Assembly (NCBI RefSeq): GCF_014467015.1
Contig: NZ_CP058559.1
Location: 1,674,001 to 1,738,000 of the forward strand
Origin: Alkalicella caledoniensis
GTDB lineage: Bacteria > Bacillota > Proteinivoracia > Proteinivoracales > Proteinivoracaceae
DNA: 64,000 nucleotides
Direction of reading: 5' to 3'
Shown: piece by piece, positions 1-64,000 of the stretch
Position numbering within the stretch: position 1 is the first letter of the stretch
How the letters are laid out: the number at the start of each line of letters is the position of its first letter
Made by a program: the position numbers and the translations under genes
Notes under the pieces: generated by a model
The model's database searches: none
What the model saw: the letters and a program-made list of their open reading frames with translations, nothing else
Told to the model about the DNA's origin: nothing

Positions 1-1008
1 AACATAACCATCAATAATATTTTTTAGTTCTAAAGATCCCTTAAATTTACAACTCCATATTATTTTGTCTTTAGCTTGCTGATCTTTTTGTTGATCCATA
101 AGATCTATTAGCTTTTCAGTGGTATCCCGAAGCTTTTGTTTTTTACCCAGGCCCAGTAGCTCATTCATGAACTCTATATATGTGGTCTGTTTTACTTTTT
201 CCACACCTAACTCTGGAAGAACTTCAGATATATAGTTAATAAACATTTTATTTGGTGCAATTATCATGAAGTTTTCTGGATCAAAGGTCTTTTCGTATGT
301 GTATATAAAGTATGCTATACGGTGCAAGGCTATGGTGGTTTTGCCACTACCGGCTACCCCTTGTACTATGAGGGGCACGTGCATGTCCGCTCTGATTACT
401 TTATTTTGTTCTGCTTGGATTGTAGATGCTATGTCTTTTAGCCTTTTTTCTGCACTACTCTTGAGGGCCGATTGTAGTAGTGGGTCATTTGCTGCTATGT
501 CTATGTCTATGATGTCTTGAATTTTTCCTTCATCTATGATGAACTGACGCTTTAGAAATAGTTCTCCCTGCTCCTGGCCTTCCACAGATGTATAGCTTGT
601 CTTGCCTAGCTTTCCTTCGTAGTAAACAGAGGCTACAGGTGCCCTCCAGTCAACGATTAGTTGTTCGTTATCCTCTGCCTTTATTAAGGATGCTTTACCT
701 ATGTAAAGTTCCTCTTTCTTTAGGCTACCTTCACCTTGAAAGTCTATTCTAGCAAAGTATGGCTTATCTTTAACTTTGTTAAGGCTTGTATAGTTTTTCT
801 CAGCCATTTCCATAAACCTTGTGTTTAGTATGATGTTTATGTAGCTATCAGAGCTATCTAAGTAGTCTAGGTTTGCAAAGGCTTCCCTCATACTACCTTT
901 ATACTTGTTAAGGTATACGTCTGTTATTTCAATGGTTTTGTTAAGATAGCCCTTCACATACTCTAAATGTTTAGCTTCACTATTAAAGTCAGGATGCTTA
1001 TTGGACAA
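1..1008 (-). CDS. helD: HelD-type RNA polymerase recycling helicase, N-terminal part (runs off window)
   Basis: This is a UvrD-superfamily ATPase of the HelD (helicase IV-like) type, which in Firmicutes binds RNA polymerase and clears stalled complexes. The frame is open from the window edge to a TTG codon at 1008-1006, preceded by GGAGG at about 1016-1020 with 7-nt spacing. The 336 visible residues begin MSNKHPDFNS. They contain the HelD-typical motif DWRAPVASVYY (residues 120-130) and a Walker A motif GVAGSGKTT (217-225) followed by LHRIAYF. The N-terminal region (1-100) is charged and probably coiled coil, as in HelD. The helicase C-terminal motifs lie outside the window. HelD is known from the family; the assignment rests on the DWRAP and Walker A motifs. 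Confidence 0.85.
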   Translation of the reverse strand, partial: MSNKHPDFNSEAKHLEYVKGYLNKTIEITDVYLNKYKGSMREAFANLDYLDSSDSYINIILNTRFMEMAEKNYTSLNKVKDKPYFARIDFQGEGSLKKEELYIGKASLIKAEDNEQLIVDWRAPVASVYYEGKLGKTSYTSVEGQEQGELFLKRQFIIDEGKIQDIIDIDIAANDPLLQSALKSSAEKRLKDIASTIQAEQNKVIRADMHVPLIVQGVAGSGKTTIALHRIAYFIYTYEKTFDPENFMIIAPNKMFINYISEVLPELGVEKVKQTTYIEFMNELLGLGKKQKLRDTTEKLIDLMDQQKDQQAKDKIIWSCKFKGSLELKNIIDGYV

Positions 1009-1073
1009 TATATTACCTCCCTTTTAAAGTTTTAAAGCTAACTTCCGATCACCTTCTTGAGTCACGTTTTTAT

Positions 1074-1079
1074 ATTATA
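1074..1079 (-). promoter_or_regulatory. -10 element upstream of helD
   Basis: TATAAT reads on the minus strand 66 nt before the helD TTG start. No convincing -35 hexamer lies 16-18 bp further upstream, so this is only a candidate. The rest of 1009-1230 shows no coding frame or other structure. Confidence 0.35.
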
Positions 1080-1235
1080 CCTAAAGAAGGGAGAAAAATA
1101 AAGTATTTTTTGAAGTCATTATACTTTTAAGAAATGAACCAATAACCAAACAAGAAAAGAAAATTGGGATTTAATGTATGGTCTGGGTGGCAGCCGAAGG
1201 AAAATAAGAAATTTATATATTCTCTACAACTAAAT

Positions 1236-1255
1236 AAAACTCCCCGTAGGGAGTT
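1236..1255 (-). terminator. Rho-independent terminator after the 210-aa membrane gene
   Basis: The stem AACTCCC (1238-1244) pairs with GGGAGTT (1249-1255) around a 4-nt loop. Read on the minus strand it is followed by TTTATTT. It lies immediately after the stop codon at 1260. Confidence 0.65.
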
Positions 1256-1259
1256 AATT

Positions 1260-1892
1260 TTAGTTTTTCACTAGTTTATCCAGAGCCTCATGACGATTAT
1301 TGTTTAATATTTTAGGTGGATTGTTATAGATTTCTAATAGCTCTTTATGGTTTTGATAGCTAATCAGCAACCCTAGAACTGAACAATGCATCACTAGCAA
1401 ATACGATACTATGGACTTAAATTCACCAATACTGAAAGAACGGGTACTGAGGAGCAGTCCACCTACAATTGCTATTCCAAATATTTCTAGATAATCCTTT
1501 TGTATCATTCTTTTTGACATAAAGTACACAATTATATAATATGCCAAGTATACCGCACTTAAAACATAGGGTTTCTGAACTAAGAGACTCACTAAAATAA
1601 ATGTGCTAAATATAACACCAACCATAAAAAAAGCAATGGTGTAAATATGCCCCCCTAATTCATTTTTTATTTTACTCCAGTTCCATACTTCATAATTTCC
1701 TCGTAAGTTAATTACTTTGTTCCGAAATGCCCTGATGTGGAAAATACGGAATAAAATGAAAAGATAGAAAAAAAGATAGAAAAATAAAAATCTGCTGGTT
1801 TCTAATAAAAATGCTCCTGTAATAATTGCTACCAGTAAATATGTTATCCAAATACTTACGTGAACTATCAAGAACTTTTTCTTACTCTCCAT
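1260..1892 (-). CDS. Multi-spanning membrane protein of unknown function (210 aa)
   Basis: I do not recognise this family. The 210-residue product has about five or six hydrophobic segments (roughly residues 8-28, 33-50, 83-108, 113-128, 136-150 and 160-176). It has a cytoplasmic-looking charged loop at 51-80 (rich in R, K, N) and a basic, Asn-rich C-terminal tail. There is no signal peptidase site. The ATG is preceded by GGAGG (AGGAGGTTAAG). The gene has its own terminator, and the secreted-protein gene lies 78 nt upstream. The two could form a small unit, but no promoter is obvious between them. An immunity or sensor partner role would be guesswork. Confidence 0.6.
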   Translation of the reverse strand: MESKKKFLIVHVSIWITYLLVAIITGAFLLETSRFLFFYLFFYLFILFRIFHIRAFRNKVINLRGNYEVWNWSKIKNELGGHIYTIAFFMVGVIFSTFILVSLLVQKPYVLSAVYLAYYIIVYFMSKRMIQKDYLEIFGIAIVGGLLLSTRSFSIGEFKSIVSYLLVMHCSVLGLLISYQNHKELLEIYNNPPKILNNNRHEALDKLVKN

Positions 1893-1970
1893 CTTAACCT
1901 CCTAATCTACATAAACTTTGGTCTTATGTTAATAAATTTTAGGTAAGGTGCAAAGATTTGTTTAGTTTGC

Positions 1971-2723
1971 TTAATTGGCTCCTAAAATGGTATAGCTCCA
2001 GCTGCTATTAGGTGTCATACCACTAGAAATTCCGTAAGCTTGCTGCTTATGATATACCACTTTCTCAGCAGTAGCGTAAGAAAAAGTTAATCCCATAAAA
2101 TTAACTACTGCCATTATAGCTACAATCAATGCAGGAATGCTTCCCCCTGTAGCAAATGTTAGAACTAAAAAAGAAACGGATAGCAATAGTGAAGGCGGTA
2201 GATAGTTAAGTGCCTTTTGATATTCGTCAACATGGTGTTTAAAACCAGACTGATTAAAAAATAGTGTATTATTTTGTCCTGTGTGAAAGCTTATAGTTCC
2301 TGCACGTCTTTGATTTGTATTACCATTGGTCGCTTCAATGTAAGCACTATGAGTATATTGAACATACCTAAGACCAGGCATCCCCCTTCTGGCTACCTCG
2401 GTTCCTCCAGAGCCTCCAGGATCTGGAATATTGTTTGGTGTAAGTAAATCATTCTCCATTTTGTAATTATTCATGTAACTATCCATATTTAGAATTTCAC
2501 TGTCATAATTAAAATTGAAAATTTCTTTTTCGCCATTGTTTAGATTTGTAACTTCAATTGAGCTAAAATTACCAATCTCCCCATTGATTATTACCTCATA
2601 GTGTTCCCCGTTATATTCAAGATATTCTATAGATTGACTTACTTTAGCATATCCGAGACTTGTCAGAGATATGTTAAGAATAAACACTGTTAAAACAATT
2701 AAAACTAGCTTCTTCATTTTCAT
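1971..2723 (-). CDS. Secreted or membrane-anchored protein of unknown function (250 aa)
   Basis: No family is recognised. Residues 1-26 form a signal peptide (KMKK, a long hydrophobic core, then SLGYA), with probable cleavage after about residue 26. The exported part starts with a beta-rich stretch (YLEYNGEHYEVIINGEIG), followed by a Gly/Pro linker PDPGGSGG near residue 101. A polar domain with several Tyr, His and Asn residues follows. A long hydrophobic region near residues 176-217 (LPPSLLLSVSFLVLTF onward) could be one or two membrane helices. The C-terminus ends in SWSYTILGAN. The layout (leader, soluble domain, hydrophobic hairpin, short tail) could fit a surface protein or a pore-forming peptide precursor, but nothing decides this. 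Confidence 0.55.
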   Translation of the reverse strand: MKMKKLVLIVLTVFILNISLTSLGYAKVSQSIEYLEYNGEHYEVIINGEIGNFSSIEVTNLNNGEKEIFNFNYDSEILNMDSYMNNYKMENDLLTPNNIPDPGGSGGTEVARRGMPGLRYVQYTHSAYIEATNGNTNQRRAGTISFHTGQNNTLFFNQSGFKHHVDEYQKALNYLPPSLLLSVSFLVLTFATGGSIPALIVAIMAVVNFMGLTFSYATAEKVVYHKQQAYGISSGMTPNSSWSYTILGAN

Positions 2724-2762
2724 TTACCCCTTATAGTTATACTCCACACCTTACTTACATTA

Positions 2763-2790
2763 AGTATAACAGTTATTTATAATTTCACAA
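2763..2790 (-). promoter_or_regulatory. Candidate promoter of the secreted-protein gene
   Basis: TTGTGA (minus strand, 2785-2790) and TATACT (2763-2768) are separated by 16 bp, about 40 nt before the ATG at 2723. Further upstream lie two TTACAT direct repeats 11 bp apart (2799-2804 and 2810-2815). Confidence 0.4.
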
Positions 2791-2896
2791 GGCCTTTATT
2801 ACATTTTTATTACATTTCATCTCTTACCTACCGTGTTATAGTACATTAGCTTCCTATGTAATTTATATATGACTGTAAGGTTAAATTTTATACAAC

Positions 2897-2930
2897 AAAA
2901 AACTCCTGCCAGTGGAGGCAGGAGTTTTTT
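2897..2930 (-). terminator. Rho-independent terminator of rplM-rpsI
   Basis: A perfect 14-bp stem joins AAAAAACTCCTGCC (2897-2910) with its complement (2917-2930), ending in a run of T on both strands. It starts 11 nt after the rpsI stop, so it ends this operon and could act in both directions. Confidence 0.9.
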
Positions 2931-2940
2931 GTCGTAAATA

Positions 2941-3336
2941 TTATCTTTTTGAGAACTGAGGAGCACGACGTGCTTTTTTCAATCCGTATTTCTTTCTTTC
3001 GGTCATTCTTGGATCCCTTGTTAGGAAACCAGCTTTCTTAAGTGCAGGTCTTGTACCGATATCTGCTTTAAGAAGTGCTCTTGAAATACCGTGACGGATA
3101 GCACCAGCTTGACCTGATACACCACCACCAAATACGTTTACTAAAACGTCGAATTGACCTAGGGTTTTAGTAAGTTCAAGTGGTTGCTTTACTATAAGTT
3201 TTAGAGTTTCTAAACCACCGAAGTAGTTATCGATATCTCTTTTGTTAATAATAATATTACCTTCACCAGGGATTAGACGAACCCTAGCTACTGATTTCTT
3301 ACGACGACCAGTTCCTATGTTAGCTGTTTGAGCCAT
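2941..3336 (-). CDS. rpsI: 30S ribosomal protein S9 (uS9)
   Basis: Small-subunit protein of the 30S head whose C-terminal tail reaches the P-site tRNA. The product begins [19 protein letters not shown] and ends in the basic tail RRAPQFSKR, whose terminal KR contacts tRNA in the family. The ATG at 3336 is chosen over an in-frame upstream start at 3375 because it follows a GGGGG ribosome-binding site and gives 131 residues, the usual length. It follows rplM with a 17-nt gap and shares its promoter; the terminator comes straight after. Confidence 0.97.
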
Positions 3337-3353
3337 TTTTACGTCCCCCTTTC

Positions 3354-3794
3354 TTAGTAGCCTCTTGGTTGCCACATTTCAGGCATTTGAGCTTCGTGAC
3401 CGTGGTCAGATCCTTTGTAAACACGAAGTTTCTTAAGCATAGCTCTACCTAATTTGTTATGTGGTAGCATACCTTTTACTGCGATATAAAGAGCTCTTTC
3501 AGGCTTATCTCTCATCATAACATCATAAGTTGTTTCTTTAAGACCACCTGGATATAAAGAGTGTCTGTAGTGTATTTTTTGAGTTAGTTTGTTACCAGTT
3601 AAAACTGCTTTTTCTGCATTGATGATAATTACATGATCACCAGTATCAACGTTTGGTGTATAGATTGCTTTATGTTTACCCCTTAGGATTGATGCAACTT
3701 CACTTGCCAATCTACCTAGGGTTTTACCTTCAGCGTCGACAACGTACCACTTTCTTTCAATTTCGTTAGCTTTTGCTAGGAAAGTTGTCCGCAT
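3354..3794 (-). CDS. rplM: 50S ribosomal protein L13 (uL13)
   Basis: Early-assembly 50S protein. The product (146 aa) begins [20 protein letters not shown], with the typical [18 protein letters not shown] core and the C-terminal [14 protein letters not shown]. The ATG at 3794 follows GGAGGG with good spacing. An upstream in-frame start at 3863 would put leader RNA sequence into the protein and is rejected. The gene has its own promoter at 3874-3902 and a structured 5' leader, so rplM-rpsI is probably autoregulated separately from truA upstream. Confidence 0.97.
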
Positions 3795-3868
3795 GGAATG
3801 TCCCTCCTTGTATTTTCCTTTAGTTTGTAGTTTTGAGAATCCGGGGCTCTTCGGCTTTCTCACACTCT
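3795..3868 (-). ncRNA. Candidate L13 ribosomal protein leader
   Basis: The untranslated leader of rplM on the minus strand holds an imperfect hairpin: GAGAA and CCG on the left arm pair with CGG and TTCTC on the right around AAGAGCCC. It lies directly between the promoter and the Shine-Dalgarno sequence. L13 leaders at this position are an established autoregulatory class in low-GC Gram-positives. I assign it by position and the presence of structure, not by matching the full consensus. Confidence 0.5.
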
Positions 3869-3873
3869 AAATA

Positions 3874-3902
3874 ATTTTATTATACTTGTCCCCTAATGTC
3901 AA
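3874..3902 (-). promoter_or_regulatory. Promoter of rplM-rpsI
   Basis: On the minus strand TTGACA (3897-3902) and TAAAAT (3874-3879) are separated by exactly 17 bp. A TATAAT also overlaps just upstream of the -10. The promoter lies in the truA-rplM gap, so rplM-rpsI can be transcribed independently of truA. Confidence 0.75.
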
Positions 3903-3924
3903 GTAAAAACCCTTAACTTCTCCA

Positions 3925-4671
3925 TTAATAATAGATTTTTTCTAAGATTAAGCCCTTAGCTGGGGCAGTGGGTCCTGCCTTCATCCTATCTTTTGCCTCT
4001 ATTATATCTTTTATGGCTTCAGGGGATATTTTTCCCATTCCCACATGGATTAAGGTTCCTACTATTATTCTAACCATATTATACAGAAATCCATTACCCT
4101 CAACCTGAATTTTTATATATTGATCATCTAAAGTAAGGTCAAACCTTGTTATGGTTCTTACAGTGGTTTTTGTTGCTCCCTGCGACCCCTTAAAACTTGA
4201 AAAATCATGAGTTCCAATTAAGTATTTGCTAGCTATTACCATCTTCTCAAAGTCTAACTTCTTATGAACATGGTATGAAAAGCTATTAGTTAATGGTCGA
4301 TTTGCGATTGCGTTATCTATTAAATAACTATATAACTTCCCCTTAGCGTGGTATCTGGCATGGAAGTCCAGATACATACTTTCACTTTCTAGTACCCGTA
4401 TATCATAGGGTAGGTGAGCATTTAAAGCAAGTACAAGACGCCTCTGTTCAGTAAATTTGTTACTACTGTGAATGAAGTTCACAACTTGACCATTAGCATG
4501 AACTCCTGAGTCTGTTCTACTACATAGTATTGTTTTGATCTCTTCATTGAATAGGCTGGATAGGACCTTGTCTAAGTGATACTGAACTGTAGGGTCTTGG
4601 CTTTTTGTCTGAATCTGAAAGCCACAGTAGTTAGTTCCTTGGTATGCTAGTACTAATTTTGTGTTAAACAT
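3925..4671 (-). CDS. truA: tRNA pseudouridine(38-40) synthase TruA
   Basis: Converts uridines 38-40 of the tRNA anticodon arm to pseudouridine. At 248 aa it has the usual length. The catalytic motif SRTDSGVHANGQV (near residue 51) supplies the active-site Asp. The conserved GTHDFSSF stretch (near residue 153) and C-terminal GNGFLYNMVRIIVGTL are present. The ATG lies 3 nt after the ecfT stop, so the two are probably translationally coupled. ecfA1-ecfA2-ecfT-truA-rplM-rpsI is the standard Firmicutes order. Confidence 0.95.
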   Translation of the reverse strand: MFNTKLVLAYQGTNYCGFQIQTKSQDPTVQYHLDKVLSSLFNEEIKTILCSRTDSGVHANGQVVNFIHSSNKFTEQRRLVLALNAHLPYDIRVLESESMYLDFHARYHAKGKLYSYLIDNAIANRPLTNSFSYHVHKKLDFEKMVIASKYLIGTHDFSSFKGSQGATKTTVRTITRFDLTLDDQYIKIQVEGNGFLYNMVRIIVGTLIHVGMGKISPEAIKDIIEAKDRMKAGPTAPAKGLILEKIYY

Positions 4672-4674
4672 AGT

Positions 4675-5478
4675 CTAGATACCAGTGAATATTACAGCTA
4701 TAAGTAGCAGTGTTACTCCTGCAAGTGAGTAGTAATCTTTTATGGTGGCTTTCAATATTTTCATCCTAGTACGTCCTTCTCCACCCCTATAGCATCTTGA
4801 TTCCATGGCCATAGCCAACTCATCTGCACGCCTAAAGGCACTGACGAAAAGGGGGACTAAAAGAGGAATTAAAGATTTTGCCCTCTGGAACAAGTTGCCT
4901 GATTCAAAGTCTGCTCCCCTTGCCATCTGAGCTTTCATGATTTTATCGGTTTCTTCCAAAAGGGTTGGAATAAACCTTAGAGCTATGGTCATCATCATTG
5001 CCAGCTCGTGGGCAGGTACCCCTATTCTTTTAAATGGAGAGAGAAGTGCTTCTATGGCATCAGTAAGAGCTATGGGTGATGTGGTTAAAGTTAGCAAAGA
5101 TGTATTCATAACTAGTAAGGCAAGTCTTGAGGCCATAAATACACCTTGCCTAACTCCAAAACGTTCGATGGTTATTGGTCCTAGTGTTATTAGTACCCCA
5201 TTGCCCTTTGTAAAGAACACATGTAAAAACAGGGTAAATGCGATGAGAAACCAAAGGGGCTTTAAACCTCTTATTATGGTCTTAATTGGTATGCCAGATA
5301 TTTTCACAGTAACAAATAGTAAAATCAGCATTAAAATATAACCGTAGAAGGTCTGAACGAAGAACAGAGTTACAATTAGTAGTATGGTTACCAAGATTTT
5401 TATACGTGGATCTAGGTTATGGATATATGAGTCCCCAGGTAGGTATTGACCGATTGTTATTCCTTTAAGTAGAGACAT
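4675..5478 (-). CDS. ecfT: Energy-coupling factor transporter transmembrane protein EcfT
   Basis: Scaffold subunit of the group II ECF importer module. It links the two ATPases to exchangeable substrate-binding S components for vitamins and metals. The 267-aa protein has hydrophobic segments near residues 28-60, 75-93, 115-135 and 247-266. The Ala-Arg-Gly coupling helix motif (QMARGADFES) and a second Ala-Arg-type motif (AMAMESRCYRGGEGRT) insert into the ATPases in the family. Its start overlaps the ecfA2 end by 14 nt. No S component is adjacent, but a candidate S-like protein is encoded at 41.5 kb. Confidence 0.93.
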   Translation of the reverse strand: MSLLKGITIGQYLPGDSYIHNLDPRIKILVTILLIVTLFFVQTFYGYILMLILLFVTVKISGIPIKTIIRGLKPLWFLIAFTLFLHVFFTKGNGVLITLGPITIERFGVRQGVFMASRLALLVMNTSLLTLTTSPIALTDAIEALLSPFKRIGVPAHELAMMMTIALRFIPTLLEETDKIMKAQMARGADFESGNLFQRAKSLIPLLVPLFVSAFRRADELAMAMESRCYRGGEGRTRMKILKATIKDYYSLAGVTLLLIAVIFTGI

Positions 5479-6334
5479 TTTTTTGCCCCCTTAGGATTTT
5501 TTTAAGCTCTTTTTTGCCATCTGATATTTTATAAACATTGCTGTTTACATCCATATCTTTTGCCTTGAGTTTAATCATCAGCTCTGTTACTTGTGGGACC
5601 CCTAAACCTATTTTCACTAGTTCATCTCGCTTAGAGAATACTTCCTCAGGTTTGCCATCTACAAAAACTTTACCGTTATCCATTACTATTATTCTATCCA
5701 CTAATTCTGCAATTTCTTCCATGGAGTGGGATACCAAAATTATTGTTATATCCAATTCTTTGTGAAGGGTTCTAAGCTTACTTAAGATATCATCCCGAGA
5801 CCTTGGGTCTAGTCCTGCAGTTGGCTCATCTAAAATAAGATACTTTGGTTCCATTGCAAGGACCCCTGCTATGGCAACTCTACGCATCTGACCTCCACTT
5901 AATTCAAAGGGAGAACGTTCCTTTAAATCTTCATAGCTAAGGTTAACCCAATCTAGGGATTTTTTCACTTTATCTAAGGTCTCAATTGGGCTATAGCCTA
6001 TATTTTTAGGGCCAAATGCCACATCTAGCTCCACTGTCTCTTCAAATAGCTGATGCTCGGGATACTGAAAGACTAGGCCCACTTTACGTCGTATGTCCCT
6101 AAGCTTTACATTCTTTTCACCAATTGTAAGCCCATCTACAGAAATTTTACCTGAAGTTGATTTAAGTAAGCCGTTTAGATGCTGTATAAGGGTTGATTTA
6201 CCCGAACCTGTATGACCAATGACACCTATAAACTCACCTTCGTTAATGGTTAAGTTAATATCCTCTAAGGCTTTAACTTCAAAGGGAGTGTCTGGGGAGT
6301 ATACATGATATAGTTTTTCTATTTTCACTGGCAT
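5465..6334 (-). CDS. ecfA2: ECF transporter ATP-binding protein EcfA2
   Basis: ABC ATPase of the ECF importer. It has Walker A GHTGSGKST (residues 40-48), Q-loop VFQYPEHQLF, signature LSGGQMRR, Walker B YLILDEPTAGLD and switch His in LVSHSMEE. The 289-aa length fits the family, including the C-terminal extension used for dimerisation. It overlaps ecfA1 by 10 nt and ecfT by 14 nt, which indicates tight coupling. It is assigned as A2 because it is the second ATPase and has the typical MPVKIEKLYHVYSP start. Confidence 0.93.
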   Translation of the reverse strand: MPVKIEKLYHVYSPDTPFEVKALEDINLTINEGEFIGVIGHTGSGKSTLIQHLNGLLKSTSGKISVDGLTIGEKNVKLRDIRRKVGLVFQYPEHQLFEETVELDVAFGPKNIGYSPIETLDKVKKSLDWVNLSYEDLKERSPFELSGGQMRRVAIAGVLAMEPKYLILDEPTAGLDPRSRDDILSKLRTLHKELDITIILVSHSMEEIAELVDRIIVMDNGKVFVDGKPEEVFSKRDELVKIGLGVPQVTELMIKLKAKDMDVNSNVYKISDGKKELKKILRGQKNVST

Positions 6335-7158
6335 AAATATTTCACCAACTCATCCATGGATACAATTTCAGTGGGGATATTATATCCTTCTTTATTTAGG
6401 TCATAGATTAGTTCTGTAACTACAGGTACATCAAGTCCTAAGCTTCTTAGTGTATCAACTTCTTTGAATATCTCTTTAGGTGTGCCCTCCATCACAATAC
6501 TACCTGCTTCCATTACTAATACACGGTCAGCTAGGGCAGCTTCTTCCATATGATGGGTTATGTGTACTACTGTTATACCTTGTTCTTTGTTTAACCCATG
6601 GATTGTTTCCATCACTTCTTTACGGCCCTGTGGGTCAAGCATGGCTGTAGGCTCATCTAAACAGATACATTTTGGTAGCATGGCTAATATACCCGCTATG
6701 GCTATCCTTTGCTTTTGACCGCCAGATAGTAAGTGAGGTGGGTGTTTCCTGTATTTTTCCATGGCAACCAATTTGAGTGATTCGTCAACACGATCTATAA
6801 TTGTCTGTTGACTAAGTCCAAGGTTTTCCGGACCAAAGGCAACATCTTCTTCTACAATTGTGGCGATAATTTGATTGTCAGGGTTTTGAAAGACCAGACC
6901 TACGGTTTGCCTTGCTCTATAGTAGTCATCTTCATTTTTAAGATCATGACCATCTACTATAATCTCTCCTGATGCTGGCTCAAGTAACCCGTTAAAGTGT
7001 TTTGCTAAGGTTGACTTACCAGAACCGTTGTGGCCGATTATAACTACGAATTCACCCTTTTCAATAGAAAGGTTTATCCCTTTTAGAGCGGTAAGCTGAT
7101 TTTCTTTTCCTTGGTTATAGTAGTGGTATAAGTCTTTCACTTCTATTAGTTTTTTCAC
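6325..7158 (-). CDS. ecfA1: ECF transporter ATP-binding protein EcfA1
   Basis: Partner ATPase to EcfA2 in the shared ECF energising module. It has Walker A GHNGSGKST (residues 42-50), Q-loop VFQNPDNQI, signature LSGGQKQR, Walker B CICLDEPTAMLD and switch region HITHHMEEA. Length 277 aa. The ATG follows a GGGAGG ribosome-binding site. The gene lies downstream of a long hairpin terminator that closes the rplQ unit, so the ecf genes either use read-through or their own promoter; no clear -35/-10 pair is visible in the gap. Confidence 0.93.
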   Translation of the reverse strand: MKKLIEVKDLYHYYNQGKENQLTALKGINLSIEKGEFVVIIGHNGSGKSTLAKHFNGLLEPASGEIIVDGHDLKNEDDYYRARQTVGLVFQNPDNQIIATIVEEDVAFGPENLGLSQQTIIDRVDESLKLVAMEKYRKHPPHLLSGGQKQRIAIAGILAMLPKCICLDEPTAMLDPQGRKEVMETIHGLNKEQGITVVHITHHMEEAALADRVLVMEAGSIVMEGTPKEIFKEVDTLRSLGLDVPVVTELIYDLNKEGYNIPTEIVSMDELVKYLCQ

Positions 7159-7194
7159 GTAATTACCTCCCTCTCATAGGGAATGGTTCATTTT

Positions 7195-7269
7195 AAAAAA
7201 GACAGGCATAAACAGTTATCGGTTATAACCGTCATGCGATTATAACCGTTAACTGCCCCATGTCCTGTC
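7195..7269 (-). terminator. Long imperfect hairpin terminator between rplQ and ecfA1
   Basis: Nested inverted repeats are GACAGG/CCTGTC (7201-7206 with 7264-7269), CAGTTA/TAACTG (7213-7218 with 7250-7255) and GGTTATAA/TTATAACC (7221-7228 with 7240-7247). On the minus strand the stem is followed by six T. It starts 8 nt after the rplQ stop and should end the S10-spc-alpha transcript. Confidence 0.75.
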
Positions 7270-7276
7270 ATACTTA

Positions 7277-7615
7277 CTAAACTAGCTCGATAATAGCTTG
7301 TGGAGCTCCGTCTCCTCTACGAGGGCCAGTTTTCATTATTCTGGTGTAACCACCATTTCTATCAGCGTATTTAGGTGCAACTTCTTCGAAAAGTTTAGTT
7401 ACAACTGACTCTTCTAAAATATAAGCTAATGCTTGTCTTCTAGCATGAAGATCTCCTCTTTTACCAAGAGTAATCATCTTCTCTACTACTGGACGAATTG
7501 ATTTAGCTTTTGCTTCAGTTGTTTCTATTCTGCCTTCTTTCAGTAAAGAGGTTGCTAAGCTTCTTAATAGCGCTCTTCTTTGGTTAGTCGGGCGTCCAAA
7601 TTTGCGTAAAACCAT
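7277..7615 (-). CDS. rplQ: 50S ribosomal protein L17 (bL17)
   Basis: Large-subunit protein near the exit tunnel. At 112 aa it has the usual bacterial length. It starts at an ATG ([21 protein letters not shown] follows), which is typical of L17, and contains [15 protein letters not shown]. It is the last gene of the alpha operon, 15 nt after rpoA, and is followed by a strong hairpin terminator. Confidence 0.96.
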
Positions 7616-7630
7616 TTTGTATCCCCTCCT

Positions 7631-8578
7631 TTACTCGTCTTCTTTCCTAAGGGATAGTCCCAATTCTTCTAGCTTTTGAATAACTTCTTCTAAGGACTTT
7701 CTACCAAGGTTTCTTACCTTCATCATATCAGCTTCTGATTTTTGAGTAAGTTCTTCAACATAGTTGATACCAGCTCTCTTCAGACAGTTATATGATCTTA
7801 CAGAGAAGTCTAGCTCCTCTATGGTCATTTGGTAGACTTTTTCCTTTTCGTCTTCTTCTTTTTCAACCATTACTTCAATATCACTGACAGTATGGGTTAA
7901 ATCTATAAACAGTTCTAGATGTTCATTCATAATTTTTGCAGCTAGGCTGATTGCTTCGTCTGGTCTTATACTACCATCAGTTGTTACTTGCAAGATTAGT
8001 TTGTCAAAGTTTGTGATTTGACCAACCCTTGTATCAGTAACAGTGTATTGTACCCTCCTGATTGGAGTAAAGATTGAGTCAACAGCAATTACACCGATGG
8101 GGTGATCTTGAGATTTGTTTTTCTCTGCACCCACATAACCTCTACCTGGGGATATGTTAATATCCATAGATAGTTTGCTGCCAGCTGCAACATGAGCGAT
8201 AACTTGCTCGGGGTTAAGGATTTCCACATCGCTATCTGGAGTGATATCTCCGGCGGTGGCAACACCTTGACCTTCAAAGTCAAGTCTTAAGGTTTTAGCT
8301 TGCTGGTTATGAATCTTTATTGCTAGTTGTTTTAGATTCAGGATAATTTCCGTGGTGTCTTCTTTAACACCAGGGATTGTGGAGAATTCATGTAGTACTC
8401 CATCTATTTTGACACTGGTGACAGCAGCGCCAGGAAGTGAAGATATAAGAATTCTTCTTAGGGAGTTACCTAAAGTGTTACCGTATCCTCTTTCAAGGGG
8501 TTCCACTACGAACTCACCATATGTGTTATCATCTGACATTTTAATACAATCGATTTTGGGTTTTTCAATCTCTATCAA
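7631..8578 (-). CDS. rpoA: DNA-directed RNA polymerase subunit alpha
   Basis: Alpha subunit: the N-terminal domain (about 1-230) dimerises and nucleates polymerase assembly, and the C-terminal domain (about 245-315) binds UP elements and activators. The start is TTG at 8578, giving [11 protein letters not shown] as in other Firmicutes, after AAGGGAGGG. An in-frame GTG at 8599 sits inside that Shine-Dalgarno sequence and is rejected. Visible family motifs are [20 protein letters not shown]-like (here ending [10 protein letters not shown]), [20 protein letters not shown] at the linker and [14 protein letters not shown] in the alpha-CTD. Confidence 0.97.
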
Positions 8579-8638
8579 AGTTTTACCCTCCCTTTTCACA
8601 TAAAATTGGAGTTACGAGGGCTGCTATAAATATTAGCC

Positions 8639-9265
8639 TTATCTTGAGTAAAGCTCAACAATTAAGTGTTCTGCTACAGGCACATCGATATCTTCTCTTG
8701 ATGGAGTTGCTAAAACTTTACCACTAAGAGCTTCTACATCTCTTTCTAACCAAGAAGCAACATTTTGAGTAGCAGCAAATTCTCTAAGGTCCTTGAATTT
8801 CGGGGAATCTTGAGATTTTTCCTTAACTTGAATTACATCACCTGGCTTAGTTAGGTAAGATGGAATATCTACCTTTTTACCATTTACAGTGAAGTGACCA
8901 TGTGTAACTAGTTGTCTAGCTTCAACCCTTGATGTACCAAAACCTAAACGGAACACTTGGTTGTCTAAGCGGCTTTCTAGGATTTGAAGTAGGTTTTCAC
9001 CTGTAACACCTTGTCTTCTGTTTGCTTCTTTAAAGTAGTTGCGGAATTGTTTTTCTAAAACGCCATAAATACGACGTAATTTTTGTTTTTCTCTTAACTG
9101 CATTCCGTATTCAGATACTTTTTTTCTAGCTTGACCATGCTGACCAGGAGCATAGTTGCGGCGATCTATGGCACATTTTGGTGTGTAGCATCTTTCGCCT
9201 TTTAAGAAAAGCTTAGTACCTTCTCTACGGCAAAGTCTACATACAGCTTCTGTATATCTTGCCAT
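8639..9265 (-). CDS. rpsD: 30S ribosomal protein S4 (uS4), zinc-binding form
   Basis: Primary 16S rRNA-binding protein that starts 30S body assembly. The 208-aa product keeps four N-terminal cysteines (C9, C12, C26 and C31 in [10 protein letters not shown] and ERCYTPKC), so it is the zinc-binding paralogue type common in Clostridia. The S4 RNA-binding domain is at about 98-160 ([12 protein letters not shown]). It lies between rpsK and rpoA in the alpha operon. Confidence 0.97.
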
Positions 9266-9291
9266 TTATCCAATACACCTCCTATAAATTA

Positions 9292-9684
9292 CTATACGCG
9301 ACGCCTTTTTGGTGGGCGGCAACCATTGTGTGGTATTGGAGTGGTATCTCTAATACCTATTACTTCTAAACCAGCTGCTTGTAGCGAGCGGATAGCCGCT
9401 TCTCTACCAGAGCCTGGCCCTTTTACAGTAACGTCTACTATTTTTAGACCATGTTCCATGGCTGCTTTAGCAGCAACTTCTGCAGCTGTTTGAGCAGCAA
9501 AAGGTGTGCTTTTTCTTGATCCTCTGAAGCCCATGGCTCCAGCACTTGACCAAGAAAGAGTGTTACCAGCAACGTCAGAAATGGTTATGATTGTATTGTT
9601 AAAGGTTGAATGAATGTGGGCTACGCCACGTTCAATGTTCTTCCGTTCTCTACGTCTTGGACGACTAGTAGTTCTACGTGCCAA
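9292..9684 (-). CDS. rpsK: 30S ribosomal protein S11 (uS11)
   Basis: 30S platform protein that contacts the Shine-Dalgarno helix region. The 130-aa product has the conserved [16 protein letters not shown] segment, the [14 protein letters not shown] motif and the C-terminal [16 protein letters not shown]. It starts at an ATG after a GGAGGGA ribosome-binding site, 24 nt after rpsM. Confidence 0.97.
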
Positions 9685-9708
9685 TTGGAGTCCCTCCTTT
9701 TCGTACTA

Positions 9709-10077
9709 TTATTTACGTTTACCACCTTGAGTTCTCTTAGGCCCTTTACGGGTACGAGAGTTGTTTTTGGTATTTTGTCCCCTTACAGGTAGCCCCATAC
9801 GGTGACGACGTCCTCTATAACTTCCAATTTCAATTAGCCTTTTGATGTTCATAGCTATCTCACGACGAAGGTCACCTTCAACTTTGTGACTTTTATCAAT
9901 AGCTTCTCTTAGCCTGTTAACTTCATCTTCAGTAAGATCTCTTACTCTAGTTTCAGGACTAATTGCTAATTGGCTTAAGATCTGTTCAGAGGTCCTTCTT
10001 CCTATACCATAGATATATGTTAAGGATATTACTACCCTTTTATCTCTAGGTAAGTCTACACCTGAAATTCTTGCCAT
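9709..10077 (-). CDS. rpsM: 30S ribosomal protein S13 (uS13)
   Basis: 30S head protein that bridges to the 50S subunit and touches P-site tRNA through its basic tail. It starts [15 protein letters not shown] and has the helix-hairpin-helix [12 protein letters not shown]. The C-terminal sequence [17 protein letters not shown] is typical. At 122 aa it has the usual length. First gene of the classical alpha operon, after rpmJ. Confidence 0.97.
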
Positions 10078-10101
10078 AGTGTTATGACACCTCCTATTAT
10101 A

Positions 10102-10221
<120 letters not shown>

Positions 10222-10446
10222 CTACCTCCTTTGTCCCCTATAAGTAATCCTTCCCTTGGTCAGGTCATATGGAGACAGCTCAACGGTAACTTTATCACCT
10301 GGTAAAATCCGAATGAAATTCATACGAAGTTTTCCTGATATGTGAGCTAAAATAACATGGCCGTTTTCTAGCTCTACTTTAAACGTAGCGTTAGGAAGAG
10401 ACTCTAGGACTTTTCCTTCAACTTCGATAACATCAATCTTAGACAT
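10222..10446 (-). CDS. infA: Translation initiation factor IF-1
   Basis: Single OB-fold factor that occupies the A site during initiation. It is 74 aa and starts [20 protein letters not shown]; the family core [20 protein letters not shown] and the motif [19 protein letters not shown] are intact. Ends ITYRGQRR, two residues longer than the common bacterial form. It sits between the KOW protein gene and rpmJ, as in other Firmicutes. Confidence 0.97.
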
Positions 10447-10476
10447 TATTCCATAACCTCCTTCTTCCGGTACCTT

Positions 10477-10734
10477 CTAGCTATCTTCTTGTTCAAAGGT
10501 ACTTATGGCAAAAGCTATTTTCTCATCTGTAAGATGAGCAGGGTTTTTTATAAAGCTTTGATTAGATACTAATCTAATATGCTTTACGTTCTTTTGTTTA
10601 GGTTTTTTAATAGTACGAAATTTGCCGTCTACTAAGGTTACCCTATCCCCCTGTAGCTCTAAAATAACATATAGTTTATCTTTGTCACGCCCTTTTTTAG
10701 AGCGAACAAGATTACCTATTTGAACATCTGTCAA
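10477..10734 (-). CDS. KOW-domain RNA-binding protein (L14e-like)
   Basis: Small 85-aa protein with an N-terminal KOW-type motif (QIGNLVRSKKGRDKDKLYVI), then GDRVTLVDGKFRTIKKPKQKN and an acidic C-terminus. This family regularly lies between map and infA in Clostridia and is annotated as KOW domain/L14E-like. Its exact role, ribosomal or RNA-binding, is not settled. Start is TTG at 10734 after GGAGG with 9-nt spacing. Confidence 0.85.
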   Translation of the reverse strand: MTDVQIGNLVRSKKGRDKDKLYVILELQGDRVTLVDGKFRTIKKPKQKNVKHIRLVSNQSFIKNPAHLTDEKIAFAISTFEQEDS

Positions 10735-10763
10735 TGGAGATACCCTCCTTTAAGCCACCGCGA

Positions 10764-11513
10764 TTATTCAACGGCTGTTAAAATTTCCGGTCCATCATCT
10801 GTGAGGACTATGGTGTGTTCAAAGTGTGCCGATGGTTTGTTATCTAAAGTAACTACCGTCCAGCCATCGCGCAATGTCTTAACCCGATAAGTTCCCATAT
10901 TGACCATGGGTTCGATGGCAAAAACCATCCCAGCCTTTAGCCTAGGTCCACAACCGGGCTTCCCAAAGTTAGGAATTTGCGGATCTTCATGCATTGCTTG
11001 ACCTATACCATGACCGGTATAGTCTCGCACAACGGAAAAACCCTTCTCTTCTACATAATTTCCAATTGTAGCGGAAATATCAGAAAGTCTGTTTCCAACT
11101 ATAGCTTGTTTTATTCCTTCGAAGAGAGACTGACGTGTTACGTCTAACAACCTTTGTACTTCCTCAGAAATTTTGCCTACAGGATAGGTTACAGCAGCAT
11201 CGCCGTAATAACCGTTTATTTTAGCACCGATATCAATACTAATAATATCTCCATCTTTTAAGGTTTTAACCCCAGGTATACCATGAACAACCTCATGATT
11301 TATGGATGCACAGATACTAGCGGGGAAACCATGATAACCTTTGAAGGCCGGCGTTGCCCCTTGGGCAAGGAGGTATTGTTCCACTATATGGTCTAGTTCC
11401 TTCGTGGATATACCCGGTTTTATGCTTTCAGCAACAACCTTATGAGCACCTGCGGTAATCCTACCGGCTTCCCGCAGGTATTCAATTTCCCTTTGTGATT
11501 TAATGATTATCAT
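10764..11513 (-). CDS. map: Type I methionine aminopeptidase
   Basis: Removes the initiator methionine from nascent proteins in the cytosol. The five metal ligands are visible: two Asp in [17 protein letters not shown], His in [14 protein letters not shown], Glu in FAIEPMVN and Glu in HFEHTIVL. The ATG at 11513 ([17 protein letters not shown]) follows GAGGT and overlaps the adk end by 14 nt. An upstream in-frame start at 11579 lies inside adk and is rejected. Length 249 aa, typical. Confidence 0.96.
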
Positions 11514-12162
11514 TACAGCTACCTCGCAAGGCATCTTCGATGTCATTAAATACTTTGTCAATAGACTGCAAACCGTCAATGGTAACTAGTGTACCCTGAT
11601 TAGTATAGTATTCAATCAGAGGAGCGGTTTGGTTGTTATAAACTGTAAGTCGCTCTTTGGCAGTACCTTCGTTATCATCAGCACGCTGATATAGCTCTCC
11701 ACCACATGCGTCACAAGCTCCATCTTTAGAAGAAGCGTTGAACATTACGTGATAGGTTGCCCCACATGTTTTGCAGACTCTCCTACCGGTGAGTCTTGCA
11801 ATTAGTTCCTCGAAGGGAACTTCTATGTTTATACAGCGGTCAATGGGATAACCGTTATCTTTTAAAAACCCGTCAAGGGCTTTCGCTTGATCGGTAGTCC
11901 TCGGGAAGCCGTCTAGTAAGAATCCATCTTGACAGTCTGTTAGCTGCAGTCTTTCTTGCACGATACCAATAACGATATCATCGGGAACAAGTTGCCCTTT
12001 ATCCATATATTCCTTAGCTTTCATCCCTAGAGGCGTTTCCTCTTTAAGTGCTTTTCTAAATATATCCCCAGTTGAGATATGGGGAATACGGTAACTCTCA
12101 GCGATTTTAACTGCCTGGGTGCCTTTTCCTGCCCCTGGCGGTCCCAATAGTATCAATCTCAT
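11500..12162 (-). CDS. adk: Adenylate kinase, zinc-lid type
   Basis: Interconverts ATP plus AMP and two ADP. The P-loop [10 protein letters not shown] is at residues 7-16. The long lid carries four cysteines (CKTCGATYH and CDACGG, about residues 130-153) as in Gram-positive zinc-containing enzymes. The LLDGFPRT motif is present. 220 aa. Located between secY and map, the classical spc-operon position in Firmicutes. Confidence 0.97.
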
Positions 12163-12182
12163 TATTATAGCCTCCTTAGGTG

Positions 12183-13442
12183 TTACCCCATGAAGCCTTT
12201 ATAATGCCTCATGATTAGTTGCGATTCTATTTGCTTCATAGTTTCTAGTGCCACACCAACAACTATTAGTAATGATGTACCACCGATCCCTATATTTACA
12301 CCAGCTAAGTTACCAACTGCAAATGGGATTACAACTATTAAAGCTAAGAATAGAGCACCAACTAAGGTTATTCTTGTTAAAATTCTTTCTATATGACTTG
12401 ATGTAGGCTTTCCTGGTCTAATACCTGGTATGAAACCTCCATTTTTTTTCATGTTGTCTGCAAGTTCAACAGGGTTAACAGTTATTGCTGTGTAGAAATA
12501 TGCAAAGAAAACTATTAGAAGAGCCTGTAAAATCTGTCCAGAAACAGTAGACATATCGAAGAATCGAGCGATTACATTTACAACAGCGTTATCCCAAAAT
12601 TCACCAATTGTAGCTGGGAATAGCAGTAGTGATGTAGCGAAAATTACAGGGATTACACCAGCTTGGTTAACTTTTAGTGGGATATGAGTAGATTGACCAC
12701 CATACATTTTACGACCAACAACTCTTTTGGCGTATTGTACTGGGATTTTTCTTTCACCTTCTTGTACGTATATAACACCTACAAGAACCACTAAAGCAAT
12801 TGCTACTAATATAAGGGCAGTGAAGATATGTCCTTCACCAACTCTTATTAGCTCTATATATTGGATTATAGTCAATGGCAGTCTGGAAACAATACCTGCG
12901 AAAATAATTAGCGATATACCGTTACCGATACCATTTTCAGTAATTTGCTCACCTAACCACATCAAAAATGCAGTACCTGCTGTTAGGGATATTACAACTA
13001 ATGCTAGAGAACCTAGGTCAGATGATGACATATACCCTCTAAAAGCAAAGCTTAAACCTGTTGCTTGGATAGTACCTAGTATTACAGTACCAAACCTAGT
13101 TACTTGTGTTAGTTTCTTTCTTCCTTCTTCGCCTTCTTTTGACCACGCTTCAAATTTAGGTATTACAACTGTTAGTAGTTGTGTAATAATCGAAGCGTTA
13201 ATGTAGGGCATTATACCCATGGCAAATATAGAAAAGTTAGAAAGAGCACCACCAGAGAAGATATCGAAAAGACCTAAAAGGCCTCCGCCTTCTACCTGGC
13301 CTGCAATACCAGCTGGATCTATCCCAGGAACTGGTACAAAAGAACCTAATCTGAAAACAAATAGCATAGCTAGGGTAAATATCATTTTCTTTCGTAGGTC
13401 CTTTATTTTCCAAGCATTACGCAAGGTTTCTACAAATTGCAT
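12183..13442 (-). CDS. secY: Preprotein translocase subunit SecY
   Basis: Central pore of the Sec translocon, with ten predicted membrane helices over 419 aa. Family landmarks include RLGSFVPVPGIDP in helix 1, the plug region GGLLGLFDIFSGGAL and the loop EGERKIPVQYAKRVVGRKMYGG. The ATG overlaps the rplO end region (1-nt gap to its stop) with GAGGTGAT as binding site. Its partner secE is at 38.6 kb. Confidence 0.97.
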   Translation of the reverse strand: MQFVETLRNAWKIKDLRKKMIFTLAMLFVFRLGSFVPVPGIDPAGIAGQVEGGGLLGLFDIFSGGALSNFSIFAMGIMPYINASIITQLLTVVIPKFEAWSKEGEEGRKKLTQVTRFGTVILGTIQATGLSFAFRGYMSSSDLGSLALVVISLTAGTAFLMWLGEQITENGIGNGISLIIFAGIVSRLPLTIIQYIELIRVGEGHIFTALILVAIALVVLVGVIYVQEGERKIPVQYAKRVVGRKMYGGQSTHIPLKVNQAGVIPVIFATSLLLFPATIGEFWDNAVVNVIARFFDMSTVSGQILQALLIVFFAYFYTAITVNPVELADNMKKNGGFIPGIRPGKPTSSHIERILTRITLVGALFLALIVVIPFAVGNLAGVNIGIGGTSLLIVVGVALETMKQIESQLIMRHYKGFMG

Positions 13443-13443
13443 A

Positions 13444-13887
13444 CTATATCACCTCGATAGTGCCGCCAAGAGCCTCAATCTTCTCAACAGCAGACTTTGT
13501 AAACTTTTGTGCTTGCACAGTAAGTTTTACCTCTAAGTTACCGTTACCTAGGATTTTCACCCCGTCGGCAAGTTTTTTAATGATACCCTTTTCAATTAGC
13601 ATATCTGGGGTAACTACAGTGTCTGCTGCGAAGGTGTTTAGGTCTGAAACGTTCACTATTGCCCAAGTGGTTCCAAATCTTTTGTTGTTAAAACCTCTTT
13701 TTGGAATCCTTTGTTGTAAAGGCATTTGACCACCTTCAAAACCAGGGCGAACGCCTCCACCACTTCTTGCATTTTGTCCTTTTGCTCCTTTACCTGCTGT
13801 CTTACCGTTTCCAGAACCGATTCCTAGGCCTTTTCTCTTACCTACGGTACGGGAACCTTTTGCAGGCTTTAATTCATGTAAGTTCAT
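13444..13887 (-). CDS. rplO: 50S ribosomal protein L15 (uL15)
   Basis: 50S assembly protein with the glycine-rich N-terminus typical of L15 ([19 protein letters not shown]) and the C-terminal [16 protein letters not shown]. The ATG at 13887 ([13 protein letters not shown]) is preferred over an in-frame GTG four codons upstream because that GTG overlaps the GGGAGG ribosome-binding site. 147 aa. Confidence 0.96.
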
Positions 13888-13929
13888 TTGCTTTTGCACC
13901 TCCCTCTTTATGGCAATGGTGACTTTATA

Positions 13930-14115
13930 TTAATTAGTTTCTTCTACTTGAACAAGGTGAGAGATTTTCTCAACCATTCCTCTAATTTGTGGGTTGTCAG
14001 GTTGAACGACAACTTGTTGAAGCTTTCTTAGGCCTAGGGTTTGGGCAACTACCCTTTGGTCTTTGGAGCGGCCGATTAAACTTCTCACCAATTTGATTTG
14101 TAGTGATTTAGCCAT
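13930..14115 (-). CDS. rpmD: 50S ribosomal protein L30 (uL30)
   Basis: Small 50S protein, 61 aa, starting [20 protein letters not shown] and containing [21 protein letters not shown], the conserved L30 core. Follows rpsE by 12 nt in the spc operon. Confidence 0.95.
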
Positions 14116-14127
14116 TTAAAGTACCCC

Positions 14128-14628
14128 CTATCCTAATAATTCTTCTACGGTTTTACCACGAAGTTTTGCAACATGCTCAGCTGTTTTAAGTTCTTTAAGA
14201 CCTGAAATTGTAGCATTAACAATGTTTAAAGAGTTAGCTGAACCTAAAGATTTTGTTAGTATATCTCTGATACCGGCAGATTCCAGCACTGCACGTACTG
14301 GGCCACCTGCGATAACACCAGTACCTTCAGATGCAGGTTTTAGCATAACGCTACCGGCTCCGAATTTACCAAGCACCTGATGGGGAATAGTTGTACCCAC
14401 TACTGGAACTGTAATCATATTCTTTTTAGCGTCTTCTACACCTTTGCGGATAGCTTCAGGTACTTCACCAGCTTTACCGATTCCAGCACCAACGTGACCG
14501 TTACCGTCACCTACTACTACAAGTGCGCTGAAACTGAAGCGACGACCACCTTTAACAACCTTAGCAACTCGGTTAATATGGACGACTTTTTCTGTTAAGT
14601 CCAATGTACTAGGGTCAATGCGTTTCAT
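14128..14628 (-). CDS. rpsE: 30S ribosomal protein S5 (uS5)
   Basis: 30S body protein involved in decoding accuracy and mRNA entry. The 166-aa product has the double-stranded RNA-binding-like N domain ([20 protein letters not shown]) and the second domain [20 protein letters not shown]. The loop [13 protein letters not shown] matches the region where spectinomycin resistance mutations occur in the family. Confidence 0.97.
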
Positions 14629-14643
14629 TTGTTCCCCTCCTTC

Positions 14644-15012
14644 TTAGAATTCTAGTCCTGCTTCTCTAGCTGCTTCTGCTAGAGCTTTAACACGACCGTG
14701 ATATATATATCCACCTCTATCGAACACTACTGCTTTAATACCCTTATCTAAAGCTTTCTTTGCCACAAGCTGTCCAACAGCCTTAGCAGCTTCGATGTTT
14801 CCGCTTGATATACTCATTCCCTTAAATTCAGCATCTAAGGTTGAAGCAGAAACTAGGGTGTTTCCGGTAGTGTCGTCAATGACTTGGGCGTAGATGTTTT
14901 GCAGACTGCGGAAAACGTTTAATCTAGGACGCACGCTAGAACCACTAAGGTTTTTACGAGCTCTTCCGTGACGTTTTAATCTAGCTAAGTTCTTGCTTTC
15001 TTTGTTGATCAC
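14644..15012 (-). CDS. rplR: 50S ribosomal protein L18 (uL18)
   Basis: 5S rRNA-binding protein of the 50S central protuberance. 122 aa, with the basic N-terminus [15 protein letters not shown], the motif [20 protein letters not shown] and the C-terminal [15 protein letters not shown]. Lies between rplF and rpsE. Confidence 0.96.
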
Positions 15013-15048
15013 CCAAATTCACTCCTTTCACACTTTTAAAAAGCTTGT

Positions 15049-15588
15049 TTATTTACCTGTTTTACCTTCTTTACGACGGACTTGTTCGCCTTCGTAACGA
15101 ATACCTTTACCTAGGTAAGGCTCAGGTTCTCTGTACGAACGGATTTTAGCAGCCATTTGACCAACTAGTTGCTTGTCGATACCTTTAACACTAATTTTAG
15201 TTGGAGCGGGTACTTCAAATGTTATACCAGCTGGAGCTTCAACTTCTACTGGGTGAGAATAACCTAATGAAAGGTTAAGCTTTGTTCCCTGAAGAGCCGC
15301 TCTGTAACCAACACCAATTATTTCAAGGTTCCTTGTGTAACCTTGAGTTACACCTTCAACCATGTTAGCAATAAGACTTCTTGTTAAACCGTGTAGTGAG
15401 CGATGATCCTTTTGATCAGAAGGTCTTGCAACAGTTACATTACCTTCTTCTAAAGTAATTATCATATCAGATGATAATTTTTCCACCAGTTGACCTTTAG
15501 GGCCTTTTACTGTAACAACGTTTTCTTCATCTATTTTAAAATCAACCCCTGCTGGGATTACAATAGGTTTTTTACCGATTCGAGACAT
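15049..15588 (-). CDS. rplF: 50S ribosomal protein L6 (uL6)
   Basis: 50S protein near the factor-binding centre with two repeated L6 domains. Starts [17 protein letters not shown]; the C-terminal part has GVDKQLV-like [16 protein letters not shown] and [21 protein letters not shown]. The ATG at 15588 sits 7 nt after GGAGG; an in-frame GTG two codons upstream is within the binding site. 179 aa. Confidence 0.97.
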
Positions 15589-15630
15589 GTTCACACCTCC
15601 TGTTTCAAAATGATAAGAGCTAGTTTGCTA

Positions 15631-16029
15631 TTACCATACGTAGCAGATTACTTCTCCACCCGTTCCTAATTTCCTAGCAACTTTGTCAGTTACAAGTCCT
15701 TGGGAGGTAGAAATCACTGCAATTCCTAAACCACCTAGTACTTTAGGTAATTCATCTTTATTTGCATAAACCCTTAAACCAGGTTTGCTAATTCTTTTTA
15801 ATCCAGTAATAACCCTTTCACGGTTTCCACCGTACTTAAGGTGAATTCTAATAATCCCTTGCTTATCGTCTTCGATCCACTCATAATCCTTAATGAAACC
15901 CTCTGCTTTTAGAATTTCAGCAAGGTTTTTCTTAATTTTTGATCCAGGGATCTCAACAGTAGGGTGAATTGCCATGTTAGCATTTCTTACCCTAGTAAGC
16001 ATATCTGCTATAGGATCTGTCATAGTCAT
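15631..16029 (-). CDS. rpsH: 30S ribosomal protein S8 (uS8)
   Basis: 16S rRNA-binding protein, 132 aa. Starts [19 protein letters not shown] and has the C-terminal signature [21 protein letters not shown] followed by VICYVW. The first ATG (16029) follows GGAGGTAATTTAAT; the second, two codons later, is also possible. In other bacteria S8 is a feedback regulator of the spc operon; no such site was identified here. Confidence 0.97.
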
Positions 16030-16060
16030 ATTAAATTACCTCCTTCCTAAGACTTAAGCT

Positions 16061-16246
16061 TTACCAGCTGGCTTTTTTTACGCCGGGAATTTCACCTTTA
16101 TAAGCTAATTCACGGAAACATATACGACACATACCAAAATCTCTTAGGTATGCATGAGGACGACCGCATAATTTACAACGATTGTATCTTCTTACCTTGA
16201 ATTTTGGCTCACGCTTTTGCTTGGCGATCATTGATTTTTTTGCCAC
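16061..16246 (-). CDS. rpsZ: 30S ribosomal protein S14 type Z (uS14)
   Basis: Short, zinc-binding S14 (61 aa) with two CxxC pairs (C24/C27 in [16 protein letters not shown] and C40/C43 in MCRICFREL). The end [11 protein letters not shown] is typical of the zinc form of Firmicutes. No zinc-free paralogue is in the window. Confidence 0.97.
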
Positions 16247-16269
16247 TTTTTTCCCTCCTCCTTTTTAAA

Positions 16270-16809
16270 TTAGGATCTAAAGGGCATTCCGAAGGCCCGT
16301 AACATTTCACGTGCTTCTTCATCGGTATTGGCAGTAGTTACGAATACTACGTCCATACCCCTAACCTTATCTACTTTATCGTAGTCAATCTCTGGGAAAA
16401 TTAGCTGTTCTTTAAGTCCAAGAGTGTAGTTCCCTCTACCGTCGAAAGCTTTAGGAGAAACTCCTCTGAAGTCCCTTACCCTTGGCAATGCAACGTTTAG
16501 AAGTCTGTCTAAAAACTCATACATTCTTTCACCACGAAGGGTTACTTTTGTACCGATAGACATACCTTCTCTTATTTTAAAACCAGCAATAGCCTTTTTA
16601 GCTTTTGTGATTATAGGTTTTTGACCAGTAATGATACCTAGATCATTTACTGCACCTTCTAAAACTTTAGGGTTATCTTTAGCTTCTCCAACACCAATGT
16701 TTACAACGATTTTATCAATACGAGGTGCTTGCATTACACTACTGTATTGAAATTTCTCCATCAGTTGAGGAACTATTTCTTTTTTGTATACTTCTTTTAG
16801 TCTAGCCAC
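16270..16809 (-). CDS. rplE: 50S ribosomal protein L5 (uL5)
   Basis: 5S rRNA-binding protein that contacts P-site tRNA. 179 aa with [19 protein letters not shown] and the motif [20 protein letters not shown]. Start chosen is GTG at 16809 ([11 protein letters not shown]), 9 nt after GGGAGG; the in-frame TTG three codons upstream directly abuts the binding site. Confidence 0.95.
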
Positions 16810-16835
16810 CTTAGGCAACCTCCCTTCTAGGTTAA

Positions 16836-17162
16836 TTACTTATCGATAACCTCACTGCATTTTTTACATTGACGCACTTTATTACCATCTTGTAAAAACT
16901 TCTTTGCAGCACGGGTTGGTTTGTTACAACGAGGACATACCAACATAACTTTAGAGCTCTCAACAGCTCCTTCTCTTTCGATGATACCGCCTTGTGGGTT
17001 TTCACGGGTTGGTTTAGTATGTCTTTTTACTATATTAACGCCTTCAACGATAACTTTTCCTTCTTTTGGGAAAACAGAAAGAACTTTTCCTTGCTTGTCT
17101 TTATCTTTCCCAGAGAGAATCGTTACCTTGTCACCGGTTTTGACATGTACTTTATTAGCCAC
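16836..17162 (-). CDS. rplX: 50S ribosomal protein L24 (uL24)
   Basis: 50S assembly initiator with an N-terminal KOW domain ([20 protein letters not shown]). The C-terminal part has [11 protein letters not shown] and [11 protein letters not shown], two CxxC pairs that could bind zinc, as in other Firmicutes. GTG at 17162 ([11 protein letters not shown]) lies 8 nt after GGAGG and gives 108 aa; a GTG three codons earlier overlaps the binding site. Confidence 0.95.
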
Positions 17163-17180
17163 ATCATCCACCTCCTCGCA

Positions 17181-17549
17181 TTAGATTACTTCTGGAGCTA
17201 ATGAAACGATTTTCATGAAGTCCTTATCCCTTAATTCACGGGCAACAGGTCCGAAAATCCTTGTACCTCTTGGGTTTTTTGCATCGTTTATGATAACGGC
17301 TGCGTTTTCGTCAAACTTGATGTAAGAACCATCGTTACGACGAATTCCATACGCAGAACGTACAATTACAGCTTTTACAACTTCACCTTTTTTTACAACA
17401 CCACCGGGTGTTGCTTCCTTAACTGAAGCGATGATTACATCACCGATATTTGCAAAACGACGTCTGGTTCCTCCCAATACCCTTATGGTCATAAGCTTAC
17501 GGGCACCGGAGTTGTCGGCAACATTCAACCTAGTTTGTTGTTGAATCAT
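17181..17549 (-). CDS. rplN: 50S ribosomal protein L14 (uL14)
   Basis: 50S protein at the subunit interface, 122 aa. Starts [20 protein letters not shown] and contains [20 protein letters not shown] and [20 protein letters not shown]. The ATG at 17549 follows AAAGGAGGGCAAACC; the in-frame start six codons earlier lies over the binding site. Confidence 0.97.
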
Positions 17550-17585
17550 GGTTTGCCCTCCTTTCAAACAATGTGTTTGTATAAA

Positions 17586-17843
17586 CTATTTCGCTTTTTC
17601 TACTACGTCCACTAGGCGCCATCTTTTGTCTTTACTTAGTGCTCTAGTTTCCATAATTTTTACTGTATCACCAATACCTGCTTGGTTTGTTTCATCATGG
17701 GCTTTGAATTTTGTGGTTCTCTTTACCCTTTTTCCATATAAGGGGTGCTTGTCAGTGGTTTCGATGGATACAACAATAGTTTTATCCATTTTGTCACTAA
17801 CTACTTTACCCGTACGAACCTTGCGGAAATTACGCTCTGCCAT
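17586..17843 (-). CDS. rpsQ: 30S ribosomal protein S17 (uS17)
   Basis: 16S-binding OB-fold protein, 85 aa, [20 protein letters not shown] followed by KTIVVSIE and the conserved [19 protein letters not shown]. The ATG at 17843 lies 9 nt after GGAGG, one codon inside an in-frame TTG. Confidence 0.96.
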
Positions 17844-17878
17844 CAAAATGAGCCTCCTTTCATCAACTAAAATTAAGG

Positions 17879-18082
17879 CTACTGAACGTTAATCTTTAGT
17901 TCTCTTTCTCGTATAACTGTTTTAATACGAGCGATATCTTTTCTAACTTGACGAATACGCATTGGGTTTTCCAATTGACCAGTAGCTAACTGGAACCTTA
18001 AGTTGAACAACTCACCTTTTAGGTTGTCAAGCTTTTGAGTTAACTCTTGTGCAGTTAGATCTCTTACTTCCTTAGCCTTCAT
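17879..18082 (-). CDS. rpmC: 50S ribosomal protein L29 (uL29)
   Basis: Small helical protein at the tunnel exit, 67 aa, [20 protein letters not shown], with [20 protein letters not shown] and [16 protein letters not shown]. The ATG at 18082 overlaps the rplP end by 11 nt. AGGTGG precedes it at good spacing. Confidence 0.95.
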
Positions 18083-18506
18083 GGTTTTCACCACCTAATT
18101 CTTCCCTTTTTACAAACTTACATTTGATAGGTAGTTTATGCATAGCAAGTCTCATTGCTTCCCTTGCTGTTTCTTCAGGAACACCTGCAAGTTCAAACAT
18201 AACTCTACCAGGCTTAACTACTGCCACCCACTTCTCTGGTGAACCTTTACCGGAACCCATTCTTGTTTCAGCAGGTTTTGCGGTTATAGGCTTGTGAGGG
18301 AAAATTTTAATCCAAACCTTACCACCCCTTTTGATATAACGGGTCATAGCAATACGGGCAGCTTCAATTTGTCTATTTGTAATCCAAGATGCTTCTAACG
18401 CTTGTAGACCGTATTCACCGAAGTCTACTTTTGTACCACCTTTAGATTTACCTTTAATACCGCCACGGTGTGGCCTACGGAATTTGACTCTTTTTGGCAT
18501 TAACAT
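18072..18506 (-). CDS. rplP: 50S ribosomal protein L16 (uL16)
   Basis: 50S protein that shapes the A-site tRNA pocket. 144 aa, [20 protein letters not shown], with [21 protein letters not shown] and the loop [18 protein letters not shown]. The first ATG (18506) matches the MLxPKRVK start seen in Firmicutes. Follows rpsC by 3 nt. Confidence 0.97.
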
Positions 18507-18509
18507 AGA

Positions 18510-19184
18510 TTATTTTCCTCCTTCCTTAGCCTTTTTAGCTGGAAGAACTTCCCCTTTATATATCCAAACTTTAACTCCGATTTTACCATAGGTTGTATCA
18601 GCTTCTGCAGTGCCGTAATCGATATCTGCTCTTAAAGTTTGTAAAGGAACATTTCCTTCTGTATACCATTCAGTACGTGCCATATCAGCGCCGCCTAAAC
18701 GTCCACTTACACTTGTTTTGATACCTTGTGCACCTGATCTCAAAGTACGTCCGATTGCTTGTTTCATAGCTCTTCTGAAAGCGATTCTTCTCTCTAGTTG
18801 AGAAGCAATGTTTTCAGCTACAAGTTTAGCATCTAGGTCAGGGGCTTTGATTTCCATTATGTTTAAATGGATTTGTTTTTTACCAGCTTTGTCTTGGTCA
18901 GCAAGACGCTCGATTTGTTTTCTTAAGTTTTCTACTCCTGCACCACCCTTACCGATTACCATACCGGGTTTAGCAGTGTGGATTGTAATTCTAACTCTGT
19001 TAGCAGCTCTTTCGATTTCTACTTTTGAAACACCAGAGTTAGGCAGGGCTTTTCTGATATATTTTCTGATCCTTAAGTCTTCGTGAAGTGTATCAACATA
19101 AGTTCTCTTGTCTGCATACCATTTAGCATCCCAGTCACGAATGATACCAACACGTAATCCTATTGGATTTACTTTTTGACCCAC
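18510..19184 (-). CDS. rpsC: 30S ribosomal protein S3 (uS3)
   Basis: 30S head protein at the mRNA entry channel. 224 aa with a KH domain ([17 protein letters not shown], near residues 75-95) and the C-terminal [18 protein letters not shown]. Starts [19 protein letters not shown]. 3-nt gap to rplV on one side and to rplP on the other. Confidence 0.97.
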
Positions 19185-19187
19185 TAA

Positions 19188-19529
19188 CTATCCCTCCTTT
19201 TTCTCCGCTACAACTATAGTAATGTGGCTAGTTTTTTTGTTTATTCTAGTCGCACGTCCTTGCGCTCTTGGTCTGAACCTTTTGATTGTAGGACCTTGAT
19301 CAGCGAAGGCTTGACTAATATATAGACTGTTTATATCCATTTCATAGTTATGTTCAGCATTTGCAACCGCAGACTTCAACACCTTTTCAATGATAGGCGA
19401 TGCAGCTTTAGGAGTAAATCTCAAAACCGCTAATGCGTCGGGGATGCTTTTGCCTCTTACTAAGTCCATTACAATTCGAACTTTTCTTGGCGCTATTCGA
19501 ACATAACGAGCAACAGCTTTTGCTTCCAT
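19188..19529 (-). CDS. rplV: 50S ribosomal protein L22 (uL22)
   Basis: 50S protein whose beta-hairpin lines the exit tunnel. 113 aa, [20 protein letters not shown], with the tunnel-loop region [20 protein letters not shown]. The macrolide-relevant hairpin looks intact, with no insertion. Confidence 0.96.
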
Positions 19530-19560
19530 CTAATTATTCCTCCTCTCTAGCGATTTTTCA

Positions 19561-19842
19561 CTATCTGAGATTGGTAGAACGCTCGGTGTCTCCGTGACCT
19601 TTATAGGTACGGGTTGGAACAAACTCACCTAATTTATGACCAACCATATCTTCACTTACAAATACAGGCACATGTTTCCTTCCGTCATAGACGGCTAAGG
19701 TATGACCGACAAACTCTGGAAAGATTGTAGAACGTCTAGACCAAGTTTTTAGAACTTTTTTATCGCCAGCAGCGTTCATCTCTTCAATCTTTTTCATTAA
19801 ATGCTCGTCGCAGAAAGGGCCTTTCTTTAGAGACCTACCCAT
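19561..19842 (-). CDS. rpsS: 30S ribosomal protein S19 (uS19)
   Basis: 30S head protein near the A site. 93 aa, [20 protein letters not shown], with [20 protein letters not shown] and [18 protein letters not shown]. Classical S10-operon position between rplB and rplV. Confidence 0.97.
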
Positions 19843-19878
19843 GCTTTTACCTCCTTATTACCCTAAAATGCCTCAAGG

Positions 19879-20709
19879 TTATTTTTTACGTTTTTTGACA
19901 ATATATTTATCAGACGGTTTATTTTTCTTACGAGTTTTATATCCCAGTGTAGGTTTACCCCATGGAGATACTGGACTCTTTCTACCGATAGGTGCTTTAC
20001 CTTCACCACCACCATGTGGATGGTCTACAGGGTTCATTACAACACCACGTACAGTAGGTCTTTTACCCATCCAACGGGAACGACCAGCTTTACCGATTGA
20101 TATGTTTTCATGGTCAGTGTTACCTACACGACCTATTGTTGCATAGCAATCAACGTGAATAAGTCTTTCTTCACCGGAAGGTAGTCTTACGTGAGCGTAG
20201 TTGCCTTCTTTAGCCATAAGCTGAGCTTGACCACCAGCTGATCTCACTAATTGAGCACCTTTTCCGATTTTAAGTTCAATATTGTGAATAACTGAACCCA
20301 CTGGGATGTTTTTTAGTGGTAGTGCGTTACCCACTTTGATATCTGCACTTGGTCCTGAAACTAAAGTGTCGCCCACTTTAAGTCCAACAGGAGCAATGAT
20401 ATATCTTTTTTCGCCGTCTGCGTAGTTTAAAAGAGCTATGTTTGCACTACGGTTTGGATCGTATTCTATTGTAGCTACCTTTGCAGGTATATCAGCTTTG
20501 TTACGTTTAAAGTCAATTATACGGTATTTCTTTTTGTGTCCACCACCTTGGTGACGAACAGTCAGCTTTCCTTGAGCGTTTCTTCCCGCTTTGCTTTTTA
20601 AAGGTGCAAGAAGCGATTTCTCAGGAGTTGAAGTAGTGATTTCTTCAAAGGCTGAAACTGTCATGAACCTTTTTCCTGGGGAAGTTGGTTTAAACTTTTT
20701 GATAGCCAC
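19879..20709 (-). CDS. rplB: 50S ribosomal protein L2 (uL2)
   Basis: 50S protein required for peptidyl transferase centre assembly. It contains the [18 protein letters not shown] motif and the highly conserved [17 protein letters not shown] loop with the key His. GTG at 20709 ([14 protein letters not shown]) is preferred to an ATG two codons upstream, because it has proper spacing to GGAGG and gives the family length of 276 aa. Confidence 0.96.
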
Positions 20710-20736
20710 TTTCATTTCCCTCCTTTGCTAGAAAAT

Positions 20737-21021
20737 TTACTCAAAAATCTCAATTGGCTTGGATTTTTCTGTTAGAGTAACGATTGCTTTTTTCCAGTTT
20801 GGTCTGTATCCAGAATGAACACCCATCCTTTTGAATTTACCCTTCATATTGATGGTGTTTACCTTTTCAACATCCACACCAAACAAGCTTTCAACAGCAT
20901 GTTTTATTTCAACTTTATTGGCTCTTTTCTCCACCACAAAGGTGTATTTTCCTTCAGCCATCATGTCATTTGTTTTTTCAGTTATCAGTGGTTTTTTTAT
21001 GATGTCGCGGGGATCACGCAT
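20737..21021 (-). CDS. rplW: 50S ribosomal protein L23 (uL23)
   Basis: Tunnel-exit protein that docks trigger factor and SRP. 94 aa, [20 protein letters not shown], with [19 protein letters not shown] and the loop [17 protein letters not shown]. Start overlaps the rplD stop (TAATG). Confidence 0.96.
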
Positions 21022-21644
21022 TACGCAAACACCTCCTCCACTTTATTAACCGCATCTTGTGTCATAACCAAAGTGGTGTAGTTTAACAAGTCGTAAACGT
21101 TAATACTATCTGCGATGGCAGTTTTTACACCTTGGATGTTTTTAGCGGATTTGTAAACAACACTGTCGGGTGTTGCGGTAACGATTAAAGCTTTACCCTG
21201 TACTTTTAGGTTGCTTAACAGGCTAATGATTTCCTTTGTTTTAGGTGTTTCCATGTATAGAGCATCTAAAACAATTAGGTTATTACCTTGTACTTTAGTT
21301 GTTAGAGCAGAGTACATAGCTAATCTACGCACTTTTTTAGGCATAGTATAACGGTAGTTTCTAGGTTTTGGTCCAAATGCAATTGCACCACCTACCCACA
21401 ACGGTGACCTGATTGTACCATGACGGGCTCTACCGGTACCTTTTTGACGCCAAGGTTTTGCTCCACCACCTCTTACTTCGCCACGGCTTTTTGTAGAGGC
21501 AGTACCTTGTCTTTTAGCTGCTAAGTGTGCTAACACAACTTCGTGCATTGCAGCTTCATTTATTGTTGAGTCAAATAAGCTAGGGTTTAGTTCCATTTCT
21601 GAAACCACTTCACCTAATTTATTGTAAACTGATACTTTAGGCAT
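21021..21644 (-). CDS. rplD: 50S ribosomal protein L4 (uL4)
   Basis: 50S tunnel protein, 207 aa. Contains the extended loop [20 protein letters not shown], which reaches the tunnel constriction. ATG at 21644 ([14 protein letters not shown]) follows AAAGGAGGATGCAAC. In E. coli L4 also represses its operon; the regulatory role here is unknown. Confidence 0.97.
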
Positions 21645-21673
21645 GTTGCATCCTCCTTTCATAAAAACTTATA

Positions 21674-22300
21674 TTAAGCTTTTACTGAATCTTTTATAGT
21701 AACTAGTGAACCTTTAGCACCTGGAATAGCACCTTTAATTAAAAGTAGGTTTCTTTCGATATCTACTTTTACTACTTCAAGGTTTTGAACTGTTACTTTT
21801 TCGCCACCCATTCTTCCAGGTAAAGTTTGACCTTTAAATACCCTTGCTGGATCTACTGCACCTAGAGAACCTGGGCCTCTATGATAACGGGAGCCGTGGG
21901 ACATTGGGCCACGTGATTGGTTATGTCTTTTGATAGAACCTGCGAACCCTTTTCCTTTAGAAGTTCCGGTTACATCAACAGCCTCACCAACTGAAAAAAC
22001 ATCAGCTTTGATTTCTTGTCCAACTTCATAACCTTGAACGTTTTCAAGTTTGAACTCAGCTAAGTATTTTTTCGGTGCAACATTGGCCTTTTTGAAATGC
22101 CCTTGCAGAGGTTTATTAACTTTTCTTTCTGCAATATCATAAAAACCTAACTGAATAGCCTCATAGCCCTCAGTTTCTTGGCTCTTCTTTTGTACAACGA
22201 TACAAGGACCTGCTTCGATTACGGTAACTGGTACTACCTTACCTTCTTCATTGAAGATTTGAGTCATACCTAGTTTTTTACCTAGTATAGCTTTTTGCAT
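21674..22300 (-). CDS. rplC: 50S ribosomal protein L3 (uL3)
   Basis: Early-assembly 50S protein, 208 aa, [20 protein letters not shown]. The W-finger/central extension reaching the peptidyl transferase centre is visible as [20 protein letters not shown]. Follows rpsJ by about 70 nt; no hairpin in that gap is convincing. Confidence 0.97.
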
Positions 22301-22370
22301 TGGTTGCCACCTCCCTAGTAAAACTTAATTCTAAACATTTTTAAAAGACCTATACTGTCTTTTAGGCCTT

Positions 22371-22679
22371 TTATAGTTTGATTTCGATATCAACACCAGC
22401 TGGTAAGTCAAGCTTCATTAGAGCATCAACTGTCTTTGGTGTTGGCTCAAGAATGTCAACAAGTCTTTTGTGAGTTCTCATTTCGAACTGTTCCCTAGAA
22501 TCCTTGTACTTGTGTACAGCTCTTAGGATTGTATAGACATTCTTTTCTGTAGGCAACGGTATCGGACCTGATACTTTTGCACCGGTGTTTTTTGCTGTAT
22601 CAACAATTTTCTCAGCGGATTGGTCTAAAATCTTATGATCAAACGCTTTTAAACGGATACGGATTTTTTGAGTTGCCAT
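22371..22679 (-). CDS. rpsJ: 30S ribosomal protein S10 (uS10)
   Basis: 30S head protein, also NusE in antitermination complexes. 102 aa, [20 protein letters not shown], with [20 protein letters not shown] and [18 protein letters not shown] at 22679 lies 7 nt after GGAGG. In-frame upstream codons up to 22763 belong to the leader and are not used. First gene of the S10-spc-alpha run. Confidence 0.97.
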
Positions 22680-22782
22680 TTTCATACCTCCTTTTCGCCC
22701 ATTTTTAAAACGGACATACTCAGCAAAAACTATCCTCTTTTTAGAGGTAACCTTCTGCCTCATCGCAAGTCACAACATTTCT

Positions 22783-22811
22783 ATTATACCTCGATAATTA
22801 ATGCATTACAA
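22783..22811 (-). promoter_or_regulatory. Promoter of the S10-spc-alpha operon
   Basis: On the minus strand TTGTAA (22806-22811) and TATAAT (22783-22788) are 17 bp apart. The transcript would have about a 97-nt leader with a small hairpin CCTCT/AGAGG. No other clear promoter appears in the 15 kb that follow. Confidence 0.75.
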
Positions 22812-22869
22812 GTCTTGACTTATAACTTTTATTATGCTTTTAAAGGGTTTTTAGAAATTGTTTTAAAGT

Positions 22870-22903
22870 CACTTACAGGTTGTAAAAATACAACCTGTAA
22901 GTG
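22870..22903 (-). terminator. Hairpin terminator after tuf copy 1
   Basis: A perfect 15-bp stem CACTTACAGGTTGTA (22870-22884) pairs with 22889-22903 around AAAA, 10 nt after the tuf stop. The trailing T tract on the minus strand is broken (GACTTTAAAA), so termination strength is uncertain. Confidence 0.65.
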
Positions 22904-22913
22904 GATTATTTTA

Positions 22914-24116
22914 CTATGCTTTGATGTCTACAACAACACCAGCGCCTACTGTTCTACCACCTTCACGGATAGCGAATCTTAGGCCAGGCTCGATAGCGAT
23001 TGATGTGATTAGCTCTACATCAATTTTAATGTTGTCACCAGGCATTACCATTTCCATACCTTCTGGAAGTGTGATTACGCCAGTTACGTCAGTTGTACGG
23101 AAGTAGAACTGTGGACGGTAACCGTTGAAGAATGGACTGTGACGGCCACCTTCTTCTTTTGTTAGTACATAGATTTCTGCTGTGTACTTTGTATGTGGTT
23201 TGATTGTATTTGGTTTAGCTAGTACTTGACCACGCTCTACCTCTGTACGCTCAACACCCCTAAGTAGTGCACCTACGTTGTCACCTGCTTGAGCTTGATC
23301 TAGAAGTTTTCTAAACATCTCAACGCCTGTACATACTGTTTTCTTTGGCTCTTCTGTGAAACCTACGATTTGAATCTCGTCACCAACTTTAACAATACCA
23401 CGCTCGATACGGCCTGTTACTACTGTACCACGACCTGTAATTGTGAATACGTCCTCGATTGGCATTAGGAATGGCTTGTCTGTGTCACGCTCTGGAGTTG
23501 GCACATACTCATCTACTGCGTCCATAAGCTCCCACATTTTTCCGCACCATTCGCATTCCCTTTTACCACAACCACACTCAAGTGCTTTAAGGGCTGAACC
23601 TGCTACTATTGGAGTGTCATCGCCTGGGAATTCATACTCAGATAGTAGGTCACGTACTTCTAACTCTACTAACTCTAGTAATTCTTCGTCGTCTACCATG
23701 TCAGCTTTGTTTAGGAATACTACGATGTGTGGTACACCTACTTGACGGGATAGAAGGATGTGCTCACGGGTTTGTGGCATTGGGCCATCAGCTGCAGATA
23801 CAACTAGGATAGCTCCATCCATTTGAGCAGCTCCAGTGATCATGTTTTTAACATAGTCAGCATGACCTGGGCAGTCAACGTGTGCATAGTGACGGTTTTC
23901 TGTTTCATACTCAACGTGAGCTGTAGAGATTGTGATCCCCCTAGCTTTTTCTTCTGGTGCTTTGTCAATCATGTCATATGCCATTTTTGTAGCTCCACCA
24001 GTTGTAGAGATGATTGTTGTTAGTGCTGCTGTTAAAGTAGTTTTACCATGGTCAACGTGGCCGATTGTTCCTACGTTAACGTGTGGCTTATTACGTTCAA
24101 ATTTACTCTTAGCCAT
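22914..24116 (-). CDS. tuf: Elongation factor Tu, copy 1
   Basis: GTPase that delivers aminoacyl-tRNA to the ribosome. 400 aa with G1 GHVDHGKTT (residues 19-27), DCPGHADY (81-88), NKADM (136-140) and GSALKAL (173-179). Directly after this comes a Cys-rich insertion [13 protein letters not shown] (C181, C183, C188, C191) not present in most EF-Tu. Last gene of the str operon, after fusA. It is almost identical to copy 2 at 40159-41361; residues seen to differ are the second F of SPFFNG (L in copy 2) and the last residue (A versus E). Confidence 0.98.
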
Positions 24117-24170
24117 TTTTTATTTGCCTCCTTAATAATTGGTTTTATTGTGATTGGGAATAACCCAAAT

Positions 24171-26243
24171 TTACTTGCCTTTTTCCATTATTTCATCTGC
24201 AATGCTTTTTGGCACTTGATCATAATGGGAGAATTCCATGGCGTAAACGCCTCTACCTTGAGTTTTAGAACGAAGGTCAGTTGCATAACCGAACATGGAT
24301 GCTAGTGGTACAAATGCTCTGATTACTTGAGCACCGGCTCTAGATTCCATTCCATCAATTCTACCTCTTCTTGAGTTAATATCACCCATAACATCACCCA
24401 TATACTCTTCAGGTACAGTTACTTCTACCTTCATAGTAGGTTCTAGGATAGCTGGATTAGCTTTTTTCATAGCTTCTTTAAAAGCCATGGAACCAGCTAT
24501 CTTAAACGCCATCTCAGATGAGTCAACATCATGGTATGATCCGTCAACCAAAGTAACTTTGAAGTCAAGCACGGGATATCCTGCAAGGATACCGTTCTTA
24601 GAAGCTTCTTGGATACCTTGATCAACTGGGTTGATGAATTCTTTAGGAATAGCTCCACCAACAACTTTGTTTTCAAATAAGTATCCTTCGCCTGGTTCCC
24701 TTGGAGATAGTTCAATCCAAACATGACCGAATTGTCCTCTACCACCGGACTGACGTACGAATTTACCTTCTGCTTTAACTTCTTTAGTGATGGTTTCTTT
24801 GTATGCAACTTGTGGGTTACCTACATTAGCCTTCACTTTGAATTCTCTAAGCATACGGTCAACAATTATATCTAAGTGAAGCTCACCCATACCAGCGATT
24901 ATAACTTGGCCAGTCTCTTCGTTAGTATAAGTTTTAAATGTTGGATCCTCTTCAGCAAGTTTAGCTAGCGCTATACCCATTTTCTCTTGGTCAGCTTTAG
25001 TAGCAGGTTCAATTGCTACTGAGATAACTGGCTCAGGGAAAACCATGGCTTCTAGGATAACTGGTTTTGCATCGTCACAAAGAGTGTCACCAGTTGTTGT
25101 ATCTTTAAGACCAACAGCTGCGGCAATATCACCAGTGAAAACCTCGGTGATTTCTTCTCTGTGGTTAGCATGCATTTGAAGGATACGTCCGATTCTTTCT
25201 TTTTTACCCTTTGTGGAGTTATATACGTAAGAACCAGATTTTAAAGTACCAGAGTAAACCCTAAAGAATGCTAGTTTACCAACATATGGGTCACTCATGA
25301 TTTTAAATGCCAATGCTGAGAAAGGTTCTTCGTCACTTGCAACTCTAACGATCTCTTCTTCAGTGTCCATCTCAACACCTTTAATAGGTGGTATGTCAAG
25401 GGGTGATGGCATATAATCAACTACTGCATCTAGTAGAATAGGAACACCTTTGTTTTTGTAAGAAGAACCACATAAAACTGGTACTATTGTTGTATCACAG
25501 GTACCTTTTCTAAGGGCTTTCTTAATCTCTTCTAGGGTAAATTCTTCACCTTCTAGATACTTCATCATTAATTCTTCATCGGTCTCCGCAACTGCTTCAA
25601 GCAGTTGTTCTCTGTACTTGCCTGCAATCTCTTGTAGGTCTTCAGGAATATCAACTGTTTCAACTTGAGTGCCTAAATCGTCTTTATAAACGTAGGCTTT
25701 CATTATAACTAAGTCAACCATTCCTTGGAAGTTGTCTTCTGCTCCGATAGGAAGTTGGATAGGTACAGCATTAGCTTTTAATCTGTCTCTCATCATCCCT
25801 ACAGTTCTGAAGAAATCAGCTCCAGTTATGTCCATTTTGTTTACATAGGCCATTCTCGGAACACGATACTTGTCCGCTTGTCTCCAAACAGTCTCTGATT
25901 GTGGCTCTACACCACCTTTTGCACAAAAAACACCTACTGCACCGTCAAGTACGCGGAGGGACCTTTCAACTTCTACTGTAAAGTCCACGTGTCCAGGTGT
26001 ATCTATGATGTTTATCCTGTGATCTTTCCACTGAGCTGTAGTCGCAGCTGAAGTAATGGTAATACCACGCTCTTGTTCTTGAACCATCCAGTCCATGGTA
26101 GCAGCACCATCATGAACCTCGCCTAGTTTATGAACCTTACCTGTGTAGAACAAAATACGTTCTGTGGTAGTGGTTTTACCAGCATCGATATGAGCCATGA
26201 TACCTATATTTCTTGTTCTTGCTAAGGAAAATTGTCTGGGCAT
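24171..26243 (-). CDS. fusA: Elongation factor G
   Basis: Translocation GTPase, 690 aa, five-domain layout. G1 [14 protein letters not shown] (near residues 17-30), G2 region [12 protein letters not shown]3 [10 protein letters not shown]4 NKMDITGAD. Domain IV contains [17 protein letters not shown]. Between rpsG and tuf as in the classical str operon. Confidence 0.98.
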
Positions 26244-26308
26244 AGTTATCCCCCCTTCTAGTGCTATTTTTTCTTAATTCATAAGAATTATTACATAAAA
26301 TTAAAATT

Positions 26309-26779
26309 CTACCAACGGTAGTGAGCGAATGCTTTGTTAGCCTCAGCCATTTTGTGAGTATCTTCTCTCTTCTTAACTGCAGCACCTACGTTATTAGATG
26401 CATCTAAGATTTCAGCAGAAAGACGCTCTTCCATGGTTTTTTCACCACGTTTTCTTGAGTAATCAATCAACCAACGGATACCTAAGGTACGACGACGGTC
26501 TGGTCTTACTTCTACGGGCACTTGGTAGTTAGAACCACCAACTCTACGGGATTTTACTTCTAATACTGGCATAATGTTTTTCATTGCTTCGTCTAATACT
26601 TCGATTGGCTCTTTGCCACTTTTTTCTTTAATTCTATCTAATGCACCATACATAATGCTTTGAGCAGTACCCTTTTTACCATCAAGCATAAGCTTGTTGA
26701 TAATCCTAGAAACCAACTCATTGCCATATACTGGATCAGGCAGTATATCCCTTTTAGGAACTGGACCTTTTCTTGGCAT
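26309..26779 (-). CDS. rpsG: 30S ribosomal protein S7 (uS7)
   Basis: Primary binder of the 16S 3' major domain. 156 aa, [20 protein letters not shown], with [20 protein letters not shown] and [16 protein letters not shown]7 autoregulates the str operon in E. coli; no equivalent site was identified. Confidence 0.97.
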
Positions 26780-26819
26780 GTTTTTCCCTCCTTCTTCTTA
26801 AGCTGCTAATTTATTAAAG

Positions 26820-27197
26820 TTACTTTTTCTTTGGTCTTTTAGCACCGTATTTAGAACGTGCTTGATTACGGTTTTGAACGCCTGCAGTATCCAGTGCACC
26901 ACGAACAATGTGATAACGAACACCCGGTAAGTCTTTTACCCTACCACCCCTTACAAGTACAACACTATGCTCTTGAAGGTTATGACCAATACCTGGAATA
27001 TATGCAGTTACTTCAGTACCATTAGTCAAACGTACCCTAGCAACTTTTCTAAGGGCCGAGTTAGGTTTTTTAGGAGTCATTGTTGAAACCCTTGTACAAA
27101 CTCCTCTTTTTTGTGGAGATTTTTCAAGTGCAGGAGCTGTTGTTTTTTTCACCTGCTTTTGTCTTCCGTAACGGACTAACTGGTTAATTGTTGGCAT
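26820..27197 (-). CDS. rpsL: 30S ribosomal protein S12 (uS12)
   Basis: Decoding-centre protein. 125 aa. The motif [11 protein letters not shown] keeps the Lys residues that are replaced in streptomycin-resistant mutants, and [15 protein letters not shown] is also wild type. Preceded by GGAGGTGTC; follows the L7Ae-like gene by 85 nt with a GC-rich hairpin between. Confidence 0.97.
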
Positions 27198-27258
27198 CTA
27201 CGACACCTCCTTCCCACATTTCTTAGTCATAAAATACACAAAAAAATAAACTATGGGT

Positions 27259-27278
27259 GCCCCGGCAAATGCCGGGGC
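27259..27278 (-). terminator. GC-rich hairpin between the L7Ae-like gene and rpsL
   Basis: A perfect 8-bp stem GCCCCGGC (27259-27266) pairs with 27271-27278 around AAAT. On the minus strand a seven-T run follows but only after about 14 nt, so this may be a weak terminator, an attenuator or an mRNA processing/stability element. Confidence 0.5.
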
Positions 27279-27282
27279 TTGT

Positions 27283-27534
27283 TTAATCTCCCAATATAGC
27301 TGCGGCTGCCGCCCCAACTTGTATCCCACAAGCTTCACCTAAAAGAGCCATATTTTCTACCAGATGGTATTCTATTTGCTTTTGTTGACAAAGCTTTAGT
27401 AGTGGATTCAAAATGTGGTCATCTGCATCTTTTGCTAAATATACGAGTTTGGCTTCACCTTTTTCTACTGCTTTCTTTGTCTGCTTCATACCCACAGCTT
27501 TTTTTGATGCAGTAGCTAGTTGTTGCATCGCCAT
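27283..27534 (-). CDS. rplGB: L7Ae/YbxF-family ribosomal protein-like
   Basis: Small 83-aa protein of the L7Ae/L30e family, which binds kink-turn RNA. The stretch KLVYLAKDADDHILNPLLKL and the C-terminal MALLGEACGIQVGAAAAAIL match YbxF/YlxQ-type proteins. The position between rpoC and rpsL is the same as B. subtilis ybxF. Its physiological RNA target is not known. Confidence 0.85.
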   Translation of the reverse strand: MAMQQLATASKKAVGMKQTKKAVEKGEAKLVYLAKDADDHILNPLLKLCQQKQIEYHLVENMALLGEACGIQVGAAAAAILGD

Positions 27535-27592
27535 ACTTTTCTACCTCCAAGTTTAAGGCAGTAACACACACTAAAATATTTTAACATTATGT

Positions 27593-30500
27593 TTAGATAC
27601 TGTCAATTACTTCTTTTTCAGGGTGTACTACCTCTATACTAGTATATTTTGTCATGCCAGTACCTGCAGGTATCAGCTTACCAATAATTACATTTTCCTT
27701 CAGCCCAAGTAACGGATCTATTTTACCTTTGATAGAAGCTTCTGTTAGTACCCTAGTTGTTTCTTGGAAGGATGCTGCAGATAAGAAGGAGTCAGTTGCA
27801 AGAGATGCTTTCGTTATACCTAGTAGCATTGGTTTTGCTTCAGCTGGTTCTAAGCCTTCAGCCACCATAGCTTCATTAGCTTCTTTGAAGTCAAATACAT
27901 CAGCGTAACTTCCTGGTAAAAGTTCTGTATCCCCAGACTCTTCTACCTTAACTTTTCTTAGCATTTGCTTAACTATAACTTCTATGTGCTTATCGGCAAT
28001 CTCAACACCTTGAAGGCGGTAAACCTTTTGTACCTCTTGGGTTAAGTATTCTTGAACACCAGTTGTTCCCTTGATTTTCAGTAAATCATGTGGGTTAATT
28101 GAACCTTCTGTGAGAGAATCACCCGGGGCCACTTTATAACCATTTCTAACTTTTAACCTTGCCCCGTAAGGAATGGTATACATTTGACTTTCTCCACTTT
28201 CGGTTTTTACTTCAACCTCACGTTTGTTTTTGTTGTCAAGGATTGTAACGATACCAGCTTCTTCAACAACAATAGCCTGGCCTTTAGGCTTTCTAGCCTC
28301 AAACAACTCCTCAATCCTTGGAAGACCCTGAGTTATATCGTCTCCTGCAACACCACCGGTATGGAATGTACGCATTGTAAGCTGAGTTCCTGGCTCACCG
28401 ATGGACTGAGCGGCTATAATACCCACTGCTTCACCAACACTTACTTGACCTCCAGTTGCTAAGTCCCTTCCGTAACATTTCACACATACACCATATCTTG
28501 TTTTACATGTTAATACGGAGCGAATTTTCAAGTCATCAAAGGTGGCAGTAATTGTTTCCCTGGCTCTTACCCTTTCACCAGTAGAGACATAAAGTCTTGC
28601 ACCTTTTGGTCTTTCAAAAGTATAAACTTGCCCACTATCGGCAGTAATTGTTATAGTATCTTCGGTGACTTCAACTGTACCACTTTCTGGTGCTTTTACT
28701 AATCCATGGCTTGTTATACGTCTAGACATTTCTTCATCAATTTGTTCACCTTGGCGTGCCATAACCACACCATCAGGATCTACAATATCAACAGATGCAT
28801 GTCTTCCTATTAAACGTTCTTCTAAGGTCTCGATTGAGTCTGAACCATCTTTAATTTCAGTTACCGTTATGCCGTCTGTTGTACCACAGTCTTCATCACG
28901 TACGATTACATCTTGGGATACGTCAACTAGTCTACGGGTTAGGTAACCGGAGTCTGCTGTTTTAAGAGCTGTATCCGCAAGACCTTTACGGGCACCATGG
29001 GTAGATATAAAGTACTCTAATACCGTTAGGCCCTCTCTAAAGTTTGCTTTGATAGGTAGCTCAATGATGTGTCCTGTTGGGTCAGCCATAAGGCCCCTCA
29101 TACCAGCAAGCTGTGTGATCTGGGAAACATTACCTCTAGCACCTGAGCCTGCCATCATGTTGATGGGATTAAGTTTATCCATGTTCTTCATTAGTGCTTT
29201 TGTTATATCATCCTTTGCTTTACTCCAGATTTCAATGACCCTGTTGTATCTTTCTTCGTCACTTACGAAACCTCTCCTAAAGCTTTTTTCTATTTTGTTA
29301 ACTTCCTCTTCTGCCCATGCCATTATTGCATCTTTTTCTGGTGGCACTATGATATCTGATACGGCGATAGTGATTCCAGCGCGGGTAGAGTAAGTAAAGC
29401 CTAACCTTTTAATTCTATCTAAGATTTCAGCAGTTAGTGTTGTACCGTATCTACGGAAACATTCACCAATAAGGACACCTAAGAATCCTTTTTTAGCTCC
29501 TTCGATCTCAGGTTGAGTTTGAAGTTTTTCTTTTAAATTAATACCTTTTTGTGTAATTATATCATCTTGAGCTACAGATTCTTCAATGGCTGGTCTATTT
29601 ACAAAGGGGAAATCCTCTGGGAATATTTCGTTAAATAAAATACGACCAACGGTTGTTAAAATAAAGCCGTCTTGAACTCCCTGATCGCCACCTCTAGCTA
29701 TTACAACTTTGTTATCTAATGCTTTAATTTTTAATGCAATTTTTGCATGTAAGTCTACAATGCCAGCTTGATAGGCTAAAATAGCTTGATCCATCGTGCC
29801 GAAGTATTTTCCTTCACCTTTTGCACCTTCACGATCAATTGTTAAATAGTAACTACCTAAAATCATATCCTGTGTGGGTGTGGTAACAGGCTTGCCGTCT
29901 TTAGGGTTTAGGATGTTCCCTGCAGCTAGCATAAGTAACCTTGCCTCCGCTTGAGCCTCTGATGATAAAGGAACATGGACAGCCATTTGGTCACCGTCGA
30001 AGTCAGCGTTGTAAGCAGTACAAACTAGTGGATGGATTTTGATTGCTCTACCTTCCACTAAAATTGGCTCAAATGCTTGAATACCAAGTCTATGAAGTGT
30101 AGGGGCACGGTTTAGTAGTACTGGATGTTCCTTAATAACATGTTCTAGTACATCCCAAACTTGAGCATCGCCCTTTTCTACCATTTTTTTAGCAGTTTTG
30201 ATGTTCTGTACCACACCATCTTTAAACAGCTTTCTCATGACAAAAGGTTTAAATAGCTCTAATGCCATCTCTTTTGGAAGACCACATTGGAAAATCTTAA
30301 GTTCTGGTCCTACAACGATAACGGAACGACCTGAATAGTCAACCCTTTTACCAAGTAAGTTTTGACGGAAACGTCCTTGTTTACCTTTAAGCATATCACT
30401 TAAGGATTTCAACGGTCTGTTTCCTGGCCCAGTTACAGGGCGACCCCTTCTACCATTATCAATTAGTGCGTCAACAGCTTCTTGAAGCATACGTTTTTCG

Positions 30501-31366
30501 TTTCTTACAATGATGTCTGGTGCTCCAAGGTCTAGTAATCTTTTTAGCCTGTTATTACGGTTGATAACCCTTCTGTATAGATCGTTTAGATCCGCTGTTG
30601 CAAATCTACCGCCATCTAACTGGACCATAGGACGCAAGTCCGGTGGAAGTACAGGTATTGTATCAAGTATCATCCAAGAAGGTTTGTTTGTAGAAGATTT
30701 AAATGCTTCTACAACCTCTAGCCTTCTAATAGCGCGGATTCGCCTTTGACCTGTAGCATTTTTAAGCTCACCTCTAAGCTCTTTAGCTAGGGTTTCTAGG
30801 TTAATTTCGTCTAGTAATTTTTTAACAGCTTCTGCGCCCATTTCTGCTTTAAAGCCTTTACCTTCTCTGAACAAGTGTGCATATTTGTCATAGTTTTCCC
30901 TGTACTCACTCTCAGTGAGAAGCTGTCTCTTTGTTAGAGCAGTCTCACCTGGGTCAACTACGATGTAAGATGCGAAATAAAGAACTTTTTCTAGTGCCCT
31001 AGGGGACATATCCATAAGTAGACCCATTCGACTGGGTATACCTTTAAAATACCAGATATGGGATACAGGGGCAGCAAGCTCAATATGCCCCATTCTCTCC
31101 CTACGAACCTTAGCTCTTGTTACTTCAACTCCACAACGGTCACATACAACACCTTTATATCTAATCCGCTTGTATTTACCACAGTGACATTCCCAATCCT
31201 TTTGAGGTCCGAAAATCTTCTCGCAAAACAGACCCTCCCTCTCAGGCTTTAAAGTCCTGTAGTTGATGGTTTCAGGTTTTTTTACTTCTCCCCTAGACCA
31301 AGCTCGGATCTGTTCAGGTGAAGCCAAGCCAATTTTTAATGCATCAAAATTATTAACGTCTATCAA
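27593..31366 (-). CDS. rpoC: DNA-directed RNA polymerase subunit beta'
   Basis: Catalytic subunit, 1257 aa. The N-terminal zinc site is [20 protein letters not shown]; the active-site loop [17 protein letters not shown] carries the three Mg-binding Asp; the trigger-loop region has [20 protein letters not shown]. The second zinc cluster CGTTDG ... [13 protein letters not shown] is present. Starts at TTG (31366), [17 protein letters not shown], after AAAGGGGGAAG. Follows rpoB by 26 nt. Confidence 0.98.
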
Positions 31367-31392
31367 GGGCTTCTTCCCCCTTTACAGTTTTT

Positions 31393-34300
31393 TTAAATGT
31401 CATCATCTTCAGATGTAAAAACATCTTCTTCTTTGAATTTAGACTTCTTTACTTTTTTACCTTTAGGCATGTACTCATCATATTCATCGTCGTACTCATC
31501 AAAATCTTCATCCTCGAAGTCTTCATCATCAGCGAAATCCGTTGAGTCACTATCTGGCAAGTCAATTTCTATCTCTTCATCTAGATCTTGATCATCATCT
31601 AAATCTTGGTCTTGATCATCATCAGATTCAATCCCACTATCTTCGCCACCATCTAGTATATCATCGTCAATTGGCTTAGGTATTGTAGCAACTGGTTTTT
31701 TCACGGGTTCTTCTTCTGTACCCTCTAAGTTGACTTCAAGCTCCCTTGGTTCGTCGTCCTCATCACTTTCACGGATTTCAAGTTCTTCTTGGTTCTCAGT
31801 TAAGATCTTAACATCCATCCCTAAACTCTGAAGCTCTTTTATAAGAACTTTAAAGGATTCAGGAACTCCAGGCTCTGGAATGTTCTCGCCTTTTACAATG
31901 GCCTCATAGGTTTTAACACGACCAACAACGTCATCGGACTTAACAGTAAGTATTTCTTGAAGGGTATGGGATGCACCGTATGCTTCAAGGGCCCAAACCT
32001 CCATCTCACCAAATCTTTGACCACCAAACTGTGCTTTACCACCTAGGGGTTGTTGAGTAACAAGGGAGTATGGTCCTGTGGAACGAGCATGAATTTTATC
32101 ATCAACTAAGTGGGCAAGTTTTAACATATACACATAACCTACTGTTACTTCGTTGTCAAATCTATCCCCAGTTCTACCGTCATAAAGTACTGTTTTTCCG
32201 TTTTCAGGTAACCCAGCTTCTTTTAGCATATCAAAAACATCTTGCTCATTTGCACCATCAAAAACTGGTGTTGCCATATGGAATCCTAGTTTTTCAGCTG
32301 CCCAACCTAAATGAGTCTCAAGTACCTGACCTATATTCATCCTTGATGGTACACCAAGTGGATTAAGAACAACTTGAACTGGTGTTCCGTCAGCTAAGTA
32401 TGGCATATCTTCTTCTGGTAGAATTCTGGCTATAACACCTTTGTTACCATGACGCCCTGCCATTTTATCCCCTTCAGAAATTTTGCGCTTTTGAGCGATG
32501 AATACTCTTACAAGTTGGTTAACACCTGGTGGCAATTCGTCACCATCTTCTCTGGTAAATACCTTTACATCTACAATTCTACCAGCTTCACCATGGGGTA
32601 CTCTTAGGGAAGTATCTCTAACTTCTCTAGCCTTCTCACCAAAGATAGCCCGTAGAAGTCTTTCTTCTGCTGTAAGCTCAGTTTCACCTTTTGGAGTAAC
32701 TTTTCCTACTAGGATATCTCCTGGTCTAACTTCAGCACCTATACGAATTATGCCTCTTTCATCAAGGTCCTTAAGTGCGTCTTCACCTACGTTGGGAATC
32801 TCTCTGGTTATTTCCTCAGGCCCAAGTTTTGTATCCCTAGACTCTGCTTCGTATTCCTCAATGTGAATAGATGTAAATACGTCTTCTTTAACTAGCTTTT
32901 CACTTAGTAATATAGCATCCTCATAGTTGTAACCTTCCCACGTCATAAATGCTACTAAAACATTTTTACCTAAAGCTAATTCGCCTTTTTCAGTGGAAGG
33001 ACCATCGGCTAAGACATCACCTTTTTCAACTCTTTCGCCATGGGATACTATTGCCCTTTGATTCATGCACATACCTTGGTTTGATCTTTTAAACTTAGTT
33101 AGATAGTAAGTATCCTTACCATTGTAGGTGCTTTGAGGGAAAATCTCTTTGCTAATTCCATTTATCAATCTATCTTGGTTATCTCCAGGGTTATCACGTT
33201 TAATGGTAATTTCTGTTGCAGTAACTTTTTCAACTACACCAGATTCCATAGCCACGACCACTACTCCTGAGTCTTTTGCAGCTCTATGCTCCATACCTGT
33301 ACCTACAAAAGGAGCTGCAGTGGTTAGAAGGGGAACTGCTTGACGTTGCATGTTCGCACCCATAAGTGCACGGTTAGCATCATCATTTTCCAAGAAAGGA
33401 ATTAAACCCGTAGCCACACTAAATACCTGTTTAGGTGATACGTCCATAAAGTCAACGTTATTAGGTGACTTTGTAAGGATTTCATGTCTATATCTAGTAG
33501 TTACTTTATCTAAGGTAAAATAACCGTTTTCATCTAAAGGAGCATTAGCTTGAGCAACAACGTATTGATCCTCATCATCAGCAGTGAGGTATACAATCTC
33601 ATCTAGAACTCTACCTTCTGCTTTATTTACTTTGCGATAAGGTGTTTCCATAAATCCATACTCGTTTACCCTAGCATAGGTACTAAGTGATCCTATAAGC
33701 CCAATGTTTGGACCCTCAGGTGTTTCAATAGGACACATTCTACCATAATGGGAGTGATGTACGTCACGAACTTCAAAACCGGCTCTATCCCTACTAAGAC
33801 CACCAGGTCCAAGGGCACTTAGTCTTCTTTTGTGGGTTAGTTCTGCCAGTGGGTTGTGCTGATCCATAAACTGAGACAATTGACTGCTACCAAAAAATTC
33901 TTTTATAGCTGCAATAACAGGTCTGATATTGATTAGAGCTTGTGGTGTTATTGAGTCAATATCTTGAATGGTCATACGCTCTCTTACAACTCTTTCCATC
34001 CGAGATAGACCTATCCTGAACTGGTTTTGTAATAACTCACCAACACATCTAAGTCTACGGTTACCTAAGTGGTCTATATCATCTGTATGACCTAAGTCAT
34101 CCATAAGGTTCAATAAATACCCTACGGCGGCTATAATATCTTCCCTAGTTACATGTAGCATGTTCTTAGGTTGTTTCCCATTACTTATAACTGGTACTAG
34201 CTTTCCATCTGCGTTAAATACTTTTATAACTGCAGGAATACCTTCAGTCTCTAAAATGGTATCTAATAATTCTTCTTCTAGCAGTTGACCTGCTTCTGCC

Positions 34301-35199
34301 ACTATCTCACCATCTTCTGTGACAATAGTTTCAGCTAATTTCTTGTTTAGCAATCTCCATTTAGCAGTTAGCTTCTTATTTAGTTTATACCTACCAACAG
34401 GGGCTAAGTCATAACGACGAGCATCAAAAAACAGGGACTCTAGTAGCGACCTAGCATTTTCTAGGTTAGCAGGCTCCCCTGGTCTTAGCCTTTTATAGAC
34501 TTCTAGCACACCTGATTCAAAGTTATCAGTATGATCTTTCTCTAAAGTATTTTTAAGCCTAGCATCGTCACCATAAACATCAAGTATCTCCTGATTTGTG
34601 CCATAGCCTAAAGCCCTTAGTAGTACTGTAGCAGGAAGTTTCCTTGTCCTATCTACCCTTACATATAATATGTCGTTACTGTCTGTTTCAAACTCCAACC
34701 ACGCTCCACGGTTTGGAATAATGGTTCCGAAAAATAAGTCCTTACCTGCTGTATCCTTTTGAGTGTTAAAGTACACACCAGGTGATCTTACTAGCTGACT
34801 TACTATAACTCTTTCTGCACCGTTAACGATAAATGTACCGTTTGCTGTCATGAGTGGGAAATCACCCATAAATACTTCCTGTTCCTTAACTTCTCCAGTT
34901 TCTTGGTTAATTAACCTTACTTGTACTCTTAATGGTGCGGAATATGTAGTATCCCTCTCCTTACACTCATCAACAGAATACTTCGGTTTTCCTAGTTGAT
35001 ATCCAATGAATTCTAAAACTAGGTTCCCTGTAAAGTCCTTAATTGGGGAGATATCCTTAAACATTTCATTTAGCCCAACTTCTAAAAACCAATCGTATGA
35101 GCTTTTTTGGATTTCAATCAGGTCAGGAAAATCAATGATTTCGTGAATCTTAGAAAAGGATTGCCTAACCCTTTTTCCAACTTTTACGGGTTTTACCAT
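31393..35199 (-). CDS. rpoB: DNA-directed RNA polymerase subunit beta with long acidic C-terminal tail
   Basis: Beta subunit, about 1268 aa from ATG 35199 ([19 protein letters not shown]). The rifampicin region [31 protein letters not shown] has the sensitive-type residues, and the C-terminal [20 protein letters not shown] clamp region is normal. Beyond the usual end near [15 protein letters not shown] there are about 130 further residues, extremely rich in Asp and Glu, closing with a basic patch ([13 protein letters not shown]) and EDDDI. Acidic RpoB tails occur in some Firmicutes but this one is long. An in-frame GTG four codons upstream is an alternative start. Confidence 0.97.
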
Positions 35200-35260
35200 C
35201 TGCCTCTTCACCCCTTATAAATGTTGTAAACAACTTATTATTGTAATTTTTCCTTCATCT

Positions 35261-35326
35261 GGTGTAATATTCCCTATATATAGTATTTTTATTCGATATA
35301 CTGGTAATAAAGGGAAAATCTACACC
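35261..35326 (-). promoter_or_regulatory. 5'-terminal hairpin in the rpoB leader
   Basis: The outer arms GGTGTA (35261-35266) and TACACC (35321-35326) are complementary and continue inward with ATATTCCC/GGGAAAAT and a TAGTAT/ATACTG apex. It would occupy the first 70 nt of the transcript from the promoter at 35341-35369, well ahead of the rpoB start. It has no T run, so it is not a simple terminator. Confidence 0.5.
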
Positions 35327-35340
35327 ATTAGCAATTTACA

Positions 35341-35369
35341 ATACTATCACAAAATATTTTCATTGTCAA
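35341..35369 (-). promoter_or_regulatory. Promoter of rpoB-rpoC
   Basis: On the minus strand TTGACA (35364-35369) and TAGTAT (35341-35346) are 17 bp apart. It lies in a 345-nt gap between rplL and rpoB, downstream of the rplL terminator, so rpoBC appears to be transcribed separately from rplJL. Nothing else coding is seen in this gap. Confidence 0.6.
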
Positions 35370-35503
35370 GTTATTGTTCTAAAAAATAAAATACTAAACT
35401 GTTTTCATATGGTAGTTATGATTACTCCTTTGAACAGGTTTACTTTATCGTCTAAAAAATCGAAACGTCTAATTTAGAATAATAATATACCAGTAATACA
35501 GAA

Positions 35504-35529
35504 AAAGCGCCCTGGTATAAGGGCGCTTT
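35504..35529 (-). terminator. Rho-independent terminator after rplL
   Basis: Stem AAAGCGCCC (35504-35512) pairs with GGGCGCTTT (35521-35529), followed on the minus strand by TTTTTC. It starts 16 nt after the rplL stop and separates rplJL from rpoBC. Confidence 0.85.
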
Positions 35530-35544
35530 GTTCTTAAATGATAA

Positions 35545-35919
35545 TTACTTAACTTCAGCAGTACCGCCAGCTTCAGTAATTTTAGCTTTAATAGCTTCAG
35601 CATCTTCTTTAGATACTTTTTCTTTAATTGGTTTTGGAGCTCCGTCTACAACTTCTTTAGCTTCTTTTAAGCCAAGGCCAGTAATTTCACGTACAGCTTT
35701 GATAACTTGTACTTTTTTGTCTCCACCAGAAGTTAAAATTACATCGAATTCAGTTTGCTCTTCAGCAGCAGCTGGGCCACCAGCAGCAGGAGCAGCAGCC
35801 ATTGCTACAGGAGCAGCAGCAGATACACCAAACTCTTCTTCACAAGCTTTTACTAACTCTGATAATTCTAATACTGTTAAACCTTTAATTGTCTCTAAAA
35901 TTTCTTGAACTTTTGACAT
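35545..35919 (-). CDS. rplL: 50S ribosomal protein L7/L12 (bL12)
   Basis: Stalk protein that recruits translational GTPases. 124 aa with the N-terminal dimer domain ([20 protein letters not shown]), an Ala/Gly/Pro hinge ([20 protein letters not shown]) and the C-terminal domain ending [20 protein letters not shown] onward. Ends in a strong terminator. Confidence 0.97.
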
Positions 35920-36010
35920 TTATTGCACCTCCGAAATTTTTCATACTACTTTCTAGTAGTTATTTTTTTATTTTAATAGAGCTTAGGCTTATTTCCTAAT
36001 CCTCTAAATT

Positions 36011-36535
36011 TTAAGCTTCCTCTTGTTGCTTTCTAATAGCTTCAAGAACATAAGCTAAGTTTCTTAAATTGCCTTGCATAACATTTACGAAACCTGTAAC
36101 TGGAGCTTGGATTCCAGCAAGAGCTTGTGCAAGTAGCACCTCTCTTGAAGGTAGATCAGCTAGAGCTTTAACGCCAGCAAAATCAATAACTTTTCCTTCA
36201 ACGATACCAGCCTTAATTTCTAGTTCCTTGTTATCTTTAGCAAAATCACTAAGGATTTTTGCAGCTGCAACTGGATCATTATAACCAAATGCTACTGCTG
36301 TAGGTCCTTGTAGGTGTTCAGATAATGTAGATAGTTCACTATCTTCTATAGCCAATTTCGCTAAAGTGTTTTTGATAACTTTATATTCAACGCCAGCTTC
36401 TCTAAGCTTTGCACGAAGTTTAGTTACCCTTGCAACATCTAATCCTCTGTAGTCTGTAATTACTGCACCTTGCACCGAACTAAATTTTTCTTTAAGTTCC
36501 GCAACAACGAGAGCTTTTTCTTCACGTGCCCCCAT
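36011..36535 (-). CDS. rplJ: 50S ribosomal protein L10 (uL10)
   Basis: Stalk base protein that anchors L12 dimers. 174 aa, MGAREEKALVVAELKEKFSS, with AVITDYRGLDVARVTKLRAK and the C-terminal helix for L12 binding (VLEAIRKQQEEA). Controlled by its own promoter, an L10 leader and a terminator-type attenuator upstream. Confidence 0.97.
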   Translation of the reverse strand: MGAREEKALVVAELKEKFSSVQGAVITDYRGLDVARVTKLRAKLREAGVEYKVIKNTLAKLAIEDSELSTLSEHLQGPTAVAFGYNDPVAAAKILSDFAKDNKELEIKAGIVEGKVIDFAGVKALADLPSREVLLAQALAGIQAPVTGFVNVMQGNLRNLAYVLEAIRKQQEEA

Positions 36536-36570
36536 ATTGCCACCTCCTTCATAAGTGGGGTATTACAACC

Positions 36571-36603
36571 AAAAAGTGCCCTTTCCGAAGTCAGAAAGGG
36601 CAC
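36571..36603 (-). terminator. Attenuator terminator in the rplJ leader
   Basis: Stem GTGCCCTTTC (36576-36585) pairs with GAAAGGGCAC (36594-36603), followed on the minus strand by TTTTT. It is between the L10-leader aptamer and the rplJ start, and so could set the level of rplJL transcription. Confidence 0.8.
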
Positions 36604-36698
36604 ATATAGTCAAATACGTTTACCTTTCAACCTCGGCAGGATATTAAGCCTTAAAGGCACCTACTGTCTTAAGTTGAATCATATTTAATTTCAACAAC
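36604..36698 (-). ncRNA. L10 ribosomal protein leader
   Basis: The minus-strand leader contains AGACAGTAGGTGCC, then GGCTTAATATCCTGCCGAGG. This is the recognised core of the L10(L12)4-binding leader of Gram-positive rplJL operons, followed by the attenuator hairpin. Binding of the L10-L12 complex is the established control mechanism for this class. Confidence 0.85.
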
Positions 36699-36705
36699 AT
36701 GATAA

Positions 36706-36734
36706 ATTATATATGATTCAAAATCAGTTGTCAA
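36706..36734 (-). promoter_or_regulatory. Promoter of rplJ-rplL
   Basis: A perfect consensus TTGACA (minus strand, 36729-36734) and TATAAT (36706-36711) with a 17-bp spacer. It starts about 30 nt after the rplA stop and gives a leader of about 165 nt. Confidence 0.85.
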
Positions 36735-36763
36735 CTTAAAACATCTGATTTTCTATTTCCAAA

Positions 36764-37471
36764 TTATTCTTTATCTAAAGTAGCTGCTTTTTGAGTGTTT
36801 AGTTTAACACCAGGACCCATAGTTGAAGATACAGCTATTGATTTTAGATAAGTTCCTTTTGCTGCAGCAGGCTTAGCTTTAATTAGAGTTTCTAATAAAG
36901 TATTGAAGTTATCCCTAAGTTTTTCAACTCCAAAGGAAACTTTTCCGATTGGCGCATGAATAATACCAACTTTATCTACTCTGTACTCAATTTTACCTGC
37001 TTTAATTTCCTGGATAGCTCTAGCTACGTCCATGGTTACAGTGCCGGTTTTAGGGTTAGGCATAAGACCTTTAGGTCCAAGTACTCTACCTAATTTACCT
37101 ACAACACCCATCATATCAGGAGTTGCAACTGCAACATCGAAGTCCATCCACCCTTGTTGGATCTTAGCAGCTAGGTCATCAGCACCTACAAATTCAGCTC
37201 CTGCTTCTTCTGCTTCTTTAGCTTTTTCACCTTTTGCAAATACTGCAACTTTTACTGATTTACCAGTACCGTGTGGTAATACAACAGCACCTCTAATTTG
37301 TTGGTCAGCATGTTTAGGGTTTACACCTAGCTTAATTGCAGCTTCTACAGTTTCATCAAATTTAGCTGAAGCCATTTTAGTCACTAAATCTAGCGCTTCA
37401 GTAGTTGAGTAAAGCTCATCTCTGTTGAAAGTTTTGCTAGCTTCTAAAAATCTTTTACCTTTTTTAGCCAT
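36764..37471 (-). CDS. rplA: 50S ribosomal protein L1 (uL1)
   Basis: L1-stalk protein that helps E-site tRNA release and, in many bacteria, represses rplKA by binding its mRNA. 235 aa, [20 protein letters not shown], with the [20 protein letters not shown] loop typical of L1. No terminator after it before the rplJ promoter. Confidence 0.97.
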
Positions 37472-37534
37472 TTCTTATTCCTCCTTGTGGTATTAGCGGA
37501 ATTAACCTCCCACTTATTTAAAAAAAAAATAAAA

Positions 37535-37960
37535 TTATTCTTCGATGGTTATACCCATGCTGCGAGCAGTACCTTCGATCATCCTCATAGCAGCTTCTAC
37601 ACTTGCAGCGTTTAAGTCTACCATTTTTAATTCTGCTATTTCTTTAACTTTATCTCTGTTTACTTTAGCAACCTTTACCTTGTTAGGTTCCCCTGAAGCT
37701 CTCTCTATACCAGCAGCTTTTTTAAGTAGTACAGCAGCTGGTGGGGTTTTGGTTACAAAGGTAAATGAGCGGTCTTCAAAAACTGTAATTTCAACTGGAA
37801 TGATCAATCCTGCTTGACTAGCAGTCTTTTCGTTAAAGTCTTTACAGAACGCCATTATATTTAGACCTGCTTGACCTAAAGCCGGACCTACAGGTGGTGC
37901 AGGTGTTGCTTTACCAGCAGCTATTTGCAGTTTAATTAACTTTATTACCTTTTTAGCCAT
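37535..37960 (-). CDS. rplK: 50S ribosomal protein L11 (uL11)
   Basis: Binds the GTPase-associated 23S region; needed for RelA-type sensing. 141 aa, [20 protein letters not shown], with [20 protein letters not shown] and the thiostrepton-region prolines. ATG at 37960 follows AGGAGGTGGAACGT; the in-frame GTG-type start 14 codons upstream is rejected on length and spacing. Confidence 0.97.
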
Positions 37961-38014
37961 ACGTTCCACCTCCTTATATGTTAATGTGGTTTTGACGGGC
38001 AAAACCCTCCCACT

Positions 38015-38070
38015 TTTAGGTGCTTTAACACCTAAAGATATATATATTAGGTTATTAAATTATAACCTAA
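38015..38070 (-). promoter_or_regulatory. Two hairpins in the nusG-rplK gap
   Basis: Stems TTTAGGTG/CACCTAAA (38015-38022 with 38029-38036) and TTAGGTTA/TAACCTAA (38047-38054 with 38063-38070) lie between the nusG stop and rplK. Neither has a T run. The two stems share the AGGT half, so they may compete. A leader role for L1 or L11 feedback is inferred from position only. Confidence 0.4.
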
Positions 38071-38072
38071 AA

Positions 38073-38597
38073 TTATAACTTCTCAACCTGAGTGAATTCT
38101 AAATCCATTGGTGTTTCTCTACCAAACATGGACACTAAAACTTTTAACCTTTGTTTGTCCGCATTTATCTCTTCGATAACACCAGAAAAATCTGCAAAAG
38201 GACCTGAAATAACCTTAATATGTTGGCCTACTACGAAGTCAACTTTAATTTTAGGTTCTTCAACACCCATTTTCTTCATAATGTGCCTTACTTCACCCTC
38301 TTCTAAGGGAATAGGTTTTGTTCCTGAACCTACAAAGCCTGTTACCCCTGGGGTGTTTCTTACAACGTACCATGAATCATCACTCATCAACATTTCCACT
38401 AAAACATAGCCAGGAAAAACCTTCTTAAGAGAAGTCTTCTTTTTCCCCGCTTTAGTCTCGGTCTCTTCTTCCATGGGAACTAATACAGAAAATATCTTAT
38501 CCTGCATCTCCATAGATTCAACCCTTTTTTCCAAGTTCGCTTTTACTTTATTTTCATACCCAGAATAGGTATGAACAACATACCATTTTTTCTCCAT
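38073..38597 (-). CDS. nusG: Transcription termination/antitermination factor NusG
   Basis: NusG N-terminal domain (MEKKWYVVHTYSGYENKVKA) binds RNA polymerase; the C-terminal KOW domain (IKVISGPFADFSGVIEEINA) binds S10 or Rho. 174 aa, normal. The nearest strong purine-rich site GGGGGGAGGG is about 26 nt upstream of the ATG, with a small hairpin between, an unusual initiation region. Confidence 0.96.
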   Translation of the reverse strand: MEKKWYVVHTYSGYENKVKANLEKRVESMEMQDKIFSVLVPMEEETETKAGKKKTSLKKVFPGYVLVEMLMSDDSWYVVRNTPGVTGFVGSGTKPIPLEEGEVRHIMKKMGVEEPKIKVDFVVGQHIKVISGPFADFSGVIEEINADKQRLKVLVSMFGRETPMDLEFTQVEKL

Positions 38598-38638
38598 CAG
38601 TTCGGGGCTAAACTTTGTTTAGACCCTCCCCCCTTTGA

Positions 38639-38827
38639 TTAAAGTATAAGGTTCAAGATTCCTGTGAATCCTTGGTCAATAACAAATATAAGTGTCGCAA
38701 TGAATACCACCGCTACAATTACTAACGTTGTATAAGATGTTAGTTCTTTTTTGTTCGGCCATTGAACCTTTTTTAACTCGTTTTTAACTTCTTTAAAGAA
38801 CTTTTTTACTCTTTGAAAGAATCCCAT
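38639..38827 (-). CDS. secE: Preprotein translocase subunit SecE
   Basis: Single-span Sec subunit that clamps SecY. 62 aa from ATG 38827 (MGFFQRVKKFFKEVKNELKK). Contains the amphipathic helix VQWPNKKELTSYTTLVIVAV and one membrane segment. An in-frame GTG three codons earlier overlaps the binding site. Confidence 0.93.
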   Translation of the reverse strand: MGFFQRVKKFFKEVKNELKKVQWPNKKELTSYTTLVIVAVVFIATLIFVIDQGFTGILNLIL

Positions 38828-38874
38828 TTTTTCCACTTCCTATCCTTTGAGAATTTTAAAATGGGCCGCGATTA

Positions 38875-39024
38875 TTACTTAGTCTCTTTGTGTATAGTAT
38901 GTGTTTTGCAGAAACGGCAGTACTTCTTAAGCTCTATACGATCTGGATGAGTCTTTTTGTTCTTAGTATTTGTATAGTTCCTTTGTTTACATTCTGTACA
39001 TGCCATAGTAATAATAACCCTCAT
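38875..39024 (-). CDS. rpmG: 50S ribosomal protein L33 (bL33)
   Basis: Small 49-aa 50S protein. Translation starts [20 protein letters not shown], then [20 protein letters not shown]. The two CxxC pairs (C9/C12, C36/C39) make it the zinc form. ATG at 39024 follows GGAGG at 10 nt; the internal ATG at 39006 gives a shorter product that lacks the usual MRV start. First gene of the rpmG-secE-nusG-rplK-rplA unit. Confidence 0.92.
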
Positions 39025-39126
39025 CTATTTTGCACCTCCTAGAATTGACATTGTAATAAAGGTAACTGAATAAATATATATTAAGTTGAGATAAGTTCAG
39101 ATAACCTTCTACACCGTACCTAATAA

Positions 39127-39155
39127 AATCTATCATAGTTTAAACTCAATGTCAA
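39127..39155 (-). promoter_or_regulatory. Promoter of rpmG-secE-nusG-rplKA
   Basis: TTGACA (minus strand, 39150-39155) and TAGATT (39127-39132) with a 17-bp spacer, about 100 nt before rpmG. The -35 is consensus; the -10 is weak. It is the only candidate between the minisatellite arrays and rpmG. Confidence 0.5.
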
Positions 39156-39258
39156 TACTTGTACTACTTTGCTATGCTATTGCAATTAAGTGTATTTTTT
39201 ATTATCCACAATTTCATATGTATTATGCCACAATTTGAACTAAAAATCCAGGCTTTCT

Positions 39259-39418
39259 GGGTTTTGAATGTTAGTTTTGTGGGGCACATAGGGTTTTGAG
39301 TGTTAGTTTTGTGGGGCACATAGGGTTTTGAGTGTTAGTTTTGTGGGTCACATAGGGTTTTGAGTGTTAGTTTTGTGGGTCACATAGGGTTTTGAGTGTT
39401 AGTTTTGTGGGTCACATG
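39259..39418. repeat. Tandem array: 5 copies of a 32-bp unit
   Basis: Five head-to-tail copies, each 32 bp, at 39259, 39291, 39323, 39355 and 39387. The unit begins GGGTTTTGAGTGTTAGTTTT and ends GTGGGTCACATA. Copies 1 and 2 have GGGGCACATA; copies 3-5 have GGGTCACATA, so the array shows homogenised sub-blocks. There is no ORF. It lies 9 bp before the 29-bp array and is unrelated to it in sequence. Confidence 0.97.
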
Positions 39419-39427
39419 TTATTTACT

Positions 39428-40123
39428 ATGTCTAGTCACCTTGGCAGTATAAAACCATGTCTACTCACCTTGACAGTATAAAACCATGTCTAATCACCTT
39501 GACAGTATAAAACCATGTCTAATCATCTTGACAGCATAAAACTATGTCTAGTCATCTTGACAGTATAAAACCATGTCTATTCATCTTGACAGCATAAAAC
39601 TATGTCTAGTCATCTTGACAGCATAAAACTATGTCTACTCACCTTGACAGTATAAAACCATGTCTAATCACCTTGACAGTATAAAACCATGTCTAGTCAC
39701 CTTGGCAGTATAAAACCATGTCTAATCACCTTGACAGTATAAAACCATGTCTAATCACCTTGACAGTATAAAACCATGTCTAATCATCTTGACAGCATAA
39801 AACTATGTCTAGTCATCTTGACAGTATAAAACCATGTCTATTCATCTTGACAGCATAAAACTATGTCTAGTCATCTTGACAGCATAAAACTATGTCTACT
39901 CACCTTGACAGTATAAAACCATGTCTAATCACCTTGACAGTATAAAACCATGTCTAATCACCTTGACAGTATAAAACCATGTCTATTCATCTTGACAGCA
40001 TAAAACTATGTCTAGTCATCTTGACAGCATAAAACCATGTCTAGCCGTCTTGGCAGTATAATACTATGTCTAGTCACCTTCACAGTATAAAACCATGTCT
40101 AGCCGTCTTGACAACATAACCTT
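39428..40123. repeat. Tandem array: 24 copies of a 29-bp unit with 261-bp higher-order repeat
   Basis: Twenty-four exact-length 29-bp units from 39428 to 40123. Consensus begins ATGTCTAATCACCTTGACAG and ends TATAAAACC. Variation is concentrated at position 8, the C/T at position 12, A/G in TTGACA/TTGGCA and T/C in TATAAA/CATAAA. Units 1-9 and 10-18 have the same variant order except one base (unit 2 versus 11), so a nine-unit block of 261 bp was duplicated. The last three units are degenerate. Each unit has a GACA-N11-TGTC dyad. There are no spacers, so it is not CRISPR. Confidence 0.97.
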
Positions 40124-40128
40124 TATGC

Positions 40129-40160
40129 AACAAAAAAGCAGCCTGAGCTGCTTTTTTGTT
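40129..40160 (-). terminator. Rho-independent terminator of tuf copy 2
   Basis: Stem AACAAAAAAGCAGC (40129-40142) pairs with 40147-40160 around CTGA. The tuf stop codon (40159-40161) overlaps its base and a T run follows on the minus strand. Confidence 0.9.
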
Positions 40161-41361
40161 ACTCTTTGATGTCTACAACAACACCAGCGCCTACTGTTCT
40201 ACCACCTTCACGGATAGCGAATCTTAGGCCAGGCTCGATAGCGATTGATGTGATTAGCTCTACATCAATTTTAATGTTGTCACCAGGCATTACCATTTCC
40301 ATACCTTCTGGAAGTGTGATCACGCCAGTTACGTCAGTTGTACGGAAGTAGAACTGTGGACGGTAACCGTTTAAGAATGGACTGTGACGGCCACCTTCTT
40401 CTTTTGTTAGTACATAGATTTCTGCTGTGTACTTTGTATGTGGTTTGATTGTATTTGGTTTAGCTAGTACTTGACCACGCTCTACCTCTGTACGCTCAAC
40501 ACCCCTAAGTAGTGCACCTACGTTGTCACCTGCTTGAGCTTGATCTAGAAGTTTTCTAAACATCTCAACGCCTGTACATACTGTTTTCTTTGGCTCTTCT
40601 GTGAAACCTACGATTTGAATCTCGTCACCAACTTTAACAATACCACGCTCGATACGGCCTGTTACTACTGTACCACGACCTGTAATTGTGAATACGTCCT
40701 CGATTGGCATTAGGAATGGCTTGTCTGTGTCACGCTCTGGAGTTGGCACATACTCATCTACTGCGTCCATAAGCTCCCACATTTTTCCGCACCATTCGCA
40801 TTCCCTTTTACCACAACCACACTCAAGTGCTTTAAGGGCTGAACCTGCTACTATTGGAGTGTCATCGCCTGGGAATTCATACTCAGATAGTAGGTCACGT
40901 ACTTCTAACTCTACTAACTCTAGTAATTCTTCGTCGTCTACCATGTCAGCTTTGTTTAGGAATACTACGATGTGTGGTACACCTACTTGACGGGATAGAA
41001 GGATGTGCTCACGGGTTTGTGGCATTGGGCCATCAGCTGCAGATACAACTAGGATAGCTCCATCCATTTGAGCAGCTCCAGTGATCATGTTTTTAACATA
41101 GTCAGCATGACCTGGGCAATCAACGTGTGCATAGTGACGGTTTTCTGTTTCATACTCAACGTGAGCTGTAGAGATTGTGATCCCCCTAGCTTTTTCTTCT
41201 GGTGCTTTGTCAATCATGTCATAAGCCATTTTTGTAGCTCCACCAGTTGTAGAGATGATTGTTGTTAGTGCTGCTGTTAAAGTAGTTTTACCATGGTCAA
41301 CGTGGCCGATTGTTCCTACGTTAACGTGTGGCTTATTACGTTCAAATTTACTCTTAGCCAT
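40159..41361 (-). CDS. tuf: Elongation factor Tu, copy 2
   Basis: Second EF-Tu gene, 400 aa from ATG 41361 ([13 protein letters not shown]), after AAGGAGGCAATAAAA. An upstream in-frame start at 41451 would add 30 unrelated residues and is rejected. All GTPase motifs and the Cys insertion (C181, C183, C188, C191) match copy 1. Only a handful of nucleotide differences are visible over 1.2 kb, and the similarity ends at the ribosome-binding site, which points to gene conversion. It sits between the tRNA cluster/membrane gene and rpmG. Confidence 0.98.
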
Positions 41362-41474
41362 TTTTATTGCCTCCTTGAAAACATTTTGTTTATTATTTCG
41401 ATATATCTTATGAAATTCCTGCTTGTTTTTGAAATTTTTGTGGTTTCCCAAAGAATAGGATACGTCAAATTAAT

Positions 41475-41501
41475 AAAGCGCCCCAACGATGGGCACGCTT
41501 T
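41475..41501 (-). terminator. Terminator after the 173-aa membrane gene
   Basis: Stem AAAGCG (41475-41480) plus CCC pairs with GGG plus CGCTTT (41496-41501), followed on the minus strand by ATTAATTTG. It lies 22 nt after the stop. The remaining 41362-41474, the leader of tuf copy 2, shows no strong promoter. Confidence 0.65.
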
Positions 41502-41523
41502 TGTGTTAATTCTCTGTTAAAGA

Positions 41524-42045
41524 CTATATTTTACGGCGCTTAAATATCCTTAAGCTGTATTTCGCACTGTAAAAGGCTATAAAAAAGGTAAGAACAGTAG
41601 GCAAAACCAGCAAAATAGGATTAGTCAAAGCTTCTAAGTATATTCCTCCCACTAGCAGACCCATTAGGAATAGTGTTATTGGAATATGAATAGATGGGAA
41701 AATGGCTCCCGCCACTGTTTTACTAAGCTCGCTTGTGTAATTTCTAAATACCATAAAGCAGCATGTGTCTGTAATTATCCCTGATAATATTGGAATTAGT
41801 AACATATAAGGTGAAAATATAGATAATAAGAGACCAAGCAATGTTCCAGTTAATGATACAATTCCAAATTTAGGTACTTTGTTAAGTAAAAAAATAATAC
41901 CTGCACCATATATAGGTGCCATTATTAACGCTCTATATGCTGCAACAGGTAACAACGACATAACGGGTGTTAGTATGTATCCTAGTATAAAAACTATTGT
42001 TACCACAAGAGTTATTAAAATTATTTCTCTCAGTCTATTTTGCAT
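41524..42045 (-). CDS. Small integral membrane protein, candidate ECF S component
   Basis: About 173 aa with five or six hydrophobic helices and a basic C-terminus (YSLRIFKRRKI). The layout and segments such as KFGIVSLTGTLLGLLLSIFS resemble MptD/Trep_Strep-type putative S components of ECF transporters, which would dock on the EcfA1A2T module at 4.7-7.2 kb. That is inference; no substrate can be named. ATG 42045 is preferred for spacing (10 nt after GGGAG); 42051 is possible. It lies between the tRNA cluster and tuf, an unusual place for a transporter gene. Confidence 0.5.
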   Translation of the reverse strand: MQNRLREIILITLVVTIVFILGYILTPVMSLLPVAAYRALIMAPIYGAGIIFLLNKVPKFGIVSLTGTLLGLLLSIFSPYMLLIPILSGIITDTCCFMVFRNYTSELSKTVAGAIFPSIHIPITLFLMGLLVGGIYLEALTNPILLVLPTVLTFFIAFYSAKYSLRIFKRRKI

Positions 42046-42182
42046 ATGCATCAAACTCCCTTACGAGTTAGTCTATAGTTATGTTTATGTAGGTAACACA
42101 CATATTATAAATTTAATTTTTTTGAAGACAAAGTTAGTCTTTTGGAGAACTTTCTATAATTATAATGACATATACTTTATAT

Positions 42183-42207
42183 AAAAAAAACATCCTGCTT
42201 GAGGATG
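42183..42207 (-). terminator. Terminator of the tRNA operon
   Basis: CATCCT (42191-42196) pairs with AGGATG (42202-42207); the minus strand continues with eight T (42183-42190). Located 15 nt after tRNA-Met. Confidence 0.85.
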
Positions 42208-42221
42208 TAGTTTACTTGGTT

Positions 42222-42298
42222 TGGTGGCGGCGCAGGGATTTGAACCCCGGACACTACGGGTATGAACCGTATGCTCTAGCCAACTGAGCTACGCCGCC
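42222..42298 (-). tRNA. tRNA-Met (CAT)
   Basis: Minus-strand cloverleaf GGCGGCGTAGCTCAG ... GGTTCAAATCC ... GCGCCGCC with encoded CCA (42222-42224). The anticodon loop TTCATAC gives CAT. A CAT anticodon could also be a lysidine-modified Ile tRNA; acceptor G-C pairs fit elongator Met. Confidence 0.88.
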
Positions 42299-42319
42299 AT
42301 ATTGTTTTTCAACTCTTTT

Positions 42320-42396
42320 TGGAGCTCACGACCGGAGTTGAACCGGTGGCCTCATCCTTACCAAGGATGCGCTCTAACCGCCTGAGCTACGCGAGC
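42320..42396 (-). tRNA. tRNA-Thr (GGT)
   Basis: Acceptor GCTCGCG pairs with CGTGAGC (one G-T), anticodon arm CATCC-TTGGTAA-GGATG gives GGT, T arm CCGGTTCAACTCCGG, CCA encoded at 42320-42322. Confidence 0.95.
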
Positions 42397-42405
42397 AAAT
42401 TTGGT

Positions 42406-42479
42406 TGGAGCGGGTGATGGGAATCGAACCCACGTGGCTAGCTTGGAAGGCTAGAGCTCTACCATTGAGCTACACCCGC
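42406..42479 (-). tRNA. tRNA-Gly (TCC)
   Basis: Acceptor GCGGGTG pairs with CACCCGC, anticodon arm CTAGC-CTTCCAA-GCTAG gives TCC, T arm GTGGGTTCGATTCCCAT, CCA encoded at 42406-42408. Confidence 0.95.
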
Positions 42480-42487
42480 ATGTTAGA

Positions 42488-42573
42488 TGGTGGAGAGGAC
42501 TGGATTCGAACCAGTGAAGGCGGAGCCAGCAGATTTACAGTCTGCCCCCTTTGGCCAACTCGGGAACCTCTCC
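42488..42573 (-). tRNA. tRNA-Tyr (GTA)
   Basis: Class II tRNA of 86 nt with long variable arm (CTGGCTCCGCCTTC). Acceptor GGAGAGG pairs with CCTCTCC, anticodon loop CTGTAAA gives GTA, T arm CTGGTTCGAATCCAG, CCA encoded at 42488-42490. First tRNA of the operon. Confidence 0.95.
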
Positions 42574-42616
42574 GTGTTATTTTTGAGAGCATGTTCATCT
42601 CTCAGCCACAAAAACT

Positions 42617-42645
42617 ATTATACATTTTTTTAAAGCTGAGGTCAA
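42617..42645 (-). promoter_or_regulatory. Promoter of the Tyr-Gly-Thr-Met tRNA operon
   Basis: TTGACC (minus strand, 42640-42645) and TATAAT (42617-42622) with a 17-bp spacer, about 44 nt before tRNA-Tyr. A hairpin GAGAGATG...CTCTC lies in the short leader. Confidence 0.75.
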
Positions 42646-42679
42646 GAGTTTTTTAAAATTTTTTATTTGCTAGATTATG

Positions 42680-43318
42680 TTAAATATCCCTGACCTCTAA
42701 GTAACGCTCTAACTTTCGTTTAACTCTTTGAAGAGCATTGTCTATTGACTTTACGTGTCTTCTGAGCTCTTCTGCTATTTCCTGATAGGATTTCCCTTCT
42801 AGATATAGCATCAAAACCTTTCTTTCTAAACCACTTAAAATCTCACCCATCTTTTTCTCTATGTCGATATACTCCTCTTGATTTATCATCAGTTCTTCAG
42901 GGTCAGTAATTTTGATACCTGATAGTATATCTAAAAGAGTGCGATCTGAATCCTCATCAAATATTGGTTTGTTTAAGGAAACGTACGAGTTCAAAGGTAT
43001 ATGTTTTTGCCTTGTAGCGGTTTTTATAGCAGTAATTATTTGTCTTGTGACACATAGCTCTGCGAAGGATTTAAAGGATGTTAATTTGTCACCTTTAAAA
43101 TCCCTTATTGCCTTATAAAGACCAATCATACCCTCTTGAATTATGTCTTCTCTATCTGCACCTATTAAAAAATAGGATCTGGCTTTAGAACGGACAAAAT
43201 TTTTGTATTTGTTGATAATATATTCAGTCGCCTGTATGTCACCCTGACAAGCTAATATGGCGATACTCTCATCTGTCATATCTTCAGCTTCAAATCTTTT
43301 TTTAGCAGTCAAAGTCAC
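42680..43318 (-). CDS. sigH: RNA polymerase sporulation sigma factor SigH
   Basis: Sigma-70 family factor that starts the sporulation programme. 212 aa from GTG 43318, which is 7 nt after GGGGGAGGG. Region 2 motifs are visible (YKNFVRSKARSYFLIGADRE, EDIIQEGMIGLYKAIRDF, SFKSFAELCVTRQIITAI); region 4.2 helix-turn-helix GKSYQEIAEELRRHVKSIDN. Gene order cysS-mrnC-thyX-rlmB-sigH is typical of spore formers. Confidence 0.95.
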   Translation of the reverse strand: MTLTAKKRFEAEDMTDESIAILACQGDIQATEYIINKYKNFVRSKARSYFLIGADREDIIQEGMIGLYKAIRDFKGDKLTSFKSFAELCVTRQIITAIKTATRQKHIPLNSYVSLNKPIFDEDSDRTLLDILSGIKITDPEELMINQEEYIDIEKKMGEILSGLERKVLMLYLEGKSYQEIAEELRRHVKSIDNALQRVKRKLERYLEVRDI

Positions 43319-43350
43319 ATTAAAACCCTCCCCCAAAACTTGTGATTCTT

Positions 43351-43379
43351 ATTATACAGGAGTGGGAAATAACCGTCAA
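43351..43379 (-). promoter_or_regulatory. Promoter of sigH
   Basis: TTGACG (minus strand, 43374-43379) and TATAAT (43351-43356) with a 17-bp spacer, 33 nt before the GTG. It looks like a vegetative promoter. The remaining 43380-43544 shows nothing further of note. Confidence 0.75.
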
Positions 43380-43544
43380 GGGTTTTAGTTCCCAAACGGA
43401 TTTTTAAGGTTTTTAATGTGTTTTGTTACTTATATCACCAATAGTATTTCCCAAACTACTTCTGGAGACTTCATCCCTTCTAGTTGTTGAGTATTAAGGT
43501 ACTAGTATGGAAACAATTTATATCCCTCTAATAAGGTTGTTTCT

Positions 43545-44270
43545 TTATGAATTTCTTTGTTTTACTACTTCATACATGAGTATACCAGCAGCAACCCCTG
43601 CATTTAAGGAAGATACTTCGCCTTTTAGAGGAATGCTCAAGATTACGTCACAATGTTTTTTAACTAATTGCCCTATTCCCTTTCCTTCTCCCCCGATAAC
43701 TAAGCAGATTTTCCCTTTGAGATCTGCTTTATAGTACTCAGTTCCATCCATGTCGGCGCCAAATATCCAGTATCCTTTTGCTTTCAAAAGTTCTATTGTT
43801 TGTGATAGGTTGGTCACTTGAGCAACTGGAACATGCTCTAAAGCGCCGGCCGCCACTTTGGCCACTGTGAATGTAAGGGGTACAGCTCTATGCTTGGGTA
43901 TTATTATACCGTCTACTCCTGCTCCATCCCCTGTTCGAATTATAGAACCTAAATTATGGGGGTCTTCAAGGGAGTCTAGTATTACTAAAAATCCTTCTTG
44001 CCCTTTTTCTTCTATATTCTTTAAAATCACGTCGATATCTGTGTAGGCTTTTGGGCTAACCATTGCAGCAATACCTTGATGATTTCCGTTTTCTGTTATT
44101 TTATCTAGTAATGTTTTATCACACCATTTAATAAGTATATCTGCATTTTTAGCAAGATCTACTATTTTTTGTTCTTTGAAGCCCTTTTGTATATGAATCT
44201 TGTTTATAGGCCTCTCACTTTGTAATAATTCTTTTACGGAGTTTTTACCATATACTATATCTTCTTTCAT
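43545..44270 (-). CDS. rlmB: 23S rRNA (guanosine-2'-O)-methyltransferase RlmB-type (SpoU family)
   Basis: SPOUT methyltransferase, 241 aa, with an N-terminal substrate-binding domain (MKEDIVYGKNSVKELLQSER) and the three SpoU motifs: LDSLEDPHNLGSIIRTGDGA (motif 1), CLVIGGEGKGI (motif 2) and LSIPLKGEVSSLNAGVAAGI (motif 3, with the S/N of the active site). It could methylate 23S rRNA G2251 or be a related TrmH-type enzyme. Overlaps thyX by 4 nt. Confidence 0.9.
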   Translation of the reverse strand: MKEDIVYGKNSVKELLQSERPINKIHIQKGFKEQKIVDLAKNADILIKWCDKTLLDKITENGNHQGIAAMVSPKAYTDIDVILKNIEEKGQEGFLVILDSLEDPHNLGSIIRTGDGAGVDGIIIPKHRAVPLTFTVAKVAAGALEHVPVAQVTNLSQTIELLKAKGYWIFGADMDGTEYYKADLKGKICLVIGGEGKGIGQLVKKHCDVILSIPLKGEVSSLNAGVAAGILMYEVVKQRNS

Positions 44271-44950
44271 CCTTTAATCGCCTCCAATGTGGGAGCTTTC
44301 CCGCAACACATTGTACCTTCTGGACAAAAACCTAGTGTGTCACAGCTTGCCCCAGCATATTTAAATACACTTGGTGCAACTTCCTTAACTTTCTTAAGCA
44401 TTTCATTTGCCATAGTACGTATTTCCCATTGAGCCCTAACACATGCCCTGTGGTGAAAAAAGTTAAATAATGATCTAGCGTTCATTGTAACTATTATTTT
44501 TGTTTCACAGCTATTTGGTAAGGTATATCTGGCATCTTCCTTTGATACACCTAACTCAACGATTCTTTCATATGCTTCCCCTATTTGTTCCATGAGTTTT
44601 TCATATATATCATTTGCCTCTTGATTTTGTTTGATAGATGGCGGAGTTATAAATTCAAAATTCTTTTCTGCAACATATCTTTGGGATTTTTGCGAATAGC
44701 TAGCTATTCTATGTCTAACTAGTTGATGGGTCAACGCTCGGCTAACACCGCTTATGCCAAAACTAAAGCTAATATGTTCAAAAGGAGATTGATGACCTAA
44801 GGATAATAACTTTTCGATAAGTTTTCTCCCCTTTTCACCCTCCATTTTTTTGAGTATATCTTCGATGTCATCAGCAGAGTAACAAAGCCTAGCAGCTGCC
44901 GCTACTAACTCCTCACAGTTAGGCGTAAAATTCAGTAGTTCCACTTTCAT
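44267..44950 (-). CDS. thyX: Flavin-dependent thymidylate synthase ThyX
   Basis: Makes dTMP from dUMP using FAD, NADPH and methylene-THF. The signature RHR-x2-S appears as RHRIASYSQKSQRYV (residues 79 onward). The active C-terminal region MNARSLFNFFHHRACVRAQW and a Cys-rich tail (GFCPEGTMCCGKAP) are present. 227 aa. Between rlmB (4-nt overlap) and mrnC (2-nt gap). Confidence 0.95.
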   Translation of the reverse strand: MKVELLNFTPNCEELVAAAARLCYSADDIEDILKKMEGEKGRKLIEKLLSLGHQSPFEHISFSFGISGVSRALTHQLVRHRIASYSQKSQRYVAEKNFEFITPPSIKQNQEANDIYEKLMEQIGEAYERIVELGVSKEDARYTLPNSCETKIIVTMNARSLFNFFHHRACVRAQWEIRTMANEMLKKVKEVAPSVFKYAGASCDTLGFCPEGTMCCGKAPTLEAIKG

Positions 44951-44952
44951 CT

Positions 44953-45354
44953 TTAGTCTTCCTCCCCTTGTATTATTTCCACAATGCGGCTCATCAATGT
45001 CTCTATTCGCCCAAAATTGTTATTTAAGTAAAGGTAACCCATTACAGCCTCTAACCCTGTAGCATTTTTGTATTCAGCTACTGTAGCACTTTTAGGAAAG
45101 GAATTTCCCTTTACATTCCTTCCCCTTAGTGCAATGTTAAGCTCTATCTCTTCAAGTTCATTTTGAATCCTTAAAAAAGCAATACTTTGAGAGGTTGCTT
45201 TGTTAAATTTTTCAGCTCTTTTATGAAGTAAGTTCGGCTTATATTTACCACTTCTTAATAACATAGATCTAATATATGTGTCATAAACTGAATCCCCTAC
45301 AAAAGCTAGGGCTAGTACAGGGATTTCTTTTTCAAGTTGACTTTTATTCAACAA
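44953..45354 (-). CDS. mrnC: Mini-ribonuclease 3
   Basis: RNase III domain without dsRNA-binding domain; matures 23S rRNA in Firmicutes. 133 aa with the catalytic LALAFVGDSVYDTYIRSMLL and the second acidic region ATGLEAVMGYLYLNN. Start is TTG at 45354. Overlaps cysS by 11 nt, the common arrangement. Confidence 0.93.
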   Translation of the reverse strand: MLNKSQLEKEIPVLALAFVGDSVYDTYIRSMLLRSGKYKPNLLHKRAEKFNKATSQSIAFLRIQNELEEIELNIALRGRNVKGNSFPKSATVAEYKNATGLEAVMGYLYLNNNFGRIETLMSRIVEIIQGEED

Positions 45355-46762
45355 ACTTCCACCTCACCCCGCTGGGCGTATCTTCTAGGATTATTCCTTT
45401 ATCCAGCAACTGATTTCTTATGGCATCAGCTTTTTGAAAATCTCTTTCTTTTCTAGCTAATTGTCTTTCCTCTATTAAACTTTCTATTTCTTCCTCAAGA
45501 TTTTTAGAGTCCTTTTCCTGTATTAGGTCAAAACAAAAATTTAGTGTTTCAAAGGCTGTTTGCATGTGGTTTAGAGTATTAATATTACTTCCCTCTTTTA
45601 AATAAGTATTTACTTCTCTTACCAATTCGAAGAGTATACTTAACCCATCTGCGGTGTTAAAATCGTTATCCATTACTGTATAGTATTTTTCAATCAAACT
45701 GTCAACCCTTTTTACAGTTTCAGTTTCATTTTTAGTTTCTATTTGATTTTGAGATACCATTGCGGAAGATTTAATAGCATGCTGTAAGTTAGTATAGCAC
45801 GTGTTTATCCTTTCCACGCTACGTTCAGCGGATTCTAGTAATTCATCACTGAAATTTATGGGACTTCTGTAATGTGCTGACATAAGGAAAAATCTCAGTG
45901 CTAATGGGGTAAATTTTTTCCTCAAATCCCTTACCATTAAGCTATTTCCTTCTGACTTGCCCATTTTTTTATTTTCAATTTGCAAAAATCCAATGTGTAA
46001 CCAGTACTTAGAAAACGGTTTGTCTGAGAGTCCCTCACTTTGAGCTATCTCGTTTTCATGGTGGGGGAATGCCAGGTCTTCTCCACCTCCATGTATGTCT
46101 ATGGATTCACCTAGGTATCTTCTAGACATAGCGGAGCATTCTATATGCCATCCTGGTCTTCCTTCACCCCATGGGCTATCCCATTTCGGTTCACTGGGCT
46201 TTGCTGCTTTCCAAAGCACAAAATCCAATGGGTTTTTTTTGTTGCGGTCTACTTCTATCCTTGACCCTGATTCCAGTTTTTCTAGGTTTTGGCCAGATAA
46301 TTTTCCGTATCCATAAAATTTCTGTGTGTCAAAAAATACATCTTCACCACCTTGGTATGCTAAGCCTTTTTTGATCAAACCTTGGATTATATCAATGATT
46401 TGTTCGATATTTTCAGTGGCTTTTGGATGTGTGATAGCGTCTTTGATTCTTAAGGATCTTGCATCTTCAAAGTAATTTACTATCATATCCTCTGCAAGTT
46501 CCTTTACGGTAACTCCCATCTCATTTGCTTTTACTATAAGCTTATCGTCTATGTCAGTAAAATTTTGTACGTAGTTTACATCATAGCCCCTTTGTACTAA
46601 ATATTGACGAATAACATCAAACATTAGAAATGTCCGTGCATTTCCAATATGAAAGTAATTATAAACAGTGGGGCCACATACGTACATCCTCACTTTATTC
46701 TCTTCTATGGTCTTGAATTTTTCAAGTTTTTTTTCTAAAGTGTTATAAACTTTCATTTTCAT
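45344..46762 (-). CDS. cysS: Cysteinyl-tRNA synthetase
   Basis: Class I synthetase, 472 aa. HIGH motif FHIGNARTF, zinc ligands around [16 protein letters not shown] and HHENE, KMSKS-like motif KMGKSEGNS. The HIECSAMS zinc Cys and [15 protein letters not shown] are intact. Overlaps cysE by 20 nt; both are behind the T-box. Confidence 0.97.
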
Positions 46763-47402
46763 CTTTTCCTCCTTTTAATACATCAACTTCTTTTTTCAAA
46801 TCCTGTACTTGCCGTTGTAGACATGTGAGCATTACCAAAATGGGGTCCGGCAAATTGTTATGATCTAGTTGCTGGTTAACTTTAACACCATTATTAGCCA
46901 CTATCTTTCCCGGTATACCTACTACAGTTGAGTTAGGTGGCACTTCCTCAAGGACAACTGACCCTGCCCCTATTTTTGAGTTTTCACCCACTGTAAATGG
47001 TCCTAACACCTTTGCCCCAGCTCCAATTATGCAGTTTTCCTGGACAGTAGGGTGACGTTTCCCCTTCTCTTTACCTGTACCGCCCAATGTAACTCCTTGG
47101 TAAATGGTTACAAAATCCCCTACTTCAGCGGTTTCACCTATAACTACACCTGTACCATGATCTATAAATACCCCTTTGCCTATTGTAGCACCAGGATGTA
47201 TTTCTATCCCTGTAACCCATCTAGAAAACTGCGAAATAAATCTCGCCAATGTCACCATTTTCCTTTTGTAAAATTTATTTGCTAGTCTATGGAAAAACAA
47301 AGCATGAAATCCGGGGTAGCAAAGAATTATTTCTATGGTATTTTTTGCAGCTGGATCGCGATCAAATATTGCATTTATGTCTTCTTTCATTTGCCTGAAC
47401 AT
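46743..47402 (-). CDS. cysE: Serine O-acetyltransferase
   Basis: First step of cysteine synthesis (serine plus acetyl-CoA to O-acetylserine). 219 aa with a hexapeptide left-handed beta helix ([40 protein letters not shown]) including the catalytic DHGTG and the His in RHPTV. Preceded by TAGGAGGAATAGG. It is the first gene after the Cys T-box. Confidence 0.95.
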
Positions 47403-47474
47403 TAATTCCTATTCCTCCTAATTAATACTTTAATCCATTTTCACCACGCACATTAATTTTCTAAAAATAAATAT

Positions 47475-47629
47475 AAAAAAGCCACCCCTAGGTTATAGAG
47501 GCGACTTTTAATCGCGGTTCCACTCTACTTTAGACATTTATTGTCTATCTTTAGCTAGCCGTTAACGGGGCATATTCGTTTTAGCTCTGGGGTTGCAAAT
47601 CCCTTCATAGCTAATAATCATATTTCTTT
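47475..47629 (-). ncRNA. T-box riboswitch (cysteine), with very short stem I
   Basis: Minus-strand leader of cysE-cysS. The T-box sequence AGAGTGGAACCGCG is at 47513-47526. A terminator follows: AAAGTCGCCTCTA pairs with TAGGGGTGGCTTT (G-U pairs included), then a T run at 47475-47480. Stem III TAGAC/GTCTA precedes the T-box. The stem I candidate is only 34 nt (47581-47614): TTAGCT/AGCTAA outer and GGG/CCC inner, with the Cys codon TGC (47595-47597) in the 8-nt apical loop. TTAGCTA can also pair with a second TAGCTAA at 47551-47557. Cys specificity is supported by the genes. Confidence 0.85.
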
Positions 47630-47635
47630 ATTACT

Positions 47636-47664
47636 ATTTTACCTCTTTGAGAGCATTTTATCAA
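47636..47664 (-). promoter_or_regulatory. Promoter of the T-box/cysE-cysS unit
   Basis: TTGATA (minus strand, 47659-47664) and TAAAAT (47636-47641) with a 17-bp spacer. The gltX stop codon TAA is inside the -10 element. A transcript would start near 47629, only about 15 nt before the stem I candidate. Confidence 0.65.
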
Positions 47665-49084
47665 CTCTTTTTATAACTCTTTCTTTCCCTAAGATAGGAA
47701 TCAAGCTATAAAGCTCTCCACCACTTGTCCTGCCTGTCAGAGCAACTCTAAGGGGCATAAATACTTTTTTTCCACCTAAGTTCAATTCCTTTGTCAAAGA
47801 TTTAAGTATATCTTCTACCTTATTGTAGTTGAGTTCCTCTGCAGCTATGATCTTTTCTTTAAAAAGGTCCATCACTGAATCAACTTCTTCTTGCTTCAAA
47901 ATATCCCTACTTTTTTCGCCATCAAAATCGATATCATCGTGAAAAATGTCAGCTGTGAGTTCAACAATATCCGACAACACTGTCATTTTTTCTCTTACTG
48001 ATTCTACGACATTTTCCAACCAGCTTTCTTCATAGCTGTCGATATCTGTAATGTTATTTCTTAAGAAAGGTTTAACCCTTGTAACTAATTCTTTGATAGG
48101 TAGGTTTTTAATATATACAGAGTTCATCCATTTTAGTTTTTCCATGTTAAATACTGCAGGATTTTTGGAAACACGGTCTAAGGAAAACTCCTTTAACAGC
48201 TCATCAAGGGTAAACAATTCCCTTTCTCCTTCTGGAGCCCAACCTAGTAAAGCCAAAAAGTTTATAAGGGCTTCAGGGAGATATCCTTTATCACGGTATT
48301 GATCGACACTGGTGTCCCCATCTCTTTTACTCATTTTCTTTTTTTGTTCGTTAAGTATTAAAGACACATGAGCAAATTTGGGTTTAGGTTGTTGTAAAGC
48401 ATCGTATATTAGTACCTGTCTAGGAGTGTTAGAAAGATGTTCATCGCCTCTAACCACATCAGTTATGCCCATTGTTATATCATCTATTACAACTGCGAAG
48501 TTATACGTAGGAATTCCATCGGATTTAACTATAACATAATCGCCAATACCATCGCTCTCAAATTTAACTATACCCCTGACTTTATCATCGATGGTTATTA
48601 CCTGGCCTTGTGGCACCTTGAATCTAATAACATATTTCTTTCCTTGCCCTTCAAGTTCTGTAATTTGATCTTCTGTTAGGGAGCGACATTTACCACTATA
48701 CTTAGGGGTTTCTCCCTTAGCCATAGATTCTTGTCTTTGGGCCTCAATTTCTTCTGCTGAACAAAAACATTTGTAACAGTCTTTTTTGTCAAATAATTGG
48801 TCAAGGAAATTTTTATAAATATCTAACCTCTCTGTTTGCCTATATGGTCCGTTTTCTCCACCAACCCTAAGACCTTCTTGCCAATCAAGCCCTAACCACT
48901 GGATACTGTCTAAGATTTCCTCTTCCCAGTGAGCTGACGAACGAGCCAGGTCAGTATCTTCACTGCGAATTAAAAAGGTGCCGCCTGCCTGCCTTGCTAA
49001 CAAATAATCAAACAAAACTGTTCTTGCTCCTCCAATATGTAAAGGCCCAGTGGGACTCGGGGCATATCGTACTTTATAAGTCAT
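47639..49084 (-). CDS. gltX: Glutamyl-tRNA synthetase
   Basis: Class I synthetase, 481 aa from ATG 49084 (MTYKVRYAPSPTGPLHIGGA). HIGH-type motif PLHIGGA, KMSKS-type motif KKKMSKRDGDTSVD and a Cys cluster CYKCFCSAEE ... GKCR. The discriminating or non-discriminating type cannot be told from motifs alone. Own promoter at 49123-49151; the in-frame start five codons upstream is less well spaced. Confidence 0.96.
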   Translation of the reverse strand: MTYKVRYAPSPTGPLHIGGARTVLFDYLLARQAGGTFLIRSEDTDLARSSAHWEEEILDSIQWLGLDWQEGLRVGGENGPYRQTERLDIYKNFLDQLFDKKDCYKCFCSAEEIEAQRQESMAKGETPKYSGKCRSLTEDQITELEGQGKKYVIRFKVPQGQVITIDDKVRGIVKFESDGIGDYVIVKSDGIPTYNFAVVIDDITMGITDVVRGDEHLSNTPRQVLIYDALQQPKPKFAHVSLILNEQKKKMSKRDGDTSVDQYRDKGYLPEALINFLALLGWAPEGERELFTLDELLKEFSLDRVSKNPAVFNMEKLKWMNSVYIKNLPIKELVTRVKPFLRNNITDIDSYEESWLENVVESVREKMTVLSDIVELTADIFHDDIDFDGEKSRDILKQEEVDSVMDLFKEKIIAAEELNYNKVEDILKSLTKELNLGGKKVFMPLRVALTGRTSGGELYSLIPILGKERVIKRVDKMLSKR

Positions 49085-49122
49085 AAAGATAACCTCCATT
49101 TAATATTTATTTGAACCCAAAT

Positions 49123-49151
49123 ATTATACCAATATTTGTCCTTTGTTACAA
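49123..49151 (-). promoter_or_regulatory. Promoter of gltX
   Basis: TTGTAA (minus strand, 49146-49151) and TATAAT (49123-49128) with a 17-bp spacer. The ispF stop codon lies in the -35. Confidence 0.65.
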
Positions 49152-49619
49152 TTGAATTAAAGTAATTGCTTGAGCAGCTATCCCTTCTTCACGACCTACG
49201 AAACCTAGTTTTTCAGTGGTAGTTGCTTTTATTGTTATATCACTTTCTTTAATTTCCAAAATACTGGCTATGTTTTTTTGCATTTTATCTATGTAAGGAG
49301 CTATTTTAGGTCTTTCTGCCATTATTACACAGTCAATGTTAGTTATGATTACATTATTTTCGTCTAGCTTATCCTTTACTTTTTTTAGAAGTTTAAGGCT
49401 AGAAATATCCTTATACTTTTGATCAGAATCAGGAAAAATTTGGCCTATATCACCTAAACCGCTTGGGCCAAGGAGACTATCCATTATAGCATGTAATAAA
49501 ACATCCGCATCGGAATGGCCAGCCAAACCTTTATGATGGTCTAACTTTACACCTCCTAGAATTAGATCCCTATTATCTGTAAGTCTATGTACATCGTATC
49601 CTAAGCCTATTTTAAACAT
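49146..49619 (-). CDS. ispF: 2-C-methyl-D-erythritol 2,4-cyclodiphosphate synthase
   Basis: Fifth enzyme of the MEP isoprenoid pathway. 157 aa, [20 protein letters not shown]. Zinc ligands in GYDVHRL and [20 protein letters not shown]; the C-terminal [20 protein letters not shown] is typical. Overlaps ispD by 8 nt. Confidence 0.96.
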
Positions 49620-50322
49620 CACCTAAGCCCTCCCGTTCTAAAATGTATTGTGCTAAAAGTAAATCTTGCGGGGTGGTGATTTTAATGTTTGTTTCTTCCC
49701 CTTTTATAGTTTCGATACTATAACCTAGGTACTCCATCATTGAGCTTTCATCTGTAAATTTTTCTAAACTGCCTATGGATTTTTTAAATGCGGCTTCAAG
49801 TTTATTGATATAGAAGCATTGAGGTGTTTGAACGGCAAATAATTTTTCTCGCAGGGGTGTTTTAACAACCTTCCCTGCCTCTATGATTTTAATAGTATCC
49901 TTCACTGGTATTACAGGTATAACCCCATCACTATGTGGATTGGTTCTAAGATGCTTTATTAAATCCTTTAATAGTTGATGAGTTAACATGGGCCTTGCTG
50001 CATCATGTACCAACACTACATCTTCTAAGCCGGCCTTGATTTCCTTTATACCATTATAAACTGATTGTGCCCTGTTTGATCCACCTATTACTACTTTTTT
50101 CACTTTATCTAATTGATATTTATTAATTATCTCCTCTTGACAATAACTTACGTCATTCTTAGGTACTACTAAGATTATCTCATGTATATCATCGCAGTTT
50201 TGGAACAATAACACAGTGCGGGCCAACATAGGTTGACCCGCTAAGTTTAAAAATTGTTTTTTTTGTTTTTTACCCATTCTATTCCCGTTTCCGGCTGCAG
50301 GTATAAGTGCAATATTTTTCAT
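49612..50322 (-). CDS. ispD: 2-C-methyl-D-erythritol 4-phosphate cytidylyltransferase
   Basis: Third MEP-pathway enzyme. 236 aa with the glycine-rich CTP loop [29 protein letters not shown] and QTPQCF. Followed by ispF with overlap, so the pair is translationally coupled, as in many Firmicutes. Confidence 0.96.
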
Positions 50323-50351
50323 AACATACTCCTATGAATTATAATTAAGTT

Positions 50352-51419
50352 TTAACAAGCTTTATCATTACTCTTAATTTTTGCAAATATCATTCTTCCA
50401 GCGGCAGTTTGTAGGACACTTGTTACTAGCACCTCAAGGTTTTCACCAATATGCCTTCTACCACCTTCTACTACAATCATGGTACCATCATCTAGATAGG
50501 CTACACCTTGACCTGATTCTTTACCATCTTTAACAATTTGTACTAACATCTCTTCTCCTGGTAAAACAACTGGTTTTACAGCGTTCGCCAACTCGTTTAT
50601 ATTTAAAACTGGTACTCCTTGTAACTCACAAACTTTATTTAAGTTGTAATCGTTTGTAACTACCATACCCTTAAGTTTTTGTGCCATTTTGACCAGTCTA
50701 CTATCTACCTCTAAAGAGTCAAATTCCTTTTCTTCTATGATAGAAACTGGGATTTTTAGTTCCTTTTGAATTCTGTTTAGTATATCAAGCCCTCTTCTAC
50801 CCCTATTTCGTTTCAGTGTGTCAGAGGAGTCCGCTATGTGCTGTAACTCGTCAAGTACAAACATTGGAATAATAATTTTTCCTTCAATGAATCCAGCATG
50901 GCAAATGTCTGCCACCCGTCCATCTATTATTACACTTGTGTCTAGTATTTTACATATCTGGCTATTGCTAATACCTTTTTCTTTATCTTTATTACTCCTT
51001 GTAAAAAGAGTGAGCAAATCATCCCACTTACTAACGGCAACCACATATCCAAAGTAACCAAAAACTATATTGGTCACAATGGGTAAAACCGAACCAACTA
51101 GAGGCAACTCTTTAAAAGGATGTATTAGCAATGTGGCTAATATAAGACCTAGCATTAGTCCCACTATACCTGCTAATATATCCTGAACCGGTGTAGTTTG
51201 TAACCTCTTATTAATCCAGCCTCCAACATTTTTAAAATAGGTGGTTATCCTTGGGAAAATAAAAAAACATATAATTCCTAATGCTAAACCTAAAAACCCC
51301 GCTCCACCTTGCTGCTGAAGGTCTGATAAATTAAAGAACTGCAAGATCTGAATTGATAATAAATAACCTATTGATATACCCAAAAGCGCCGACAATACCC
51401 TAAAAACTTTATCTAGCAT
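50352..51419 (-). CDS. Membrane-anchored PIN/TRAM-domain protein (YacL type)
   Basis: 355 aa. Four hydrophobic segments in the first 130 residues, then a PIN nuclease domain from about 155 (CKILDTSVIIDGRVADICHA, with Asp ligands and GLDILNRIQ), and a C-terminal TRAM domain (GQGVAYLDDGTMIVVEGGRR). Matches B. subtilis YacL, which lies between ispD and carD-like genes in the same order. A putative membrane-bound ribonuclease; substrate unknown. Confidence 0.9.
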   Translation of the reverse strand: MLDKVFRVLSALLGISIGYLLSIQILQFFNLSDLQQQGGAGFLGLALGIICFFIFPRITTYFKNVGGWINKRLQTTPVQDILAGIVGLMLGLILATLLIHPFKELPLVGSVLPIVTNIVFGYFGYVVAVSKWDDLLTLFTRSNKDKEKGISNSQICKILDTSVIIDGRVADICHAGFIEGKIIIPMFVLDELQHIADSSDTLKRNRGRRGLDILNRIQKELKIPVSIIEEKEFDSLEVDSRLVKMAQKLKGMVVTNDYNLNKVCELQGVPVLNINELANAVKPVVLPGEEMLVQIVKDGKESGQGVAYLDDGTMIVVEGGRRHIGENLEVLVTSVLQTAAGRMIFAKIKSNDKAC

Positions 51420-51542
51420 TTCTATCCCTTCACCTCCTATAATTACATACTAAAGTATAGTATAAACTATCACTCATAATATATACAAATAAATTAGATA
51501 AATATTTTGTAAACATTAAATAAACATTTTAGTTATCTTCTT

Positions 51543-52019
51543 TTAAGCAAAAGATTCAACTAGCAATTCATCAGCACGGGTTTCATCTATATCTTTTGCA
51601 AGTACTATTTCACTTATTAGTATTTGCTTTGCGTTTTCTAGCATCCTTTTCTCACCAGAGGATAGACCTTTTTCTTTGTCACGGATTGTTAAATCTTTAA
51701 CTACCTCTGCAATGGCTAAAATATCACCACTTTTAATTTTTTCTAGGTTAGCCCTATATCTACGGTTCCAGTTTGTGGACATGACATTCTTCTCCCCTTG
51801 CAGTATGGCAAAAACCTCATTCAACTCTTTGTTGCCCACTATATCCCTTACACCAACTTCTTCAACTTTATCAAGTGGAATAAAAACCTTCATTGATCCA
51901 ATGGGAATTCTCAAAACGTAATACTTATGGTTAACACCTAAAACTTCCCTTTCCTCTATTCCTTCAATAACGCCTGCCCCATGCATGGGATAGACTACCT
52001 TATCACCAACTTTAAACAT
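51543..52019 (-). CDS. carD: CarD-family transcriptional regulator
   Basis: RNA polymerase-binding protein that stabilises open complexes. 158 aa from ATG 52019 (MFKVGDKVVYPMHGAGVIEG), with the N-terminal Tudor-like RNAP interaction domain and a helical C-terminal domain with NWNRRYRANLEKIKSGDILA, including the Trp used to wedge the promoter. Its own promoter is at 52059-52088. Confidence 0.93.
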   Translation of the reverse strand: MFKVGDKVVYPMHGAGVIEGIEEREVLGVNHKYYVLRIPIGSMKVFIPLDKVEEVGVRDIVGNKELNEVFAILQGEKNVMSTNWNRRYRANLEKIKSGDILAIAEVVKDLTIRDKEKGLSSGEKRMLENAKQILISEIVLAKDIDETRADELLVESFA

Positions 52020-52058
52020 TTGATTCACCCCACTTTTTAAAAAATGCAATTTTTTATA

Positions 52059-52088
52059 ATTTTACCACAAAAGTATTTGTCTTGTCAA
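52059..52088 (-). promoter_or_regulatory. Promoter of carD
   Basis: TTGACA (minus strand, 52083-52088) and TAAAAT (52059-52064) with an 18-bp spacer. A second TTGACA lies further upstream around 52117. This intergenic stretch separates two divergent genes. Confidence 0.65.
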
Positions 52089-52184
52089 AAATATTAAATG
52101 ATATCATATAATGTCTTTTTTTGTCAACTTTTTTTTAAGGATATTAAAATAATAATTTTTTTATTGCTTTTCACCCTTGTCAGT

Positions 52185-52214
52185 TTGACAAAGCATTTAA
52201 TTAATAGATATAAT
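52185..52214 (+). promoter_or_regulatory. Plus-strand promoter of the 131-aa conserved gene
   Basis: TTGACA (52185-52190) and TATAAT (52209-52214) with an 18-bp spacer, 34 nt before the ATG. Consensus at both hexamers. Confidence 0.8.
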
Positions 52215-52248
52215 ATCATTAAAAGAAAGCAAGGAGTGAAGGCAGCCA

Positions 52249-52644
52249 ATGAAGGAAATTAACTGTGAAGCTTTTCAAGGTAAGGTAAATGATTTACTTA
52301 TTAGACATAGAAGTATATTAGATGTTTTGTCGAAGTACCATGAGTCCAACAGTAGAGTTAATCGTTCAGTAGCCAAATCAGTCACTAACTGTGGTTGTTT
52401 AAGTATAAATGCTGCCAAGGAAGTAGATTCTTTAGAAATGGAACCAGAGGAGTTCTACTCATCTAGGGAAACTCATTTAGCTGGAAAACTTTGCGATAGC
52501 TGCAAAGAGATTATTGAAATGGAGTTGGGAAATAATCTCTTTTATTTCGTTGCTTTATGCAACATATTAGACTTAGATATGGAAGAAATACTGAAAAAAG
52601 AGTATGGTAAGATATCTGCACTAGGCAAATTTAATCTTACATAA
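52249..52644 (+). CDS. Conserved Clostridia-type protein (DUF1573-like annotation; MazG-like C-terminal helices)
   Basis: 131-aa protein on the opposite strand to all neighbours. It contains VNRSVAKSVTNCGCLSINAA, a second Cys pair in GKLCDSCKEII, and ELGNNLFYFVALCNILDLDM, a pattern resembling MazG/dUTPase-like helix pairs (inference). Similar small proteins appear next to disA/radA in Clostridia. The four cysteines (CGC and CxxC) could bind metal. Function unknown. The start follows AAGGAGTGAAGG. Confidence 0.6.
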   Translation: MKEINCEAFQGKVNDLLIRHRSILDVLSKYHESNSRVNRSVAKSVTNCGCLSINAAKEVDSLEMEPEEFYSSRETHLAGKLCDSCKEIIEMELGNNLFYFVALCNILDLDMEEILKKEYGKISALGKFNLT

Positions 52645-52673
52645 AAAGAAGGGAGCCCTTGGCTCCCTTCTTT
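52645..52673. terminator. Shared bidirectional terminator
   Basis: AAAGAAGGGAGCC (52645-52657) pairs with GGCTCCCTTCTTT (52661-52673). T-rich on both sides, it lies between convergent genes (the 131-aa gene and pssA) and serves both. Confidence 0.9.
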
Positions 52674-53364
52674 ATTTTTGTATCACTCTTTTACTTTTAT
52701 AATATCTAAATAATATAAGTCCTTGCTCTTTTATCCCTATTAAAAGATATATAATAACTGGGAAAAATATCAGTTCCCTGAATCTCAACACAAATATAAC
52801 AAATAACAACACAAACACAATAGATGCCTGCAAAAACTTCGGTATCCCAATTTTTTTAAAGTCTGGATATCTCACAGCGCTAATCATAAAATATGCTAAA
52901 AGCAATGTTATAAAAGCTAGCATTCTATGGGGTATCAAAGACTGATAGGTCATTATTATTGTTAAGATTCCCCCTGCCATTGTTATGGGCATGCCGATAA
53001 AAAAACCTGGTGTAGAGTCTACAACGTTAAATCTAGCTAGGCGTATGGCTCCAGCTAGGGGGAAGGTAAATGCTATCATTATACCAATGATCCCAAATTC
53101 CTCAAGGGCCAAGGTATAAGTAACAAAGGCTGGTGCTACCCCGAAAGTAACAAGGTCAGAAAGGGAATCTAATTCTTTCCCAAACTCACTGCTAACACCT
53201 AAATATCGTGCAATTCTTCCATCTAAGCCGTCCAATAACATTCCAACTATTATAAATGCAGCACCCGTTGTAGGTTCTCCTTCAATAATTAAAAGTAATG
53301 CAATCAATCCGAATATAAGGTTACCTAGTGTAAATATACTAGGTAACATCCTTTTTAAAATCAC
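52672..53364 (-). CDS. pssA: CDP-diacylglycerol-serine O-phosphatidyltransferase
   Basis: Makes phosphatidylserine from CDP-diacylglycerol and serine at the membrane. CDP-alcohol phosphotransferase motif DGLDGRIARYLGVSSEFGKE followed by LDSLSD (residues about 45-72), several membrane segments, 230 aa. The GTG at 53364 is 8 nt after GGGGAGG; an upstream in-frame GTG overlaps the binding site. Located after disA. Confidence 0.92.
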   Translation of the reverse strand: MILKRMLPSIFTLGNLIFGLIALLLIIEGEPTTGAAFIIVGMLLDGLDGRIARYLGVSSEFGKELDSLSDLVTFGVAPAFVTYTLALEEFGIIGIMIAFTFPLAGAIRLARFNVVDSTPGFFIGMPITMAGGILTIIMTYQSLIPHRMLAFITLLLAYFMISAVRYPDFKKIGIPKFLQASIVFVLLFVIFVLRFRELIFFPVIIYLLIGIKEQGLILFRYYKSKRVIQK

Positions 53365-53381
53365 AAAATCCACCTCCCCTT

Positions 53382-54461
53382 TTAAACGTGCCTATCTAGT
53401 AGCACTTGTTGTTGCAACCTACGCAATCCATCCTTTATGGCTCGAGCTCTCACCTCACCAATTCCGTCTACTTCATCTAGCTCCTCTATGGTGGCTATTA
53501 AGATATTGTGCAGTCCACCTAGTTCCTCTACAGTGTTTTCAATTACAGGCATTGGCAAACGTGGTATTTTGTTTAAAATTCGATGCCCTTTAGATAGTAC
53601 TGGCTGCTCTAGGGTTGAAACGCTTCCTCCGTAGCCTAAAATCTTACTTATTATTGTTAATTCAAGTAGGTCTTCTGAGCTTAGGGCCGCCATGCTTTTA
53701 AGGACATCTTCAGGTGCCTTTTCGTCATTATTTGCGATATAATCTTTAATGACTAGGTACCCTTCTTCTTCTACATTAGCTATTAACTCTTCTAGCTGCA
53801 TCCTAATAAGTCTTCCTTCATCTCCTAGCTCTACAATGTACTTTCCTAGTTCACCAACTATACGTAGAACCATTTCATAACGTTGTAGAACATTAACAAT
53901 GTCACCAATATTAACCATTTCTTCAAATTCTAGTGCGCTTAGGTTTACAAGTCCTTGCTCTAAAACTGATCGGTATTTGTCTAGGGTTTGTATAGCTTGA
54001 TTTGCTTTGTTTAAAATTACACTTATATCCTTTAATGCATACTTCATATAGCCTTTATATAAGGTAATAATATTCCTCCTTTGAGATATGGAAATAACAA
54101 GCTCCCCTGTTTGTCTAGCTACCCTTTCAGCGGTTCTATGTCTTATTCCAGTTTCCGTTGATGCTATGGATGAGTCGGGAATTAGCTGAGTGTTAGCATA
54201 CAATATCTTCTTTGCGTCGTAACTTAGGATAATAGCTCCATCCATCTTTGCAAGTTCGTATAAATTTGCTGGAGTAAAGTCGCTGTTTATATAAAATCCC
54301 CCATCAACTAATTCCTGCAACTGTGGGCTCTCACCTAGCACAATCAGAGCGCCCGTTTTAGCCCTTAATACATTCTCTAGGCCCTCACGTAGTGCCGTCC
54401 CTGGTGCCACAAGCTGAAGGGTCTTTAATAATTTTTCTTCTTCTCCTCGTAATGTGCTCAT
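53382..54461 (-). CDS. disA: DNA integrity scanning diadenylate cyclase DisA
   Basis: Synthesises c-di-AMP from two ATP and scans DNA for branched structures. N-terminal DAC domain has DGAIILSYD and [14 protein letters not shown] (the DGA and RHR motifs). The C-terminal helix-hairpin-helix region is [20 protein letters not shown]. 359 aa from ATG 54461. Follows radA by 4 nt; RadA is a DisA-inhibiting partner in B. subtilis. Confidence 0.96.
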
Positions 54462-54465
54462 GAAA

Positions 54466-55833
54466 TTACTCACCTCCTAAAACTACTTCTATGCCATGTC
54501 GAATATCTTTAATAGGATATATCTCTAGCCCTTCAATATCTGGTATGGAGCTTACATCTGGTACTAGTGCTTTAGTAAATCCTAACTTTTGTGCTTCTTT
54601 GAGCCTAGTATCCAACCTATTTATACTCCTTACTTCTCCTGTAAGCCCAACCTCGCCCATAACAATCCAATCTCTTTTTATAGGTTTATCTTTAAAGCTA
54701 GATGCCAATGCTATAGCAATGGCCAGGTCTACAGCAGGTTCATTTATTCTTACACCACCTGCTATATTAACAAAAGCATCAGAGTTATTTAAGTATAAAC
54801 CTACTCTTTTTTCTAGCACAGCCATTAGTAAGGACACCCTGTTGTAGTCCACTCCATCTGTCATCCTCCTTGGGTTGCCAAAGTTAGTGGGACTAACTAA
54901 TCCTTGGACCTCCACTAAAATGGGCCTTGTCCCTTCAAGGCTAGCTGTAACCACTGAACCCGCCCCTTCTACTGGACGTTGGGACAAAAAGAGTTCAGAT
55001 GGATTTGATACTTCTCTTAAACCTTTATCTTGCATCTCAAATACACCTATCTCATTAGTGGAACCAAATCTATTTTTTACACCCCTTAGAATCCTAAAGG
55101 ATTGATGTCTTTCTCCTTCAAAATAAAGAACAGTATCAACCATGTGTTCAAGTATACGCGGCCCTGCTATCCCCCCCTCTTTTGTAACATGCCCTACAAT
55201 AAAGGTGGTGGTGTTTGTGTTTTTAGCTATTCCCATTAATGCTGCAGTACATTCTCTAACCTGAGTTACACTGCCTGGTGCAGATGTAAGCTCACTGTTA
55301 TAAGCTGTTTGTATTGAATCTACTATTAAAAAATCAGGATTGTATTTAACAACAGCTTCTTTAATATTGTTGATTTCAGTCTCCGCTAGCAGAAATAAGT
55401 TCTCTTCAGCTATTTCTAGTCTATCTGCCCTTAGTTTAATCTGCTGTATTGATTCTTCACCAGATATATATATAACTTTTCCTTTTTTGGCTAAACTGGA
55501 CGATGTTTGTAAAAGTATTGTTGATTTTCCTATTCCGGGATCTCCACCAATTAGTACTAGGGAGCCATCTACTATGCCCCCACCTAATACTCTATCTAGT
55601 TCTTGGATCCCTGTGGTAGTTCTTTTCCCTGCCTCAAACTTCACATCTTTTATAGAAACTGGACTTGAAAGCTTCGGCAACTGGCCAAAGGCCCCTTTAC
55701 TGCCCGTAAACTTCATTTCTTCATCCATTGTATTCCAACTAGAGCACGCAGGACATTTTCCTACCCACTTTATAGATTCATATCCGCATTCCCTACAAAC
55801 GAAAACTGTTTTATTCTTATCAGATTTCTTCAA
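54466..55833 (-). CDS. radA: DNA repair protein RadA (Sms)
   Basis: Branch-migration ATPase for homologous recombination. 455 aa with a four-Cys zinc finger ([20 protein letters not shown]), Walker [11 protein letters not shown], the RadA-specific [11 protein letters not shown] motif and a C-terminal Lon-protease-like domain ([20 protein letters not shown]). Start is TTG 55833 after GAAGGTG. Normally directly after clpC; here separated from it by an IS element. Confidence 0.96.
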
Positions 55834-56012
55834 TAATTATCAACACCTTCATGTTTTAACAAACTTTCTTCAAATTCTTATTATATCATATTATTCTCTC
55901 AGAATCAGAAAAATTCCTGCACCTTTAAAGAATTTGTAATAAATACTTCTCGATAGTCGGATGGTTAGTTAGATAATAAATAGAAGTGGTCCAAGATAGT
56001 TTTTATATAAAA

Positions 56013-56183
56013 ACCACTAAGGAATAAATCCCTAGTGGCTTCAGCTTGTAGACAAACCTAAGACAAAGTCATTGACCCTAGATGTGTATATTAAAAAGCA
56101 GTACAATTAATTCGAGGAGATAGACTTAAGAGCTGAATAGCTAAACGGAAGAAGGGGCGAGAAACAGGACGTCAGACTGTGTG
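56013..56183. repeat. Left long inverted arm of the IS region
   Basis: This arm is an imperfect inverted copy of 57819-58003. Matching blocks from outside in: hairpin ACCACTAAGG...CCTAGTGG (56013-56039), GACAAAGTCATT (56062-56073), ATATTAAA and GTACAA (56088-56106), AGACTTAAG (56122-56130), CTAAAC (56141-56146), AGAAGGG (56150-56156) and the core ACGTCAGACTGTGTG (56169-56183). The rest of 55834-56012 holds no gene or clear feature. Confidence 0.8.
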
Positions 56184-56217
56184 AGAATTAGAGAATAATA
56201 TATGTCTAAATGGCTCT

Positions 56218-56241
56218 AAAGTACTGTAAATACAGTACTTT
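56218..56241 (+). promoter_or_regulatory. Perfect 24-bp palindrome before the transposase
   Basis: AAAGTACTGTA (56218-56228) and TACAGTACTTT (56231-56241) are perfectly complementary, followed by a pyrimidine run. It is inside the IS, 55 nt before the transposase start. It could be a terminator against read-in, or an operator. TATAAT at 56256-56261 follows. Confidence 0.55.
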
Positions 56242-56295
56242 TCCCTTTTTCTGTAGTATAATTAAGTTATAGAATATCGGAGAGGGGATTTTAAA

Positions 56296-57795
56296 TTGTC
56301 ATTTATAAAAGGTACAGATAGAAAGCAAAAAACAATGTTTCCTGACTGCATAGAAGATTACATAGGTGAGGATAATCCCGTTAGAGTAATTGATGAATAC
56401 GTAGAACTGGTCAATATGAGTGCATTCACTAAATCAAAGGAACACCGCAGAGGTGCACCAGGATATCATCCCTCTGTTTTATTGAAGTTATATCTATACG
56501 GGTATGTAAATGGCATAAGATCATCTAGAAAGCTAGAAACAGAATCTCACAGGAATATAGAAGTGGTTTGGCTATTACAAAAACTAAAACCTGATTTTAA
56601 AACAATAGCTGATTTCAGGAAAGAAAATAAAACTCAGCTAAAACAAGTCTTCAAGGATTTTACAAAGTTGTGTAAGGATCTCAAACTATTAGGCGAGGAA
56701 TTCATAGCAATAGATGGGACTAAAATTCAAGCTAATAATTCAAAGAAGAATAATTTCTCAAAGAAAAAAATACAGAGACACAAGCAATATATCGAAGATA
56801 AGGTTAATTCCTATCTAGATTTGTTAGAAAGCAGTGACAAAGACGATTCACCTAAACTTAAGTATACACCTGAAGAAATTCAGCAAAAAATTGAAAAACT
56901 CAAGGAGCGTAAAATTAAATTTGAAGAGTTGGAAGAAAAACTACACAGTAGCGAAAGTAATGAAGTATCTACAGTTGACAAAGATGCTAGGCTAATGGAC
57001 AACAAAAACAATGGTGTTACTGTAGCATATAACATACAAACAGCTGTAGACTCTAAGCATAGTATTATAGTGGCATATGATGTTACAAACAATCCCGCAG
57101 ATCAAGGCAATCTAAATTCACTTGCAGAAGAAACTAAAGATATATTTGGAAAAAGGAAACTCGAAGTAGCAGCAGATAAAGGCTATTACCAAGCAGACGA
57201 TCTTATGAAATGTGAGAGAAACCAAACAACAGTCTATTTGCCAAAACAGTCGTATTCTAACGCCACAGGAGACAAAGATTTCTACGGAGATAAATTTACT
57301 TATGTGCCTGAAAAAGATTTATATATTTGTCCTTTAGGACATGAACTTCGCAGAATAAATCACAAATCAAAAGAACCAAAGAGAATAAAATATAGAAACT
57401 ACGATGCCTGTAAAAACTGTGAATCAAAAAGCAAATGTACCACTGCAGCTAAAGGCAGGATAATAAATCGATCACCTAGCCAAGATTTTTTGGATACTAT
57501 AGATGCTAGAACAGAAGCAAATATGGACAAATACCTACAAAGACAGATGATTGTTGAGCATCCTTATGGAACCATCAAAAGGACAATGAATGCTGGGTAT
57601 TTTTTAACAAGAGGGATGGATTCTGTAACTACAGAGACAGCCCTAGTTTTGCTAGCCTATAATTTTAAAAGAGTAATAAATATTATAGGTGTGAAAGAAC
57701 TACTAAGGATATTAGTAGCTCTTAGACCCATTTTATCATTGTGTTTTTATAGGTTTAAATCATATTGCTCCAAAAGACAGGAAATTTACAGCTAA
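56296..57795 (+). CDS. IS1182-family transposase, intact
   Basis: 499-aa DDE transposase. N-terminal DUF772-type region (HRRGAPGYHPSVLLKLYLYG onward), catalytic Asp in EEFIAIDGTKIQ, second Asp in EVAADKGYYQADD, Glu in RQMIVEHPYGTIKRT. A zinc-like Cys set CPLGHELRR ... ACKNCESKSKC lies between. Starts at TTG after GGAGAGGGG. No stops or frameshifts, so it may be active. Confidence 0.9.
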   Translation: MSFIKGTDRKQKTMFPDCIEDYIGEDNPVRVIDEYVELVNMSAFTKSKEHRRGAPGYHPSVLLKLYLYGYVNGIRSSRKLETESHRNIEVVWLLQKLKPDFKTIADFRKENKTQLKQVFKDFTKLCKDLKLLGEEFIAIDGTKIQANNSKKNNFSKKKIQRHKQYIEDKVNSYLDLLESSDKDDSPKLKYTPEEIQQKIEKLKERKIKFEELEEKLHSSESNEVSTVDKDARLMDNKNNGVTVAYNIQTAVDSKHSIIVAYDVTNNPADQGNLNSLAEETKDIFGKRKLEVAADKGYYQADDLMKCERNQTTVYLPKQSYSNATGDKDFYGDKFTYVPEKDLYICPLGHELRRINHKSKEPKRIKYRNYDACKNCESKSKCTTAAKGRIINRSPSQDFLDTIDARTEANMDKYLQRQMIVEHPYGTIKRTMNAGYFLTRGMDSVTTETALVLLAYNFKRVINIIGVKELLRILVALRPILSLCFYRFKSYCSKRQEIYS

Positions 57796-57818
57796 TCTTT
57801 GAGTTTTTAGAGATTATC

Positions 57819-58003
57819 CACACAGTCTGACGTTTCGAGAGCTCCACTGAACCATGGACGGTGAATTGGAGCGGTACCCTTCTGGAGTTTAGATAGAAGC
57901 CTTAAGTCTCACGGAGAATTTTGTACAGCGTTTAATATGCGACATTCATAAAAAATGACTTTGTCATCAATCTGAAACCACTAAGGAATAAATCCTTAGT
58001 GGT
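57819..58003. repeat. Right long inverted arm of the IS region
   Basis: Inverted partner of 56013-56183. Blocks from inside out: CACACAGTCTGACGT core (57819-57833), CCCTTCT (57877-57883), GTTTAG (57887-57892), CTTAAGTCT (57901-57909), TTGTAC, TTTAATAT (57931-57938), AATGACTTTGTC (57954-57965) and hairpin ACCACTAAGG/CCTTAGTGGT (57977-58003). About 35 nt more than the left arm, including a GCTCCA/TGGAGC hairpin. The outer hairpin contains the clpC stop codon. Confidence 0.8.
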
Positions 58004-60431
58004 TTTTTCTGAACTTGATTTTTCCGTCTATCACTTCAAGTAATATATTATCTCCTTTTTTAGCTTCACCTTTTAGGATTTCCTCTGATAAATCATCTTC
58101 TATTAGGCGTTGTATAGCTCTTCTTAGGGGCCTTGCTCCATATGTTGGGTCAAATCCTTCCTCTGCAAGGTGTGCAAAAACTTCTTCTGTTGCGTCAAGG
58201 TTAATCCCGTACTCTTTAACCCTTTTAGCAAATTTGCTAAATAATAGCTTTACAATCTCTTGAATATGCTCTTTTTCCAAGCTGTGAAACACTATTATTT
58301 CGTCAATCCGATTTAAGAATTCTGGCCTGAAGGTTCTTTTCAACTCATCTGTGACTTTATTTTTCATGTCACTGTAATTACTTTCGCTACTTGCTGGCCT
58401 AAAACCCATGGAAGATTCTTTTTTAATAAGGTCAGCACCAACATTTGAAGTCATTATAATAACTGTGTTCCTAAAATCAACTCTCCTGCCTTTTCCATCA
58501 GTTAGTATTCCATCTTCTAGAACCTGTAAAAGGATATTAAATACTTCAGGATGGGCTTTTTCAATTTCGTCAAATAGGATTACTGAGTAGGGCTTCCTTC
58601 TAACTTTTTCTGTAAGTTGCCCTCCTTCATCATAACCTACATATCCTGGGGGAGCACCCACAAGTCGGGCTGTTGTATGTTTCTCCATGAATTCAGACAT
58701 ATCGATGCGAATCATGGCGTCTTCGTCTGCAAATAAGCTTTCTGCTAGAGCTCTAGCTAACTCTGTTTTACCTACTCCAGTTGGACCTAAGAATATAAAT
58801 GACCCAATTGGCCTTTTAGGGTCCTTAAGACCAGCTCTAGCTCGCCTTACAGCTCGAGCTACAGCCTGAACTGCTTCCTCTTGCCCTATCACTCTGTTAT
58901 GCAAAATGCTCTCTAGATTCAATAGTCTTTGTGTTTCTTCTTCAGCTAGTTTCTTAACTGGTACACCAGTCCAACTAGATACTATCTGTGATATTTCTTC
59001 GGGGGTAACCACATATTTGTCAGAAACCTGCTTCTTCTCCCACTGATTTTTTAGTGATTCTAAATTTTCTTTGATTTCTCTCTCTTTATCCCTAAGTTGT
59101 GCTGCCTTTTCAAATTCTTGATTCCTAACTGCAGCATCTTTTTCTTTTTTAGAATCCTCTAGTTCTTGCTCTAAGTTTTTAAGGTCAGGTGGAGCTGTAT
59201 ATGTTGTTAGTCTAAGTCTTGAAGCGGCTTCATCAATTAAGTCTATGGCTTTGTCAGGTAGAAACCTATCGGTAATATATCTATCAGAAAGATTAACTGC
59301 TGCCACTATGGCATCATCACTAATTTTTATTCTATGATGTGCTTCATATCTATCCCTTAGCCCTTTTAGAATTTCAACTGCCTCATCTTTTGTTGGTTCT
59401 CCAACTGTAATTGGCTGAAACCGCCTTTCTAAGGCGGGGTCTTTTTCAATATGCTTTCTGTACTCATCCAGTGTTGTTGCACCGATTGTTTGAAGCTCAC
59501 CCCTAGACAAAGCAGGCTTTACGATGTTTGATGCATCTATGGCCCCTTCTGCACCTCCTGCCCCTATAATAGTGTGAATCTCATCTATAAATAGTATTAC
59601 ATTTCCTACTTCTTTGAATTCTTCCATGAGTTTTTTTAACCTTTCTTCAAACTCACCTCTATACTTAGTACCAGCCACAACAGAAGCAAGTTCTAAGGTA
59701 ACTAGCCTTTTGTTCCTCAGTGTCTCTGGTACATCCCCATCTATAATTTTTTGGGCAAGACCCTCAGCTATGGCCGTCTTACCAACTCCCGGTTCTCCGA
59801 TCAAACAAGGATTATTCTTAGTCCTTCTGCTTAACACTTGTATAACCCTTTCTATTTCTTTGCTCCTACCTATAACTGGATCTAATCTGCCCAATTGCGC
59901 TTCTTTAGTTAAATCTCTTCCAAATGAATCTAGCATGGGTGTTGTTTTTTGGTTATGATAATTAGCATTTTTCGCTTTAGGAGTTTTAGGGTCAGTATAT
60001 CCACCTAGTTCCTTTAGAATTGATCCTCTTGTTTTATCTAAATCTACTCCTAAGTTATCAAGTACCTTTGCTGCCACTCCCTCACCTTCTTTAATTAGCC
60101 CAAGAAGGATGTGTTCTGTACCAACATAGTTATGACCTAGAATCTGTGCTTCATCTGTGGCTAGCTGCACCACCATTTTCGAACGTGGTGAAAAACCTAT
60201 GTTCCCTTCTATGGGTTTCTCACCTTTACCTATTAAACCTTCTATTTGTGTCTTTACTCCTTCAATATCTACGTTTAATTCAGTCAGCACCTTAGCTGCA
60301 ATTCCTTGTCCTTCCTCAATAAGCCCTAGGAGGATATGCTCAGTACCCACTATGGAATGCCCAAGTTTCTTTGCTTCTTCTTGTGCTAGTGTTATGACAT
60401 GCTTAGCTCTTTTGGTAAATCTCTCAAACAT
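57996..60431 (-). CDS. clpC: ATP-dependent Clp protease ATP-binding subunit ClpC
   Basis: HSP100 unfoldase that feeds ClpP and degrades McsB-arginylated proteins. 811 aa: two N-domain repeats (1-145), first AAA domain with Walker [10 protein letters not shown] (about 211), middle UVR-type region ([20 protein letters not shown]), second AAA domain with [10 protein letters not shown] (about 547). The C-terminus GKIKFRKNH ends inside the outer hairpin of the IS-flanking repeat. Confidence 0.97.
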
Positions 60432-60446
60432 ATTTCTTCACCTCCG

Positions 60447-61496
60447 CTATTTTTTTTGTAAAACTTCTCTAATAACTTCAGCCCTTTTTATATCTCTAAC
60501 TTCACTACTTAATTGTTGTCCATATAATTTTTGTAAGAACCCTGGCCGTGTGATTACTATAAGCTCTTTAAAAAAATGAGGGTTTATACCATCTAGTAAT
60601 TCTAGATCAACTCCAAGTTTTACATAAGAGAGTAGTTCTAGTGCTTCTTTTGAAGTTATTGTATATGCATTTGAAAGTATCCCATAAGCTCTATACACTT
60701 TATCTAAAAGTGCCACCTTATTTTCTTCCATGAGATATTTGCGACTGTTTAGTTCATGGTCTATTATCTGTTTTGAAACTCTCCTTAAGTTATCTATAAT
60801 CTCAGTCTCACTTTGTCCTAATGTCACCTGATTAGATATTTGCAAAATATTTCCCAATGATTCTGATCCTTCACCATAGATTCCCCTAACAGCAAGACCG
60901 AGCTGTGAAACTGCAGTAAGAACTCTATTTATTTGCTTCGTCAACACAAGGGCAGGTAAATGAACCATAACTGAAGCCCTTAAGCCAGTTCCTAGATTTG
61001 TTGGGCATGCGGTTAAATAACCTTTTTGTTCATCAAACCCATATTCCAACTTAGACTCGATTAAGTTATCTATTTCATCTGCTACTTGGAGCCCTTCCTC
61101 TAGGTTTAAAGATGGTAGAACTACCTGTATTCTAATATGATCTTCCTCATTTATCATTATACTCACTGTTTCCTCGTTGTTTAGCCAGACTCCACTATAC
61201 TTACTCTCGTTGATTAAGGTTGGACTGATCAAATGTTTTTCAACTAAAGTCAGGCGATCTTCATAACTAAGAGAAGACATCAACAAGAATCTATAATGGT
61301 CTTTATTATCAATTGTCTCACTGACCATCTTTTCCACTTGTTTTTGTTGATTTTGATCTGCAAGTTGAGGAAAAGGAATATTGTCTATATTCCTAGCTAA
61401 CCTTATTCTACTGCTTATTACTATGTCGGAATATTCTCCCTTTCCTTCTTTCATCCAATTGCTAGCATGTTTTTTAATAAAATTGTCTAGGGACAT
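60447..61496 (-). CDS. mcsB: Protein arginine kinase McsB
   Basis: Phosphorylates arginines to mark proteins for ClpCP. 349 aa with the phosphagen-kinase fold: ISSRIRLARNIDNIPFP near residue 28, active-site CPTNLGTGLRASVMVHLP and ATP-binding basic residues. The McsA gene overlaps its start by 1 nt. Confidence 0.96.
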   Translation of the reverse strand: MSLDNFIKKHASNWMKEGKGEYSDIVISSRIRLARNIDNIPFPQLADQNQQKQVEKMVSETIDNKDHYRFLLMSSLSYEDRLTLVEKHLISPTLINESKYSGVWLNNEETVSIMINEEDHIRIQVVLPSLNLEEGLQVADEIDNLIESKLEYGFDEQKGYLTACPTNLGTGLRASVMVHLPALVLTKQINRVLTAVSQLGLAVRGIYGEGSESLGNILQISNQVTLGQSETEIIDNLRRVSKQIIDHELNSRKYLMEENKVALLDKVYRAYGILSNAYTITSKEALELLSYVKLGVDLELLDGINPHFFKELIVITRPGFLQKLYGQQLSSEVRDIKRAEVIREVLQKK

Positions 61497-62026
61497 TAGC
61501 TTCCCCCCCTCTCAGTCTCTTTTTCAAGCTGTCTAATTTCATCTCTTATTATTGCTGCTTGTTCAAAGTTTTCTTTAGCTATACATAAGTTCAGTTTATC
61601 CCTAAGGTTTTGCATCTCCCTCTTTATTCTAATTTTTCCTCCAGCTCTTACAGGGACTTTCCCTACGTGGGCAGTCCCTCCCTGTATTCTTTTAAGGAGA
61701 GGGTTTAATTTAAAACCAAATGTTTCATAGCATGTACTGCAACCAAGCCTACCAGAATTAACAAAAACCTGCTCAGTTAACCCACAATTCTTACATGTAA
61801 CCTTCTCTATAACCTTTTCACCTATAACTTGTAACTCATCAATATCTAAAAGCCCTGCCAACAACTTGTGAAAAGAAAAATGTTCACCATGACCTAGGTC
61901 TAAGTCCCCTCTTTCTTTGGCACATACCTCACATAGCTTTAGTTCCATTTTTTCACCATTTACTATCTTTGTAAAGTGGACAGATGCTTGCCTTTTGCTA
62001 CATTCTTGACACAGCATATTTTTCAC
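61496..62026 (-). CDS. mcsA: McsA, activator of McsB (UvrB/UvrC motif protein)
   Basis: 176 aa with two zinc fingers (CQECSKRQA ... CEVCAKE and CKNCGLTEQ ... CSTCYETF) and a C-terminal UVR motif (LRDKLNLCIAKENFEQAAII). It activates McsB and modulates CtsR in the family. Placed between ctsR (6-nt gap) and mcsB. Confidence 0.93.
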   Translation of the reverse strand: MKNMLCQECSKRQASVHFTKIVNGEKMELKLCEVCAKERGDLDLGHGEHFSFHKLLAGLLDIDELQVIGEKVIEKVTCKNCGLTEQVFVNSGRLGCSTCYETFGFKLNPLLKRIQGGTAHVGKVPVRAGGKIRIKREMQNLRDKLNLCIAKENFEQAAIIRDEIRQLEKETERGGS

Positions 62027-62032
62027 CTCCGA

Positions 62033-62491
62033 CTAGCTTTCTAAAATATTTTTTAGTGCCACCTTTACCATTTCAGCCCTAACCTGATCCCTTAAGGGCA
62101 AAGGTATCCGTAGCACATTGGCACTGGTAATTTCTATTAGTATTTTTCCTTCCCTTTTAGTAAATATTCCCGTTTCCTCAAGTCTAATCACTAAGTCTTT
62201 ACACTGATTGTGAGTTATCCCCCCATCAAAATAGTCCTTTAAGTGTGTTAAGATATCAGTGGCCTTAGGAGAAATTTTACTTATTCGTATATAACCTCCA
62301 CCACCCCTTTGGCTTTCTACCTTGTACCCTCTCTCAGGAGAAAATCTAGTTTGTAATACATAGTTTATCTGAGAAGGGACACATCTAAGTACAATAGCCA
62401 TTTCGTTTCTTTTAATTTCCACAAACTTACCTTGAGATTCTTCAATTAAACCTTTAATATATCGTTCTATATCATTAGATAATCTTGACAA
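62033..62491 (-). CDS. ctsR: Class III stress gene repressor CtsR
   Basis: Winged-helix repressor of clp genes, inactivated by heat. 152 aa with the N-terminal DNA-binding region and the CtsR wing ESQRGGGGYIRISKI (glycine-rich thermosensor). First gene of the operon; its own operator is at 62520-62536. Confidence 0.95.
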   Translation of the reverse strand: MSRLSNDIERYIKGLIEESQGKFVEIKRNEMAIVLRCVPSQINYVLQTRFSPERGYKVESQRGGGGYIRISKISPKATDILTHLKDYFDGGITHNQCKDLVIRLEETGIFTKREGKILIEITSANVLRIPLPLRDQVRAEMVKVALKNILES

Positions 62492-62519
62492 AAAATCACC
62501 TCTTTGATTTGGTTCTGAC

Positions 62520-62536
62520 TTTGACTTTCTTTGACT
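62520..62536 (-). promoter_or_regulatory. CtsR operator
   Basis: On the minus strand AGTCAAA-GAA-AGTCAAA, a direct heptad repeat with 3-nt spacing, which is the CtsR box pattern ([A/G]GTCAAA-NAN-[A/G]GTCAAA). It lies just after the -10, over the expected start site, so binding would block initiation and give autoregulation. Confidence 0.85.
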
Positions 62537-62544
62537 ATAATTTA

Positions 62545-62573
62545 AATATATTAAGTTTTATAAATAAAGTCAA
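62545..62573 (-). promoter_or_regulatory. Promoter of ctsR-mcsA-mcsB-clpC
   Basis: TTGACT (minus strand, 62568-62573) and TATATT (62545-62550) with a 17-bp spacer. Confidence 0.7.
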
Positions 62574-62581
62574 TACCCTTC

Positions 62582-63469
62582 TCAAAAATAACCTAGGTCA
62601 GAAAATAATCTTTCTGGAAACGATATTCCTACAGTGATATTAGGGTTTACTAACTGAAATATTTCTAGGTTTCCTATAACGCTTGTAAGGTGATACGCCT
62701 CATTAAAGGATATTTTAAAACTATCCATTAAAAAAGAAGTCACTTCATTTGTGGCTCTTTCTATGGCCAATTCCAGTGATTGATCACTGTATAAAAAGCT
62801 AATCATTCCACTTTTTTTTACAATGGGCATATTAAGATAAAATGAATTTATAACATCAACTTTAATTTTAATTTCCCCAGAACATTCGATTCCCGAACCT
62901 GCTAATTGACCTAAGCCTTGTCTAGCTTTAAGCCCTCCCAATGCTAAATATCCACCTTTATTAAAAATAGGTAAGTAAACAGTTGCTCCCTCTGTTACAT
63001 GGGGGCAGTCCATTTTTCCACCGTGTGATTGAGGAATGGCACATGCAATATTCTTTATGCTCGATCTTGGTGCCACTCCGATAATCGATAAAAAAGGGTT
63101 AAGACTTATTGCTAAATTACCCATCTTCGTATTCTCTCCATTTATACTATATCTATATACTTCGCTTTTATGTACTTTGGATCCTAAAACCCCTAATCCC
63201 TCTACAACTACTCCAATTCCTTTGTCGTCTAAACTTATATGGAGAATATTTACTTTTAGCATAGTTTGAGGAAGAGCTTGATGTATATAAAAAGGTCCTG
63301 TTACAGGATTCGTTTTGTCAAAGTTTATTTCTTCTATCTGATTAGTTTTACTCATTTGGTTATTAAATATATCTTTTACTTCAATAATAATAGTTTCCCC
63401 TGCTTCAATTGTTTCCACTGGAGGGTTGTCCACTCCAAAACTATAAACAACTTTATTTTCAAAAAGCAT
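62582..63469 (-). CDS. Acetamidase/formamidase-family protein with altered metal/active-site motif
   Basis: 295 aa from ATG 63469 (8 nt after AGGAG). The fold signature is recognisable: VTGPFYIHQA, IIGVAPRSS, PQSHGGKMDCPHVTEGATVY, LPIFNKGGYLAL. But the family motif GDxHAxQGDGE reads GGLKARQGLGQ (residues 178-188), so Asp, His, Asp and Glu are replaced. It may be inactive, or act on another substrate. It follows an amino-acid ABC ATPase gene; no link is proven. Confidence 0.75.
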   Translation of the reverse strand: MLFENKVVYSFGVDNPPVETIEAGETIIIEVKDIFNNQMSKTNQIEEINFDKTNPVTGPFYIHQALPQTMLKVNILHISLDDKGIGVVVEGLGVLGSKVHKSEVYRYSINGENTKMGNLAISLNPFLSIIGVAPRSSIKNIACAIPQSHGGKMDCPHVTEGATVYLPIFNKGGYLALGGLKARQGLGQLAGSGIECSGEIKIKVDVINSFYLNMPIVKKSGMISFLYSDQSLELAIERATNEVTSFLMDSFKISFNEAYHLTSVIGNLEIFQLVNPNITVGISFPERLFSDLGYF

Positions 63470-63522
63470 ATTGACCACTCCTTTTAAGGAGATTATATCA
63501 TAATTTTCTGGATAATTCTTTG

Positions 63523-63550
63523 AAAAAAAAGTGGCCCGGGGCCACTTTAT
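63523..63550 (-). terminator. Terminator after the ABC ATPase gene
   Basis: GTGGCC (63531-63536) pairs with GGCCAC (63540-63545) with AAA/TTT extension, and eight A on the plus strand (63523-63530) give a T run on the minus strand. Confidence 0.85.
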
Positions 63551-64000
63551 AATATTTTGCTTAAAAACTCCTGGGTACGTTCATTTTTGGGGTTGGAGAA
63601 TATCTCTATAGGGCATCCTTCTTCGACTATACACCCTTCATCAACATATACGACCCTATCTGCAACCTCTTTTGCAAAGCCCATCTCATGGGTAACTATT
63701 ACCATGGTCATGCCTTCTTCGGCTAGATCTTTCATTACCTGCAAGACCTCACCGACGAGCTCAGGGTCCAAAGCTGATGTAGGTTCGTCAAATAACATTA
63801 CTTCAGGTTCCATTGCTAGCGCTCTTGCTATGGCCACACGTTGCTGTTGTCCACCTGATAGCTGGGATGGATAAGAGTACGGTTTGTCGCTTAACCCAAC
63901 TTTATCTAGTAAGTCTAAGGCCAGTTTTTTAGCCTCTTCCTTCTCCATCTTTTTTACTTGAGTTGGCCCCTCCATAACATTCTCCAATGCTGTCATATGG
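63547..64000 (-). CDS. Polar amino acid ABC transporter ATP-binding protein (5' end outside window)
   Basis: Only the last about 150 residues are visible; the frame continues past 64000. It has the signature [15 protein letters not shown], Walker [21 protein letters not shown], switch [15 protein letters not shown] and the C-terminal [14 protein letters not shown] typical of GlnQ/ArtP-type ATPases for amino acid uptake. Walker A and permease genes are outside the window. The substrate cannot be fixed. Confidence 0.88.

Follow-up and report, generated by a model that had tools for sequence, protein, structure and literature searches.

The rpoBC leader of Alkalicella caledoniensis very probably carries two tandem promoters: a sigma-A promoter and, embedded downstream of it, a promoter of the forespore sigma-F/sigma-G type. 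The leader was analysed within a window of 64,000 nt (contig NZ_CP058559.1 of assembly GCF_014467015.1, positions 1,674,001-1,738,000), and the genome containing this window consists of one contig of 3.70 Mb. The initial annotation had drawn attention to an RNA hairpin in the leader. Judged by the comparisons below, the content of this stretch that is conserved across the phylum appears to be the forespore-type promoter rather than the hairpin.

The promoter, the hairpin, rpoB and rplL were all located on the minus strand of the window (Table 1). The likely ATG of rpoB lies 9 nt past the ribosome-binding site AAGGGGTG and corrects the GTG of the open reading frame list; AGGGGTGA was among the top enriched k-mers of rpoB leaders, near position -16. 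The translation of rpoB ended in a long, acidic, repetitive C-terminal tail (31393-31800, minus strand). Rfam matches in the window were limited to one L10 leader, four tRNAs and one S10 leader.

Table 1. Features of the rpoBC locus and neighbouring leaders in the window.
Feature	Position	Strand	Basis or detail
rplL	35545..35919	-	Open reading frame list; upstream of the terminator-like hairpin
Intrinsic-terminator-like hairpin after rplL	35504..35529	-	10 pairs, GC-rich; equivalents with T runs in L005-L008
Housekeeping sigma-A-type rpoBC promoter	35341..35369	-	TTGACA-N17-TAGTAT with extended -10 TG; -35 TTGACA 35369-35364, TG 35349-35348, -10 TAGTAT 35346-35341, spacer 17 nt
Conserved TG of the initially transcribed sequence	35332..35333	-	8-9 nt past the -10; start placed at about 35335 by usual promoter spacing
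RNA hairpin in the sigma-A transcript (family level)	35260..35327	-	Closing stem TGGTGTAG/TTACACCA plus inner TTCCC/GGGAA
-35-like element GAATAA of the putative forespore promoter	35289..35294	-	Second block; found at rpoB in the five family genomes
Extended -10-like element GGGAATATTA of the putative forespore promoter	35265..35274	-	Predicted start about 35260-35259
Ribosome-binding site of rpoB, AAGGGGTG	35209..35216	-	Read from the sequence
rpoB from the likely ATG	31393..35199	-	Open reading frame list begins at GTG 35211; ATG 35199 read from the sequence
L10 leader (RF00557) of the rplJL operon	36561-36691	-	Rfam
S10-Clostridia leader	22692-22771	-	Rfam, just above threshold

The family set comprised the window and four other genomes (L005-L008) from two other genera, in total five genomes of three genera. 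Gene order was common to all four relatives: rplL, a GC-rich terminator, a TTGAC promoter with an extended -10, ATTGCTAA, a pairing region, GGGAATAnTA, a purine-rich stretch and rpoB. Where the initial annotation placed a strong terminator, between rplJL and rpoBC, lies the GC-rich 10-pair hairpin. Terminator-like sites in the rplL-rpoB region were not more frequent than in shuffled sequence (one, against a shuffle mean of 1.8), although in 4/4 family relatives rplL was likewise followed by a GC-rich hairpin and T run. Between the promoter and rpoB the scan of the window for terminator-like sites was empty, and an intrinsic-terminator attenuator in this leader was ruled out on that ground.

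For comparison across Bacillota, rpoB upstream regions were collected from 80 named genome contigs and about 120 further genomes. A gene fragment (L097) and copies of the window (L001-L003) were excluded before 198 loci were counted. Seven of the 198 had no rpoB match and 32 of the other 191 were near-duplicates or too short, which left 159 leaders. One family genome, L006, was omitted from the leader set as redundant and was scored in the arm-pairing and matrix tests.

The TTGACA-N17-TAGTAT promoter previously described before rpoB was present at its position in the window, and a sigma-A-type promoter was found in 150 of the 159 non-redundant upstream regions. The promoter finder reported the best site within up to 420 nt and gave a bonus for an extended -10, so that individual assignments can err. 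The extended -10 TG was 99-100% conserved over the best 146 rpoB promoters, a value to be read with the finder's own preference for that TG. A second TG, 8-9 nt past the -10 at a position that the finder ignores, was also conserved over the 146 promoters (T 95%, G 97%). With a strict promoter form this downstream TG occurred in 104/109 rpoB promoters and in 0/13 other promoters of the same loci. Across nine whole genomes of the class, a pattern combining the promoter with TGC was found at rpoB in all nine, with one extra match in one genome, and the reversed pattern had no match. The TG was also present in 17 of 25 scorable rpoB promoters from the 30 non-sporulators examined; because most scorable non-sporulators keep it, the initially transcribed TG is independent of the element described further downstream. 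Candidate roles for it are start-site choice, promoter escape or slippage.

Several other features of the start region were noted. In eight leaders of Paenibacillus and similar type (L035, L044, L055, L068, L070, L081, L083 and L086) the start sequence AAATGTCA had a second copy some tens of nucleotides further downstream, preceded by CTTTAG. A leaderless small open reading frame at the sigma-A start was rejected, as reading frames were not conserved when the leader listing was inspected by eye. A second promoter copy at G000:314909 (79% match) was set aside as well, since it sits within a long open frame.

Downstream of the sigma-A promoter the predicted 66-nt hairpin was found, running from GGTGTA (35326-35321) to TACACC (35266-35261). 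Its closing stem, TGGTGTAG/TTACACCA, was predicted at 7-8 bp, slightly longer than the 6 bp first proposed, and no T run followed it, as had been claimed. Its folding energy was -17.5 kcal/mol, compared with a mean of -9.6 for shuffled sequences (z -3.03), and 2 of 200 shuffles were equally good. In a duplex test on the family genomes, pairing of the two arms exceeded that of shuffled 5' arms in 5/5 genomes (p <0.001, <0.001, <0.001, 0.03 and 0.004), and the best-pairing 3' arm came from the same genus in 5/5 rows. From these comparisons the hairpin is probably maintained within the family.

The same genomes also supplied evidence of the opposite kind. For the five sequences RNAalifold returned an energy of -3.33 kcal/mol and a covariation penalty of 1.12. 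Changes on both sides were seen in 1 of 11 pairs, so that column covariation was nearly nil. L007 had lost the TTTCCC arm yet retained GGGAATA, the 5' arm of L008 paired better with the partner from L007 than with its own, which was no better than those of L005 and L006, and the register of the hairpin relative to GGGAATA, as read from the folds, shifted between genera. The stem conservation that was to be sought in relatives was present as arm complementarity within the family, with little compensatory change, and the fold was not general beyond the family: over 128 rpoB leaders of Bacillota the mean fold z was -0.39, with 17 of the 128 below -2. The ribosome-binding site lies outside the hairpin and is left uncovered by it. 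An Rfam family for the rpoBC leader was ruled out, there being no match to it at the gathering threshold in the window or in 20 relatives, where no family other than the L10 leader matched. Against this evidence, and despite the fold score in the window and the pairing of the arms in every family genome, it seems unlikely that the hairpin itself is the functional content of the stretch, stabilising rpoBC mRNA or feeding back on core polymerase synthesis. The proposal of a dedicated autoregulatory or stability leader for rpoBC held as far as a dedicated leader with its own promoter is concerned, and was not supported as regards a general structured autoregulatory element, given the mean z, the weak covariation and the lack of an Rfam match. 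The likeliest role of the hairpin is in stability or spacing at the 5' end of the sigma-A transcript, and autoregulation by it found no support.

A linear element of fixed spacing was found within the hairpin: GNATAA-N14-GGNAAtAaTA, at 35294-35265 on the minus strand. It emerged from a de novo motif search on leaders trimmed of the start region and of any terminator. The motif GG.AAtAaTA was recovered in about 92% of 144 leaders, with a log-likelihood of 199.5 against approximately 30 in each of four shuffled sets; the copy in the window was GGGAATATTAC at 35274. When the leaders were stacked without gaps, a second block with the sequence GNATAA appeared 20 nt upstream of the motif. The motif was good in 106 leaders, and the second block was strong in 75 of these, lying at offset -20 in 49 and at -19 in 16, whereas shuffled segments gave 31 second blocks spread flat over all offsets. 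If the two blocks are taken as a promoter, the spacer from GNATAA to AAtAaT measures 17 or 16 nt and a G occupies the extended -10 position.

The element lies within the transcribed leader and in one orientation, good matches falling 33-117 nt (5th-95th percentile) past the sigma-A start, and these are properties that an RNA-binding or pausing signal of the nascent transcript would also have. Base-pairing probability revealed no conserved secondary structure around the two blocks, and an RNA motif around GGNAAUAAUA was ruled out for this reason; the lack of structure together with the fixed, promoter-like spacing indicates a DNA site. The same arrangement of blocks also marked the region before sigG and followed the sporulation sigma genes across the phylum (below), and with all three observations against it a signal in the RNA, in place of a promoter, is improbable.

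The sigma-F/sigma-G consensus consists of a -35 of GNATA and a -10 of GGNNANANTA, with about 15 nt between them. The window's GAATAA-N14-GGGAATATTA matched this consensus and its spacing, and the spacing was fixed across the phylum. For sigma-F promoters, conservation of a G ahead of the -10 has been described (PMC3789822). A two-block matrix was built from 34 training rpoB leaders of named genomes with a motif score above 5, and the regions upstream of sigG in 30 genomes were scored with it. Scores of at least 10 were obtained in 25/30 and of at least 8 in 28/30, with the sites located 44-95 nt before the conserved N-terminal motif in 29/30 genomes; in sigG coding sequence of the same length, 0/30 had a score of at least 8. 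The sigG gene is transcribed by sigma-F and then by sigma-G in B. subtilis (PMC3789822), and a forespore promoter is described for C. difficile sigG (PMC7438776).

The exact bipartite pattern occurred at three sites in the window's genome: at rpoB, before a Gin/CsfB gene and before a MecA_N-domain gene. The identity of the gin/csfB gene was supported by PF10764 (E 6e-12), and csfB of B. subtilis belongs to the sigma-F genes and has a GTATA / GGGGAGGCTA promoter (PMC4383634). Like the sigG and csfB/gin promoters, the rpoBC site has a GNATA-type -35, a 15-nt spacer to GG and a -10 of the form GGNNANANTA. It differs from them in that it would drive a housekeeping operon from inside a sigma-A leader and, within the family, in that it is embedded in hairpin-forming sequence. 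In 25 genomes the exact pattern had 42 matches, five of them at rpoB, against 15 for the control. Outside rpoB, the five family genomes held 5 sites against 8 for the reversed control; with no excess there, a wide regulon of the exact pattern was ruled out. In two family genomes (L226 and L227) a forespore-type match was followed by a gene for a small zinc-ribbon-like protein, for which no Pfam family scored above the cut-off.

The bipartite pattern was present at rpoB in 5/5 family genomes, with scores of 15.7, 15.7, 17.6 and 18.2 in the relatives and 17.0 in the window, the latter being the best score on either strand of the 64 kb. Other forespore-promoter-like sites of the window were located at 54063 (plus strand) and at 24386, 63139 and 2608 (minus strand), with scores of 13.6-14.7. 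The region is AT-rich and sites elsewhere in the window reach 14-15, as would be expected if the element arose by chance or from AT-richness and the hairpin were incidental. This account is very improbable nonetheless, as the de novo motif stood far above its shuffles, the orthologous site was kept throughout the family, and held-out genomes and the strand control both supported the site.

The distribution of the rpoB site was compared with that of the sporulation sigma genes. In the window's genome sigG scored above its cut-off, and sigF-family matches reached E 5e-92, under the curated cut-off set for the family. The sigF-family searches divided 249 genomes into two groups, and presence of sigF/G was called at E 1e-60, a cut chosen after a gap in the score distribution had been seen. 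Thirty-seven genomes were without a strong match; 30 of these were examined and seven gave no locus. Three genomes (L091, L092 and L096) in which sigF had not been searched were removed from the test genomes. A site scoring at least 10 was found at rpoB in 66/96 genomes with sigF/G and in 6/30 without; when the regions of the former were read on the opposite strand, 7/96 reached this score. By family, with kinship handled solely by this counting of families, a majority was positive in 39/58 families with sigF/G and in 2/18 without (Fisher p 2.8e-5). Exceptions were seen on both sides. Thirty of the 96 sigF/G genomes scored below 10 at rpoB, and three of the six site-positive genomes without sigF/G came from one family and had fragmented assemblies; another examined genome of that family carried both sigF/G and the rpoB site. 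The single Bacillaceae-type leader scanned (L196) had a weak site (10.2).

Tandem promoters would act on this leader as follows, with both start positions placed by usual promoter spacing. In growing cells sigma-A polymerase would start at about 35335 and produce a leader of about 136 nt with a 5'-proximal hairpin. Inside the developing spore, polymerase carrying sigma-F (or sigma-G) would start at about 35260, in the 3' arm of the hairpin; this start is expected 6-8 nt past GGNAATAATA of the -10-like element and some 75 nt from the sigma-A start. The resulting leader of about 60 nt would retain the ribosome-binding site and lack the hairpin. If the site is active and read by one of these sigma factors, it may supply beta and beta-prime in the forespore.

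A further candidate control was found in other leaders. A conserved terminator-like hairpin, AAGCGAGG...CCTTGCTTTT, lay between these promoters and rpoB in 53/159 leaders as counted with one search pattern, and the 9-mer AGCGAGGTT occurred in 36 leaders against 0.18 expected. This hairpin was located about 120-65 nt before rpoB in, for example, L018, L030, L043, L063, L132 and L147, and was absent from the window's rpoBC leader. It is a candidate rpoBC attenuator, and because its letters are conserved beyond the needs of pairing a recognised sequence is suggested. Across the phylum, rpoBC may therefore be controlled in as many as three layers, by a sigma-A promoter whose start sequence is specific to rpoB, by a promoter of the forespore type and by an attenuator.

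Two known systems are comparable. The adjacent rplJL operon also has a structured leader in the same gene cluster, the L10 leader (RF00557), but at the gathering threshold the rpoBC leader matched no Rfam family, RF00557 included. In E. coli the rplL-rpoB intergenic region holds an attenuator and an RNase III hairpin, and rpoB is reached by readthrough from ribosomal-protein promoters. Both regions thus place a control element between the two genes; where E. coli relies on readthrough, the window has a terminator followed by a separate promoter for rpoBC. Full-text searches of an open-access library found neither a forespore promoter of rpoBC nor this leader described in print, and rpoB is not named in the main text of two C. 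difficile regulon papers (PMC7438776, PMC3789822).

The rpoB gene is treated as a housekeeping gene. In a sporulation study of C. difficile, RT-qPCR of sigma mutants was normalised to rpoB (PMC3738446). If the forespore promoter holds true in spore-forming Clostridia (C. difficile being outside this genome sample), normalisation to rpoB would be unsafe there. The prediction is precise as to promoter position, start site and the genomes concerned. A broader and more speculative proposal, doubtful as a whole, is that the rpoBC forespore promoter keeps core polymerase synthesis tied to spore development across Bacillota, with sigma-F/sigma-G driving synthesis of their own partner enzyme, and that, separately, the rpoB-specific TG could let polymerase sense its own level at the start or at escape. 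The tandem arrangement, if true, would show how the forespore obtains the core polymerase that it needs in late development and for outgrowth.

Follow-up and report, generated by a model that had tools for sequence, protein, structure and literature searches.

Does the leader in front of cysE in Alkalicella caledoniensis represent a complete T-box with a stem I of only 34 nt, or is it the specifier end of a longer T-box that begins within the upstream gene? T-boxes have been divided into four classes, of which class I has a long stem I and a stem II, class II is specific for glycine with a long stem I and no stem II, class III has a short stem I with an apical specifier and requires stem II, and class IV is intermediate (PMC10482949). 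Their tRNA binding is strengthened by the tip of stem I, by the S-turn of stem II, or by both (PMC10482949), and T-boxes that act on transcription as a rule require the elbow-binding tip (PMC7583486).

The leader is located on the minus strand of the window, i.e. the complete stretch of 64,000 nt that was analysed (contig NZ_CP058559.1, positions 1,674,001 to 1,738,000), in the gap that separates the stop of gltX (47639) from the start of cysE (47402). The gene order on this strand is ispD-ispF-gltX-leader-cysE-cysS, followed by mrnC, thyX and rlmB, all names being read from the protein sequences. The upstream gene gltX (47639..49099, minus) ends at a putative promoter, the serine acetyltransferase gene cysE (46743..47402, minus) would be the first controlled gene, and the cysteinyl-tRNA synthetase gene cysS (45344..46762, minus) overlaps cysE. 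Additionally, S10-Clostridia and L10 ribosomal protein leaders were found with Rfam on the minus strand of the window at 22692-22771 and 36561-36691, and three tandem T-boxes (L006, L010, L011) are present within about 1 kb of the A. caledoniensis genome (C1:1308332-1309352). In L009, around positions 1700-1830, a T-box sequence with UGGU is followed after about 100 nt by one with UGGC, apparently as a duplicated antiterminator-terminator unit.

Counted up to and including the antiterminator, the leader is about 120 nt long; its elements are given here in the direction of transcription with all coordinates on the minus strand. The ultra-short stem I of 34 nt (47581..47614; UUAGC-UAU-GA-A-GGG-AUUUGCAAC-CCC-A-GA-GCUAA) was assigned by sequence, alignment to the Rfam family RF00230 and covariation. 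Its foot carries a 3-nt bulge and tandem GA/GA, and by this signature the kink-turn, which is present in T-box stem I (PMC7583486), appears to be kept as at the foot of an ordinary T-box stem I. The upper helix consists of just three G-C pairs with the codon loop directly above, and this apical loop of 8-9 nt holds the specifier codon UGC for cysteine (TGC in the DNA, 47595..47597), which is conserved in two related leaders, L022 and L023. Stem II is absent, and the IIA/B pseudoknot (47558..47580; ACG/CGU and GCC/GGC with the F-box CCGUUA) directly follows stem I in the window leader, L022 and L023 (3/3), with both helices invariant among the three. Stem III (47531..47547; UAGACA-AUAAA-UGUCUA) was assigned by folding and covariation, the T-box sequence AGAGTGGAACCGCG (47526-47513) by sequence, and the antiterminator (47496..47527; A1 UAGAG/CUCUA, bulge UGGAACC, A2 GCGA/UCGC) by RF00230 alignment, conservation and match to the tRNA. 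The intrinsic terminator hairpin (47477..47509), found by a terminator pattern scan, competes with the antiterminator for the common strand CGCCUCU, so that the two are mutually exclusive; it is distinct from the cysE ribosome-binding site, which follows farther downstream. Compared with shuffled sequences, the leader has the better fold (z -3.1). An isolated fold of the hairpin of the related leaders did not return the kink-turn form, and the folding model omits non-canonical pairs of this kind. The first-pass annotation had placed the T-box sequence, the terminator, stem III and the 34-nt stem I with TGC in its apical loop, and all were recovered at the positions it had given. To these elements the present analysis adds the features that can be read from the sequence as a retained kink-turn, a missing stem II, the IIA/B pseudoknot and a T-box match to the discriminator base of the tRNA (U73-A).

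In the search with RF00230 at relaxed thresholds, the leader matched over the whole model with 50.3 bits (E 4.6e-10), and the alignment skipped stem II as well as the distal stem I, in line with the short form that had been proposed. The RF00230 model includes the long stem I, and Rfam does not list the leader at the gathering threshold (50.3 bits versus a cut-off of 93); L022 and L023 score 49-50 bits. Rfam's T-box model at its cut-off thus overlooks such short leaders. The Rfam search of five genomes of the family yielded 85 T-boxes, 82 of which span 173-386 nt; the other three span 119-124 nt, all precede cysE, and are the window leader, L022 and L023.

L022 and L023 belong to two species of a sister genus (g2), where they are found in the arrangement gltX-leader-cysE. 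Their stem I reads AAAAAC AGU GA GAGGG AUUUGCAC CCCUU GA GUUUUU, and between UUAGC/GCUAA in the window and AAAAAC/GUUUUU in g2 three of the five aligned foot pairs differ, with both sides changed each time; stem III likewise covaries among the three leaders. When two more distant leaders (L096 and L106, described below) were added, four of the five foot pairs varied on both sides, and the covariation score was reached by none of 500 shuffles, the five-leader alignment having been fitted to the model and the shuffle control ignoring relatedness. The compact, transcription-attenuating cysteine T-box with ultra-short stem I that the first-pass annotation had envisaged in a Firmicute is thereby backed by comparative evidence, i.e. 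the short form in a second genus upstream of cysE with compensatory changes, the covariation and the proportion of 3/85 short T-boxes.

The sequences of L022 and L023 also bear on a switch by alternative pairing of TTAGCTA with a second AGCTAA segment (47557-47551), which had also been put forward. The complementarity is indeed present in the window, but the foot strand of L022 and L023 is AAAAAC and their second segment is GGCTCTAAAG or GGCTTTAAAG, with no GTTTTT partner. Such a switch, not being conserved in these relatives, was dropped as a highly improbable mechanism.

Among 61 genomes searched at the DNA level, only members of the family Proteinivoracaceae contained the leader; the plasmid collection gave no match, and a class search around G228, which covered 20 genomes, was likewise negative. 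A covariance model (R1) was built from the window leader, L022 and L023; the latter two score 147 and 145 bits with this model, which includes them, and the next best sequence scores about 46 bits, so that no further strong member turned up either in the class (13 genomes) or in a sample of 398 genomes of the phylum. With a generic model (R2), only the same three leaders exceeded 55 bits; R2 scores below about 55 bits are uninformative, as many ordinary T-boxes reach 40-54 bits, and none of the further loci fetched with R2 passed a descriptor of the kink-turn hairpin. In a third genus of the same family (g3; two species, L024 and L025), the stem I ahead of cysE is long and carries AGTA, AG and GGUG-type boxes, with an A after the UGC; the gene order in L024 is ispF-leader-cysE. 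Because this form occurs in the same family, the short form probably derived from a full-length T-box through loss of an internal segment that lay between kink-turn and specifier.

The 5′ end of the leader bears on the space available for a long stem I. The string TTGATA-N17-TAAAAT (47636..47664, minus) overlaps the gltX stop codon and has 10/12 matches to the consensus of a sigma-70-type promoter. It is present as the first-pass annotation had reported; as a promoter match taken alone it is no better than chance, with 1 found versus 1.5 expected in shuffled sequence. In L022 and L023 a promoter-like sequence TTGATT-N17-TAAAAT has the same spacing and place, and between its -10 box TAAAAT and the A-rich foot strand stands ATATT in L022 and ATATA in L023. 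Since this -10 box lies so close to the foot strand, a transcription start at the usual distance would fall at the foot itself. Coding constraint at the end of gltX may account for part of the g1/g2 conservation. If the putative promoter is used, this consensus-like element at the gltX stop leaves no space for a long stem I. A full-length T-box would instead require transcription entering from upstream, with the 5′ half of stem I lying within gltX and the short hairpin forming no more than the codon-bearing end of a longer stem. Readthrough is likely as gltX and cysE are close and co-directional, and the promoter match by itself is not significant; against this stand the RF00230 alignment, which sets the stem I foot at 47617 with the distal part deleted, the covariation of UUAGC/GCUAA as a local hairpin, and the -10 boxes of L022 and L023, which end only a few nucleotides before the foot. 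Moreover, AGTA, AG and GNUG boxes were not found in order upstream. No hidden full stem I was thus detected in gltX, and a full-length T-box reaching into this gene is considered very unlikely.

The specificity of the leader was assessed with the tRNA-Cys of the genome, which was located by tRNA family search. It has the anticodon GCA, the anticodon loop CUGCAAA and the end U73-CCA, and both the loop and U73 are common to the tRNA-Cys of 5/5 family genomes. The T-box UGGA is complementary to U73, and the specifier UGC fits the amino acid of the downstream genes cysE-cysS. Beyond the codon, the loop UUUGCA is fully complementary to tRNA-Cys nucleotides 33-38, which might extend the codon-anticodon pairing to as many as six pairs; a simple duplex calculation, which ignores loop geometry, the U-turn and base modification, gave -5.6 kcal/mol for UUUGCA versus -4.0 kcal/mol for the GAAGUGCACC loop. 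The same loop is also complementary to that of tRNA-Ala(UGC), and the leader could accordingly be read as an alanine-specific T-box with GCA, overlapping UGC, as its codon. This reading is barely conceivable given that the tRNA-Ala discriminator is A73 whereas UGGA fits U73 of tRNA-Cys, that the downstream genes are cysE-cysS, and that the long-stem cysE T-boxes of the relatives have UGC as specifier.

On the basis of these sequence comparisons, the leader is probably a transcription-attenuating tRNA-Cys T-box controlling cysE-cysS, whose full-length ancestor lost the distal part of its stem I. In the proposed mechanism, UGC in the apical loop of the kink-turned 34-nt stem I would pair with the GCA anticodon, and the U73-CCA end of an uncharged tRNA would pair with UGGA in the antiterminator bulge. 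With the antiterminator bound, the terminator would not form and cysE-cysS would be transcribed, whereas with charged tRNA, or with none, the terminator would form. Without the elbow-binding tip and the stem II S-turn, binding would proceed via two contacts, the anticodon and the 3′ end, perhaps aided by the IIA/B pseudoknot. Function without both parts is unexpected because, according to the literature cited above, transcriptional T-boxes generally need the tip and class III requires stem II. The loss of both is expected to weaken binding (PMC7583486, PMC10482949), which would agree with a degenerate T-box that has given up tRNA sensing and retains the terminator for constitutive partial attenuation. 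Yet two genera retain the codon, the kink-turn, the pseudoknot, stem III and the T-box, changes in the foot helix compensate each other and UGGA still fits U73, so that decay is regarded as unlikely.

A pattern scan of named genomes recovered at least 119 loci, which among the matches listed were mostly Cys T-boxes with a long stem; an ultra-short stem I was seen among these listed matches in L096 and L106 only. Screening 193 T-box sites, some of them duplicates, with the descriptor of a kink-turn hairpin with a small apical loop returned the window leader, L022, L023, L096, L106 and two evident false matches. L096 (Lachnospiraceae SIG339) has the arrangement ispF-leader-cysE-cysS, and its leader (L096:640-870) combines a kink-turned ultra-short stem I, whose apical loop holds UGC, with a transcription terminator and a stem II that bears an S-turn-like loop. 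L106, from an Oscillospiraceae MAG, is the leader of the glycyl-tRNA synthetase gene glyS (L106:1670-1880); its ultra-short stem I carries GGC in the loop, its stem II is a small hairpin, and it too has a transcription terminator. Both have TTGAC(A/G)-N17-TATTCT immediately upstream. They thus have in common with the window leader the kink-turn hairpin, the apical codon, the terminator and a consensus-like promoter directly upstream, and differ from it by their stem II elements and, in the case of L106, by the Gly codon. L096 and L106, each known from a single genome, suggest that the ultra-short stem I arose repeatedly in Firmicutes. Such forms may have been noticed earlier; TBDB mentions class I matches with truncated stem I (PMC7778990).

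By sequence and specificity the leader classifies as a T-box, and since both the elbow-binding tip and the S-turn clamp appear to be missing, it fits none of the four described classes. Class I has a long stem I with the AGTA, AG and GNUG boxes of the elbow-binding tip, which the window leader lacks, its stem I being 34 nt long. With class III, known from ileS of Nocardia farcinica and Mycobacterium tuberculosis (PMC10482949, PMC7583486), it shares the short kink-turned stem I without a tip, the apical specifier and IIA/B with the F-box; class III has a stem II with S-turn, both absent here, and usually acts on translation through an SD sequestrator, in contrast to the transcription terminator of the window leader. 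The class III ileS leaders are moreover specific for Ile with a loop of 5-6 nt, whereas the window leader is a Firmicute leader with a Cys codon in a loop of 8-9 nt. Class II, represented by B. subtilis glyQS, likewise acts by transcription attenuation without stem II, but it is glycine-specific, has a long stem I with tip and replaces the whole stem II domain by a single-stranded linker, unlike the short stem I and Cys codon found here. The g3 leaders have the gene cysE, the codon, the T-box and the pseudoknot type in common with the window leader and differ by a long stem I (~107 nt, manual count) with AGTA, AG and GNUG-type boxes. These long-stem Cys T-boxes are themselves already without stem II and keep IIA/B.

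It appears evenly balanced whether the leader stands for a further T-box class, i.e. a functional transcriptional T-box without tip or S-turn that would make two contacts, to the anticodon with possibly six pairs and to the 3′ end, from a kink-turned mini stem I beside IIA/B; the exact architecture is carried by three closely related sequences. In the current view, transcriptional T-boxes need the tip for speed, yet the window leader is conserved with covariation without tip or clamp. A functional leader of this kind would amount to a minimal natural T-box and would test how little a tRNA-sensing RNA switch needs, and the Proteinivoracaceae offer, within one bacterial family, long ancestor-like and short forms of the same leader for comparison.
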